This document shows positions 1 through 53,837 of a DNA stretch of 53,837 nt, one piece after another; positions within the stretch are counted from its first letter, which is position 1, and each line of letters starts with the position of its first letter. Origin of the DNA: Candidatus Woesearchaeota archaeon (lineage in GTDB: Archaea > Nanobdellota > Nanobdellia > SCGC-AAA011-G17 > JACPNG01); assembly GCA_016185605.1 (NCBI GenBank), contig JACPNG010000009.1:1-53837 (forward strand). Direction: 5' to 3'. Both the position numbers and the translations under genes were made by a program. The notes beneath the pieces are model-generated. The model made no database searches. It worked only from the letters and a program-made list of their open reading frames with translations, and was not told where the DNA came from.

Positions 1-53
1 ATATTTATTTATAATATAGTAAAACTTATAACATATGTTCTTAATTTAATTTT

Positions 54-1244
54 ATGTTAATCGGAATAATTGGTAAAACTAATGTGGGCAAATCGACGTT
101 CTTTAAAGCAGCTACTTTAGCAGAAGTTGAAATAGCCAATAGGTCTTTTGTTACATTGAATCCAAATGAAGGGGTTGGTTACGTCAAAGTGGAAGATGTT
201 GCCAAAGAATTCAATAAAACAAGCAATCCAAGAGAAGGTTATATTCTTAATGGATTTAGATTTATTCCAGTAAAATTAATTGATGTCGCTGGATTAGTCC
301 CGGGAGCTTATGAAGGAAAAGGCCGAGGAAACCAATTTTTAGATGATTTAAGGCAGGCAGATGTATTAATTCATATAGTAGATATTTCCGGAAGCGTAGA
401 TGAAAAAGGAAATCCTGTAAAGCCGCTTAGTTATGATCCATTAAAGGATATTGAATTCCTGGAATTTGAATTAGACATGTGGTATTTTGGAATATTAAAA
501 AAAGGCTGGGAAAAATTCACAAGAATAGTAAAGCAAGAAAATCAAGATATAAAAAAGGCATTAGCCAAGCAGTTATCTGGATTAAATGTCAATGAAGAGA
601 TTGTGCAAAATGCAATTAAAAAATTAAAATTAGACCATCACCCAATGCAGTGGAATGAGGATGAATTAAAGAGATTAGCGAGAGAATTAAGAATAGCTAC
701 AAAGCCAATGTTAATAGCTGCCAATAAAATAGATATTTCCGGAGCAAGATTGAATTTTGACAGGGCTTTGGAAAAATTCAAGGATTACATGATAATACCC
801 TGCAGTTCAGAATCTGAACTGGCATTAAGGGAAGCTGCAAAGCATAATATGATAAAATATATTCCCGGAGATAATAATTTTGAAATTATCGGAAAATTAA
901 ATGAAAAACAAGAAAAAGCTTTAGAATTTATCAAAAAAAATGTATTAAATGAATATGGGAATACAGGAATACAAAACGTATTAGACAAATCCATATTTGA
1001 ATTACTGGATTATATAGCCTTATTTCCCGGAGGAGTAAATAAATTAGAAGATTCTGAAGGAAGAGTTCTTCCAGATTGCTTCTTAATGAGGAATGGAACA
1101 ACAGCATTGGATTTTGCTTATAGACTTCATACAGATTTTGGAAAGAATTTCATCAAAGCAATAGATGTAAGGACTAAGTTGGTTGTGGGAAAAGACCATA
1201 AGCTAAAAAATAAAGACATAATTGAGTTGGCTGTTAGAAAATAG
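54..1244 (+). CDS. ychF: Redox-regulated ATPase/GTPase of the YchF/OLA1 (Obg-like) family
   Basis: P-loop GKTNVGKST near N-terminus, DVAGLVPGAYEGKGRGNQFLDDLR switch motif, NKIDIS, C-terminal TGS-like domain (ALDFAYRLHTDFGKNFIKAID). Confidence 0.9.
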   Translation: MLIGIIGKTNVGKSTFFKAATLAEVEIANRSFVTLNPNEGVGYVKVEDVAKEFNKTSNPREGYILNGFRFIPVKLIDVAGLVPGAYEGKGRGNQFLDDLRQADVLIHIVDISGSVDEKGNPVKPLSYDPLKDIEFLEFELDMWYFGILKKGWEKFTRIVKQENQDIKKALAKQLSGLNVNEEIVQNAIKKLKLDHHPMQWNEDELKRLARELRIATKPMLIAANKIDISGARLNFDRALEKFKDYMIIPCSSESELALREAAKHNMIKYIPGDNNFEIIGKLNEKQEKALEFIKKNVLNEYGNTGIQNVLDKSIFELLDYIALFPGGVNKLEDSEGRVLPDCFLMRNGTTALDFAYRLHTDFGKNFIKAIDVRTKLVVGKDHKLKNKDIIELAVRK

Positions 1245-1245
1245 A

Positions 1246-1722
1246 TTAATAATCTCCTAAAGTTTTCTGTTTTGAATTTTCTTTCAAGAATTCATCTGCT
1301 TTTTTTAATATATCTTTGGAACTTTTGTGAGTTAATAGTTTAATAGCCTCTTCAAATTCTAACCATTTAAAATCATTATGCTCGTGGGATAATTCCACTT
1401 TTTCTTCTATAGTTTCAATTAAATAATATATAATTTCTTTTTTAATCAATTCATTGTCTTTTCTATAGAAAAAAGATATTATTTCCCTAAACTTTGGAAT
1501 AAATTTCATCACTTCAATTCCAGTTTCTTCTAATATTTCCCTTTCTACTGTTGATTTTTCATCCTCTTCTTCGACTAAGCCTCGGGGAAAATCCCATGAC
1601 TCTTTATACTTTTCATTTGCTTTTCTAAACAACAAAAGAAATTTCTTATTTTTTAGATTATAGATAATCGCTCCAGCGCTTTTTTCAGTTATCATAGAAT
1701 TAAAATTAACTCTGTGCCTCAA
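1246..1722 (-). CDS. NUDIX hydrolase
   Basis: Nudix box: GLVEEEDEKSTVEREILEETGIEV. Confidence 0.88.
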   Translation of the reverse strand: MRHRVNFNSMITEKSAGAIIYNLKNKKFLLLFRKANEKYKESWDFPRGLVEEEDEKSTVEREILEETGIEVMKFIPKFREIISFFYRKDNELIKKEIIYYLIETIEEKVELSHEHNDFKWLEFEEAIKLLTHKSSKDILKKADEFLKENSKQKTLGDY

Positions 1723-2086
1723 CGAAAGCCCATTCCATAGTTAAACGCTCGACTATTTCCCTGAAATGTTCTGCATAAAAAATTGGGTTTTCATCTTCTG
1801 CATATTTCCGTTCCATCATAGTATCTAATAACTTTTTATTTTCCGCATAATTTACAAATGCATCAAAACTTATTGTCTTAAAACCTCTACGAACATATTC
1901 TCTTTCCAATCTTCCCCATTTTTTTATAAGCTTTTCAAAGCCGTGGATAGATTTTTCCTCTCCCAGATTAAAATATAACTCTAAATACTTAAAGGCATTT
2001 GCAACCTCAATCCCAGTACTAATATATAATCTCTCTAATTTTGAGTAAGATAATAAACTTTCCAGCATATTATAAATTAAGAACAT
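1706..2086 (-). CDS. Hypothetical protein, 126 aa, overlaps the NUDIX start
   Basis: ORF in tail-to-head overlap with the NUDIX gene; family not recognised. Confidence 0.55.
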   Translation of the reverse strand: MFLIYNMLESLLSYSKLERLYISTGIEVANAFKYLELYFNLGEEKSIHGFEKLIKKWGRLEREYVRRGFKTISFDAFVNYAENKKLLDTMMERKYAEDENPIFYAEHFREIVERLTMEWAFVEAQS

Positions 2087-2116
2087 ATTATTTTTAAATT
2101 TTATTGTAATATACTA

Positions 2117-3811
2117 TTATCTTTCTATTATCTTAAGGAATTTATCAAGATTGTTTGTATTTATAATGTCATTTTTAGTCGACCATCCTCTACGAGCTGT
2201 TCCGATTCCAAATTTCATAAAATAAAGATGATCTACTGAATGACTATCTGTATTTATGATTAATCTGCATTTATTTTTTATGGCGGCCCTTACATTAACA
2301 TCATTTAAATCTAACCTATCTGGAAAAGAATTAATTTCTAAAAATGTATTTGTCTCTTTTGACTTCTCAAATATCTTTTCAAAATCCAGATTAAAGGGCT
2401 TTCTTCTATTAATCAATCTTCCAGTCGGATGGCCTATAAAATTAACATACTTATTCTCCATTGCCTTGATTAATCTGTCTGTATTGTCTTCTTTAAACCT
2501 AGAATGGATTGAGGCTACAACAATATCAAGCTCTTTTAATATTTGAATATCCATATCTAAAGTTCCATCTGGGTTTATATTAACTTCAGATCCTTTCAGG
2601 ATTGTAATTCCGCTTAATTTTTTATTTATTTTTTTAATTTCCTTAAACTGTTTTAATATTCCTCTTTTGTTTAAGGCGTTTGCGATTGCTAAATTTCCAT
2701 AATGGTCTGTTATAGCAATATATTTTCTTCCCAATGATTTAGCTTTTAACGCCATCTCTTCAATAGTATTAGAGCCATCGCTGTATATTGTATGAACATG
2801 CAAATCTCCTTTAATGTTATTATAATTAATTAATTTTGGCAGTTTTCTTTTTAAAGCAAATTCAATTTCCCCAGAATCTTCTCTAAGCTCGGGTTCTATA
2901 TACTCTAAACCAAGAGTTTTGTAAACATCTTCTTCTTTCTTTGAAGCAATTGTTTTTTTTCCTTTAAAGATTCCATATTCACTTAATTTTAGCCCTTTTT
3001 TGATTGCTAGATTTCTAAGCTTAATTCCATGCTCTTTTGAGCCGGTAAAATAATTCAGCCCAGAGCCGTAATGATTATTATCTAACACTCTTATATCTAC
3101 TTGCAGTCCATTATAGAGTATTATTGAGGCTTTTGTTGAACCTTTAGCCAGTAATTTCTTTTTTGGCAGCGAAGTGAAAAAATCAATTGTCTTTTTTGGA
3201 TTGTTTGTTGTTACAAGGATGTCAACATCATGGATGGTTTCTTTCATCCTTCTCATTGAGCCTGCTATTGTTGCTTTGCTGATAAATTTCTGGGCTCTTA
3301 GCTTAGATTCAATCTCTTTTGCCATTGGATACATATAGCCAATTAGAAGCCTTGACTTGGTTGATTCCAATCCTTTTATCCCTTCGAGGATTTCTTTTTC
3401 TGTTATATAACCAAAACCCTCTAAATTCCTTATCTTTTGTTTTTCAGCTGCATCTTTTAAGTCTTTTAAGTTTTTAATCTTTAACTTTTCATATAATATT
3501 TTTATTCTTTTTGGCCCTAATGACGGAACAGAAATTAACTCTTCTATCTTAATTGGAATTGATTTTTTTAATTCTTCATAGTATCTTAGTTTTCCGGTTT
3601 TTAATAATTCTTCAATTTTTTCAGCTATATTTTTCCCTACTCCGGGAATATCGTCTAATTTATCCTTTTTATACAATTCAAAAACATCTTCTGATAATGT
3701 TTCTATATTTCTGGCTGCTTTTCTATAAGCTATTGGCTTCCATTCTACTCCTTTTATTTCTAAAATATCTGCTATTTCATATAGAATTCTTGCTATCTCT
3801 TGATTTTTCAT
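2117..3811 (-). CDS. polX: DNA polymerase X family protein with PHP domain
   Basis: HhH motifs (DDIPGVGKNIAEKI, VPSLGPKRIKILY), PolX core (HDVDILVTT), C-terminal PHP (GDLHVHTIYSDGSNTIEEM, AITDHYG, NTDSHS). Confidence 0.92.
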   Translation of the reverse strand: MKNQEIARILYEIADILEIKGVEWKPIAYRKAARNIETLSEDVFELYKKDKLDDIPGVGKNIAEKIEELLKTGKLRYYEELKKSIPIKIEELISVPSLGPKRIKILYEKLKIKNLKDLKDAAEKQKIRNLEGFGYITEKEILEGIKGLESTKSRLLIGYMYPMAKEIESKLRAQKFISKATIAGSMRRMKETIHDVDILVTTNNPKKTIDFFTSLPKKKLLAKGSTKASIILYNGLQVDIRVLDNNHYGSGLNYFTGSKEHGIKLRNLAIKKGLKLSEYGIFKGKKTIASKKEEDVYKTLGLEYIEPELREDSGEIEFALKRKLPKLINYNNIKGDLHVHTIYSDGSNTIEEMALKAKSLGRKYIAITDHYGNLAIANALNKRGILKQFKEIKKINKKLSGITILKGSEVNINPDGTLDMDIQILKELDIVVASIHSRFKEDNTDRLIKAMENKYVNFIGHPTGRLINRRKPFNLDFEKIFEKSKETNTFLEINSFPDRLDLNDVNVRAAIKNKCRLIINTDSHSVDHLYFMKFGIGTARRGWSTKNDIINTNNLDKFLKIIER

Positions 3812-3873
3812 ATATAACTAATATAGATTAGTTATTTTAAGTTTTCTTCTATATTTTTATTCTGTTTTCCATT

Positions 3874-5133
3874 TTAACACCAGCTGAAATTTAACTCGGG
3901 TGCTTTCTCGCACATCTCCAAAGCCATTGATTGTATAGCCATAACATTTGCAGTTGTCAATGCTTGGAAATTTACTCCCGTTAGTTCTGAAGTTGTTGTA
4001 TTTGTTGTCTCATTGTAAACATCGGCATAATCTGCAAGAATAGGATTAATTTTTTTTAAATCTTCTGCTATGAATCCAACTTGTAAATTCTGCTCCCATT
4101 CTAGATTATTCCAGTAATAGGATATTGGTTGCAACAGCATATATTTATTCCATAAATTAGTTGTCATGGTTAAATTGCTTATATTATTCTTATATTCCAA
4201 TAATGAGGTGCAGTCTCCTATCACAGACGCTCCTGAGCCATCCCAACACATTCCATCACTGCCGACTTGGGAAAATGAACTGATGCCGACGTTGCCGGGG
4301 TCTCTGGTTATGAAAAATGTTGGTGCACTGTTATCAGTTTCTGACCCACCATAAGTAGCAAAGGTATAATTACTACCAGGTCCAGAACTGGCATATACTG
4401 CTAATAACCCCTTATTATTTGCTCCCCCTTCAACTGAAAGTGTGCTATTAATGCCACTTATTTGAGATGTTCCAATACCAACACTCTTTCCAATGCCCAT
4501 ACTATTATCAGAATTTACTATAAAGATAGTATTAGTTGCATCTGATATATTTAGATAAGGAATTGAAATTGCAGATGAGTTTTCTATATGCAACATAGCA
4601 GTTGGTATTGCTCCTATCCCGACACTTACTGGACTTCCGCCCAAAGTCATTATCCTTTTCAATGAGTTGCTTCCATCAGCGACATAAAAATGCATCTGCC
4701 TATTTGGGTCTCCATCAATTAACTCATAGACAATTTCTCCAATTGGAGTTCCGCCAGTTATATTAAATCCCAATGAGATTGCATCTCCAGCAGAAGCAGC
4801 ATTATTTTCTAATGTCAACACTGGTCCTTCTGTAGAAGAGCCTGCATCTATATGTAATGGAGTTGTTGGAGAAGAAGTTCCTATTCCTATTCTATTGCTT
4901 GTGGAATTAACGAATAATGTGTTTGTATTAACTAATAAATCATTTGTTATATTTAATTCTCCATTCTTAACTATAACATCTCCCGCATTTACTGCTATAA
5001 TTAGGAAAATTAACATGGCTATCGCTAGGCTGAATTTTAAGAATGAACTAAGGTAATTGTCTAATTTTGATACTTTATTAAAAAACCAATTTTCTTTTAA
5101 GGCTTTTTCATATTCTTTGCATATTTCTTTCAT
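3874..5133 (-). CDS. Membrane-anchored tail-fibre-like surface protein with C-terminal peptidase S74 / intramolecular chaperone domain
   Basis: N-terminal TM segment; GIGTSSPTTPLHIDAG-type fibre repeats; C-terminal SLLEYKNNISNL...GFIAEDLKKINP resembling S74 (SDxRxKxNI...GfiAqEv). Confidence 0.8.
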   Translation of the reverse strand: MKEICKEYEKALKENWFFNKVSKLDNYLSSFLKFSLAIAMLIFLIIAVNAGDVIVKNGELNITNDLLVNTNTLFVNSTSNRIGIGTSSPTTPLHIDAGSSTEGPVLTLENNAASAGDAISLGFNITGGTPIGEIVYELIDGDPNRQMHFYVADGSNSLKRIMTLGGSPVSVGIGAIPTAMLHIENSSAISIPYLNISDATNTIFIVNSDNSMGIGKSVGIGTSQISGINSTLSVEGGANNKGLLAVYASSGPGSNYTFATYGGSETDNSAPTFFITRDPGNVGISSFSQVGSDGMCWDGSGASVIGDCTSLLEYKNNISNLTMTTNLWNKYMLLQPISYYWNNLEWEQNLQVGFIAEDLKKINPILADYADVYNETTNTTTSELTGVNFQALTTANVMAIQSMALEMCEKAPELNFSWC

Positions 5134-5180
5134 TTTTACCTCCTTTTATATATAATAATCAATGTTCTTAGCATCCTTAA

Positions 5181-5280
5181 CTCTCGAATATTACATGATT
5201 TTTGCACTTGATTACCTCTCGGATTTTACATGAATAACTCCCTGATATTACACAAGGGCGCCTCTCTGATATTACACGGC
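5181..5280 (-). repeat. Four degenerate direct repeats, consensus (minus strand) TGTAATATCmGrGAG
   Basis: + strand copies begin at 5181 ctctcgaatattaca, 5216 ctctcggattttaca, 5238 ctccctgatattaca, 5262 ctctctgatattaca. Confidence 0.6.
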
Positions 5281-5347
5281 TGCTCTTTGTATTTTTGGGT
5301 TTTGGGGCTTGTATTGCCATTTTTCTGTTATGGTTCTGTTATTGGAG

Positions 5348-8300
5348 CTATGGTGTTCCACTTTGTATTAAACCTCCTGTTAAGCATAATGCTCCTGTTG
5401 AATTGATATAAGCGACATTAACATCATTTTCATTTCTAATAATAAATGAGCCGTCTCCTGGAGCATTGCAATTTGGATAATTATCATCACAAGTTCCAGA
5501 TTCTAAACATAAATTGCCATTACTATCGATATACGATACAGTATTATCTAGAGAGTCTTTGATTATGAATGAATCACTTGGTTCATTGCAATTAGCGTTA
5601 ACTGAACATATTCCCTTTAGTATAATATTGCCATTATCAGCAAATGAAGCTACATTATTTCCAGAAGAATCTTGTATAGCAAACACTTTTGGCTGTGCTA
5701 TTGTATAAAATATCTGCAGATCCGACAAGTTCAATGTTCCTTCTGTACTAGATTCAAATGTCAATGAAATATTGCAAGTATCTGTTGCACAATTTCCCAT
5801 GTAATTATTTAATTCTGAGGTAAAATCCAATTCCCTTAATATATAATTTACATCTATAGAATCTACTTGGAAGTCCAAATTATTATCTGAAGTTATCTCA
5901 ATAGGAACCTGGCAGTTTCCGCTAGAATCTTCTTCGCATATATCCAGATAATTTTGCACATCATTTAATATATCCAAATCATCATATTTCCAGAAATTAT
6001 TTAAGTAAACCTCTGTGTTATTAATTGATAAAGTTACATTTCCTGATTCTTTAACAGATATTCTTATTGTGTCATTGTCTGTTAATGCACCATCACTTAC
6101 TTGAACAACAACATCTGAGAAGCCTATTGAATTTGTAGCAGGAGCCCCGCAAGTTACATGCTGATTATTATTTATGCTACAATCTATTAAAGCTGTGTTT
6201 GTTTCTGACAATATTGAAAAAGTGCTGTCTTGTGGCAGATCATTCTCATCAAAATGACAATCCCATAAGTCTATAGAAATATCAGAACCATCTGAATCTT
6301 TTTCTGTAGAATCATCCGAGCAGCCAGCTAATAAAGGAGCAGAATTTAATGTATATGTTATATTAACATGCGATAAAGTATCATAACTTACTGTTCTTCT
6401 TGTACTACTGCCTTCTGTTTTAGATATTCCCTTATAACTCAAAAATCCAGTAGATATATCATCTATAGTATTATTTGTTACATTTAAATCAAATGGTCCT
6501 TGAGTGCCAGAAGTACAAAACCAGGATCCTAAACTAGGATCTATATGACTTGGTTGGTTGGAATCCCAAGTAAAGGAACTTGGCGTCCAGCTATCACTAA
6601 TATTATATATAACAGTATCTGATACACCGCTTTGTGCATTAGTAACACCATTACAATTCATAGTTAATATGGCGTGTGTAGCCTCATCAGTTTGTATACT
6701 AGTAACATCAAATTTCAAAAAGAATCTTATATCCTTTTCTCCAGAATTATATGATTGATGTTCTGGATTACCTAGATCTGCACAAATAACATCTCCTGGA
6801 GATTCTTCTATTCTACATTGTTGACTTGGAGTAAATTCTACACTAGGATCTATGATTATAGGATATATTACATTTTCCAATATAGAATAAGGAACTTTTA
6901 TAATTATATAATTATTGCTTAGTTCATAACTTAATTTTTGTATTTTGTTATTAGCGTCATTAAGATAAGGCTCTATAAATGTGAAATTGGAATTTTTATT
7001 AATTAAGAATTTTATATCCAAACTTAAATTGTTTTTATTCAATGTTGGCAATACTAAATTATTAAATTCATTTATTACAATAGACTCCTTTAATCTAGTA
7101 TTTTCATATTCGTATTTTAAATCTATTCCATTGCCAAATATATTCTTATAGATAAACTCATTATCTTGGGCTATTCCCATTACTGGATTTGCATTAGCAA
7201 TTTGCTTCTCTCCTAAAATATTATTGTAGCTTAAGCTGATTGGCTGTAATGTTATGTATTCATTATCTTTTTCTACTTTAATTGTGTTAACTTTAGTTGG
7301 ATCTTGTTTAAAGTAAGCTTGATATAATCCTTTAGTTACTTCATAATCATATTCTAGATTTGATGAATTAACTATTGTCTTATCTATCGGCATAAATTCC
7401 TGGCCATTAAAGTAGTTAATTGGTTCTGTATAAAATGTTGCTGTTCTTGTTCCATCATAATTATTCAATGAAACAAAATTTTCTCCTCTTATTGTTTCCT
7501 TTTCTTCCATAAGTCTACTTTGAGCCAGTCTTCTTCTTTGTTCTATAGTCAGAGTTTCTACTTGTTTTTCCCCGATTCTTAAATCTGCTTTAGTCAATTC
7601 TGCATCTTTTGGAATGCTAATATACCTTATTGTTGTTGTATTGTCTATTAAGATAATAGTCTCATTATTATTTGAATTATTAAATGAATCTATTTTTACT
7701 ACGTTGTTTATTAGCTCGCCATCTAGACTTTTATCTATTCCATTATTTCCCATATCCAAAGATATAGAGGATGGAAAAATTATATCCTGTTCAAATTTAA
7801 TTTCTGATTCGTAAATTCTCTGAGAGGCAAAATCTCCCAAGTATCTGTAATACCATCTAATGCTGGAATCATTGATATAATCATTTAAGTTATTAACTCT
7901 GTAGCTTAATGCTGTATCATTATCTGTCCATAATGGGTTAGTTTCATAAATATCAAAGTAAAAATCCTTGCTATCTTCTGCAAATGGTTCCAAGCTACTA
8001 GAAATTATCTCATAAGTATTGTTATTATAATTGTAAACTGCAAATCTTCCTGTTCCTCCTCCAAATATTCCCAGTTTAATATGTACTATTATATGCTTTG
8101 CATTGGCTAAAGTTGTTAAATTTGCTATTTCTACAATAGCTCCTGTGGCTTTTCCTGCTGAATAATATGTGCTAAAATCTTTATCTATACTTAAATTAGT
8201 AGCTTGACTAAGATTTAATTCATTTGCCTCTATTATTACTGGCTCTGGTTCTTGGAAGGAGTTGTTTTCTTGTGTGTTTCTTAATCCTAATAAGTCTACA

Positions 8301-11134
8301 GCTGCTCTTGATATAGAAGCATTTTTAGGCAGTTCTATATTAACTGTTTTATTTTCTGCTTGTGTATATTCCAAAGATTTTTCAGATGTTTGATCATCAA
8401 ATACACTAGTTAAATTAGTCCCTTCTTCAAATATTGTTAATGCTACAAATTGAGAATCTGTTAGGTTATTATCTGATGTTTCTATTAAAACTTCATATGT
8501 TCCACTAGAATTCTCATCCGTCTGCCATTCTCCTGAGAGATTATCTTGAGAAGAATTCAACGGGCTTGAGAAGAAAAATGTTAATGGATTATTATCTTGA
8601 TCTGTTGCTATTGGTGTTATATTTACAAAATTGTTTTCAATAACATAAACATTTTCTATAAATTCCAATTCTGGCTGTGAATTGTCACTTCCTACTATAG
8701 ATAATACATCATCCTCTGTTGATGATAATTTTGTAATGTTTCCTCCATCCAGAGATGTAATTATAGTTTTTTGATCTGCTAATGCAGCTGCTCCGCCAAA
8801 TACTATATTTTTTGTAGCAATTTCAGCAGTTCCATCTCCGTCTATATCTCCTATTGCTGGTGTGCTGCTACTATTTCCACCCAAGTAATTGGAAAACTTT
8901 AATGCTCCATTATTATTTACAGCGTAAAATGTCCCATTATTTGACATAAACACAATGTCATTAGTTCCGTCATTATCTATATCAAAAATATCAGGAGCTG
9001 TTTTTTCCCTCATTATCATATCACTGGAAGAAGATGGAAAAGATGCTGTCTGTGATAATCCGCCAGTTAAATCAAATATTCTTAATCTTCCATAAGTAGC
9101 TGGAATTGCATTGCTTGTAATAATTGCTATTTCCAGTTCTTTATCATTATCCAAATTACCAACAACTGCGTCTGAAACTGGATATTCTGATAAAGCTATA
9201 GATGCCTCTTCTGCTCCTGTTAATGCATTTACAATGTATAATTTTCTTGTGCAAGTAACTTGAGAACAAAAAGAATCAGAATCTCTAGTTGCATAAACTA
9301 ATTCATATTCATTATCAGCGTCGACATCTGATATTATTGCACTTGAGATTATTTGTGTATGGGTATTGTTCCATATCTTTGTAAATTGATTATTGTCATA
9401 GCTGTAAACATAAATTCCAAATGTATCTGGAATTACTATTTCTAATTCGTCATCTGATGTATCTATATTAGCGACAGATATTGCTCCTAAAGGGCCCCCT
9501 GTCTGTCCGGAATTGCCTACTCCAAACTTCTTTTGTAGATTAAATGCTCTACTACTTTGCGGCTCTAAAACATAAACAAAACTCTGCCAGTTTGTTATTT
9601 CTCCTGTATCTGCTACTATAACTTCTTTTAATCCATCTAAATCAATATCTTCTACAGTAGTATGCCTTAAATCTCCAGCAAATCCTCCCTGCTCTGTTTC
9701 TGTTGGTAAAGAATAAGACCACCTAGCATCATTTGTTTCTCTTTTGTTTTTTAAGTTTCCTTTAAAAGCATATACTTTTCCTTCTCCACCTCCAGAAGGA
9801 TTAGTTGCAAAAACAACATACTTTTGTTTATCATTTCTTAAATCTGCTATTGATGGGGCTCCTGTTACTAAGTTATTTCCAATATCAATCCACCATTTTC
9901 TTGACATGCTTTTTGTTTTTTTATCATAATCAAGAACATAAAATAATGTGCTTAATTGGCTTTGGAATCCGAATCTTGAGGCTGGAAGTATGATTTCTTG
10001 TTGATTATTAGATTTTAAGTCAACATCAGCCACAGAGGGATAATGAAATCTGCTCTTGTCTATATTGACATCTATTGTAGTAGAAACTTTCTGTATATTC
10101 TTTTCGTTAAAGTCTCCTTTTAATAATGTAAATCCTGTTCTCCTCAAGTCATGATGGAACATAGGCCAGTCTGTTTTTATTGAATCCCAGAATAGTCTGT
10201 ATAATCCAGAAACTGCTTTCATTGCGTGGGGTATTGTTGCGTTTGCTTCTTGCTCTACATTATTTGAATTTAGATCGGCGCTATTATTAATGAAATCAGA
10301 ACATGAAGTGTAACCATCATCCTTCCATAAGTTTAAGTCTCCAGTACCGCTGCAATCCCAATTTGGAGTGCTTCCATTTAACAAAGTGTAAAATGTATTT
10401 CCATTTTTGTCATCGGAAGCCCAGTATTGTGTTTTTTGAGCAGTATACCAGAATAACTTAAATAATTCTTCTTGTCCAGGATCATTTAATACTGCATAAT
10501 CTGATTTGACATCATCCCAGTTAAAATTATTTATTAGATGCTCATAGTTGTATTGCTGACCTGCAAAATTTGTTCCTTGCCAATTATATGTGTTTCTTAA
10601 TGTATTGAAATTCTTGCCAGTATGATTTTCAAGAATAGAAAATATTGGATGAGGATCTAAATGTACATGTGAAGGTTGAGCAGCATCTTCCAATAGATGG
10701 GCAATCCTACCAAGCCAGTAGTATGCTTCATCTTTATCACCACTATTATATGCAGGAATTACATAATTTTTCCAGTAACCTCTAGCTCTCGTATATGAAC
10801 TAGAATAGAATAAAAAAAGCCCATTATCATATTCTCCAATCTGGGGATCATCTGGTTGCCAAAAATGCCTTAATGGATTTGAACCATAATCCTCCTCTGC
10901 ACTACCTGTAATAATAGTATCTTGAGAATCAAATTCATTATCATCATTATAGTCCTGTAAACTATCTCCTAAATACTCTTTTATTTCATTTGGAGTTAAT
11001 TTCCAGACAATTGCTGATTCATTTGTTATATGTTGATGAACTTCTTCATTTGGACCTACATCGTAGGCATTTACAATATTAGAAAATATAACTAAGACGA
11101 ATAATACACTTATTAATAATACTTGTTTATTCAT
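5348..11134 (-). CDS. Giant secreted protein: zinc-dependent phospholipase C/S1-P1-like domain, FG-GAP/VCBS repeats, DNRLRE-like region, C-terminal fibre-like repeats
   Basis: Signal peptide MNKQVLLISVLFVLVIFSNIVNA; HLLEDAAQPSHVHLD; repeated D.DxDG.xE/DI motifs; DIRFFLKFDVTSI. The track start (11233) overlaps the previous gene; the ATG at 11134 overlaps its stop (ATGA). Confidence 0.85.
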   Translation of the reverse strand: MNKQVLLISVLFVLVIFSNIVNAYDVGPNEEVHQHITNESAIVWKLTPNEIKEYLGDSLQDYNDDNEFDSQDTIITGSAEEDYGSNPLRHFWQPDDPQIGEYDNGLFLFYSSSYTRARGYWKNYVIPAYNSGDKDEAYYWLGRIAHLLEDAAQPSHVHLDPHPIFSILENHTGKNFNTLRNTYNWQGTNFAGQQYNYEHLINNFNWDDVKSDYAVLNDPGQEELFKLFWYTAQKTQYWASDDKNGNTFYTLLNGSTPNWDCSGTGDLNLWKDDGYTSCSDFINNSADLNSNNVEQEANATIPHAMKAVSGLYRLFWDSIKTDWPMFHHDLRRTGFTLLKGDFNEKNIQKVSTTIDVNIDKSRFHYPSVADVDLKSNNQQEIILPASRFGFQSQLSTLFYVLDYDKKTKSMSRKWWIDIGNNLVTGAPSIADLRNDKQKYVVFATNPSGGGEGKVYAFKGNLKNKRETNDARWSYSLPTETEQGGFAGDLRHTTVEDIDLDGLKEVIVADTGEITNWQSFVYVLEPQSSRAFNLQKKFGVGNSGQTGGPLGAISVANIDTSDDELEIVIPDTFGIYVYSYDNNQFTKIWNNTHTQIISSAIISDVDADNEYELVYATRDSDSFCSQVTCTRKLYIVNALTGAEEASIALSEYPVSDAVVGNLDNDKELEIAIITSNAIPATYGRLRIFDLTGGLSQTASFPSSSSDMIMREKTAPDIFDIDNDGTNDIVFMSNNGTFYAVNNNGALKFSNYLGGNSSSTPAIGDIDGDGTAEIATKNIVFGGAAALADQKTIITSLDGGNITKLSSTEDDVLSIVGSDNSQPELEFIENVYVIENNFVNITPIATDQDNNPLTFFFSSPLNSSQDNLSGEWQTDENSSGTYEVLIETSDNNLTDSQFVALTIFEEGTNLTSVFDDQTSEKSLEYTQAENKTVNIELPKNASISRAAVDLLGLRNTQENNSFQEPEPVIIEANELNLSQATNLSIDKDFSTYYSAGKATGAIVEIANLTTLANAKHIIVHIKLGIFGGGTGRFAVYNYNNNTYEIISSSLEPFAEDSKDFYFDIYETNPLWTDNDTALSYRVNNLNDYINDSSIRWYYRYLGDFASQRIYESEIKFEQDIIFPSSISLDMGNNGIDKSLDGELINNVVKIDSFNNSNNNETIILIDNTTTIRYISIPKDAELTKADLRIGEKQVETLTIEQRRRLAQSRLMEEKETIRGENFVSLNNYDGTRTATFYTEPINYFNGQEFMPIDKTIVNSSNLEYDYEVTKGLYQAYFKQDPTKVNTIKVEKDNEYITLQPISLSYNNILGEKQIANANPVMGIAQDNEFIYKNIFGNGIDLKYEYENTRLKESIVINEFNNLVLPTLNKNNLSLDIKFLINKNSNFTFIEPYLNDANNKIQKLSYELSNNYIIIKVPYSILENVIYPIIIDPSVEFTPSQQCRIEESPGDVICADLGNPEHQSYNSGEKDIRFFLKFDVTSIQTDEATHAILTMNCNGVTNAQSGVSDTVIYNISDSWTPSSFTWDSNQPSHIDPSLGSWFCTSGTQGPFDLNVTNNTIDDISTGFLSYKGISKTEGSSTRRTVSYDTLSHVNITYTLNSAPLLAGCSDDSTEKDSDGSDISIDLWDCHFDENDLPQDSTFSILSETNTALIDCSINNNQHVTCGAPATNSIGFSDVVVQVSDGALTDNDTIRISVKESGNVTLSINNTEVYLNNFWKYDDLDILNDVQNYLDICEEDSSGNCQVPIEITSDNNLDFQVDSIDVNYILRELDFTSELNNYMGNCATDTCNISLTFESSTEGTLNLSDLQIFYTIAQPKVFAIQDSSGNNVASFADNGNIILKGICSVNANCNEPSDSFIIKDSLDNTVSYIDSNGNLCLESGTCDDNYPNCNAPGDGSFIIRNENDVNVAYINSTGALCLTGGLIQSGTP

Positions 11135-11421
11135 TTTTTTGATCTTTGTATTAATAATCCAATTAATGTCCCTAAAAATATAGATATTAAAGGAATAACA
11201 ATCAAACTTGATATTAGAGAGAGCATTGCACATGACTCACCTTGAGGAATAGATAATACTCCACAAAAACTAATTAAGTATAATTCAAATAGAAAATTCC
11301 ATAATGAAGAGTCTGAACCTAAACCTAAACCAAAAGGAATATAAAACAAACCAATCAATAATCCAACTAACCCCCCTTTCTGCCAACCTTTTAATCTCTT
11401 CCAATATTCTTTTAATTTCAT
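11131..11421 (-). CDS. Small multi-TM protein (LKxWQKGGLxG family)
   Basis: Hydrophobic segments; N-terminus KRLKGWQKGGLVGLLIG resembles KLKSWQKGFIIGVII at 13803; ATGA overlaps on both sides. Confidence 0.7.
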   Translation of the reverse strand: MKLKEYWKRLKGWQKGGLVGLLIGLFYIPFGLGLGSDSSLWNFLFELYLISFCGVLSIPQGESCAMLSLISSLIVIPLISIFLGTLIGLLIQRSKK

Positions 11422-12551
11422 ATTCTCAAACCCCCAATAATTTTATCATAGTTTAGAACATAGAATAAAGTGCTTAGTTGATTTTGGAATCCGAATCTTG
11501 AGGCTGGAAGTATGATTTCTTGTTGATTATTAGATTTTAAGTCAACATCAGCCACAGAGGGATAATGAAATCTGCTCTTGTCTATATTGACATCTATTGT
11601 AGTAGAAACTTTCTGGATATTATTTTGGTTAAAGTCTCCCTTCAACAATGTAAATCCTGTTCTTCTCAAGTCATGATGGAACATAGGCCAGTCTAAAGAA
11701 TTAAATATGTCTTGGACTATCATGGCTAATCCAGCTGAGTATTGAACTGCTTTTGGCATTAAATCATCTTGTAGTGTTGTTATATCCGCAGAAGAGATTT
11801 GAGGAGAACAATTTCTATCACGTAAGAAGATATTTGTTGAATCACAATCTTGATTACTACCGATATAAGAACCATCTTCATAATAAGTGTTTATTATATT
11901 CTGAACATTAGATTCATTATATGATTTTCTAGCTAATTCATTGAATTGTTTTTCTATTGCATATAATTCATTACCTTTTGGAGAATATGCTCTTATTGGA
12001 TCTTTATTACTTGCGTCTATTGCTTTTGAGTCTGCTTTAAACTCGAAATAATCTACTATGTCTTCTCCATGTGATATAAGGTGTGTATGTGCTGGAACAG
12101 CCATATCCTCTAAAAGATGTATCATATGTCCTAATTTAGTATAAGCACTACTTTTCTCCCCTTTAGAATAATCGGTTATTGCTTCCTCTAACCAGTCATA
12201 AGATTCTTCTAAAGCAGAAGGCCATTGATTATTATAAGAAGAGCCGTTTGGATGATAAAAATGTCCAAAATCAAAGTCTATGTATCCCGGTTTATTTTTT
12301 GGTTTATATCCAGTCCATTCAAGAGGGTCTATAATATCTGAACCAACTTTAACAAAAAATTTATTAGTAAAAAAAGTTAATTCATTATAACTATCTAATG
12401 TGTCATTATTTTTTACTGACTCTATAGCTTGGTCTGTAAATTCTTTATGATCTGTATCAGGAAGAGGTGATGAAAACCAAGCATAGACAGGACTTATAGA
12501 TAATATGATTATTATACAAATAATAAAAATTATATCTTTAATTTTATACAT
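11418..12551 (-). CDS. Secreted zinc-dependent phospholipase C-like protein with a truncated FG-GAP segment
   Basis: HMIHLLEDMAVPAHTHLI; DWPMFHHDLRRTGFTLLKGDF segment near-identical to the giant protein; ends abruptly at IIGGLRI. Confidence 0.8.
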   Translation of the reverse strand: MYKIKDIIFIICIIIILSISPVYAWFSSPLPDTDHKEFTDQAIESVKNNDTLDSYNELTFFTNKFFVKVGSDIIDPLEWTGYKPKNKPGYIDFDFGHFYHPNGSSYNNQWPSALEESYDWLEEAITDYSKGEKSSAYTKLGHMIHLLEDMAVPAHTHLISHGEDIVDYFEFKADSKAIDASNKDPIRAYSPKGNELYAIEKQFNELARKSYNESNVQNIINTYYEDGSYIGSNQDCDSTNIFLRDRNCSPQISSADITTLQDDLMPKAVQYSAGLAMIVQDIFNSLDWPMFHHDLRRTGFTLLKGDFNQNNIQKVSTTIDVNIDKSRFHYPSVADVDLKSNNQQEIILPASRFGFQNQLSTLFYVLNYDKIIGGLRI

Positions 12552-12942
12552 GCTTTTTAAATATCCTCCTAGTTATATATATTACTAAACTAATTAATAA
12601 AAATCCAAATACAAAATTTAATAATAAAATTATAATTAATCCCAAGTAATATGTTGGGTAGAATAAAAGAAAGATAAAAGGATTATTAGTTGAAATTATA
12701 AGAGAGATTATTATGTTACGAATAACATACATAATCATCAGTGGTATAAATATAAAAAAATCCATAAAAGAACCGGTAAATTCTATACTTTCTCCCATTA
12801 GAAAGAAAGTATAAGTAGGTAAAAAAGTGGTTAATCCAATTAAGTTATAAACTATCCCACCAATACTCCCACATACAATATAACTTTTCTTATTATTTGT
12901 AAAATCTTTTTTAAAATCATTCCAAACTTCTTTTATTTTCAT
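12544..12942 (-). CDS. Small multi-TM protein
   Basis: Four or so hydrophobic segments; start directly abuts the upstream stop; 8-nt overlap with the downstream gene. Confidence 0.65.
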   Translation of the reverse strand: MKIKEVWNDFKKDFTNNKKSYIVCGSIGGIVYNLIGLTTFLPTYTFFLMGESIEFTGSFMDFFIFIPLMIMYVIRNIIISLIISTNNPFIFLLFYPTYYLGLIIILLLNFVFGFLLISLVIYITRRIFKKHV

Positions 12943-13758
12943 TTATATCATTCCTCCATCTAATTTTGTATAAGTATAATTAGCATCTCTATTATCAGAA
13001 GCCCAGTATTGAGATTTCTGAGCTGTGTACCAGAATAGTTTGAATAAACCAGTAGGATAACCAACTTCTCTTATTCTTGGATTAATATCTTCCCAATCAT
13101 TTTTAGTAAAACTAGGTATTAGATTTTCAAATTTATATTCTTGATTTTGATAATCAATTCCTTTATAACTTTGAAATACATTGGGATCTCTCGTATATTC
13201 TTCTAATACTGAATCATCTGTTCCATTATCACCTTCACTTTGACCACAAGACTTACCTATTATATAGAGTTCTGAACCAGGATGACAATCCATTAATACA
13301 TGAGAAGGTTGTGAGGTATCTTCTAAAAGATGAGCTATTCTTCCAAGATACCAGTAAGCTTCATCAATATCACCTTTTGAATAAGCAGGAAGTAGATTAT
13401 TAGTCCAAAAACCTAAGGCTCTCTTATAAGAACTATCAACAAATATTAGACCATCATCATATTCACCATTATTTGGATTATCAACTTGCCAAAAATGCCA
13501 AATCCATCTGGCAGAGGAATCCTCTTCCCCACTTCCAGTAATGATATCATTACCTTGGTCAAAGTCTGAATCTAAATTTTGATTTAAAGGAGTCGTCAAA
13601 TGTTCTTTGATTTCTAATGGTATTAATTTCCAAACATCTTGTGATTCATTTGTTATATATTGATGTACATTTTCTGGTGGATCTCTATTGTAAGCTAAAC
13701 TAATATTAGTAACTAAAATCAATACTACAATTACTAGTAAAATATTTTTATATCTCAT
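12943..13758 (-). CDS. Secreted zinc-dependent phospholipase C-like protein, lacks FG-GAP part
   Basis: Signal peptide; NVHQYITNESQDVWKLIP; HLLEDTSQPSHVLMD; ends at LDGGMI encoded by GGAGGAATGATATAA. Confidence 0.8.
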   Translation of the reverse strand: MRYKNILLVIVVLILVTNISLAYNRDPPENVHQYITNESQDVWKLIPLEIKEHLTTPLNQNLDSDFDQGNDIITGSGEEDSSARWIWHFWQVDNPNNGEYDDGLIFVDSSYKRALGFWTNNLLPAYSKGDIDEAYWYLGRIAHLLEDTSQPSHVLMDCHPGSELYIIGKSCGQSEGDNGTDDSVLEEYTRDPNVFQSYKGIDYQNQEYKFENLIPSFTKNDWEDINPRIREVGYPTGLFKLFWYTAQKSQYWASDNRDANYTYTKLDGGMI

Positions 13759-13767
13759 TTTTTACAA

Positions 13768-13784
13768 AAAACTTATATACTTTA
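13768..13784. promoter_or_regulatory. Putative divergent TATA region shared by 13758(-) and 13803(+)
   Basis: aaaaacttatatacttt lies about 20-30 bp from both start codons; it reads TTATATAC on + and GTATATAA on -. Confidence 0.5.
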
Positions 13785-13802
13785 ATAATTACTAAATGGA
13801 AT

Positions 13803-14099
13803 ATGATATTCGGATGGAACAAATTAAAAAGCTGGCAGAAAGGTTTTATCATTGGTGTGATTATACATATAATATATTTTTTAATTTTTATTCCTTGGTT
13901 ATTAAATGGTGGGGGTGAAACCAGAGTAGGCTGGTTATTTATCCTTACAGAATTACTACCAGCAACTTTTATTCTCCCATTTATGGAATCTTTCCTTGGC
14001 GATTCTCCAATAGGGATCATTACAACAGGATTAGTAATTACAGTAACATATGGTCTATTGGGATCTTTAATTGGTTTCTTTATTGGAAGGTATAAATAA
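13803..14099 (+). CDS. Small multi-TM protein, inverted relative to the surrounding operon
   Basis: FGWNKLKSWQKGFIIGVIIHIIYFLIF...; homologous start to the 11131-11421 product. Confidence 0.7.
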   Translation: MIFGWNKLKSWQKGFIIGVIIHIIYFLIFIPWLLNGGGETRVGWLFILTELLPATFILPFMESFLGDSPIGIITTGLVITVTYGLLGSLIGFFIGRYK

Positions 14100-14109
14100 T
14101 ATAGGTGAA

Positions 14110-14301
14110 TCATAAACCCACCTCTTGATAAGATATACTTTGATCCTTTATTTCTTTTGGCATTAACTTCCAAACTTCTGCTGCTTCTTTAACTGTATAT
14201 TGATGTACTTCTCTATTTGGCTCCATTTTATAGCCTAAAGCTATATTTACAACTATCAAAAATAATATACAAAACATTAGTGTTAATTTACTCTTATTCA
14301 T
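14110..14301 (-). pseudogene. N-terminal fragment of a phospholipase C-like secreted protein
   Basis: Signal peptide plus REVHQYTVKEAAEVWKLMPKEIK, then homology stops; matches the N-termini of the 5348 and 12943 genes. Confidence 0.6.
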
Positions 14302-14578
14302 ATTTAGTCTTAATTTTATAAAATAAATATCCTATAATCATACCTAATAAACTATAAGTAATAGTATAACTTTCTAAGATAAAACCTAAGCATCCTTCAG
14401 AACATTCCCTCCCTATATAATTAAATAAATAAATTATAGGATATGAGGAATAAATAATCAATTTTGGAAAATTCTCTTCAGGAATCAATGATTCTAACCA
14501 AAATAAAGAGAATCCAACTAAAAAACCAATCCCTCCACCAATTAGGATATATTTCAATTTAATACTTTTTCTTTTCAT
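14294..14578 (-). CDS. Small multi-TM protein
   Basis: Hydrophobic segments; preceded by GGAGGT inside the upstream ORF; overlaps 14301 start by 8 nt. Confidence 0.65.
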   Translation of the reverse strand: MKRKSIKLKYILIGGGIGFLVGFSLFWLESLIPEENFPKLIIYSSYPIIYLFNYIGRECSEGCLGFILESYTITYSLLGMIIGYLFYKIKTKYE

Positions 14579-14579
14579 C

Positions 14580-15017
14580 TCAAAAACCTCCGATTAAATT
14601 TTTTATTAATTTTCCAAAGATCTTACCCCCATACCAAGAGCTAAATATAATTTCTTTTTGTTTATCATTGTCAATATCATCTATTACCGGAGTGTCTGTT
14701 ACCAAGCCAGATTCTTCAAAACTCCATTTTTCCATTCCATTGTCAATAGCATAAACCCTTCCGTCTGTTGCAAAGGCATTATATGTTCCTACAACAATTT
14801 CTCCTTCTCCGTCATTGTCTATGTCTCCTATGCTTGGAGAATCCCAGAAGTCTTTTATTATATTGCCGGGAAATGTCAGATTGTATTTAGACGTAGTTGA
14901 GTCAAAGTCTCCTTTTAGGATTGTGTAGCCTGTTCTTCTCAAGTCATGATGAAACATTGGCCAGTCTGTTTTTATTGAATCCCAGAATAATCTGTACAAT
15001 CCAGAAACTGATTTCAT
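14580..15017 (-). CDS. FG-GAP fragment lacking signal peptide and phospholipase domain
   Basis: Starts at MKSVSGLYRLFWDSIKTDWPMFHHDLRRTG, an internal segment of the giant protein; D.DNDGEGEIVVG repeat. Confidence 0.6.
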   Translation of the reverse strand: MKSVSGLYRLFWDSIKTDWPMFHHDLRRTGYTILKGDFDSTTSKYNLTFPGNIIKDFWDSPSIGDIDNDGEGEIVVGTYNAFATDGRVYAIDNGMEKWSFEESGLVTDTPVIDDIDNDKQKEIIFSSWYGGKIFGKLIKNLIGGF

Positions 15018-16522
15018 TCCTTCACCACCAATAAACTATTATACTTAGCAATATTATCTTCTATAGCACCAGAAACATCAATTATTTTTTCAATATGATA
15101 TAATAGTTCATCCTCCTTAAACAAATTCTTATCATCATAGATATCAATTTTAAGAAGATGTTTTCCAGGAAGGGTAAATTCTATAGAATAACTAAATTCT
15201 TCAGATTCTCCTCTATTAATTGTTTTCTTAAATTCTTTTTCTAATTCATAATCTAATTCTTCTGCATTAAAAACAACTTTAATCTTCTTTTTTTCATCAA
15301 AAGTATTGTTAAATTCCAGAATAATATCGTCTTTTTTATTGACCTCAAATAATGGAATTATTAGATTATAATCTTTTATAATTGGAGTAATACTTAAATT
15401 AAATTCTAAATTGCTTAAATCCACTAGACCAGAACCAAATTTAATATCCTTTCCAATTTCTCCCAAATCCAAAGCTCCTCTTTCTAATATTTCTTTGATT
15501 TCAAAGGGATTTAAATTAGGATTTTTTTGCAATATTAAGGCAACAGCTCCGGATACATGAGGAGTTGACATTGAAGTTCCAGAAAAACAACTTATTCCAT
15601 TAGGAATAGAACTACAAATATTAACTCCAGGAGCAGTTAAATCCGGCTTTATATAATCCAAGATAGTATCGCCAGAAGAAAAAACAGCATAATTATTTTG
15701 TTTGTCTACAGCTCCTACTGTTATGGCTTCTCTAGTTATTCCGGGGGTAGTAACTCCTGTAAAACTTCCGCAGCCCTGAGCGCAGTTTCCAGATGCTATT
15801 ACAACTATAACATTTTTATTTATAGCTTCCTTTATCTTAAGAACTTCGGGAGCATCCAGCAAATCTTCAGGATTTCCAGAATAAGAAGCTCCCAAGCTTA
15901 AGCTTATAATATCTGCTCCGTCATCTGTTTCTGGATTATTATCTGGGTCTAGAACATAGTCTATAGCATTTATTAAAGAGCTTAATTGCCCATAACCATT
16001 ACTATCTAAAACCTTGGCATTTATTATTAATGCATTTGGCGCTATACCTTTTAAGCTTCCATTTCCCGTAGCAATTCCAGCTACATGGGTTCCATGCCCA
16101 TTATAGTCATTAGGATCATTTTCATTAGTAAAATCCCTTTCTAGAATAACTTTTCCCTGTAACATTTCATGATTTTTATCTAATCCAGTATCTAGAATGG
16201 CTATTTTTATATTGTCTCCTTTATATCCCAGATTCCATAAATAATCTGCATTTATTTGTGGAACACTTTCTTCTAGAACAATAAACGTTTGCCTGTCAGG
16301 CCATATTTTTATTACACTATCCTCCAAGGATAATTCATTAATGTCTTCGCCTTTTAACTCAACTAGAATAAAATCTTCATCTAAACTTTCTTTAATTATC
16401 CCTTTATTTTTTATTTTATTTATTAAATCTTTATTTTTTACTTGAATTATAATAGGAATTGATTCTTCTGGATTTTCTTTTATTAGTTCTTTAATTTCGT
16501 GATTGATCTTATCTTTAGACAA
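15014..16522 (-). CDS. Subtilisin-like S8 serine protease; true N-terminus probably upstream near 16610
   Basis: Asp (AILDTGLD), His (GHGTHVAGIATG), Ser (SGTSMSTPHVSGA); an in-frame signal-peptide-like stretch lies upstream of the TTG called at 16522. Confidence 0.88.
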   Translation of the reverse strand: MSKDKINHEIKELIKENPEESIPIIIQVKNKDLINKIKNKGIIKESLDEDFILVELKGEDINELSLEDSVIKIWPDRQTFIVLEESVPQINADYLWNLGYKGDNIKIAILDTGLDKNHEMLQGKVILERDFTNENDPNDYNGHGTHVAGIATGNGSLKGIAPNALIINAKVLDSNGYGQLSSLINAIDYVLDPDNNPETDDGADIISLSLGASYSGNPEDLLDAPEVLKIKEAINKNVIVVIASGNCAQGCGSFTGVTTPGITREAITVGAVDKQNNYAVFSSGDTILDYIKPDLTAPGVNICSSIPNGISCFSGTSMSTPHVSGAVALILQKNPNLNPFEIKEILERGALDLGEIGKDIKFGSGLVDLSNLEFNLSITPIIKDYNLIIPLFEVNKKDDIILEFNNTFDEKKKIKVVFNAEELDYELEKEFKKTINRGESEEFSYSIEFTLPGKHLLKIDIYDDKNLFKEDELLYHIEKIIDVSGAIEDNIAKYNSLLVVKE

Positions 16523-16658
16523 AACAGAATTTGTTGTGTAAACTCCAATAGAAACAATTATTAGTACGCTTAAAATTATAGAACCAATTATGAATTTTTT
16601 ATTTCTAATTTTGACCCCCTTATGATATTTAATAGATACTTAATACTTAAATAGATTT

Positions 16659-16724
16659 CTAGCGAATTAATATGATTAATATTAAAAGAATAAGATATGC
16701 TTTAATTTTACCTCTTTTATTCAT
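16659..16724 (-). CDS. Putative 21-aa hydrophobic microprotein MNKRGKIKAYLILLILIILIR
   Basis: ATG...TAG read by hand from the minus strand; below the ORF-track size cutoff. Confidence 0.3.
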   Translation of the reverse strand: MNKRGKIKAYLILLILIILIR

Positions 16725-16729
16725 TTTTA

Positions 16730-16807
16730 TTATGTTTTTTCTAGTTCTAAAAAAACCATAAAGATTGAGATTAAGGCATAAATTCCAATTATTATTATAT
16801 TCCTCAT
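16730..16807 (-). CDS. Putative 25-aa hydrophobic microprotein MRNIIIIGIYALISIFMVFLELEKT
   Basis: ATGA overlap with the upstream stop and GGAGGA ribosome-binding-like sequence inside the upstream 3' end. Confidence 0.4.
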   Translation of the reverse strand: MRNIIIIGIYALISIFMVFLELEKT

Positions 16808-17808
16808 CCAAACAATCCTCCTATAAATTTAAATACAAAATAAACAAAACTCTTAGGTTCTTCATCTTTATTTTCTTTTGCTACTACAATTATTTCTTCA
16901 AATTCCTTTCCTTTTTCAATCTTATTATCTAAGTTTACATCATCTTTTTCTTCTATTACTTCATTTTCAGCTTCTTTTTCTTCTTCCTCACAATCTTCAT
17001 CTATTTTATCGTTGCAATTATTATCTTTATTGTCAGAACATATTTCCTTAGCGGATTTATGAGTTTCTGGATCATTGTCATCACAATCCTCATTGCAATC
17101 TCCAGCTTTATATCCGTCTTCATCTTTATCTACACATACATTACAATCTGATGGACAATTATTTTTATCTTCTTTTTCTTTGCATTTATTGTCTCCACAG
17201 CAAATATATCCCAAGAAACAACCTTGTTTATCCTCTCCAAGTTCAACTATAAATTCACTCTTGCAAAATGGCTTTCCAAAATATTTGCATTCCTTACATT
17301 CCCCATTATAACAGTCTTCAGATTTGCAATCATTATTACTATTGCATTTCTCTCCTTCCTCGCATTTTTCACATAATCCGCCGCAATCTACATCTGTTTC
17401 ATTTCTATTTTTTATGTTATCATCACAAGTTTCACAAACTGAACAATAAGGGCCTCCGCAATCCACACCATTTTCTTCGTTTATTGAATCTTTTTTTCCA
17501 TTAGAGCATAATTCATTCATAGTAGAAATATCCAATAATGCAGATCTTTGCTCTTTATTGTCTTCATAATATGTCTCTAAATTAGATATTACAATTCCAT
17601 TAATAGCTTCTGTGTTTGATGCTGGTACTGTTTCAGAAACACCGCCTACATTAACTACAACAGCGCCTCCAGATCCAACATTTTCTAATCTAATTATTTT
17701 TCCGTTATGTGTAACAGAATCTCCAACAAATAGATAAATTTCTTCAGCTAAAGCTAATGGAATAATTAAAATAAATAAAATTACAATTAATTTACTAATT
17801 TTTAACAT
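16804..17808 (-). CDS. Secreted Cys-rich protein with MopE-like metal-binding motifs
   Basis: Signal peptide; multiple CxxCGG..C motifs; VCVDKDEDGYKAGDCNEDCDDNDPETHKSAKEICSDNKDNNCNDKIDEDC. Confidence 0.75.
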   Translation of the reverse strand: MLKISKLIVILFILIIPLALAEEIYLFVGDSVTHNGKIIRLENVGSGGAVVVNVGGVSETVPASNTEAINGIVISNLETYYEDNKEQRSALLDISTMNELCSNGKKDSINEENGVDCGGPYCSVCETCDDNIKNRNETDVDCGGLCEKCEEGEKCNSNNDCKSEDCYNGECKECKYFGKPFCKSEFIVELGEDKQGCFLGYICCGDNKCKEKEDKNNCPSDCNVCVDKDEDGYKAGDCNEDCDDNDPETHKSAKEICSDNKDNNCNDKIDEDCEEEEKEAENEVIEEKDDVNLDNKIEKGKEFEEIIVVAKENKDEEPKSFVYFVFKFIGGLFG

Positions 17809-17934
17809 TTTTCTGTAATATTAAATTGAGATACAAAGTTTAAATATGTTACTATAATAATATTTATTAATCTTAATATAAAAGGAATTTATGCTAGATT
17901 TAAAACAAATAAATGAGATTATAAAATACTTGAA

Positions 17935-18273
17935 ATGGAAAACATAAGCTATCTTGGATTGAAAAAGCTCGATGATTTGGAGATTATGACTATTAACAGA
18001 CTAACAGAAAGATTCTATTCAAGAATTAACAAGGAATTCGAAGACTCTTCATTAACAATAGACATTAAAAAATACAAATCAACAGGCAAGAGAAGCAAAT
18101 ACTCAATACACCTGAGGATTAATCATCCAAGTATAAAGAATATATTAGCAGCAAAGCAATATGACTGGGATTTAGCCACAGCACTGCATAAGACCTTTGA
18201 CAATATATTAAATGAGATAGAGCATAAGTCAAAAAAAGAATCAATTAAAAGAAAAAGATTAAGCGAATCATGA
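17935..18273 (+). CDS. Possible HPF/RaiA-like ribosome-associated protein
   Basis: C-terminal YDWDLATALHKTFDNILNEIEHK resembles the xDlxxAIDxaxdkLexQlxKxk helix of HPF/RaiA; remote. Confidence 0.4.
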   Translation: MENISYLGLKKLDDLEIMTINRLTERFYSRINKEFEDSSLTIDIKKYKSTGKRSKYSIHLRINHPSIKNILAAKQYDWDLATALHKTFDNILNEIEHKSKKESIKRKRLSES

Positions 18274-18321
18274 TTATTTCTTATATTAAATTTTATAAAT
18301 CTTATTGATTATAAGAATAAG

Positions 18322-19305
18322 ATGAAAGAATTATTATGCTTAGGAATCGAGGGAACAGCCCATACATTCGGAGCAGCAGTAGTTACAGGCAAAAAGAGAA
18401 TATTAAGCGATGTAAGGGATATGTATACTACTGAATCTGGAGGAATAATCCCAAGTGAAGCAGCCAGACACCACAAAGAATTATCAAATGAGATAATAGA
18501 AAATGCTCTAAGAGAGGCTAATAAAGAATTTAATGATATAGATATAATAAGCTTTAGCAGATCTCCTGGATTAGCGCCTTGCTTATTAGCTACAAAAGAC
18601 AAAGCTATTGAACTAGCCAAGAAATACAATAAAGATTTAGTTGGAGTAAATCATGCTGTATCACATCTAACTTCTGGATTATTATTTACAGAAGCTAGAA
18701 ATCCAGTATATATCTATGTTTCCGGAGCTAACACCCAAATAATTGCTTTAATAGACAAAAGATTTAGAATATTGGGAGAAACATTAGATGTAGGATTGGG
18801 AAATGCCCTGGATAAATTCGGAAGGGGTATTGGACTGGGATTTCCCTCTGGCCCTAAAATAGAGGAATTGGCAAAAGATGGAAAATATATTGAACTGCCT
18901 TATACTGTAAAAGGAATGGATCTAGCTTTTTCTGGAATTGTGACAGAAGCTGTTAACAAATACAAAAAAGGATTTAAAAAAGAAGATTTGTGCTTTTCAA
19001 TCCAGGAGACATTATTTGCGATGCTGACAGAAGTAGTGGAAAGGGCTTTGGCTTTTACAGAAAAAAAAGAAGCCTTGTTAATAGGAGGGGTAGCAGCCAA
19101 TAAAAGATTAGCTGAAATGCTGGAAATAATGTGCAAGGAAAGAAAAGCCAAATTTTACTCAGTTCCAATAAAATATTCTGGGGACAACGCGATTATGATT
19201 GGCTGGCAGGGCATCTTAGAATACAATGCCGGAAAAAGAGATAATTTAAATGTTGATATAGATGATTCAGAAAGAACAGACGAAGTTGAAGTAATATGGC
19301 ATTAA
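18322..19305 (+). CDS. kae1: tRNA N6-adenosine threonylcarbamoyltransferase (Kae1/TsaD)
   Basis: GIEGTAHTFG, VNHAVSHLTSG, VSGANTQI, DVGLGNALDKFGRGIGLGFPSGPKIE, LLIGGVAANKRL. Confidence 0.93.
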   Translation: MKELLCLGIEGTAHTFGAAVVTGKKRILSDVRDMYTTESGGIIPSEAARHHKELSNEIIENALREANKEFNDIDIISFSRSPGLAPCLLATKDKAIELAKKYNKDLVGVNHAVSHLTSGLLFTEARNPVYIYVSGANTQIIALIDKRFRILGETLDVGLGNALDKFGRGIGLGFPSGPKIEELAKDGKYIELPYTVKGMDLAFSGIVTEAVNKYKKGFKKEDLCFSIQETLFAMLTEVVERALAFTEKKEALLIGGVAANKRLAEMLEIMCKERKAKFYSVPIKYSGDNAIMIGWQGILEYNAGKRDNLNVDIDDSERTDEVEVIWH

Positions 19306-19667
19306 AAGATATACTTGAAGGATTAAATAAAGTAAACGGATTAAATAATGTCAATATTCTTGGTGATGAAGACAAGGATATTATAAGAAATCTAGAAGAG
19401 GAGAATAATATAGGAGTTTTAGAATGCATTGACAGAAACCATGTTGTCATGGTTGTGCATAATTCTGGATTCAGGGAGCCTGAAAAAAATATGGTAATAA
19501 AAGAAAACGGCATTGCGATATTCCCAGCTTTAGAATTTCCAGAAGTCAAAGCCAAGGATGTTGTTTCAAGCTCTCCTGGAATTAATGTTCACGAATATCT
19601 AAGAAGAAGATTTAATCTAAATATAGATAATGAACATGCTACATTATTGATTGGATTTAATCTTTAA
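19296..19667 (+). CDS. Hypothetical protein, 123 aa
   Basis: ORF overlapping the 3' end of kae1; no family recognised. Confidence 0.55.
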   Translation: MALKDILEGLNKVNGLNNVNILGDEDKDIIRNLEEENNIGVLECIDRNHVVMVVHNSGFREPEKNMVIKENGIAIFPALEFPEVKAKDVVSSSPGINVHEYLRRRFNLNIDNEHATLLIGFNL

Positions 19668-19948
19668 TAATCCCTAACTCTACATGCTAAATTATCATTT
19701 ACAAAATTTTCATAAATTAGAGTTAAAACTTCTATTTTACTTCTTCTATCGGCGGCATCTAAAAGTTTTTTGAATGATTCTTCCTTAATTTCATATTCAT
19801 CAAAATCAGAATGCATATATGGATCATAACTATTAGCCATAACTATCTTTACTGGTCCTGTATCTTTAGAAAGAGCAACACCTTGATGAGATATTGGATC
19901 ATAATAAAATTTGCCAAAGAGTGTTTCAGGAATATGAACTATTCTCAT
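19664..19948 (-). CDS. Hypothetical protein, 94 aa
   Basis: ORF only. Confidence 0.5.
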   Translation of the reverse strand: MRIVHIPETLFGKFYYDPISHQGVALSKDTGPVKIVMANSYDPYMHSDFDEYEIKEESFKKLLDAADRRSKIEVLTLIYENFVNDNLACRVRDY

Positions 19949-19999
19949 ATATATTAAATATTGTAAAAATTTATAAATCTTATGTATTATTTTAATATA

Positions 20000-20707
20000 T
20001 TAATCTCTAAGCCCAAAATAAACCCTTCTGTTATTTTTTCCTTTGTTTTCTGCTTTTATGAATATTATCTCTCCAACTTCTTTTAATGATTTGACATGTG
20101 TTCCGCCGTCGCATTGGGTGTCTAATCCCTCTATTTCCAATATCCTATAAACATCCCTGTCCTCTATATTCTTAGCTAATTTATGCAATGAAGGATTTTT
20201 CATTACTTCATCTTTTGATAAGTAATATGATTTCACCTTCAAATCTTTTTTTATCTCCTCATTTGCTTTTTCTATTTTCTTTTTAATCTCATCTATATTA
20301 TAATTTTCCAAGTTGAAATCCATTCTTGATTTTTCCAGATCCTTTTGGTTTCCGGTTATAATTGCTCCAAGCTCATTAAAGAAGATTGCATTTAGAACAT
20401 GAGCAGCAGTATGCATTCTCATTAATTTATATCTTCTCTCCCAATTTATAACCCCTTTAATTTTATCTCCAACTTTTAATCCTTCCTTATCAACCTCATG
20501 ACTAACATTTCCATTAACCTTAGCAACATAAACTACATTGTATTCAACATTATTGCAGATTATTTTTCCTGTATCATTTGGCTGACCGCCGGAATGAAAG
20601 TAGAATGCAGTCTTATCTAAGACGACATATTTATCATTATTAACTTCTATTATTATAGCTTCAAATTCTCTCAAATAGCTATCTTCTAAGTATAATAATT
20701 CTGTCAT
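20000..20707 (-). CDS. alaX: AlaX-type alanyl-tRNA editing protein
   Basis: FYFHSGGQPNDTGKI, MRMHTAAHVLNAIFF, TQCDGGTHVKSLKEVG; likely start MTELLYLEDSYLREFEA at 20707. Confidence 0.9.
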   Translation of the reverse strand: MTELLYLEDSYLREFEAIIIEVNNDKYVVLDKTAFYFHSGGQPNDTGKIICNNVEYNVVYVAKVNGNVSHEVDKEGLKVGDKIKGVINWERRYKLMRMHTAAHVLNAIFFNELGAIITGNQKDLEKSRMDFNLENYNIDEIKKKIEKANEEIKKDLKVKSYYLSKDEVMKNPSLHKLAKNIEDRDVYRILEIEGLDTQCDGGTHVKSLKEVGEIIFIKAENKGKNNRRVYFGLRD

Positions 20708-21924
20708 CTCTTTAAACAACCTAAAGAGAAGTTATAAGTTTTTCCTTTATGTGTTATTTTCCATAAAGTTCCTTCTGAAGAATTACCAAATGATTTAACT
20801 AATCCTAATTCCTTCAATCCTTTGAAATATTTTCTTTTGTCTAAATAACCATTTATATGTTTATTTACAGTCCTATGATTTATTAAAACATTTTCTGAAA
20901 TTTGATAAGATGTTTTCGGACATCTCATCAGAGTTTTTAAAATCATAACTTTAGTATTATAATTCCATCTATTATTCTTAATTTTGTTTTTACAATTGAG
21001 TTGATGAATTAATTTTCTTTGTTTTACTGGATGATAAAATCCTATCAATTTGGAATATTTCTCTAAATCGTTTGAAAGAATGGCTATATAATATGTTTTG
21101 AATTTATCATCCTTAATAGAATTTAATCTAACATCGGTAATTGTTTTAAACTCTGGGAACTTTATATTAAATAAATTAATAAAATCTTGCAATAACTCTT
21201 TATTTGCTGAATAAAAATGAATTTCAGTCCCTTTCATACTTCCTTCATCATCCCCAAAAACTTTAATACCTTCTATAATAATATCTTTTGGAAGAGAATA
21301 AATTTGATTAGATAATCTTGCATATTTTCCTCTAAAATCAATATTATATAAATATTTTAAAATATGTCCAATTACTTTTGGAAATTCTATATGATTACAT
21401 TTCTTTCCATATCTAGATTTATATCTTCTTATTCTAACTTTTCCAAAGAAATTTAAATCATTTATGAATTGTTCAATTAACTCATTACAAGAATTTGAGT
21501 ATAAAGGTACTCTTCCTTCTGAAACTTCACCTCCACCATGTCCATCCCCTATTAACCTAAATACAATTCTTATAATTCTTTTATCTTCTTTCCAAGGAAA
21601 ATTAGGATTATAAATTAAATCGCCTCTAGGGCCTCTAAAAGCAATAACCTTTTTCTCTATTTTTCTGTAATATTCTTTATCAAAAAATAAGTTTACAACT
21701 TTATTTAGAAACCATAAAGGAATAAAATATTCTCCATCTCTATAACCCCTTATAGTTTCATAAGATATTTTATTATCTGTTCCGTTTTGAATTAAATTTG
21801 CCAACTCTTTAATTGTTTTTGTAGATTGAAGAATATTATTAAATATCTCTTTTCTTATATTTTCTTCAAAAGAAACTCTAACAAGATTGGGTAAATTCCA
21901 AATATGAAATTCTCTTTTTCTCAT
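20704..21924 (-). CDS. Free-standing LAGLIDADG-type protein with C-terminal winged-helix region
   Basis: IVFRLIGDGHGGG and IIIEGIKVFGDDEGSMKG as paired LAGLIDADG-like motifs; C-terminal MILKTLMRCPKTSYQISENVLINHRTVNKHINGYL HTH-like. Confidence 0.7.
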   Translation of the reverse strand: MRKREFHIWNLPNLVRVSFEENIRKEIFNNILQSTKTIKELANLIQNGTDNKISYETIRGYRDGEYFIPLWFLNKVVNLFFDKEYYRKIEKKVIAFRGPRGDLIYNPNFPWKEDKRIIRIVFRLIGDGHGGGEVSEGRVPLYSNSCNELIEQFINDLNFFGKVRIRRYKSRYGKKCNHIEFPKVIGHILKYLYNIDFRGKYARLSNQIYSLPKDIIIEGIKVFGDDEGSMKGTEIHFYSANKELLQDFINLFNIKFPEFKTITDVRLNSIKDDKFKTYYIAILSNDLEKYSKLIGFYHPVKQRKLIHQLNCKNKIKNNRWNYNTKVMILKTLMRCPKTSYQISENVLINHRTVNKHINGYLDKRKYFKGLKELGLVKSFGNSSEGTLWKITHKGKTYNFSLGCLKR

Positions 21925-21967
21925 AAATAATATTATAAATTTTGATTTATATACTTCACGTGTGTCC

Positions 21968-22018
21968 TTGTCCGCTGTGTCCGCTACGAATATACTGGAA
22001 AATATATATTGTAGTATG
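21968..22018 (-). promoter_or_regulatory. Duplicated upstream element, copy 1: AGCGGACACAGCGGACAA tandem 9-mers
   Basis: Near-identical to 39745-39795; ends 44 bp upstream of the 21924 start; minus-strand TATA AGTATATAAAT in between. Confidence 0.6.
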
Positions 22019-22117
22019 TATATAGGTGGTTTCCTGTATCGAAATAAATAGATATCTTAAGTATTTGTAGTCTCTTCTATATACATCTTTTTATATCTTT
22101 TGCTTATTTTATTAATT

Positions 22118-22756
22118 ATGAAATTTGATAACATAGAAATACAAAGATCATGCCACTCTTCATTTAAAATAAAATGCGATAAAATAATCTATATAGACCC
22201 ATTTAAAATACAGGATAATGAGAAAGCTGATTTAATATTAATTACACATGAGCATTTTGACCATCTAAGCATAGAAGACATAAAAAAGATAATAGATGAT
22301 AAAACAATAATAGTGGCGACAAATGACTGCGTAAGCAAATTAAACAAGTTTAGCAACATTGTAAAAATAGCTAATCCAGGAGTTAAGTTAGAAATCCTAG
22401 GAATCAAAATAGAGGCTGTTCCTGCTTACAACATAAATAAGTTCAGGGCTCCTAACCTTCCTTTCCATCCTAAAGAAGACAATAAAGTCGGCTATATAAT
22501 GGAAATAGACGGAAAAAGAATTTATCATACAGGAGATACAGATATTATTCCAGAGATGAAAAACATAAAAGATATTGATATAATTCTAATCCCAGTTTCA
22601 GGAACTTATGTTATGACTCCAGAAGAGGCTGCTAAAGCTATTGAAATAATCAAGCCGAAAATAGCAATTCCAATGCACTATGGAGAGATTGTAGGGAGCA
22701 TAAATGATGCAGATAAATTCAAAGAATTGGCAAAAACAAGAGTTGAAATAATTTAG
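22118..22756 (+). CDS. MBL-fold metal-dependent hydrolase (UlaG-like)
   Basis: LITHEHFDHLSIEDI, YHTGDTD, IPMHYGE. Confidence 0.88.
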   Translation: MKFDNIEIQRSCHSSFKIKCDKIIYIDPFKIQDNEKADLILITHEHFDHLSIEDIKKIIDDKTIIVATNDCVSKLNKFSNIVKIANPGVKLEILGIKIEAVPAYNINKFRAPNLPFHPKEDNKVGYIMEIDGKRIYHTGDTDIIPEMKNIKDIDIILIPVSGTYVMTPEEAAKAIEIIKPKIAIPMHYGEIVGSINDADKFKELAKTRVEII

Positions 22757-23085
22757 TCTTCTAATTCAAGAATTATGTGTTTTTTATCTGGCACAGAAAC
22801 ATATATCTCTTCTCCCTTTTTTAAATTCAAGCTTCTAACTAGGTTATTATTAAGATATATTCCCAATCTATCCTGTGATAATTTCACTATCTTTTGCTTT
22901 ATTTTTAGCGGGGTTTCTCTTAATTCGCTTATAACTCTTTGTGAAGAAATTTGCTCAAATTCAAAGTAATCGCATTTATCACATTGATAGCTTAATACCT
23001 TATTTTCAGCTCCAGCTACATTAACCTCTACTTTTTTTAAGGTTGAACCGCATTCTGGACATTTCATTTTATGATCTCTTGGCAT
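22753..23085 (-). CDS. Putative antitoxin: zinc finger plus AbrB/SpoVT-like domain
   Basis: CPECGSTLKK...YQCDKCDYFEFEQ; C-terminal LGIYLNNNLVRSLNLKKGEEIYVSVPDKKHIILEL; overlaps the toxin-like gene. Confidence 0.6.
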   Translation of the reverse strand: MPRDHKMKCPECGSTLKKVEVNVAGAENKVLSYQCDKCDYFEFEQISSQRVISELRETPLKIKQKIVKLSQDRLGIYLNNNLVRSLNLKKGEEIYVSVPDKKHIILELED

Positions 23086-23278
23086 TTATGACATATAAAG
23101 TTTGATTTTTTATCTTAAATAATATATAATAATTATTTTTTTCTATTTCAAATTTATCTTTTTTCTTTCTCGGATTTTTTGTTGTTAAAATAATCTCGAC
23201 AACTTTATCCCATGAAACTTCTTTTTTGTGCTCCTTAAGATAATGCTCTGTTGGTTTTATGCTTGTAAAATAAACCAT
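23069..23278 (-). CDS. Putative DUF4258/RelE-like toxin
   Basis: 69 aa, VVEIILTTKNPRKKKDKFEIEKNNYYILFKIKNQTLYVINAKR; small basic ORF upstream of and overlapping the antitoxin. Confidence 0.55.
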   Translation of the reverse strand: MVYFTSIKPTEHYLKEHKKEVSWDKVVEIILTTKNPRKKKDKFEIEKNNYYILFKIKNQTLYVINAKRS

Positions 23279-23346
23279 AATATCAAAAATGTAGTATAAA
23301 TGACTATATAAATTTTTCTGATAATTAAGACAAGGGTAGAGATAAT

Positions 23347-23727
23347 TTAGTCTTCTGGCTTCTTTGTTTTAAAGGTAGAAGCTAAATCTATTATATATTT
23401 GCCTTCTTCTAATCTATAAACCAAAGGCTTTCCCTTGAATAACTCAACAATATCCAATTCATATTTTCCAGGCTGCAATATTCTTATTGATTCCAAATCC
23501 AATATAACCGGCTTGTCATCCTCCTCCAATCCAACAATGTCATAAATATCCTGCTGGATTTGCAGCTTATCCTCATCTGTTAGACTATCTGTAATTTTTT
23601 GGGCTTCCTCCAGATTGCCTTTTTTAATAAAAAAGAAAAACTTATTGTTGCAGTCAGCGCATCCTTTTAAAATCTCATTAGAACCATCTGGATAAATCTT
23701 ACCGCATTTAACACATTGGTGTGGCAT
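23347..23727 (-). CDS. Archaeal zinc-ribbon protein (OapC-like)
   Basis: MPHQCVKCGKIYPDGSNEILKGCADCNNKFFFF; next to DUF2073 and Era-like GTPase genes. Confidence 0.7.
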   Translation of the reverse strand: MPHQCVKCGKIYPDGSNEILKGCADCNNKFFFFIKKGNLEEAQKITDSLTDEDKLQIQQDIYDIVGLEEDDKPVILDLESIRILQPGKYELDIVELFKGKPLVYRLEEGKYIIDLASTFKTKKPED

Positions 23728-23728
23728 A

Positions 23729-24103
23729 TTACTTTTTTCTTTTTCTTTTTAGGTTTTCAGTTAATAATAGAATCTTATTCGGGTCTCTTTTTATCTCTTT
23801 TACAACATTGGCTGGGCCGACAACAGTCAATCCGGTTCTGTCCCCAATTAATATGTTTATTAAAAACTCCTTCAAAAACTTATCCTTGTTGTTTGGATAT
23901 ATTGTGCATAATTCAATTCCTTTGAAGCTTTTTCCAACATACTCCATTGTCCTTTGTATTAAATCAGTTTCTTCTGTCGGCTTTAATCTACCTTCTATTA
24001 AAACTATTTTATTTTCCCTGACCAAATTCAGTATTTTTTTGATTTTTGAGCCAGAACTCAAAGATTCAATCTCTGAATATGGCAAAAACTGTAATGTTAA
24101 CAT
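23729..24103 (-). CDS. DUF2073-family protein
   Basis: Genomic context between the Zn-ribbon and Era-like GTPase genes; sequence resembles DUF2073. Confidence 0.65.
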   Translation of the reverse strand: MLTLQFLPYSEIESLSSGSKIKKILNLVRENKIVLIEGRLKPTEETDLIQRTMEYVGKSFKGIELCTIYPNNKDKFLKEFLINILIGDRTGLTVVGPANVVKEIKRDPNKILLLTENLKRKRKK

Positions 24104-24735
24104 TATTTCACCAGCCTAAACAATGATTCATAAAACTCTTCGATATTGTGGCCTCTTTCAGCAGAAATCCCAAGAACCTCATATTGTGGGAAGGCATTCT
24201 CAACTTTTTTAATATTTGCTTTTCTAAGATCAATTTTATTGGCTAACACCAATACAGGAATATTTCTTGCTGCTAGATTCCCTATTATTGTTAGATTAAC
24301 CTGAGAATATGGATTTTGGGTTGCGTCTAGAACAACTAAAACAGCATCCATTCCGTCCAGCCATTTTATTGCCTCTATAACTCCTTTAGTTGCTTCCTTT
24401 GCCCTTTTCTTAGCTTCTTTTGATGGCAGTCTATACTTAAGAAAATCTTCATAGTCTATTTTTGTTGCTATTCCTGGAGTATCTACTAAATTAAATGTCA
24501 ATTCTTTTCTTTTATGCTTGACTTTTATTTTTTCTTTTACCTGGACAGTTCTGGTTTCATGCGGAATCCTTGAGACAGCACCCATCTCTTCGCCAAGCCA
24601 GTCTTTGCATATCCTATTAGCCAAAGTAGTTTTTCCGGCATTTGGGGGGCCATAAATTCCCAACTTCAAGCTTCTTCTCTGCTGGAATATCCTATAGAAT
24701 ACGTTAGTTATAAAATTCCTCAATCTAATTATCAT
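24103..24735 (-). CDS. Era-like GTP-binding protein (OapA-like)
   Basis: GPPNAGKTTLANRI, VDTPGIATKIDYEDF, LANKIDLRK. Confidence 0.85.
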   Translation of the reverse strand: MIIRLRNFITNVFYRIFQQRRSLKLGIYGPPNAGKTTLANRICKDWLGEEMGAVSRIPHETRTVQVKEKIKVKHKRKELTFNLVDTPGIATKIDYEDFLKYRLPSKEAKKRAKEATKGVIEAIKWLDGMDAVLVVLDATQNPYSQVNLTIIGNLAARNIPVLVLANKIDLRKANIKKVENAFPQYEVLGISAERGHNIEEFYESLFRLVK

Positions 24736-24971
24736 AATATCTAAATTTAGCAGTAGTTAATTAATAAATTTTGTGGTAATTTTAAGCAGTTATTATATAA
24801 ATAGTAAGCTATATAAACAAAATAAAAAATGGTCTAAGAAATATCATTTTGTTTACACTCTAATAATTGCTTTTTTCATATATTCTGTTAAATTTTTTTT
24901 TATACATAAATGAATTTAATTTAGATAATATGCATGAAAAAGTTTATAAATAAATACACATACATACACAG

Positions 24972-25208
24972 ATGGCAACCAAAACAATATCAATAACAGA
25001 AGAGGCTTATGATATCCTAAACTCGAAGAAAGAAAAAACCGAAAGTTTCAGCGAGGCGATTGTTAAACTGTCTGGCAAAAGAAAATTATCATCTTTTTTT
25101 GGAGTTCTTAGCGAAAAAAGCGGGAGAGAATTAGAGGAAGAAATTAAAAAATCAAGAAAAAAGCATAGAAAACTGCATTTAGAAAGACTAAACAGAGTAA
25201 GAGTATGA
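24972..25208 (+). CDS. vapB: VapB-type antitoxin
   Basis: MATKTISITEEAYDILNSKKEKTESFSEAIVKL; overlaps vapC by 4 nt. Confidence 0.85.
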   Translation: MATKTISITEEAYDILNSKKEKTESFSEAIVKLSGKRKLSSFFGVLSEKSGRELEEEIKKSRKKHRKLHLERLNRVRV

Positions 25209-25597
25209 TACTAGACACATCTTTTTTAATTGATTTATTAAGAGGCAAAGACAATAAGGTAAAAGATAGAATAGATAGACTAGACAAAGAATTCATTATC
25301 AAAGGGGTTGCTTCTATAAGCATAATGGAATTATGGCGCGGGGCTCTACAAAGCGCTAATGAAAAAGAAAAGAAAGATATTAATGAATTGTTAAAATCCT
25401 TATTGATATTTAATTTAGATGAAAACGCAGCTAAAGAAGCTGCAGAAATTGAATTTGAATTAACAAAAAATGGAGATATAATAGATCTAGAAGATATTAT
25501 GATTGCCGGAATTTCCAAAGTACGTAATGAAGTCCTGTTAACTAGAAATGTAAAACACTTCAAAAGAATTAAAGGCGTTAAGTTTGAAGAATATTGA
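25205..25597 (+). CDS. vapC: VapC PIN-domain ribonuclease toxin
   Basis: MILDTSFLIDLLRG, conserved acidic residues, DIMIAGISKVRNEVLLTRNVKHFKRI. Confidence 0.88.
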   Translation: MILDTSFLIDLLRGKDNKVKDRIDRLDKEFIIKGVASISIMELWRGALQSANEKEKKDINELLKSLLIFNLDENAAKEAAEIEFELTKNGDIIDLEDIMIAGISKVRNEVLLTRNVKHFKRIKGVKFEEY

Positions 25598-25652
25598 GTT
25601 ACAATCTTTAAAGATAGCAAATTATTTAAATCGTTGTTTTAAGATTATTGTC

Positions 25653-28519
25653 ATGGAAATAAGAAAACCACAACTAAAGAAGATAAGCGAAACAGAATGG
25701 GAGATTCCACAAAACTTTAAGCGAGGAATGAGGGTTCCTGCTAAAATAATAGGAACTAAAAGAATAGTGGATGAAATGGACTTACAAGTCTATGATCAGA
25801 TAACCAATGTAGCAACCCTACCTGGAATTGTCAAGTATGCATTTTGCATGCCTGATGGTCACATCTTTTTTAGTAAAAGCTAGAGAGAGACAAGTCAGGT
25901 TATGGATTTCCGATAGGTGGGGTGGCTGCTTTTGATCCAGAAGAAGGCGGGATAATATCGCCCGGAGGAATTTAAACCTTAGTCGGGTTTGATATCAACT
26001 GTCTTCACCCAGAAAGTTTAGTTTTAACTAGAGATGGTTATCAAAAAAAGATATCTGAATTTGATGATTTTGAAGATCATAGATTAAAGGTATTTGAGTT
26101 AAACGATCATATAGAGAGTGAAGCAGAAATTTTAGCTTATATTGGTAAAGAATATAATAAAGAAGTATTTAGACTAATGACTAAAACAGGAAAAGAGTTA
26201 ATATTAAGTTCTGAGCATCCTATATTTACTAAAGAAGGAATGAAGGAATTAAAAAACTTAAAAGTTGGCGAATCTATTGGCATTTTTCCTTTTGAAGGAG
26301 TAGAATATAAAGAGGGTAAAGACACAATAATTCTAAGAGAAGAAAATTTTGATAATTACACTGTTAAAGAATTGAAAAAAAGAGGTTTATTACCTCTAAA
26401 AGAGAATCATAATAAAATAGGATGTATAGCAAGAGTTTTTGGGTATATTTTAGGAGATGGTTATATATATAGAACAACTGAAAAAAGAAAGAATAGAAAA
26501 AAGTTAAGAGGTAGAATTTTAACTGGAGCGTGTGGAGAAAAATTAGGACTAGAGGATTTAAGAAGAGATATTACAAATTTGGGGTACAAACCTTCTAAGA
26601 TTTATGAAAGAATAAGGCTCATAAAAGGAAAGAATTATTATGGAAATTTTGAAACAAACTCGGAAGAATTCTGTATTCATATTAATAGTAAATCCTTTTC
26701 TTCATTTTTAAATAAATTAGGTATGCCTATTGGGAAAAGAGATTTTATTGAAGTCCCTAAATGGGTTATAGAAAGCCCTAAATGGGTTAAGAGAAATTTT
26801 CTTGCAGGATTCTTTGGTGCAGAACTTTCTAAACCAGATGTAATAAAAAAGATTTCTTATACATTCAGACAATGTTTTTTAACTATCGGTGTTAATAAAG
26901 AAAATAGAAAAGAAGGATTGGAGTTTTTAAAACAAATAGATCTATTATTAAAAGATTTTGATATTAAAACGACATCAATTTATGAAATACCAGGGACAGA
27001 CAAAACAATAGGGTTAAGATTAGTTATTTCTGGAAATGATGAGAATTTAATTAAGTTATTTTCAAAAATAGGGTATGAGTATAATAAAGAAAGACAATTC
27101 CTTAGTTGTGTAGCTACAGATTATTTGAAGAAGAAAAGAAGTTACAAGTCGGCGCTTAAAAATAGATATAAAAAACCAGATTTCCCAAATTTCTATGATT
27201 ATGTCAAGGAGATTGAGAATTCTGAATTACAAAAGACAGGAATGGTTTTTGAAGAAGTCAAAGAAATAAAACCCATAATCTATGACGGGTTATTATATGA
27301 CTTTACACTGAATCATAAAGACCATAATTTTATAGCAAATAATATAGTAGTATCAAACTGCGGTATGAGATTACTTACAACTAATTTAACATACAAAGAT
27401 GTACAGCCCAGACTTAAGGATTTAGTTAATAATTTATTTGAGAGGGTTCCAGCTGGTGTTGGTAGCAAAGGATTTGTTAAGTTAAGCTCTAAAGAATTTA
27501 AAGAGGCTGTTGAGTTGGGAGGAAAATGGTGTGTTGACAAAGGATATGGCTGGAAAGAAGATTTAGAATATACAGAAGAGAATGGATGCATGGCTGGAGC
27601 TGATTCTTCAAAAATTTCAGATAGGTCCATTCAAAGGGGATTAAATCAGATAGGAACCCTAGGAAGTGGAAATCATTACTTAGAAATCCAAAGGGTAAAA
27701 GAAGAAAACATGTTTGACAAGGAGACAGCTAAAAAACTAGGATTCTTTGATGATCAGATTGTAATAATGTTTCACTGTGGAAGTAGAGGATTTGGACATC
27801 AAGTTGCTACAGATTATCTGCAGACATTTCTAAAAGTAATGGAGCCAAAATATGGAATAAAAATTCTTGATAGAGAATTAGCTTGCGCTCCTTTTGACAG
27901 CAAGGAAGGCCAGGATTATTTTTCAGCAATGAAATGCGGAGTAAATATGAGCTTTGCTAATAGACAAACAATTGCTCATAGAATAAGAGAGGTATTTTCT
28001 AAAGTATTTAATCAAGATGCTGAAAAACTAGGAATGAAAACAGTTTATGATGTTGCGCATAATACAGCCAAATTAGAAAAGCATAAAGTAGATGGAAAGA
28101 TAAGAGAATTATTAGTTCATAGAAAAGGAGCAACAAGGGCATTTGGCCCTGGAAGGGATGAAATTCCAAAATCCCATAGAGATATTGGCCAGGTTGTTAT
28201 TATAGGAGGAAGTATGGAAACTGGCTCTTATGTTTTAACAGGAACTGAAAAAGGGATGGAAAAGACTTTTGGCTCAACTGCACATGGCGCTGGAAGAACA
28301 ATGTCAAGAACCAAAGCAAGGGGAATGTTCAGAGGGGATAAATTACAAAAAGATATGGAAGCAGATGGAATTTATGTTAAAACCACATCAATGTCTGGAC
28401 TGGCAGAAGAGGCTGGAAAGGCATACAAGGATGTTCACGAAGTCTGTGAGGCTGCTGAATTAGCCGGAATCTCCAAAAGAATTATTTCATTAATTCCAAT
28501 TGGAAATGTTAAGGGTTAA
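25653..28519 (+). CDS. rtcB: RNA-splicing ligase RtcB, interrupted by two putative BHB introns and one intein; join(25653..25862,25895..25970,25983..28519)
   Basis: Exon 1 ends ...MPDGH; exon 2 TCA GGT TAT GGA... = [25 protein letters not shown](I); exon 3 GFDIN-[intein]-CGMRLLTTN...[10 protein letters not shown]...[13 protein letters not shown]...[13 protein letters not shown]...[10 protein letters not shown]. Joined length 2823 nt = 941 codons including stop. Confidence 0.85.
25863..25894 (+). other. Putative rtcB intron 1 (32 nt), relaxed BHB-like
   Basis: Contains in-frame TAG. Hand fold: CCTGA/TCAGG outer, GTC/GAC central (3 bp), 5' bulge ACA, TCTTTTT/AGAGAGA inner. Removal restores [13 protein letters not shown]. 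Confidence 0.6.
25971..25982 (+). other. Putative rtcB intron 2 (12 nt, TTTAAACCTTAG), canonical BHB
   Basis: CCCG/CGGG outer, GAGG/CCTT central 4 bp, 5' bulge AA^T, 3' bulge AG^T. Unspliced it gives ATT TAA (stop); spliced it gives GGA GGA ATC GGG TTT = GGIGF. Confidence 0.75.
26000..27358 (+). mobile_element. RtcB intein (453 aa) with LAGLIDADG homing endonuclease domain
   Basis: Starts [14 protein letters not shown], ends [16 protein letters not shown] motifs [12 protein letters not shown] and [11 protein letters not shown]; insertion point DIN|CGMRLL. Confidence 0.92.
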
Positions 28520-28550
28520 TGTTTAAAAACTATATTTCTACTTATTTTTT

Positions 28551-29420
28551 ATGAAAACCCCAATAACAATCATTACAGGATACCTGGGCAGTGGAAAGAC
28601 TACTTTGCTAAAGCATATACTAAAAGAAACTAAAGATAAACTAGCTATTATAATGAACGAATTTGGAGAGATAGCAATAGACTCAAAAATAATAAAAGGC
28701 AAGAATGTCAATATGAAGGAATTAGCCGGAGGCTGTGTATGCTGCTCTTTGACAGGAGAATTTGAAGCTGCTATAAATGAAATAATCCAGAAGATTAAAC
28801 CAGACTCTATTATTGTCGAGACTACTGGGGTGGCTGAGCCAGACGCTATTATTGTTGATATAGAAGAGAATATTTCTAATGTTAGTTTAGACGGAATTGT
28901 TACAATTGTTGATGCTGATGCAATGATAAGATATCCTACTTTAGGGCATACTGGGGTAATGCAGATAGAGATGGCTGATATAATTCTATTAAATAAAACA
29001 GATTTAATTAATAATAAACAAATTAAAGAAATAGAATCCAAAATAAAAAAAATAAATGATAAAGCCTTAATCTTCAAGACTGAAAATTGCAAGATTGATA
29101 TAGGCTATTTATTTGGAGTTAATACTAAAAAAATTATAAAAAAACACAATCATCATGAGATAAAAGTTGGGCATTTTGTTTATTCTTCCAATAAAATATT
29201 TGGCAGGAATAAATTTGAGGATTTTATCTCTAAACTTCCTAAAGAGGTTTACAGAGCTAAAGGTTTTGTTAAGTTTAAAGATTCTAGTTATTTGTTCAAT
29301 TATGTAGCTGGAAGATATGGTTTTGAAAAGTTTAAACATAATAAAAATGAATTAGTTTTTATTGGAGAGGGGATTAATAAAATTAAGTATAAAATTCTGA
29401 AAGAAATAGAGAAATTATAA
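28551..29420 (+). CDS. CobW/G3E family P-loop GTPase (metallochaperone-like)
   Basis: ITGYLGSGKTTLLKHI, GGCVCCSL, ETTGVAEPD, LLNKTDLI. Confidence 0.88.
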   Translation: MKTPITIITGYLGSGKTTLLKHILKETKDKLAIIMNEFGEIAIDSKIIKGKNVNMKELAGGCVCCSLTGEFEAAINEIIQKIKPDSIIVETTGVAEPDAIIVDIEENISNVSLDGIVTIVDADAMIRYPTLGHTGVMQIEMADIILLNKTDLINNKQIKEIESKIKKINDKALIFKTENCKIDIGYLFGVNTKKIIKKHNHHEIKVGHFVYSSNKIFGRNKFEDFISKLPKEVYRAKGFVKFKDSSYLFNYVAGRYGFEKFKHNKNELVFIGEGINKIKYKILKEIEKL

Positions 29421-29711
29421 TCAAACCCCAAACATAGCCCTTAATTCTTCGCTAGGTTCCCAAGGGGGATCAAATGTAACTTCTACATTAACGTTCTTGA
29501 CTCCATTTACTTCTTTTAATTTTTGCTTAACATCTTCCAGTAAAGCTGGACCATAAGGGCATGCTGGAGAGGTAAATGTCATTGTTACATCAACATTATC
29601 ATCATTTACATCTATGTTGTATACTAATTCCAATGTCCAGATATCCATATGCAATTCTGGATCATTTACTTTCTTTAACGCTTCAACAACATCATTCTTG
29701 GTTATCATCAT
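29421..29711 (-). CDS. MIP18/PaaD-like (DUF59) Fe-S assembly protein
   Basis: VVEALKKVNDPELHMDIWTLELVYNIDV...TFTSPACPYGPAL...VEVTFDPPWEPSEEL. Confidence 0.88.
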   Translation of the reverse strand: MMITKNDVVEALKKVNDPELHMDIWTLELVYNIDVNDDNVDVTMTFTSPACPYGPALLEDVKQKLKEVNGVKNVNVEVTFDPPWEPSEELRAMFGV

Positions 29712-29758
29712 ATTATCCTAATGTAAATATATATAAATCTTATTATATAAAAGATAAT

Positions 29759-30184
29759 ATGCCCTATAAATTCCTAGAAAATGTATCAATAGCAGACATA
29801 GCTTTTGAAGCAAAAAATAATAATTTAAACAGATTATTTGAGGATTGTGCTCTAGCAACCTTTGATACAATGGCTGATTTAAAAAAAGTAAAGCCAAAAA
29901 TAAAAAAAGAGATAAAATTGCAATCTGATAATATAGAAAATTTATTGTTTAAATTCCTGGAAGAATTAGTTTTTTTGAAGGATGCAAAATATCTAGTTTT
30001 TAATAAATTCAAAGTAAATATAAAAGAAGATAAAATATTTGAGTTAAAAGCCACAGCTTTTGGAGATAATATAGATATTAAAAAGCACAATCTAAAAGTT
30101 GATGTCAAGGCTGTAACTATGCACAAGTTTAAGGTAGAAAAAATAAATAATATCTGGAAAGCCTTTGTTATATTAGATGTATAA
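29759..30184 (+). CDS. Archease (RtcB cofactor)
   Basis: MPYKFLENVSIADIAFEAKNNNLNRLFEDCALATFDTMAD...KAVTMHKFKVEK; the ORF-track start (29576) is too far upstream. Confidence 0.88.
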   Translation: MPYKFLENVSIADIAFEAKNNNLNRLFEDCALATFDTMADLKKVKPKIKKEIKLQSDNIENLLFKFLEELVFLKDAKYLVFNKFKVNIKEDKIFELKATAFGDNIDIKKHNLKVDVKAVTMHKFKVEKINNIWKAFVILDV

Positions 30185-30601
30185 TTATTCTAAACTCCAG
30201 AGCCATAATCTTACAATTTTCGGATTCTGGTTTTCTATTGTTGATCCTATTACAATATCGCTTGCATAAACATCCTTGTCTATTGGGGTTGGAACAACAC
30301 AATTAGTTGTATCACATATCTTAATGCTGTAATTATAGCCAAACGGAATATTTTGATCTACAATGGATGTAAATACAATTGAATTTTCGCATAAAGGGTT
30401 GTTTACTATGCACTCTCTGGAAGTCTCATTATATGATAATTCATTTAGGATAAAATTCTGGGCTCCTTCTACTATATTTGGAACATCCGGCTCTTGCTCT
30501 GGCCTCTGAGGAATTAAAAAGAAAACCACCATTAATAATATTATTATGGCTATAAAAGCTTCTACTGTCCTTATATATGCTTTTTTATTCAAATTCACCA
30601 A
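30185..30601 (-). CDS. Pilus-locus pseudopilin-like membrane protein
   Basis: N-terminal NKKAYIRTVEAFIAIIILLMVVFFL hydrophobic stretch; coupled to the pilus genes. Confidence 0.6.
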   Translation of the reverse strand: MVNLNKKAYIRTVEAFIAIIILLMVVFFLIPQRPEQEPDVPNIVEGAQNFILNELSYNETSRECIVNNPLCENSIVFTSIVDQNIPFGYNYSIKICDTTNCVVPTPIDKDVYASDIVIGSTIENQNPKIVRLWLWSLE

Positions 30602-31361
30602 CCCTTACATTTAAGGTAATCCCATATAATTCTCCTTTATCACCAATTATCCAATCTTTCCATTCTTTCACAAAGACATCTGTTTGATCTAGTGATTCTT
30701 TCATATTATAGGAGAAGATTATATCATTTTGTGCATATTGTTTCTTAGTTGTATTTGCCAATATTATAGAAAAATCCTTAGATTCTGGAAAATTCCAATC
30801 ATCCTTAAGAAATTTTACATCAGGATTTAAATTTTTTAATTTATTAAAATCAATCCCCTGTATATCTTCTTTTACCCCTAAGCTGTATGAAAAGTTAAAT
30901 TGGTTGTCAATGTCTATTAATTCAACTGGATTTTTGTTTTTGTAATTATTGCCCTTAAAATATAATATCCAGAATAAGTTTAATTTTCCCTGCTCAACAA
31001 AACCGTCAAATTTAAGTTTCTTATCCTGGGTTATATCAAAATTCAGAATATTCTTGTCTTTGTCCAATATTGCAAATTCATTTTTATTTCCTTCAAAAGG
31101 CAGTTGATCATTTATCTCTATTTTATATAATCCGCTTTGAGGCGGGGATTCTTTTGTATAATCTGAGGTGTTAATGAATAATGCTGTTTTTTCAATTGTT
31201 GCATAGACATCATCTTTTAGGTTATCTTGTATTATTGAGATTAATATGTTATTCTCCATTACAGGCTGTAATCCAGGCCTTAGGAATATTATTAATCCAA
31301 TAGTATATATCAAAAATATCCCAATGCTGATTGCCCAATCTACTTGCGATGTTCCTTTCAT
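30585..31361 (-). CDS. Pilus-locus membrane-anchored protein
   Basis: MKGTSQVDWAISIGIFLIYTIGLIIFL N-terminus; overlaps neighbours. Confidence 0.6.
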   Translation of the reverse strand: MKGTSQVDWAISIGIFLIYTIGLIIFLRPGLQPVMENNILISIIQDNLKDDVYATIEKTALFINTSDYTKESPPQSGLYKIEINDQLPFEGNKNEFAILDKDKNILNFDITQDKKLKFDGFVEQGKLNLFWILYFKGNNYKNKNPVELIDIDNQFNFSYSLGVKEDIQGIDFNKLKNLNPDVKFLKDDWNFPESKDFSIILANTTKKQYAQNDIIFSYNMKESLDQTDVFVKEWKDWIIGDKGELYGITLNVRVGEFE

Positions 31362-32197
31362 ATTCCACCTTTTACAGTAGTTATTATCAATGCAGCAGAT
31401 GTCATTAATATCAGTGAATGCAATAATCCTTGCTTAATTGTCCCTTCTGAGAACTTTCCAATCATTATTCCTGCAAAAAATCCCTGCACTAATATAAGAC
31501 CAAAGAATATATAATCTAGATTAACTGATTCAGATGATCCAATTACTCCAGTGGCAAATTCTGTCCCAGCTAACCCTCCAATCAATCCAACCTCTTTAAT
31601 CTGGGGGAATAAATACAATTGCAGAACCAGCATTATAACTATAAATATAAAGAATACAATATAGCCCTGGACTATCTGGGAAAATACACTTGCTTTTCTC
31701 TCCTCTTTCATTTTTTTTATGTCAACTATGGATTTTGTCACAGAATCCAAAACATCCTCCATATCCCCGCCTGATTTTTCAGCCTCTATAACTATTGAGA
31801 TGGCTCTTTTTATTATTGGATTACTGGTGTCATTCCCAAGATTTATCAATGCATCCTGGATTGTTATCCCCCATTCTATTTGATTTCTAAGCTTTCTTAC
31901 ATATGGCGTTAGTTCACCATAATCCTCGTCTGATATCTGGATTATTGAGCTTGGTATTGAGACTCCTGATTTTACTGTTCCTACTAAACTCCTGACAAAC
32001 TGCAGAAATCTTGATTCTATCTCTTTTTGCCTTCTTATTTCCTTAAAGAAATCAAGCCAGATTTGAAGCCAGCCTATATTTATTGCAACAATCAAGAAAG
32101 AAAAGAACCACCTTGTCTTGAGAAAATATAATATATCTAAAGCTATTAACACTAATCCAATAGCAATTCCAATAAGATATATTTTTTTGAATTTCAT
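31358..32197 (-). CDS. Type II/IV secretion-type inner membrane protein (GspF/TadC-like)
   Basis: T2SF-like segment RSLVGTVKSGVSIPSSIIQI...AISIVIEAEKSGGDMEDVLDSV plus TM segments. Confidence 0.8.
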   Translation of the reverse strand: MKFKKIYLIGIAIGLVLIALDILYFLKTRWFFSFLIVAINIGWLQIWLDFFKEIRRQKEIESRFLQFVRSLVGTVKSGVSIPSSIIQISDEDYGELTPYVRKLRNQIEWGITIQDALINLGNDTSNPIIKRAISIVIEAEKSGGDMEDVLDSVTKSIVDIKKMKEERKASVFSQIVQGYIVFFIFIVIMLVLQLYLFPQIKEVGLIGGLAGTEFATGVIGSSESVNLDYIFFGLILVQGFFAGIMIGKFSEGTIKQGLLHSLILMTSAALIITTVKGGI

Positions 32198-33495
32198 GAT
32201 TCTGGCTGCATAATGTTTACAAATAATAAATAAAATATATTTAACAATGGGATAACAACAAATGTCCCCACTATTGATATTGCATTTACAGTCAATCCAA
32301 ATATAGAGCCACCCAATACTTGTATTATAGCTAATGTGGCAAAGAATAGTAATGGGGCTGCTATTAATACTCCAACATAAATATCAGAGTAAGTTGACAG
32401 AGAAGCAACATATTTTTTCCTGTCTAGCCTATATGTGGTGATTGCCTCGTTTGCCTTTGCATTTAAATATTCTTTTAAATCACCGCCAGTTTCTATTGTT
32501 GTTACTAATCCATTTAGGAATTCCCTAAACTCCTTTGACGGGGTGGTTAGAGCGACTAATTTCAATGATGTAGATAAATTATAACCAAAAAGATTAACAT
32601 AATTGACTATTTTTTTTATCTCTCCTTCTACTCCTTTAAATTCTCCGGATGTCAATATTAAATTAAACATAGCAATTGGCTGCGCTCCTGAGCCGGCTAC
32701 TGCAGCCATATGAACTATTACAAAAGGAAGATCATTCTTTATTTTTCTCCTTCTGTTGTTTGATAAGACATTCGGATAGTAAAATAATGCTATAAAAATA
32801 AAACATGAGAAAAATACAGCCAATAATAAAGAATTTATTACGCTAATTACAGATAAAGAGTTGAATATCAGAAAAAAAGCCAGAAAAGATAATATAAAGG
32901 CTATAGCACTAGAAAACAAAATCATGCTTACAAATGTCTTTGACAATATTGGAATTCCAGAAGATTTCAATGACTTGTACATAGAAATGAAAAATCCAGG
33001 ATATTTATCTGACAAGTATATTGATAGATTCTCCATAAATAAATTTGAGATTTTTCCATACCTTGTTGTTCTATATAATGTATAATCTGGAATCTGAATT
33101 TCCTTCTTTTTTGATCTCTTCTTTGCTAATCCTTTTATGTATTGTGCATTAGCTTTAGGAATACTTATTTTAGCCTCCTCATATATAGAAGCTCTTTCTT
33201 TTATTTCTTCTTTTTTAGACATAGATGAAATTATAATTGTAACATTATCATCAATCTGCCCCAATAGATTAAGTATTTTCTGCTCATTTAGGAGAATGAA
33301 ATCATCTTTTGTCTTTCCTTTGGTTAATTTATCAAGATAAACATTAAGCTGGGATTTTGTTATTTTTTTCTCATCAAGCTTAACCTCTAGCTCATTAGCT
33401 TGCTTCTTTACATTGATTATGTTATTTTTGTAGATATTTATCTCATCTACTGATTTTATTATGCCAGCTATTAATTGCTTAAGGTCTTGCTGCAT
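32194..33495 (-). CDS. Second type II/IV secretion-type membrane protein (TadC/FlaJ-like)
   Basis: HMAAVAGSGAQPIAMFNLI...GLVTTIETGGDLKEYL; multiple TMs. Confidence 0.8.
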   Translation of the reverse strand: MQQDLKQLIAGIIKSVDEINIYKNNIINVKKQANELEVKLDEKKITKSQLNVYLDKLTKGKTKDDFILLNEQKILNLLGQIDDNVTIIISSMSKKEEIKERASIYEEAKISIPKANAQYIKGLAKKRSKKKEIQIPDYTLYRTTRYGKISNLFMENLSIYLSDKYPGFFISMYKSLKSSGIPILSKTFVSMILFSSAIAFILSFLAFFLIFNSLSVISVINSLLLAVFFSCFIFIALFYYPNVLSNNRRRKIKNDLPFVIVHMAAVAGSGAQPIAMFNLILTSGEFKGVEGEIKKIVNYVNLFGYNLSTSLKLVALTTPSKEFREFLNGLVTTIETGGDLKEYLNAKANEAITTYRLDRKKYVASLSTYSDIYVGVLIAAPLLFFATLAIIQVLGGSIFGLTVNAISIVGTFVVIPLLNIFYLLFVNIMQPES

Positions 33496-33706
33496 TTTTA
33501 TGAAGGTTTAATCTCTCCTCGCTTGTCAAAGACTTTATCTCAGAAGAAAAAGAAACAATGTAATTTTCCAGCTCTTTAATCTCTTCATCAATCTTCTTTA
33601 ATATTTTTTTGTCTTTTTCCTGCAATTTTTTACTTTCTAAAGTCTCATGTCTATACAAAGCTTCTAATATCAACTGCGCATCTTGTTTTATTCTTTCCAA
33701 TGTCAT
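33479..33706 (-). CDS. Small coiled-coil protein in pilus operon
   Basis: 75-aa ORF between the ATPase and TadC-like genes with end overlaps. Confidence 0.55.
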   Translation of the reverse strand: MTLERIKQDAQLILEALYRHETLESKKLQEKDKKILKKIDEEIKELENYIVSFSSEIKSLTSEERLNLHKNAARP

Positions 33707-35284
33707 TTAGATTATTCCGAATTTCTTTAAAATTTGTTCCGGAGTCTTGTAATATGAGTTTATAACCTCCTGAACCTCTTTGAAGCCAAACACTTTATTT
33801 TGGTACATTGCCCACAATAATCTTGTCCTCACCCTAAACTCATTGTTCAATTGCTCCCTTGATACTCCGTATTTTACAGATATTCTGTCAAATATTGTGC
33901 TGTTTGTCTTAAAATAGAATTTATCCTGCTTTGGATCCCAGACAAAGGGAGTATTTATCTTGAATTCTTTAGATGAGACATTTATTATCTCAGATATATC
34001 TCTTAGTCTTCTTGTTTCTTTTTTTTCAACTTTGACTTGGGACATTACACAGACAACATCCAAAGATTCAACCAAAGACGGAGGTAAATTAATTGGCGGA
34101 GTCTCCAATCTTCTTATCATTGTTGAGACATCCTCTGCGTGCATTGTGCTTAGCATTGGGTGTCCTGAGGCAGCTGCCTGAAACAATACAAATGCTTCCT
34201 GGCCTCGGACTTCTCCAACTATGACATAATCCGGACGCTGCCTAAAACTTTCTTTAAGCAATTCAAAGATATCTATTTCACCATGTTTTTTTCCAGCAGC
34301 CAATCCAATTCCTTCTCTAGCTACACTTGGAAGCCAATTTTCATGCATTAGCTGTAATTCCCTTGTATCTTCTATACTAACAATTCTTGCTTGAGGCGGA
34401 ATAAAAAATGAGATTGCATTTAAGAAAGAAGTCTTGCCAGATGCTGTTGCCCCTATAACCATTAGATTAGACTGATATTCTATTAAAATCCATAAATAAG
34501 CTAATATCTCTGGAGATAATGTCCTAAAATCAATTAGTTTTATCGGAGTCCAAGGCTCTTTAGTAAACTTTCTAATGCTGAATGTTGGCCCTCTTGAGCT
34601 TATATCCTGGGAGTAAGTGGCATTAACCCTAGAAGAATCAGGCAATATTCCATCTAATATCGGATTTGCATAAGAGACATATTTCCCTGATTTCTGGGCT
34701 AATTTTTCAACAAATCCAGCTAGTTTTTTATTATCCTCAAAAACAATATTTGTTCTCATATTCCTATATTTTCTATGAACAATATATATTGGAGTCATAG
34801 AGCCATTGCATTCAATATCCTCAATGAAATAATCCTTCATTAATGGATCTATCTCATTTAATCCGACAAAATCTCGATAAATAAAATACATCAACCTTTG
34901 TAAAGAATCTTCTTGAATACTTAACCCAAATTCTTTGGCTAGAATTCTTATATTGCTCTCTAAGTATTCTAAAACTACATTTTCGTCTTTTATGTTTATG
35001 AAGCTTATGTCAATTAATTCTTTTATTCCTTCCTCGAGAATATTAAGGATTTTCTTCTCAGAATCATCTAATAACGGCTCCTCAACAAAGTATACTATCT
35101 CATTACTTTCCTTGTCCCAGAATATATGTGCATAGGCATAAGGGGCTATTAAAGGATATCTTACATCAAAACTATTTCTGTCTTTTATTTCAGGAAGCTG
35201 GGCTACATTCTGGGATGGAGAAATTTTAAATAATGTCTTCTCTTTTTCTTCTAATTCTAGCTTTCTTTTGAATAAACTAAACAT
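33707..35284 (-). CDS. Type II/IV secretion system ATPase (PilT/VirB11/FlaI family)
   Basis: LMVIGATASGKTSFLNAI, VSIEDTREL, RQRPDYVIVGEVRGQEAFVLFQAAASGHPMLSTMHAE. Confidence 0.92.
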   Translation of the reverse strand: MFSLFKRKLELEEKEKTLFKISPSQNVAQLPEIKDRNSFDVRYPLIAPYAYAHIFWDKESNEIVYFVEEPLLDDSEKKILNILEEGIKELIDISFINIKDENVVLEYLESNIRILAKEFGLSIQEDSLQRLMYFIYRDFVGLNEIDPLMKDYFIEDIECNGSMTPIYIVHRKYRNMRTNIVFEDNKKLAGFVEKLAQKSGKYVSYANPILDGILPDSSRVNATYSQDISSRGPTFSIRKFTKEPWTPIKLIDFRTLSPEILAYLWILIEYQSNLMVIGATASGKTSFLNAISFFIPPQARIVSIEDTRELQLMHENWLPSVAREGIGLAAGKKHGEIDIFELLKESFRQRPDYVIVGEVRGQEAFVLFQAAASGHPMLSTMHAEDVSTMIRRLETPPINLPPSLVESLDVVCVMSQVKVEKKETRRLRDISEIINVSSKEFKINTPFVWDPKQDKFYFKTNSTIFDRISVKYGVSREQLNNEFRVRTRLLWAMYQNKVFGFKEVQEVINSYYKTPEQILKKFGII

Positions 35285-35334
35285 AATCCACCTCTTTTTA
35301 AAAAACAGCCAATGTAGATATAAATATTTATCGG

Positions 35335-35853
35335 TTAACTCACAGAAACAATTATGACTGGCTTTGAATTTGTATATGTGCCGTCATGCTCTATAGACAT
35401 GCTGTATTCGCCGATAAAGGGATTTTCATATTGAGAACTTAATTTTAAGTCCGCAAAGTTTTCATATCTTAATTCTAAATTAACAATATACTCATCTTCC
35501 ACAGCAGTCTCATTTAAAAATAATTTTAACGAGCTTTCATCAAATACTATATTGGGTTCAGCCATCTTATTTTTAGTCTTTAAGCTCCATATCATCCTGT
35601 CATTTGTTTCATCTATAACTAATTCACCGCCGTCTATAATTAATGGTGAGATGAACCTTTTTGAGCCAGGGCCCTCATTAACCACTTTTCTAATGTTATC
35701 ATCTAATGTATGCATAATATTTTTTGTCTGGGTAACTAGATTTCTATCTCTTATTTTATTTATCAATGGCAGTCCAGCGCTTAGTATTATGGTTATTATT
35801 ACTACGCCTAATGCTGTATACAAAACAGCAGAAATCCATATCTGTCCTTTCAT
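35335..35853 (-). CDS. Prepilin/pseudopilin-like protein
   Basis: MKGQIWISAVLYTALGVVIITIILSAGLP N-terminal class III-like signal. Confidence 0.65.
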   Translation of the reverse strand: MKGQIWISAVLYTALGVVIITIILSAGLPLINKIRDRNLVTQTKNIMHTLDDNIRKVVNEGPGSKRFISPLIIDGGELVIDETNDRMIWSLKTKNKMAEPNIVFDESSLKLFLNETAVEDEYIVNLELRYENFADLKLSSQYENPFIGEYSMSIEHDGTYTNSKPVIIVSVS

Positions 35854-35887
35854 ATTATTTAGAATAAAAGTCTATATAAAAAGTTTA

Positions 35888-36394
35888 TTAACTGCAGGCT
35901 GCCAATCCAGCTGATTCTAAATCGCCAAATTTCCTTACATTTGTGCTGCATGTAACAGATTTTCCGCTTATTGTAACAACCGGAATTAATTCAACTTGTT
36001 TTATTGGCTCAGAAGAGACTGATACAGTGGTAGATTCAATGTCAAAAGATGTTATTCCATTTCCATCTGTTGAAAAATCCAAGTCTTTTTGTTCCACATC
36101 ACTTAAACTCTTAGAAAACCTGCCTATGAACTTATCAATATTCTTAATTCCATCATTAGCAACAGTTAATTTTACCTGATTAGTTCCAGAATCACATGCA
36201 TCTCTAATAGAGAATATAACATCATTGGCGCATAATATCTGGATATTAGAGCTCTCTTCTGTTGTTTCTTGTAAGTTTCTTACAAACGGCAATGCCCAGT
36301 TCATAACTAATACAGCCAATACAATTGTAAATCCTATAATAAGGACTGTAGCTATTAAAGGAGAAACTCCCTTTTTTTCAACCTCTTTTTTCAT
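35888..36394 (-). CDS. Archaeal type IV prepilin
   Basis: KKGVSPLIATVLIIGFTIVLAVLVMNWALPFV; typical KKG-VSPLIATVLLI class III signal. Confidence 0.8.
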   Translation of the reverse strand: MKKEVEKKGVSPLIATVLIIGFTIVLAVLVMNWALPFVRNLQETTEESSNIQILCANDVIFSIRDACDSGTNQVKLTVANDGIKNIDKFIGRFSKSLSDVEQKDLDFSTDGNGITSFDIESTTVSVSSEPIKQVELIPVVTISGKSVTCSTNVRKFGDLESAGLAACS

Positions 36395-36429
36395 ATTCTT
36401 ATTAAAGTTTACTTATTTATAAAGTTTTT

Positions 36430-36930
36430 TCAAATTATATTAGCTATTATATGATTACTGGAGCAGGGAACAAAATAACCCTGAGCAACCTTTAACCAAG
36501 GAATAACATCTATCTTATCTAGATTTTTAACCTCATCTTCTGTTAATTCTAAGATATATTGTTTTACCTCTAATCCCAACAACGGCTCAAAACTTTCTTT
36601 TATATCTGTTTCTTGTCCAATTAATCTAAATGTAAATTTATTTATCTGGGAATCTTTTAAATTTTTTATTACAATCAACGCATTATCGCCTTGTTGATAG
36701 GCATTTACAATTGTTATATCTAAATTTCCACAATCCAGCTGTTTTTCAGCTAATAATCCCTCTTTTTCCGCTCTCTCAAGAATATATGTCCTGCCCCACA
36801 ATATCACCATTAATATTATAGCTATAACAAACGCTATTAATAATATAGTCGCTACAAAACTAGATGCTGCTCTCTTGTTACTTTTTTTACTAATATTTTT
36901 AAGCGCATTCATTAGATATCCTTTTGTCAT
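36430..36930 (-). CDS. Archaeal type IV prepilin-like protein
   Basis: KRAASSFVATILLIAFVIAIILMVILWGRTYI. Confidence 0.7.
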   Translation of the reverse strand: MTKGYLMNALKNISKKSNKRAASSFVATILLIAFVIAIILMVILWGRTYILERAEKEGLLAEKQLDCGNLDITIVNAYQQGDNALIVIKNLKDSQINKFTFRLIGQETDIKESFEPLLGLEVKQYILELTEDEVKNLDKIDVIPWLKVAQGYFVPCSSNHIIANII

Positions 36931-37381
36931 TACAGCCTACTAATTTCTCTTTTATTTTTACAATTGGAATAACTTCTATCTTATTAGAGCCCAGAATATT
37001 TAACTGTTTTGATTGCTTTGGCGTTAATTGGGTTGCTTCTATTAATGTATTTTCATAATCCTGCCCAAAAGTTCTTATGGCAAACTGATCAATTGTTAAT
37101 TTTCCTCTGTTAGTTATTGTTATTGTGCTGCAATCATCATTTGTTACAACATTTATTGCTATTTCCTGGCATTCAAGTTTTCCTTCTACAAAGCTTACTG
37201 TTGATTCTGTCAGTTCCTCTGTATGGGTCCTTGTCCAATTAAAGATTATAACAGCCAATGAAATAGAAAATCCCAATAATAATATCCAGGCTATTATCTC
37301 GCTCATTCCTTTTTTTGATTTTTTTGATTTATTCTTCATTTCTACATTGCCCTTGTTTTCTGCATCTGGCTTTATCATCAT
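36899..37381 (-). CDS. Archaeal type IV prepilin-like protein
   Basis: KKGMSEIIAWILLLGFSISLAVIIFNWTR. Confidence 0.7.
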   Translation of the reverse strand: MMIKPDAENKGNVEMKNKSKKSKKGMSEIIAWILLLGFSISLAVIIFNWTRTHTEELTESTVSFVEGKLECQEIAINVVTNDDCSTITITNRGKLTIDQFAIRTFGQDYENTLIEATQLTPKQSKQLNILGSNKIEVIPIVKIKEKLVGCNDKRISNECA

Positions 37382-38081
37382 CCCAGCAGCAGTTTGAGTT
37401 TAATTCGCAGCTTGTCTGCCTAGTCAATATAATGCATTCGCTGGATATTGGCCTGTCTACCTCTTCTTTTATAAATCCCTCTCCGCCTATGAACACTTGC
37501 CTTTGCTCTAATGCCTCTGATCTTGAAACTATCATTATTTGCGGCTTATCTTTTATAATCTCAAACGGATACCAAAATTCCCCAATCTGTATCCATATCT
37601 TGCTTGTGCTAGGAATTGTTAAAGTGCATTCTTGCACCTCTTTTAGGTCAATCCCTGCATCAAAAGACAGTCCTTGAAATGTTATTACAGCTGATATCTT
37701 ATCATAACATCCATTTAATTCATTCAAGCTTTGTACTGTTTCTGTGCCGTTATCAACTATTATTTTCTTATCCAGAAAATTCCCTATCTGGATATTCTCA
37801 TTATAATCTAATGAATAGATTAATCCAAAATCAGGATTCTGCGCCTTGGAATAAGATGTAAACAACAAAGTGAATTTAAAGAACTGGTCAGACAGATTTG
37901 AGTTTGTGTTTATCAAGGAGTTTATTAATTTAGAGCCTTCATTTTCATAATTAACTGATAATTTCTCAAAATCATCTTCTAATTCTTCCTGCTTAAATTT
38001 ATTTATTGTCTGGGATAAGCTGAAGATTATTATAGACAAAATTAACGCAGCCAATATATAGATTTGCCCCTTTTTGTTCAT
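37329..38081 (-). CDS. Pseudopilin-like protein with Cys-rich C-terminus
   Basis: MNKKGQIYILAALILSIIIFSLSQTI; C-terminal CIILTRQTSCELNSNCCWDDDKARCRKQGQC. Confidence 0.65.
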   Translation of the reverse strand: MNKKGQIYILAALILSIIIFSLSQTINKFKQEELEDDFEKLSVNYENEGSKLINSLINTNSNLSDQFFKFTLLFTSYSKAQNPDFGLIYSLDYNENIQIGNFLDKKIIVDNGTETVQSLNELNGCYDKISAVITFQGLSFDAGIDLKEVQECTLTIPSTSKIWIQIGEFWYPFEIIKDKPQIMIVSRSEALEQRQVFIGGEGFIKEEVDRPISSECIILTRQTSCELNSNCCWDDDKARCRKQGQCRNEE

Positions 38082-38096
38082 GAAGTTAATAAAAGT

Positions 38097-38714
38097 CTAA
38101 TGTTTATATAGTTTATTTTTTATCTCATTAAAGACATTTTCTATTGACTTTGATGAATCTATCTTGAATAATATTTTTTTCCTTCTATAATAATCAATTA
38201 CTGGCTTTGTCTGCTTATTATATAATTCTATTCTTCTTTTTATAACATCTATTTTATCATCATCCCTCTGGTATAATTTTTTTTTGCATTTATCGCATGT
38301 TAAATTCTTCTTTGGCTTTTTTGATAATAGATTATATGTCTCTCCGCACATGCAGACATATCTGTTGCTTAGCCTTTTTATAATTAGATTTTTAGGAATA
38401 TCAAATAAAAATACCCTGTCAACTTTAATTATCTTATCCAAATATCTTGCTTGTGCTAAACGCCTTGGATAGCCATCCAGAATAAAATTATCTCTTCCTT
38501 TTATAATCTTATTAATTAATTTATCAACAATATAGTCTTGGGCTAGAATTCCCATTGATATTGACTTTACTTTTTTTCCTATAACTGTATTCTTTTTTAT
38601 TTCTTGCCTTAGGATTTCTCCCAAAGGAATATGTTTTAATCTAAGCTTTTTCTGCAATAATTCTGCCTGAGAGCCTTTTCCAGAGCCTGGGGGGCCTATT
38701 ATTATAATTTTCAT
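38097..38714 (-). CDS. adk: Adenylate kinase family
   Basis: IIIGPPGSGKGSQAELL, LDGYPRRLAQA, CMCGETYN..CDKCKK lid zinc site. Confidence 0.9.
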   Translation of the reverse strand: MKIIIIGPPGSGKGSQAELLQKKLRLKHIPLGEILRQEIKKNTVIGKKVKSISMGILAQDYIVDKLINKIIKGRDNFILDGYPRRLAQARYLDKIIKVDRVFLFDIPKNLIIKRLSNRYVCMCGETYNLLSKKPKKNLTCDKCKKKLYQRDDDKIDVIKRRIELYNKQTKPVIDYYRRKKILFKIDSSKSIENVFNEIKNKLYKH

Positions 38715-38989
38715 AATGAATTTATTTCTTTTGCTAATTTAATGTCTTTATTTGTTATTCCGTCTTCGCTATGGGTGGTTAATATTATCTTGACTATATT
38801 GTAATTTATTAATATATCTGGATGATGCTCATGTTTTTCAGCTAATTCAGCTATTTTATTTGCAAATTTCATAGACTCTTTAAAATCCTTGAACTGGAAT
38901 TTTTTCGTTATTGAATTATCAGAATAAGAAAACTCCCATTCGTTTAATCCTTTTAATTCTTCATTTATCTGCTGCAGGGTTAGTTTCAT
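38711..38989 (-). CDS. 4a-hydroxytetrahydrobiopterin dehydratase-like (PCD/DCoH)
   Basis: ITKKFQFKDFKESMKFANKIAELAEKHEHHPDILINYNIVKIILTTHSEDGIT. Confidence 0.88.
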   Translation of the reverse strand: MKLTLQQINEELKGLNEWEFSYSDNSITKKFQFKDFKESMKFANKIAELAEKHEHHPDILINYNIVKIILTTHSEDGITNKDIKLAKEINSL

Positions 38990-39045
38990 TTTGTTATAAG
39001 GGGAGTTGTATATTTTTAAAATGTATTGTCTCTAAAAATTATTTT

Positions 39046-39133
39046 AGCCCCAGGCAGGATTTGAACCTGCGACTTCTACCTGTTTGAACTTAGTCTACCA
39101 AGGTAGCGTTCCACCGAGCTGAACTACTAGGGC
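39046..39133 (-). tRNA. tRNA-Thr(GGU) with 14-nt intron at 37/38 (intron 39082..39095)
   Basis: GCCCTAG/CTGGGGC acceptor, GTTC/GAAC D-stem, CTACC/GGTAG anticodon stem, GCAGG-TTCAAAT-CCTGC, U73; BHB with TTGG/TCAA central helix, bulges TA^G and AC^A. Confidence 0.92.
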
Positions 39134-39215
39134 ACATAATTAATAAAAATATCATCTTTTTAAATTATGCTGTCATTATCACAAAATTTATATTATTGCA
39201 AAATAAACAATTTAT

Positions 39216-39530
39216 ATGAAAGTTTTATTTGTCTGCAATCAAAACCAAAACAGAAGCAAAACAGCTGAAGAGTTGTTTAAAGGCAGATTCAAGACAAAAT
39301 CAGCAGGGTTATATAACAAAAAGCCCGTTACTGAAAAAGAGATATCTTGGGCAGACGTTATAATAGTAATGGAAGACTCCCAAAGAACTGAAATAGCTAA
39401 TAGATTCCCAAAATTATACTTAAAAAAACGCATTTTGTCTTTAGACATTCCAGATGTTTACTCTTATAATCAACCTATATTGATAGATGCTTTAAAATCT
39501 AAAATAAATCAAGTTAGTGAATTACTTTAG
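39216..39530 (+). CDS. Low-molecular-weight phosphotyrosine phosphatase-like protein
   Basis: VLFVCNQNQNRSKTAEELF (CX5R-like), AGLYNKKPVTEKEISWADVIIVMED. Confidence 0.75.
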   Translation: MKVLFVCNQNQNRSKTAEELFKGRFKTKSAGLYNKKPVTEKEISWADVIIVMEDSQRTEIANRFPKLYLKKRILSLDIPDVYSYNQPILIDALKSKINQVSELL

Positions 39531-39701
39531 CCACTCATCAAACTGTTTCTTAGCTCTTTTCTTCGACTTAAAAAATTTAGTTTCTGCTACTAATAAATCT
39601 GGAACTCTTTTAGTAACTTTGAATCTTTTAATTTTATCATCTTCTAATTCTATAAAAGATATTTCCCATTTCTTAGTTGGGTGTTTCTTAATTTTAGCCA
39701 T
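39522..39701 (-). CDS. 59-aa basic hypothetical protein MAKIKKHPTKKWEISFIELEDDKIKRF...
   Basis: Complete ORF below the track cutoff; TATA-like TTTATAAATAAAAA upstream; preceded by the duplicated AGCGGACA element. Confidence 0.6.
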   Translation of the reverse strand: MAKIKKHPTKKWEISFIELEDDKIKRFKVTKRVPDLLVAETKFFKSKKRAKKQFDEWLK

Positions 39702-39744
39702 TTAACATAGATTATATTTTTATTTATAAACCTGACGAGAGTAG

Positions 39745-39795
39745 TTGTCCGCTGTGTCCGCTAGATATATACTGGAGAATATATATAAAAATGTA
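39745..39795 (-). promoter_or_regulatory. Duplicated upstream element, copy 2
   Basis: ttgtccgctgtgtccgctagatatatactggagaatatatat vs copy 1 ttgtccgctgtgtccgctacgaatatactggaaaatatatat; ends 44 bp upstream of the 39701 start. Confidence 0.6.
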
Positions 39796-40018
39796 TGCGG
39801 GGGAAGGGATCAGTTCAGAAAAAGATAAATCCTTTCTCTTTTGAACCTTCTCGTAAGCTTAAGTATCACCTAAACTCATCTCGAACTCACTAAGAGACAG
39901 GATATCCTATTCTTAGGATATTAGTAATCAAAAGATTACTTGTCCCTCTTAAGTCCTGCGCATTTGACCAGGCTTTGCTCTAAGGATCATCAAATATTAA
40001 CTCAATGATTACCCCCGC
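39796..40018 (-). tRNA. tRNA-Leu(UAA) with four introns; exons (minus) 40018..40011, 39979..39948, 39903..39880, 39847..39841, 39810..39796
   Basis: Spliced 86 nt: GCGGGGG TA GCA AAGCCTGGTCAAA TGC G CAGGA CTTAAGA TCCTG TCTCTTAGTGAGTTC GAGGG TTCAAAT CCCTT CCCCCGC A; all stems pair, variable arm CTC/GAG, anticodon TAA. Confidence 0.92.
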
Positions 40019-40117
40019 ATTTGCCCGGCTTGTAGAAAAATAACTAAACAGTTTTAAAAACATTTCTTTTCTAAATAGAATAAAAAAACTTTTAAAATAG
40101 CCCATTATTAAAAGCAG

Positions 40118-40816
40118 ATGGCAAAAGAAAAAGTTTTAGTAATAACTGCACATCCAGATGATGTGGATTTCTCATGCAATGGAACAATGGCATTATGGAA
40201 TAAAGATAAGGAAATTTATTATGTTGTATGTACTAGCGGGGATAAAGGGAATCACCTAGGCAAAACAAAGAAAGAGATAATAAAGATAAGAGAAGAAGAA
40301 CAGAAAGAGGCTGCTGATATTATTGGGGTAAAGAATGTTATATTTCTAAGAGAGCCTGACGGAGAATTGGACAATACAAAAAAATTCCGAGAAAAAATTG
40401 TAAGATTGATAAGGGAGATAAAGCCAGATATTTTATTTGCATTTGACCCTTCAAATAATAAATTCGACCAAATCTATAAATATCATCCAGACCATAGAGC
40501 AGTTGGACTAGCTGTATATGATTCAATATATCCTGCTATTGGAAACAGAAATTTCTTTCCCCACCACATATTAAGCGAGGGATTAGAGCCACATGAGGTT
40601 AAGGAAATTTATTTTTACGGGACAGACTACCCAAATATCTGGATTGACATTACTAAAGTCATTGATCTAAAAATAAAAGCATTAAAATGCCACGAATCCC
40701 AGATTGGAAATAGAAAAAATTTCGAGGGGTTTATAAAAGAAAGACATTCCAATATTGGAAAAGAAAAGAAGATGAAGTATGCTGAATGCTTTAGAAGATT
40801 AGAGATGCCGAAATAA
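40118..40816 (+). CDS. PIG-L/LmbE family deacetylase
   Basis: VITAHPDDVDFSCNGTMALW, YHPDHRAVG. Confidence 0.9.
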   Translation: MAKEKVLVITAHPDDVDFSCNGTMALWNKDKEIYYVVCTSGDKGNHLGKTKKEIIKIREEEQKEAADIIGVKNVIFLREPDGELDNTKKFREKIVRLIREIKPDILFAFDPSNNKFDQIYKYHPDHRAVGLAVYDSIYPAIGNRNFFPHHILSEGLEPHEVKEIYFYGTDYPNIWIDITKVIDLKIKALKCHESQIGNRKNFEGFIKERHSNIGKEKKMKYAECFRRLEMPK

Positions 40817-40841
40817 ATTAAAGAATCCTTTTAAAATTAAG

Positions 40842-42677
40842 ATGAAATGGAGCTTGTATAATAAAGAGAAATATTTAGAGCCTTTAGTGTTTTCTAATGG
40901 AAAATCCCAGCTGGATGTTGTAGATGAAACAATTAAAGCAATTAATGAAGGGCATAAAATAATTTTTATTAAAGGGGCTTGCGGAACAGGAAAAAGCGCT
41001 ATTGCATTAAACCTAGCGAAGGAATTGGGAAGAACATCCATTGTGGTTCCTTCTAAACCCTTACAAAAGCAATATGAAGATGATTATACAAACAGGCTAC
41101 ATATATTAAAGGATAACGGGGAAAAATTGAATATTTCTGTTATTGACGGGAGAAACAACCATAAATGCATATTTAAGGAAGATAGTATGGCTGATGATAA
41201 ATTCCTGCCCTGCGATATTGAGATTAAGGAGATAAATAAAGAGTTGATTAAAGATTATATCAAAGAAAATCCATTCGTAAAAATAGAAGATTTTGGAAGC
41301 ATAAGTGATGTCAGAAGAAAATCAATAGCGCCTGCATGTCCATATTGGTCGCCTATTATCTGCAAGGATTGGTTTGAAAACTATGTCTTAGAAGATGCCA
41401 AAGAGATAGAATACAAGGGGCTTAGGAATAAGACTTTTACCTATCACAAAAGAAAAGACGGATGTGGATATTATGGGCAGTTTATGGGCTATGTCAATTC
41501 AGATGTAATAATTTTTAACAGCAAAAAATATGAGCTTGAAAATATTATGGACAGAAAACCAGCCACTGAAATAGAGATTATAGATGAATGCGATGAGTTT
41601 CTTGACAGCCTATCAAATGAAAAGAGGATTAATCTCAACAGATTGTCAAGAAGTTTAGCTGAGATAAAAACTGATAATTTTGATTTGAAAGAACTAACAA
41701 TAGAAATCAATGATTTAATTATTGGATTGTTAAAGGATAAAATAATATTGGATGGTATAAAAAATAATAATTTATTCTTAATCAAAGAGACAAAAATATT
41801 AAGCTTATTGAAATATTTTTTGGACAATCCAAAGCTTATTGACTTAACAGAGGATGAAAGTTCAGACTATCTATATAGCATATATCAAATCGGAAAAACT
41901 TTTGAGGATTTCTTTGATGAAACTTATTTGACATTTTATAAAAATGATTACGATGATTTGATTGTTAATTTAATTACAGTAAACCTTGAGAAGAAATTAA
42001 GTGAATTTCTGGATAAAAACAAAGTGTTCGTGATGATGAGCGGGACAATACACTCAGAATTAGTTTTAAGAAATGTTTTTGGAATAAAAGACTTTAAGAT
42101 AATTGAGGCAGAGGCTAATCCCGGGGGAAAAATAACAAAGATTACCTCAAAATTAGAAAAAAACTTCGATTATATTACATTGAAGCAGGATGGTTCAAGG
42201 GAATTTTATCTCAAGGCATTATCCAAATCAATAGAATTGGCTGAAAAACCCATACTAATACATGTTAATGCATTTTCAGATTTGCCAATAGAGGAAGAGC
42301 GCTTAAGATATAAAATAAATAATATAAAAACAAGAAAAGAATTAAAAGATGAACAAAATAAGTTCAAAAGAGGGGAATTAGTAAAAGACTTTAAGGATGG
42401 AAAGATAGAAATACTTTATTCAACCAAATGCACAAGAGGAGTAGATTTTCCTGGAAATCTATGCAACAGCATAATCTTTACCAAATATCCAAATCCAGAT
42501 ATAAGTTCTCTATTCTGGAAGGTGATGAAAAAAAGCATGCCAAAATATTTCCAGATTTTCTATGTTGACAAGGCCAAAAGAGAGCTTCTGCAAAGAATAT
42601 ACAGGGGGCTTAGATCTAAAGATGACCACATTAAATTGTTAAGCCCGGATTTGAGGGTTTTTAACGGCATTAAATAA
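40842..42677 (+). CDS. XPD/DinG-like superfamily 2 helicase with probable Fe-S cysteines
   Basis: IKGACGTGKSAIALNLAKEL, C..C..C..C between motifs I and II, IIDECDEFLD, QRIYRGLRSKDD. Confidence 0.82.
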   Translation: MKWSLYNKEKYLEPLVFSNGKSQLDVVDETIKAINEGHKIIFIKGACGTGKSAIALNLAKELGRTSIVVPSKPLQKQYEDDYTNRLHILKDNGEKLNISVIDGRNNHKCIFKEDSMADDKFLPCDIEIKEINKELIKDYIKENPFVKIEDFGSISDVRRKSIAPACPYWSPIICKDWFENYVLEDAKEIEYKGLRNKTFTYHKRKDGCGYYGQFMGYVNSDVIIFNSKKYELENIMDRKPATEIEIIDECDEFLDSLSNEKRINLNRLSRSLAEIKTDNFDLKELTIEINDLIIGLLKDKIILDGIKNNNLFLIKETKILSLLKYFLDNPKLIDLTEDESSDYLYSIYQIGKTFEDFFDETYLTFYKNDYDDLIVNLITVNLEKKLSEFLDKNKVFVMMSGTIHSELVLRNVFGIKDFKIIEAEANPGGKITKITSKLEKNFDYITLKQDGSREFYLKALSKSIELAEKPILIHVNAFSDLPIEEERLRYKINNIKTRKELKDEQNKFKRGELVKDFKDGKIEILYSTKCTRGVDFPGNLCNSIIFTKYPNPDISSLFWKVMKKSMPKYFQIFYVDKAKRELLQRIYRGLRSKDDHIKLLSPDLRVFNGIK

Positions 42678-42691
42678 TTTTAAGTTTATTC

Positions 42692-42773
42692 AGCCCCCGC
42701 CAGGATTTGAACCTGGAACCTATTGCTTTTTCTAAGATACGAAGCAATTGCTCTACCATTAAGCTACAAGGGC
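42692..42773 (-). tRNA. tRNA-Thr(CGU) with ~10-nt intron (about 42728..42737)
   Basis: GCCCTTG/CGGGGGC acceptor, GCTT/GAGC, ATTGC/GCAAT with a 17-nt loop, CCAGG-TTCAAAT-CCTGG, U73. Confidence 0.85.
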
Positions 42774-42774
42774 T

Positions 42775-42918
42775 TTATTTCGTTTTTTCAATTAACTCTT
42801 CTTTTGAGTATTGTTTTTGGCAGACAGAACAAACTGACTTCTTATTAATATAAGTACCAATTAATTTATTTAGAAAAGTCTCTTCTATTTTATCTTTGCA
42901 TATATGGCATTTAGGCAT
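42775..42918 (-). CDS. Small zinc-ribbon protein MPKCHICKDKIEETFLN...
   Basis: CHIC...CSVC pattern; the track start is upstream. Confidence 0.6.
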   Translation of the reverse strand: MPKCHICKDKIEETFLNKLIGTYINKKSVCSVCQKQYSKEELIEKTK

Positions 42919-42976
42919 TACTAAATGGATTATCTTAAATTTATAAGATTTCCGTAGAGAATAAATGACAAGTAAA

Positions 42977-43306
42977 TCATTTTTGATCATATCTCTTATT
43001 TATTTTATCCATTTTCTTCTCAAGCACCCCACCAATATCAACATTCATAGCTTTAGCTAAGAGCAAGGTTGTTATAATAATATCAGCAAATTCTTCTTGT
43101 AAATTTTCTTTATCATGGTTCTCTAATTTTTCTTTCCTTTGATCTTTATTATAAATTAATATTTCATTACAAAGTTCTCCAAGTTCCTCTGTTAACTTCA
43201 CAGTTCTTGCTAGAATTCTTTCTTTTTCAGTAGACGAACTACCATAATGATTAATTAATCTCTGATTTTCAAGTTCTATAAATTGTAATAAATCTTTTAT
43301 TTCCAT
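42977..43306 (-). CDS. MazG-like nucleotide pyrophosphohydrolase
   Basis: KLTEELGELCNEI...EEFADIIITTLLLAKAMNVDI. Confidence 0.8.
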   Translation of the reverse strand: MEIKDLLQFIELENQRLINHYGSSSTEKERILARTVKLTEELGELCNEILIYNKDQRKEKLENHDKENLQEEFADIIITTLLLAKAMNVDIGGVLEKKMDKINKRYDQK

Positions 43307-43372
43307 ATTCTTAGATAGTTTACTCGTCTTTCTTCATTTGTCTATATAAATCTTCCAAAGTTCCTTCTGACA

Positions 43373-43525
43373 TTATTTTAGTATTTCCTGTTTAAATCCA
43401 GTTTGTACCTTTGCGCCGCAGAAGACACAATTAAAATAATATGGAATATATTGTCTTGAGTCTTTTATCACAAACAATTCAAATTCCCCATCACAAATTT
43501 GGCATTTAAAATAACCTATATCCAT
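43373..43525 (-). CDS. 50-aa zinc-ribbon microprotein MDIGYFKCQICDGEFELFVIKDSRQYIPYYFNCVFCGAKVQTGFKQEILK
   Basis: Read by hand; CxxC...CxxC; below the track cutoff. Confidence 0.6.
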   Translation of the reverse strand: MDIGYFKCQICDGEFELFVIKDSRQYIPYYFNCVFCGAKVQTGFKQEILK

Positions 43526-43629
43526 ACATATATTATAGTGTTGTAAATTAATTATAAATTTCTTACATAATTTATTACATAGTGTTGTAGTTCAGAAATA
43601 TTTATATTAATCTCATAATCTCTTGTTTA

Positions 43630-44487
43630 ATGCTTGACTCTAATGTTTCAAAGAAGATTAATGATTTTGTCTATCAAAAGCCCAGGACAATACAGGAAAT
43701 AGCCAATTTAATAGGAAGGAACTGGAGAACTGCCAATTCTTATGTTGATAAGATAGAAAAAGAACAAGGAACATTATCAATAAGAATGTTTAGGGAAGGC
43801 ACAAGGGGAGCTTTAAAGATAGTTTTCTGGAATTCAATAGAAAAAATCCATTCCAATACATTTCAAGAGAGATTATTTAAGCAGATAGAATCCAGCAGAT
43901 ATAAAGATGATTTTAGCCCTCTGGACTTATATCAGTATATAGACAAAGGAAAAAAAGATGCAATTTTATTGTATGAAGATAAATATAAAAGCGTAAAAAA
44001 TTTTGATGATTTTGCTAATTTACTGAGAAGCGCACAATCCCAGATATTATTTTTCTCTGGAAATCTAAGCTTTATCAATATGAATAAGGAAAAGATAAGA
44101 ATTCTTGATGTAATTGAGGAAGTTGCCAAGAGGGGAATAGTAATAAAAATATTAACAAGAGTTGAGATTCCTGGATTAGATAACATTCTGGATGTATTAG
44201 CTATTAATAATAGACTTGGAAAAGAGATTGTAGAGATAAGGCATTCATTCCAGCCATTAAGGACAACAATTGTAGACAACAAAATAGCAACATTGAAAGA
44301 GGAAAAAATCCCATTAGGATCAGAATACAGGAATAATGAGCTAAACAAATCATTTAGCATAATATTCAAGGTATATGACGAAGAGTGGATAGAATGGCTC
44401 CAAAAAGTATTCTGGAATTTATTCAGGACAGCTATTCCAGCCAAAAAAAGAATTGATGAGCTTGAGACAATAAAATCAATAAGATGA
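43630..44487 (+). CDS. Transcriptional regulator with N-terminal HTH and TrmB/PLD-like sensor domain
   Basis: PRTIQEIANLIGRNWRTANSYVDKI HTH; ILFFSGNLSFINMNKEKIRILDVIEEVAKRGIVIKILTR. Confidence 0.7.
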   Translation: MLDSNVSKKINDFVYQKPRTIQEIANLIGRNWRTANSYVDKIEKEQGTLSIRMFREGTRGALKIVFWNSIEKIHSNTFQERLFKQIESSRYKDDFSPLDLYQYIDKGKKDAILLYEDKYKSVKNFDDFANLLRSAQSQILFFSGNLSFINMNKEKIRILDVIEEVAKRGIVIKILTRVEIPGLDNILDVLAINNRLGKEIVEIRHSFQPLRTTIVDNKIATLKEEKIPLGSEYRNNELNKSFSIIFKVYDEEWIEWLQKVFWNLFRTAIPAKKRIDELETIKSIR

Positions 44488-44591
44488 ATAAATATTTTTG
44501 TATAATTTGCAATAGTGAAAATGTTAAAGAAGAGCATTGTAAAATTATCTGCAAGAATTGCGGATATGTAAGGGATTGCTCTGATCCTTAA
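44484..44591 (+). CDS. 35-aa zinc-ribbon microprotein MNKYFCIICNSENVKEEHCKIICKNCGYVRDCSDP
   Basis: ATGA overlap with upstream regulator; CxxC...CxxC. Confidence 0.6.
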   Translation: MNKYFCIICNSENVKEEHCKIICKNCGYVRDCSDP

Positions 44592-44665
44592 TATTTCAAA
44601 GAGTAGTAACTCTACAGGAAATTATGCTTTTTAATAACGAAAATATTTAAATACAAGTCTATATT

Positions 44666-44683
44666 ATACTATATATTTTGTGT
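44666..44683. promoter_or_regulatory. NrdR-box-like site 1 (ATACTATATATTTTGTGT)
   Basis: Resembles the ACACwAtATaTwGTGT NrdR box with 2 extra bp; 31 bp upstream of site 2. Confidence 0.5.
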
Positions 44684-44696
44684 GATTATAGAATTA

Positions 44697-44714
44697 ACAC
44701 GCTATATATGGTGT
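44697..44714. promoter_or_regulatory. NrdR-box-like site 2 (ACACGCTATATATGGTGT)
   Basis: Partial palindrome with ACAC...GTGT ends, 6 bp before the nrdR ATG. Confidence 0.5.
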
Positions 44715-44720
44715 TTTTGA

Positions 44721-45161
44721 ATGAATTGCCCGTATTGCTCATCTGAGAACTTTAAGGTATTGGAAAGCAGAGATAGTCTAGATTCTATCAGAAGAAGAAG
44801 GGAATGCGATAAATGCGGAAAGAGATTTACAACATACGAAAAAATAGCCATAGACTTAATGGTTATTAAGAAAGACGGAAGAAAAGAGCCGTTTAGCACA
44901 GACAAGCTAAGAAAAGGAATTTCATTAGCCCTGGAAAAAAGACCTTTTACAGCTGATAATGTGGATGAAATTGTAAAATCAATAGAAAGAGAGTTAAAAA
45001 AGCTTAAGAGCCATGAAGTCAGCTCAAAAATTATTGGCGATAGGGTAATTAGAAAATTAAAGGCTATTGACCATGTAGCTTATATGAGATTTGCATCTGT
45101 CTACAAGGATTTTGAAAAAGTAGACGATTTTAAGGAGGAGTTGAAAATACTTGCTAAATAA
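44721..45161 (+). CDS. nrdR: NrdR transcriptional repressor (zinc ribbon + ATP-cone)
   Basis: MNCPYCSSENFKVLESRDSLDSIRRRRECDKCGKRFTTYEK; ATP-cone VIKKDGRKEPFSTDKLRKGI. Confidence 0.93.
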   Translation: MNCPYCSSENFKVLESRDSLDSIRRRRECDKCGKRFTTYEKIAIDLMVIKKDGRKEPFSTDKLRKGISLALEKRPFTADNVDEIVKSIERELKKLKSHEVSSKIIGDRVIRKLKAIDHVAYMRFASVYKDFEKVDDFKEELKILAK

Positions 45162-45164
45162 GGG

Positions 45165-48100
45165 GTGAAAATGGAATTAAAAAAAGTGGCTATAACAGAA
45201 AACCAGAAAAAAGTAATAGAAGATAAATATCTCAAAGATTCTCCAAGTGTAGAAGCTTGGCTGGATTTAGTTTCAAATAATATAGCATTAGCTGAATTAT
45301 TGTATGCCCCTGAAATTCAGGAAGAAGATATATTTAATGGTGTAGACTATAAAGTAAATGAGTATGAAACACTGTCTGGAATAAAAACAAGGGCTGTTTT
45401 CCTGCATCAGAATTTCCAGCACTATGATAGTTGGGATAACAATTTCAAAAAATTCATGGACAATTTGTATAAATTATCGAATACAGAAAGAGGAATATCA
45501 ATAACTGAGCCCGTAAGAAAAAAATTTTATGATATGCTGTCAAACTTTGAATTCCTGCCGAATTCTCCTACACTAATGAATGCAGGAAGAAAATTACAAC
45601 AGTTGAGTGCATGTTATGTTTTACCGGTAGGAGATTCTATTGAGGAAATATTTGATAGTGTAAAGCATGCTGCTATGATACATAAGTCTGGAGGGGGAAC
45701 TGGATTTTCTTTCTCGAGATTAAGGCCATCTCATGATCCTGTTAAAAGTACCCATGGTGTTGCATCTGGACCATTGACATTTATGCAGATATTTGACAAG
45801 CAGACTGATGTAATAAAACAAGGAGGTTGCGTTTCCTTAGATACAAGAATTTCAACAAAAGAAGGATTAATAGAAATTGCTAATATAGTTCCACTAGATA
45901 TTCCTGTAAATAGCTGGTCTAAATATAAAAATGGCTCTTTGGTCGTAATGACAGACAATGGCAATAGATTATCTGATGAATGCTATAATAATGGAAAATC
46001 AGAAGTTATTACTCTAACAACAGAAAAAGGATATTCAGTAACAGCTACATTAGAGCATAGGTTCAGGATTATAAATAAAGAAGGCAATTATGTATGGAAG
46101 CACTTAAAAGACATAAAAAAAGGGGATTGGATATGCCTTCAAAAAGACACCTATCCGGAAAAAACAAACTATAAAATTCCAGAATTCAAATATGAACCTC
46201 ATTTTAATTCTAATCCAGTCATGCTGCCAACAGAAACTTCGAAAGAACTTGGGGAATTTGTTGGATATTTTATAGGGGATGGAGCATTGTCTTCTAATAA
46301 AAATGGTACATGCAGATTAATTCTATCTTTCAGCCTTGAAGAAAAAGATATGATAATCTACATGATAAAAAACATTCAGAAATTATTTGGAATATATCCC
46401 AGTATCCAGAAAAAAGATAATGATAACAGCATAAATGCATTTTATAACAATACAACATTTTGCCAATGGATAAATCATGTAGGCATTGGAAAGAGATCAG
46501 CAAAAACCGCAAGAGTTCCTGAAATTGTATTTAACAGCAATAGAGAATTTGCATATGGCTTTTTAAGGGGATTATTTAGCGCAGATGGAACAATAACCAA
46601 AGACGGTGTTATTTCATTTTCAAGCATTTCGGAAAAATTAATAGACGGCATTCAGATTCTATTGCTCTCTTTGGGCATTCCCTCGAGAAAAACAATCGGC
46701 AAAAAGAGAATCAATTCTTTCGGAAAAAACATAATTTACAGATTGAATATAATAAGTGAAGAGGGAAATAAGATATTCCAGGAAAAGATAAAATTCCTTA
46801 ATGAAAATAAAAATAAAAGATTTAGCTCAAATAAGAAGTTTGAATATAATGATATTATCCCAAATCAGGAGGTTAGATTATCTTCATTATACAATTATGT
46901 CGGAAAAGGCTCTTCGCTTGGAAGGAAATCAAGGGACGCAAATAAAGAGTTTTATAGGGATATTATGCATTATATATCAAAAGCTACAGGAAAGAGAAAT
47001 TTAACAAGAAAAAGATTAAAAGAATTAGCTCAAAAACATAATGAAATAAAAGATAGCAGTTTAATGTGGTTCCTGCAAAATAATCAATTCTATGACAATG
47101 TAAAAAAATTGGAGTTTGGAGAGGCATGGACTTTGGATTTATCAGTTCCTGAAAATAATACTTACATCGCAAATGGGTTTGTGAGCCATAATACAAGAAG
47201 GGGCGCTAATATGGGTATATTGAGATATGACCATCCAGATATTTTGGGATTTATCAACATGAAAAAAACTCCAGGTGTAATGGAAAACTTTAATGTTTCT
47301 GTTGCTATTGACAAAAAATTTATGGAAAAGATGAAGAATAACGAAGATTATGATTTGATAAATCCAAGGACAAAGGAAGCTGTTGGAAAACTAAATGCAA
47401 AAGATGTCTGGGAAACCATGATAAAAGGAGCTTGGGAAACCGGAGATCCTGGATTTGTTGTAATAGACAGAATAAATGAAACAAATTCAAATCCAACCCC
47501 ACATATAGGAGAGATTGAATCTACAAATCCATGCGGCGAACAGCCCCTATTGCCATTTGAGCCCTGCAACCTCGGCAGTATTAATCTAAGCAAATTTGTC
47601 AGAAAGGATAATTATGATATGGACTGGCCAAGATTAAAAAAATGTGTCTTTGATTGCATTCATTTTTTGGATAATGTAATAGAAGTCAATAATTATCCAT
47701 TGCCCCAGATAGAAAAAATAGCAAAAGAAAACAGGAGAATTGGATTAGGAGTAATGGGCTGGGCTGAGACATTAGTTATGCTTGGAATTCCATATAATGA
47801 TGAAAAAGCATTCCTAAAAGCTGAAGAAGTTATGAAATTCATTAATGACAACTCTTTATTGGCTTCTGAGGAATTAGCCAAAACAAGAGGGGTATTTCCT
47901 AACTGGAAGAATAGTGTATTTGACAAAAATGGAAAATATTTTAGGGGGCAAGAGGGTTATCCAAGAAACTGCGCAAGAACAACTATTGCACCAACAGGAA
48001 CAATAGGAATCACAGCCGGAGTCCAAGGAGCTGGAATAGAACCATTTTTTGCAATAGCTTATGTAAGATATAATGCTGCTGGAATAGACGCATTGAAAAA

Positions 48101-49028
48101 AAAGGAAAAGCCATTAGATAAAGACACATTCTATGAGGTAAATCCATTATTCAAGCAGATAGCTGAAAAGAACAAATATTTTGGGTTTAATGAAAAGGAA
48201 TTGCTTCAAAAAATAGATGATAACCATAAATCAATTGTTGGAATTAATGAAATTCCAGAAAATATCCAGAAATTATTCCTAACATCCCATGACTTAAGCC
48301 CATTAGACCATGTAAATATGCAGTGTGCATTTCAAAAGCATACAGATAATGCAGTATCAAAAACAGTTAACTTAAGGAATGAAGCCACTATAAAAGATGT
48401 TGAGGAAGTTTATCTTAAAGCTTATGAATTAGGAGCTAAGGGAGTTACAATATACAGAGATGGAAGCAAGCAATTCCAGATATTAAACTTAAATGAAAAA
48501 GAATCTAAGAAGAAAAAAGAAAAATCAGAATCTGAAATGTCAGATTACTATGAGGTTCCAACAGGACAGGGCCCGTTGCATGTCCATATTAATTATGATA
48601 AAGAGGGCCCTATGAAGATTTTTGCTAATATCTCGCCAATAGGAACAGAGATAAGCGGATTGACAACAGCATTGGGAATAATACTAAGCAAATATCTTGA
48701 GATAGGGGGGGATCCTGCCAGATTAATTAAACATCTTAATTCAATAAAAGGTGACAAGCCCTATGGATTCGGGCCAAATAAAGTAGATTCTATTCCTCAT
48801 GGGTTATCAAAGGTATTTAGACAGCATCTAATTAAGACAGGAAGATTAAAGCACTTAAATGGACAGACATTATTGAATGGACAGGCTACATTAAATAGCA
48901 GATCATTAAGTCATGAAGAAAATAATAATGGATTATTTTGCCCAGAATGCTTTAGCACAAATGTTGTGATGGTTTCAGGATGCAGTGAACCAACATGCGT
49001 TGATTGTGGCTATAGCAAATGCGGATAG
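45165..49028 (+). CDS. nrdJ: Adenosylcobalamin-dependent (class II) ribonucleotide reductase, intein-containing
   Basis: FEFLPNSPTLMNAGR, LSACYVLPVGDSIEEIF, GGGTGFSFSRLRP, TNPCGEQPLLPFEPCNLGSINLSKF, C-terminal CPECFSTNVVMVSGCSEPTCVDCGYSKCG. Confidence 0.93.
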   Translation: MKMELKKVAITENQKKVIEDKYLKDSPSVEAWLDLVSNNIALAELLYAPEIQEEDIFNGVDYKVNEYETLSGIKTRAVFLHQNFQHYDSWDNNFKKFMDNLYKLSNTERGISITEPVRKKFYDMLSNFEFLPNSPTLMNAGRKLQQLSACYVLPVGDSIEEIFDSVKHAAMIHKSGGGTGFSFSRLRPSHDPVKSTHGVASGPLTFMQIFDKQTDVIKQGGCVSLDTRISTKEGLIEIANIVPLDIPVNSWSKYKNGSLVVMTDNGNRLSDECYNNGKSEVITLTTEKGYSVTATLEHRFRIINKEGNYVWKHLKDIKKGDWICLQKDTYPEKTNYKIPEFKYEPHFNSNPVMLPTETSKELGEFVGYFIGDGALSSNKNGTCRLILSFSLEEKDMIIYMIKNIQKLFGIYPSIQKKDNDNSINAFYNNTTFCQWINHVGIGKRSAKTARVPEIVFNSNREFAYGFLRGLFSADGTITKDGVISFSSISEKLIDGIQILLLSLGIPSRKTIGKKRINSFGKNIIYRLNIISEEGNKIFQEKIKFLNENKNKRFSSNKKFEYNDIIPNQEVRLSSLYNYVGKGSSLGRKSRDANKEFYRDIMHYISKATGKRNLTRKRLKELAQKHNEIKDSSLMWFLQNNQFYDNVKKLEFGEAWTLDLSVPENNTYIANGFVSHNTRRGANMGILRYDHPDILGFINMKKTPGVMENFNVSVAIDKKFMEKMKNNEDYDLINPRTKEAVGKLNAKDVWETMIKGAWETGDPGFVVIDRINETNSNPTPHIGEIESTNPCGEQPLLPFEPCNLGSINLSKFVRKDNYDMDWPRLKKCVFDCIHFLDNVIEVNNYPLPQIEKIAKENRRIGLGVMGWAETLVMLGIPYNDEKAFLKAEEVMKFINDNSLLASEELAKTRGVFPNWKNSVFDKNGKYFRGQEGYPRNCARTTIAPTGTIGITAGVQGAGIEPFFAIAYVRYNAAGIDALKKKEKPLDKDTFYEVNPLFKQIAEKNKYFGFNEKELLQKIDDNHKSIVGINEIPENIQKLFLTSHDLSPLDHVNMQCAFQKHTDNAVSKTVNLRNEATIKDVEEVYLKAYELGAKGVTIYRDGSKQFQILNLNEKESKKKKEKSESEMSDYYEVPTGQGPLHVHINYDKEGPMKIFANISPIGTEISGLTTALGIILSKYLEIGGDPARLIKHLNSIKGDKPYGFGPNKVDSIPHGLSKVFRQHLIKTGRLKHLNGQTLLNGQATLNSRSLSHEENNNGLFCPECFSTNVVMVSGCSEPTCVDCGYSKCG
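45828..47192 (+). mobile_element. NrdJ intein (455 aa) with LAGLIDADG domain
   Basis: Insertion VIKQGG|CVSLDTRISTKEG...NNTYIANGFVSHN|TRRGANMG; DOD motifs FVGYFIGDGALS and FLRGLFSADGTI. Confidence 0.93.
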
Positions 49029-49035
49029 ATAAAAA

Positions 49036-49545
49036 ATGAAGATCTATACAAAAGTTGGTGATTTTGGCGAGACTGTTACTTATGGAAATTTAAGGGTACC
49101 AAAAGACAGCTATATCATAGACATTAACGGATATATAGATTCTTTACAGGCATCTTTGGATTTCTGCTGGCTCTATAATAAAGAGTTTAGGGAGATAATA
49201 GAAAAAATAAATATAAAACTATGGCAGCTTGGCGGAGAGATTTCACTTGGAAGCATTGGAAAAGACATAAAGAATCCAATTATTGATAATGACATTAAAG
49301 AATTAGAAAGCTATATAGACAGATTTTCATCCCCTAATAATTTTATAAGATTTACAAACATAGGATCAGTCTATCTTAATGAAGCCAGAATAAGGTGCAG
49401 GGTTCTAGAAAGGGAGTTAACCCAGGTATTAAGAGCTAATTTAATAAGGGAGGATATTTATAAGTACATAAACAGATTATCTGACTTATTGTTTGTTATG
49501 GCTTATAAAATAGAAACAGAGAATGCTGAATCTGACAAAAAATAA
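49036..49545 (+). CDS. PduO-type cob(I)alamin adenosyltransferase
   Basis: MKIYTKVGDFGETVTYGNLRVPKD...IDSLQASLDF...LWQLGGEIS...RVLERELTQVLR. Confidence 0.85.
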   Translation: MKIYTKVGDFGETVTYGNLRVPKDSYIIDINGYIDSLQASLDFCWLYNKEFREIIEKINIKLWQLGGEISLGSIGKDIKNPIIDNDIKELESYIDRFSSPNNFIRFTNIGSVYLNEARIRCRVLERELTQVLRANLIREDIYKYINRLSDLLFVMAYKIETENAESDKK

Positions 49546-49825
49546 TATAGAAAAAGAACTAAAAGGAAAAATCATAATAGACTTCTGGGCTGACTGGTGC
49601 TATCCGTGCAAGGAGATGTCTCCTTTATTTGAGGAGATAAGCAAGGAAATTAAAGGATTGAAGTTTGCAAAGATTGATGTTGATGAAGAGCCGGAGATAG
49701 CTTCCAGATTTGGGGTGATGAGCATCCCTACTTTTCTACTGCTTAAAGACGGAAAAGAAGTTAAAAGATTTGTAGGGGTAATGGCTAAATCTTCTTTAAA
49801 GGAAAAAATCAAAGAGTCAATATAA
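49523..49825 (+). CDS. Thioredoxin
   Basis: IIDFWADWCYPCKEMSPLFEEISKE...VMSIPTFLLLKDGKEV. Confidence 0.93.
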   Translation: MLNLTKNNIEKELKGKIIIDFWADWCYPCKEMSPLFEEISKEIKGLKFAKIDVDEEPEIASRFGVMSIPTFLLLKDGKEVKRFVGVMAKSSLKEKIKESI

Positions 49826-49866
49826 CCAAACGAAATTCTTTTAAATCTAATTTTTAGATTAAGCTC

Positions 49867-50850
49867 ATGAAGAAATCAATAGATGTATCAAAGAAGAATA
49901 TATTAAAGGAATCTGAAGACATTAAAGGTATTAATATCAAAGGATTTGATTTTAGTAAAGAATTTAATATGGAGAAATTTCTTGATTCTTATGAAACTAC
50001 TGGATTCCAGGCAACTAATCTAAAGAGGGCTATTGAGATAATAAAAAAAATGAGGAGAGACAAGGCTACAATATATCTAGCTTATACCTCTAATATAGTT
50101 ACTTCTGGATTAAGGGAGGTAATAGCTTATCTGGCAAAAAATAAATTAGTAGATGTCCTTATTACAACTGGCGGCGGTGTAGAAGAAGATATTGTAAAGA
50201 CAATAAAGCCGTTTATACTTGGAGATTTTAGATTGGATGGAAAAAAATTAAGAGAAAATGGAATTAATAGAACAGGAAATATCTTAATTCCAAATAACAG
50301 ATATGTGGAATTTGAGAAATTAATGATTCCATTTTATAAAAAATTATATGATAAACAAGTAAAAGATAATAAAATCTTTAGTGTTTCTGAATTGGTATAT
50401 GAACTTGGAAAAGAAGTTAAAGATGAAAATTCAATCTATTACTGGGCGACTAAGAATAATATTCCAGTATTCTGCCCGACATTTACAGATGGATCAGCTG
50501 GAGATATGCTTTATTACTTTAAGAACATGTATCCTGAATTTAAGATAGATATGAGTGATGACATTCCAAAATTAATTGAGATAGGGATGACCTCGAAAAA
50601 GACAGGGGTTATTTGTCTTGGAACAAGTGTAGTTAAGCATCACGCAATAAACGCTAGTCTACACAGGGGCGGGGCAGATTATACTGTTTATGTTACAACA
50701 CAGGAAGAATTTGATGGTTCTGATGCCGGAGCAGAACCAGATGAAGGGGTTTCATGGGGCAAGATAGAAAGTAATAATAATACAGTAAAAGTACATGGAG
50801 ATGCGACAATAATTTTTCCTTTGATTGTTACGGGGGCTTTTAAGGATTAA
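49867..50850 (+). CDS. dys: Deoxyhypusine synthase
   Basis: LAYTSNIVTSGLREVIAYL, TTGGGVEEDIVK, PVFCPTFTDGSAGDMLY, GGADYTVYVTT. Confidence 0.92.
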   Translation: MKKSIDVSKKNILKESEDIKGINIKGFDFSKEFNMEKFLDSYETTGFQATNLKRAIEIIKKMRRDKATIYLAYTSNIVTSGLREVIAYLAKNKLVDVLITTGGGVEEDIVKTIKPFILGDFRLDGKKLRENGINRTGNILIPNNRYVEFEKLMIPFYKKLYDKQVKDNKIFSVSELVYELGKEVKDENSIYYWATKNNIPVFCPTFTDGSAGDMLYYFKNMYPEFKIDMSDDIPKLIEIGMTSKKTGVICLGTSVVKHHAINASLHRGGADYTVYVTTQEEFDGSDAGAEPDEGVSWGKIESNNNTVKVHGDATIIFPLIVTGAFKD

Positions 50851-50867
50851 AATATAGCGAACTAAAC

Positions 50868-51356
50868 ATGTCTAAAATAAAAATTTTAAAATATAATAAT
50901 CATAGGTTTATGTTTATTGATGATTATCTATGGATGTGGGATACACCTCAAGAAAGAGAACTTCAAAAACAACTTGCAGATAAAGCTTTTGGAGATGTTT
51001 TAGTTGCTGATTATGGCTTCGGAATTCTGATTAAGTTTCTAACAAAAAACCCAAAAGTAAAATCTATTACAATAGTTGAAAAATATAAAGAAGTAATTAA
51101 TAAAATTAAAATATCCAAGAAGGAGATGGAGCGGATAATAATAAAAGATTTTTACAATTTACCAGAAAATAAGAAATTTGATTGCATAATCGGTGATATT
51201 TGGCCAGATATAGATGAGAAATTCTTAAAAGATTATTTAAAATTTAAGTCAAAAGCAAAGAAACTTCTGAAGAAGAATGGTAAAATATTGGCATGGGGCA
51301 AAGACTTCTTTGAATACCTATTACATAAAAAAAGATTATCTAATTTTAAAAACTAG
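50868..51356 (+). CDS. Spermidine-synthase-like methyltransferase-fold protein, short
   Basis: FMFIDDYLWMWDTPQERELQ, DVLVADYGFGILIKFL, FDCIIGDIWPD. Confidence 0.6.
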   Translation: MSKIKILKYNNHRFMFIDDYLWMWDTPQERELQKQLADKAFGDVLVADYGFGILIKFLTKNPKVKSITIVEKYKEVINKIKISKKEMERIIIKDFYNLPENKKFDCIIGDIWPDIDEKFLKDYLKFKSKAKKLLKKNGKILAWGKDFFEYLLHKKRLSNFKN

Positions 51357-51871
51357 AATTTTTCTCTATTATAGGGCTCTTTTAATTTATACAATGCCCC
51401 GACAAAAGCACAAACAGGTTCGTCTTTATCATAACATTCTCCGCTAATTGTATATAATTTTACTTCTAAGTCCTCTAGATTTAGTTTAAATCTCTTCAAA
51501 TTTTTCTCATCTTTTGTTATCATATGAGAAAGTGTCCTTTTTAATAAATATCTAACCTCTTTTTCTGAATTACCATGGTGCTCGACAAAATAACCACTCC
51601 CATCTGGATACTGTGTCCATCCAATCCCTGCACAAGCAACATCTCCAGATTTTGAAACTGTATGGTATGATCTTACTAAATCCATAAGATAACCATGTTT
51701 TTTATGCGGAAGATTTAGTTTATCTACAACCTCTATTTCTGCTCTTACTGGAATAACAGAGCTTAATTTATCCAAATTAAGAATGTCTATGCCTGCACCT
51801 CTCAATGCTTCATGAAAAGCAGCTAACTCTGTTGGACCTCTTCCTAAACCTTTAACTAATTTAATTCTCAT
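51353..51871 (-). CDS. Pyruvoyl-dependent arginine decarboxylase
   Basis: GRGPTELAAFHEALRGAGIDILNLDKLSSVIPVRAE (predicted cleavage Ser), AGIGWTQYPDGSGYFVEHHG. Confidence 0.9.
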   Translation of the reverse strand: MRIKLVKGLGRGPTELAAFHEALRGAGIDILNLDKLSSVIPVRAEIEVVDKLNLPHKKHGYLMDLVRSYHTVSKSGDVACAGIGWTQYPDGSGYFVEHHGNSEKEVRYLLKRTLSHMITKDEKNLKRFKLNLEDLEVKLYTISGECYDKDEPVCAFVGALYKLKEPYNREKF

Positions 51872-51882
51872 ATTGGACTTAA

Positions 51883-52281
51883 TTATTCTGTTTCTTTAAT
51901 CTCTATCTCAATTTTTTGTCTTGGAATGCTTCTAAGAAAAACTTGTGAATTATAAGATTTAACATTGAAAAATTTTATTATTTCCTGTTCAGCCTTTTTA
52001 GGATCAAAATTTTTGTTGCAGGAGAAAATATCTATAGAGAATAAATTCTTCTCAGGCCAGGTATGTATGCTAATGTGGCTTTCAGCTAATAAGATTATTG
52101 AGGTGTATCCCGATATTTCCTCCTCTTCCACAACAGGAAATTTAAATGTTCTGGGCTTATCAACTTTTGTCATTTTTATTTTATCAGCTAAATAAGAAAC
52201 AAACTCTGCCCCTATTTTTTCATCAGTTAATTTTTTAATATCAAACGAGATGCCGTCAAATAAGAGATTTGTCCCTATCAT
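51883..52281 (-). CDS. speD: S-adenosylmethionine decarboxylase proenzyme
   Basis: LLAESHISIHTWPEKNLFSIDIFSC. Confidence 0.93.
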   Translation of the reverse strand: MIGTNLLFDGISFDIKKLTDEKIGAEFVSYLADKIKMTKVDKPRTFKFPVVEEEEISGYTSIILLAESHISIHTWPEKNLFSIDIFSCNKNFDPKKAEQEIIKFFNVKSYNSQVFLRSIPRQKIEIEIKETE

Positions 52282-52452
52282 TTATTACCCCTTATAGAAA
52301 AAGTTTTGTTTATATAGCTATAATTATTTATATAACATACAAAATTGTTTTCTCCGGTTATAAAATAAGTTGCCTTCTTCAATTTCAGTAAGTTAAATTT
52401 ATATTTTATATATTAAAAAAGTATTTATAAATATATCTAATTTCATTTTTTT

Positions 52453-53514
52453 ATGAAAATTTTCATCAAGACTTTTGGATGCCAAGCTAATATCTCAGAT
52501 TCAGAGCAGTTGGCAGGATTATTAGGCAAAGGAAATCAAATTGTTAATTCTGCAGAGGAATCTGAATTAGTAATTGTCAATACATGTTCTGTTAAAGAAA
52601 GGACCCATAACAAGGAAATCAATTTTATCAAGAATATTCCAGAAGGCAAAAAAATATTTGTCGGAGGTTGCTTGACAAAAACAATAGATATAAGAAAACA
52701 CAGAAAGGATATAGATGCAGTTTTTGACACTAATTCAATAACAAAAATCCCTGGAATAATAAAAAATCCAGAAGACTTGTTCTCGGAAACAAAAGAAGAA
52801 AAGATAAACCTTCCAAGGATGAGAAAAGACAAAAATATCGCCAGAATAGTAATACAAGAGGGATGCTTGAATAAATGCAGTTTCTGCGCTACAAAATTAG
52901 CCAGGGGAAATTTAAAATCATATAGAATTGGAGATGTAAAAAGAGAGGTTGAAAAAGCTGTTGAGGAAGGCTGCAAAAAAATATACTTAACAGGCCAGGA
53001 TTTGGGATGCTACGGATTTGACATAAATACTAATCTTCCAGAGTTATTAGATGAATTAACCTCAATTGAGGGGGATTTTAAGATAAGGGTTGTGATGATG
53101 AATCCCTGGCATGTCATAAAAATATTAGATAATTTAATTAGGTCATATAAAAATCCAAAAATAATAAAATTCCTGCATATTCCAGTGCAGTCTGGCTCAG
53201 AAAATGTATTAAAACATATGAGAAGAATCCATACAGTTGAAACATTTAAAACAATTGTTAATAAATTTAAAGAGGATATTCCAGATATAGACATAGCCTC
53301 TGATCTAATTATAGGATATCCAGAAGAGACAGAAGATGATTTCAATCAGACATTAGATTTAGTTAGAGAAATAAAGCCAGATGTTTTAAACATATCTAAG
53401 TTTGCAGCCCGTCCTGGAACTGAGGCATATAAATTAAGAAGATTGCCTTCTGAAGAAATAAAAAGAAGATCTGCCTTATTAGTAAATATATTCAAAGAGA
53501 TAAAAAATAACTAG
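52453..53514 (+). CDS. tRNA t6A37 methylthiotransferase (archaeal MtaB/CDKAL1-like radical SAM)
   Basis: IKTFGCQANISDSEQLAG, VNTCSVKERTHN, IVIQEGCLNKCSFCATKLARG, HIPVQSGSENVLKHMRR. Confidence 0.92.
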   Translation: MKIFIKTFGCQANISDSEQLAGLLGKGNQIVNSAEESELVIVNTCSVKERTHNKEINFIKNIPEGKKIFVGGCLTKTIDIRKHRKDIDAVFDTNSITKIPGIIKNPEDLFSETKEEKINLPRMRKDKNIARIVIQEGCLNKCSFCATKLARGNLKSYRIGDVKREVEKAVEEGCKKIYLTGQDLGCYGFDINTNLPELLDELTSIEGDFKIRVVMMNPWHVIKILDNLIRSYKNPKIIKFLHIPVQSGSENVLKHMRRIHTVETFKTIVNKFKEDIPDIDIASDLIIGYPEETEDDFNQTLDLVREIKPDVLNISKFAARPGTEAYKLRRLPSEEIKRRSALLVNIFKEIKNN

Positions 53515-53837
53515 AGTTTTATTTTGTCTGATGCCTGCATGTCCTTCCACGCCATCTCAAACATACTGCTCAAAGCATTTGCAAAATAAGGTGTGCTGGT
53601 CCATATTCCTATGTCATATGTTGGATGGACTTCCTCATCATCCTTGACCATAAACATAATTTCCTTGTTATCAACTATGCAGAATCTTGCACTTATTTTA
53701 TTTACATTTCTTATCTCTGCAATCTTGCTCAAGTCTTTTATTACAACAGAAGATTCTTTTGTAATAGGAGCAGCTATCTTTATCTTAATTCCTTTTTTTG
53801 CCAATCTCTCCAATTCAGGCTTTAAGGAATCAACTTT
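53511..53837 (-). CDS. C-terminal part of TrmB-family sugar-sensing regulator; 5' end lies outside the window
   Basis: ARFCIVDNKEIMFMVKDDEEVHPTYDIGIWTSTPYFANALSSMFEMAW; frame open to window edge. Confidence 0.65.
   Translation of the reverse strand, partial: KVDSLKPELERLAKKGIKIKIAAPITKESSVVIKDLSKIAEIRNVNKISARFCIVDNKEIMFMVKDDEEVHPTYDIGIWTSTPYFANALSSMFEMAWKDMQASDKIKL

Follow-up and report, generated by a model that had tools for sequence, protein, structure and literature searches.

Three introns are given as the maximum for an archaeal tRNA gene (PMC4390854, PMC4033280, PMC3293823, and PMC3218864); an alga also has three introns in one tRNA gene (PMC4090602), and two or three per gene are reported in PMC8450103. 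Among the closest described systems, the tRNA-Glu(UUC) of Pyrobaculum calidifontis and the tRNA-Pro(UGG) of P. islandicum (Thermoproteales; PMC4390854) carry several BHB introns, one at the canonical position and others in the D-arm or T-arm, as does the tRNA-Leu(UAA) gene described here. These genes have at most three introns, however, and belong to Crenarchaeota with (alpha-beta)2 enzymes, whereas here four introns, and five in a relative, occur in a DPANN order with one endonuclease gene of probable alpha type. The tRNA-Leu(UAA) of Caldiarchaeum subterraneum is the same isoacceptor and likewise has multiple introns at canonical and noncanonical positions, but this organism belongs to another phylum, and for tRNA genes in general the same paper puts the highest known intron number at three (PMC3293823).

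According to reviews, alpha4 splicing enzymes are strict, and multi-intron tRNAs occur together with (alpha-beta)2 or epsilon2 enzymes (PMC4033280 and PMC4090602). The ARMAN epsilon2 system likewise belongs to archaea with small cells, whose tRNA introns lie at various positions (PMC4033280). In the split tRNAs of Nanoarchaeum equitans, a leader pairs with another part of the precursor and builds a BHB-like splice site, a likeness to the arrangement proposed below; in N. equitans, the pairing is in trans, between the leader and trailer of two separate transcripts (PMC4090602), whereas here the leader would pair with the D-arm in cis, within the same transcript.

Three Asgard genomes contain 228 tRNA introns, with 40 and 38 tRNAs in two of them and over half of the genes multi-intronic; the main text of that paper gives no maximum per gene, and Asgard genes with four or more introns are possible (PMC11291895). 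These lineages, the Atabeyarchaeia and Freyarchaeia, are distant from the present one and are where an earlier gene with at least four introns would most likely be found. A full-text literature search for archaeal tRNA genes with four introns returned nothing relevant (subscription papers and GtRNAdb lay outside its scope). Judged by its sequence, the gene described here is a multi-intron BHB tRNA gene beyond the numbers reported in the cited literature.

Structure of the tRNA-Leu(UAA) gene and its orthologues

In the window, i.e., the whole 53,837-nt stretch of DNA that was analyzed, the minus-strand interval from 40018 to 39796 contains each exon string of the gene exactly once and in order (Table 1). 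The exons measure 8, 32, 24, 7, and 15 nt from 5' to 3', and the spliced product is an 86-nt type II tRNA with anticodon UAA in which all 20 pairs of the acceptor, D, anticodon, and T stems are standard. The long variable arm, paired stems, TAA anticodon, and A73 of an archaeal tRNA-Leu(UAA) are all present. An earlier note on this DNA had proposed such an 86-nt type II tRNA-Leu with every stem paired, and its exon strings and intron lengths (31, 44, 32, and 30 nt) are exact to the base. A split or permuted tRNA gene is ruled out, as all exons lie in order on one strand within 223 nt. The BRE/TATA-like element upstream is likely the promoter element of the gene.

Table 1. Positions of the tRNA-Leu(UAA) gene parts and of other features named in the text (window coordinates unless another contig or genome is given)
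Feature	Position	Strand	Remarks
Whole tRNA-Leu(UAA) gene	39796..40018	minus	223 nt, five exons and four introns
Predicted promoter element, BRE/TATA-like	40051..40066	minus	GAAATGTTTTTAAAAC; from sequence; similar GAAATATTTTTAAAAC in G009
5' leader segment	40023..40029	minus	GCCGGGC; complementary to D-arm; proposed outer helix of intron 1 splice site
Exon 1	40011..40018	minus	GCGGGGGT; tRNA positions 1-8
Intron 1, at 8/9	39980..40010	minus	31 nt; core GGGG/CCTT; bulges GT^A, AG^A
Exon 2	39948..39979	minus	D-arm and 5' half of anticodon arm, anticodon UAA; positions 9-37
D-arm segment	39967..39973	minus	GCCTGGT; partner of leader segment
Intron 2, at 37/38 (canonical)	39904..39947	minus	44 nt; core CTTA/TAGG; bulges AG^A, AT^A
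Exon 3	39880..39903	minus	3' half of anticodon arm, variable arm, T-stem bases 1-3
Intron 3, at 51/52 (T-stem)	39848..39879	minus	32 nt; core TTCG/CGAG; bulges AG^A, AA^G
Exon 4	39841..39847	minus	GGTTCAA; positions 52-58
Intron 4, at 58/59 (T-loop)	39811..39840	minus	30 nt; core GTTC/GAAC; bulges AA^A, TG^A
Exon 5	39796..39810	minus	ATCCCTTCCCCCGCA; positions 59-73
Intron-containing tRNA, by eye Thr GGU	39046-39133	minus	
Intron-containing tRNA, by eye Thr CGU	42692-42773	minus	
tRNA-Leu gene L017	G000:C17:10397-10480	minus	anticodon loop CTAAGGA, anticodon AAG
Four-intron gene L034 (G039)			introns at 8/9, 30/31, 37/38, 51/52
Four-intron gene L043 (G021)			introns at 8/9, 21/22, 30/31, 37/38
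Five-intron gene L061 (SI047_bin70)	JABHYY010000005.1, ~4718-4969	minus	252 nt; introns at 8/9, 21/22, 30/31, 37/38, 51/52

ARAGORN called no tRNA anywhere in the window, and Rfam gave no match at this locus at E <= 1 on an 801-nt region. Such silence, which the earlier note had anticipated from standard callers, is expected for a four-intron gene and is thus not read as absence of the gene.

Other tRNA genes of the same genome were missed or scored low by the general model, apparently through several introns: L154 (C7), L155 (C12), L156 (C4), L158 (C18), and L162 (C8). By hand, L156, a tRNA-Asn(GUU), looks to have three introns, and L162, a Leu(UAG), has a T-loop intron. ARAGORN also missed both of the intron-containing Thr genes in the window. 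The tRNA-Leu gene L017 would have A34, which is unusual in archaea.

At all four junctions, the 4-bp central helix is fully paired and accompanied by two 3-nt bulges, as the earlier note described; the junctions differ in the flanking helices. At intron 1, both helices of the strict hBHBh' form are present, with an inner helix of at least 8 bp and an outer helix continued by the 5' leader. Intron 2 uses the anticodon stem as its outer helix and has no inner helix directly beside the core. Introns 3 and 4 each have an 8-bp inner helix; intron 3 has no clear outer helix, its exon side opening with a G-G mismatch, and the outer helix of intron 4 is just 2 bp. The mismatch, the 2-bp helix, and the lack of an adjacent inner helix at intron 2 had been left out of the earlier note. 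With no outer helix at 51/52, a short one at 58/59, and no adjacent inner helix at 37/38, several of these motifs resemble the hBH or HBh' kinds (PMC4090602). Folding of the whole precursor is uninformative on the BHBs of introns 1 and 2, since the tRNA fold competes. An alternative small hairpin (of the TCCTA/TAGGA kind) is also possible at the 3' end of intron 2; it uses central-helix bases and recurs in L032, L034, and L103.

Relatives, the named ones being Candidatus Woesearchaeota MAGs, were retrieved by a DNA pattern across the intron-1/exon-2 junction; the neighboring LmbE-like protein, used as a query against genome contigs, recovered none. The locus was compared by BLAST over 60 relatives, and the retrieved loci were aligned with splicing allowed. 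The syntenic locus of G009, from another genus of the same family, is identical at 86 of 86 nt and has an intron at 37/38 alone, which confirms junctions 8/9, 51/52, and 58/59 exactly and indicates that the three introns at these sites were each inserted or lost cleanly at a single junction. By eye, its neighbors are like those in the window, with the start of a divergent LmbE-like gene upstream and a second tRNA and the start of an adenylate-kinase-like gene downstream. Junction 37/38 is confirmed by the intronless orthologue of G097 (80/86 match), and single introns occur at 58/59 in G012 and at 8/9 in G037. These sister genomes, whose comparison the earlier note had proposed, support its reading of this DPANN locus as a tRNA-Leu(UAA) gene interrupted by four BHB introns.

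In the comparison set, 49 of 64 inferred introns have a perfect 4-bp central helix, compared with 28 of 1,404 (2%) slid controls, in which the 3' end of the intron was shifted by 1 to 12 nt. At 8/9, the intron strand tracks changes in the exon strand (GAGG/CCTC, GGAG/CTCT, and GGGG/CCTT).

Proposed pairing between the 5' leader and the D-arm

The intron at 8/9 is preceded by just eight exon bases, so any long outer helix at this site must use the 5' leader. The leader, exon 1, intron 1, and the D-arm fold as one hairpin at -24.3 kcal/mol, compared with -12.3 kcal/mol without the leader. A leader complement to the D-arm is found in all 13 genes with an 8/9 intron versus 1 of 26 without (Fisher P = 1.7e-9, a value that overstates the evidence because the genes share ancestry and are not independent). 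The rule for this complement (>=5 pairs, of which >=4 Watson-Crick, with the CTG core covered and an end within 8 nt of base 1) was formulated post hoc, after the sequences had been looked at; shuffled leaders satisfy it in 8% of cases for genes with the 8/9 intron and in 5% for genes without. As every gene with an 8/9 intron has the complement, cutting of intron 1 probably precedes removal of the leader.

We consider it doubtful that the complement arose as a by-product, from shared ancestry or promoter-proximal sequence, and has no role in splicing. The genes that carry it are related within families, which is why the Fisher value is not independent evidence, and, as computed, the central helix of intron 1 becomes no more probable with the leader than without it; a G-run there permits a one-base slip. 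The carriers span several families, however, and their leader sequences differ (GACTAGGT, TGACCAGGT, GATCAGAC, and GGTTAGGC) yet keep the pairing; where the D-arm reads GTCTGG, the leader is altered to match (GATCAGAC in L054 and GACCAGA in L061). The single exception among the 26 genes without the intron, L080 (G022), keeps the complement, which favors a by-product, and is possibly a case of recent loss of the 8/9 intron with the leader element retained; the other 25 lack both.

The splicing endonuclease of the order

The genome that carries the window has one splicing-endonuclease gene (PF01974), a 191-aa ORF. A PF01974 match above the cut-off is present in 95 of the order's 102 genomes, with one gene in nearly all and two in G042, and each of the five named multi-intron genomes has one. 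By sequence, the endonuclease of the window's genome is nearest to chain 3iey_A of N. equitans and to 1a79 of M. jannaschii; its Y/H/K motif regions align to the solved enzymes, and it is nearly colinear with 1a79, with no large insertion. Thus, whereas the ARMAN epsilon2 enzyme is a three-unit protein, the one here is a single short unit like 3iey_A and 1a79. No sign of an (alpha-beta)2 or epsilon2 enzyme of the Thermoproteales/ARMAN type was found in the order, nor, in the protein of the window's genome, of a specific loop insertion. The endonuclease is probably an alpha-type homotetramer, and, as read from these genes, the order does not fit the rule that ties multi-intron tRNAs to heteromeric or three-unit enzymes.

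The enzyme might instead act with a strongly diverged partner that PF01974 does not recognize and that gives it broad specificity. The known enzymes for multi-intron tRNAs are all heteromeric or three-unit (PMC4033280 and PMC4090602), and the catalytic subunit of N. equitans, the closest match of solved structure, itself acts with a partner. Searched up to E <= 10, the order's genomes gave scattered subthreshold matches only and no clear second, beta-like gene. This endonuclease does, as a query, detect the partner subunit of N. equitans, 3iey_B (NEQ261), at 8e-12; were a comparable beta subunit encoded in the order, it should therefore have surfaced, and we regard a hidden partner as unlikely.

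Intron numbers across the order and status of the gene

Across the aligned genes of the order, tRNA-Leu(UAA) has zero to five introns at six recurrent sites (8/9, 21/22, 30/31, 37/38, 51/52, and 58/59). Two further genes have four introns and one has five (Table 1), and many relatives have two or three. The five-intron gene has a 4/4 core helix at every intron, and its genome, SI047_bin70 (apparently G066), belongs to the same order and is 93% complete. The match to G066 is drawn from identical coordinates of the endonuclease gene. L080 has introns at 21/22, 30/31, and 51/52, without those at 37/38 and 8/9. Across these genes, the pattern looks like one of gain or loss in individual lineages at six permissive sites, and the same sites are used again in other families. 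The earlier note had given a maximum of three introns, which agrees with the literature, and had called four in a DPANN genome exceptional; the number does exceed the reported three, but multi-intron genes are a trait of the order, and Asgard cases are possible.

Several candidates were set aside. G254, G288, and G346, class-level pattern matches outside the order, gave no spliceable tRNA in the alignment, and L042 and the probable GAG isoacceptors L071, L072, and L074 have poor cores at the aligned junction and were excluded as support. The aligner placed a 90-nt T-loop intron in L056, the first junction of which scores badly; by hand, a single T-loop intron fits at 59/60 (TTCG/CGAA), so no fourth intron is claimed for this gene. 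Roles of the introns as guide RNAs or mobile elements were set aside by reasoning, the introns having insufficient length or sign of either, and nothing points to any separate function for them.

We are highly confident, from the comparisons above, that this is a working and apparently sole tRNA-Leu(UAA) gene, with one 223-nt precursor plus leader from which an alpha-type endonuclease would cut four BHB introns and whose exons would be ligated. The sequences themselves show the exons and introns, the core motifs, and the leader complementarity, together with their conservation; from these, we infer how transcription, cutting, joining, and the order of removal might proceed. After transcription as a single precursor, intron 1 would be removed before RNase P trims the leader, with the leader-D-arm pairing holding the splice-site hairpin; this order is probable because acceptor-stem bases are required for the central helix of intron 1. 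Once that intron is gone, the acceptor stem and D-arm would fold. Cleavage at the 4-bp helix and 3-nt bulges of every intron would fall to a single alpha-type endonuclease, and joining of the five exons to an RNA ligase, which in most archaea is RtcB. Against this explanation, the junctions at 51/52, where the outer helix is missing, and 58/59, where it is short, might not suit a strict alpha4 enzyme.

It is very hard to credit that the gene is a decaying pseudogene whose work is done by another Leu(UAA) gene, missed or unassembled. Four interruptions would normally suggest decay, and with 92% completeness the assembly may lack sequence that holds another Leu(UAA) gene or a second endonuclease subunit. 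However, every stem pairs, and the exons are identical to those of the one-intron orthologue in another genus, which implies strong purifying selection on them. On the question, raised in the earlier note, of another tRNA-Leu(UAA), BLAST of the locus against this assembly found no second copy among the matches listed (the other match listed was 18 nt, to intron sequence), and no other Leu(UAA) was recognized among the RF00005 hits inspected. It is likewise most improbable that fewer than four introns are real and that the insertions at 51/52 and 58/59, which lie on a MAG contig and lack a good outer helix, are assembly or binning artifacts or part of an unusual mature tRNA: the same sites with the same cores recur in independent assemblies (51/52 in L073, L080, L034, and L061; 58/59 in L059 and L049), and, if unspliced, neither the T-stem nor the T-loop could form.

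With the locus taken as a working four-intron gene, a broader proposal is that the order evolved up to five BHB introns per tRNA gene with a single alpha-type endonuclease, by way of 4-bp cores at six permissive sites and of leader recruitment at 8/9, which would force splicing of intron 1 before 5'-end trimming, and would so break the proposed rule that a relaxed heteromeric enzyme is needed for multi-intron tRNAs; we hold this proposal to be evenly poised. Four introns here and five in a relative, with what appears to be one plain alpha-type gene, exceed the reported three and would contradict the explanation by a broadened enzyme. The tRNA sets of DPANN archaea may be undercounted, because ARAGORN and Rfam miss such genes, and the orthologues, with combinations from zero to five introns, offer a ready series for intron gain and loss.
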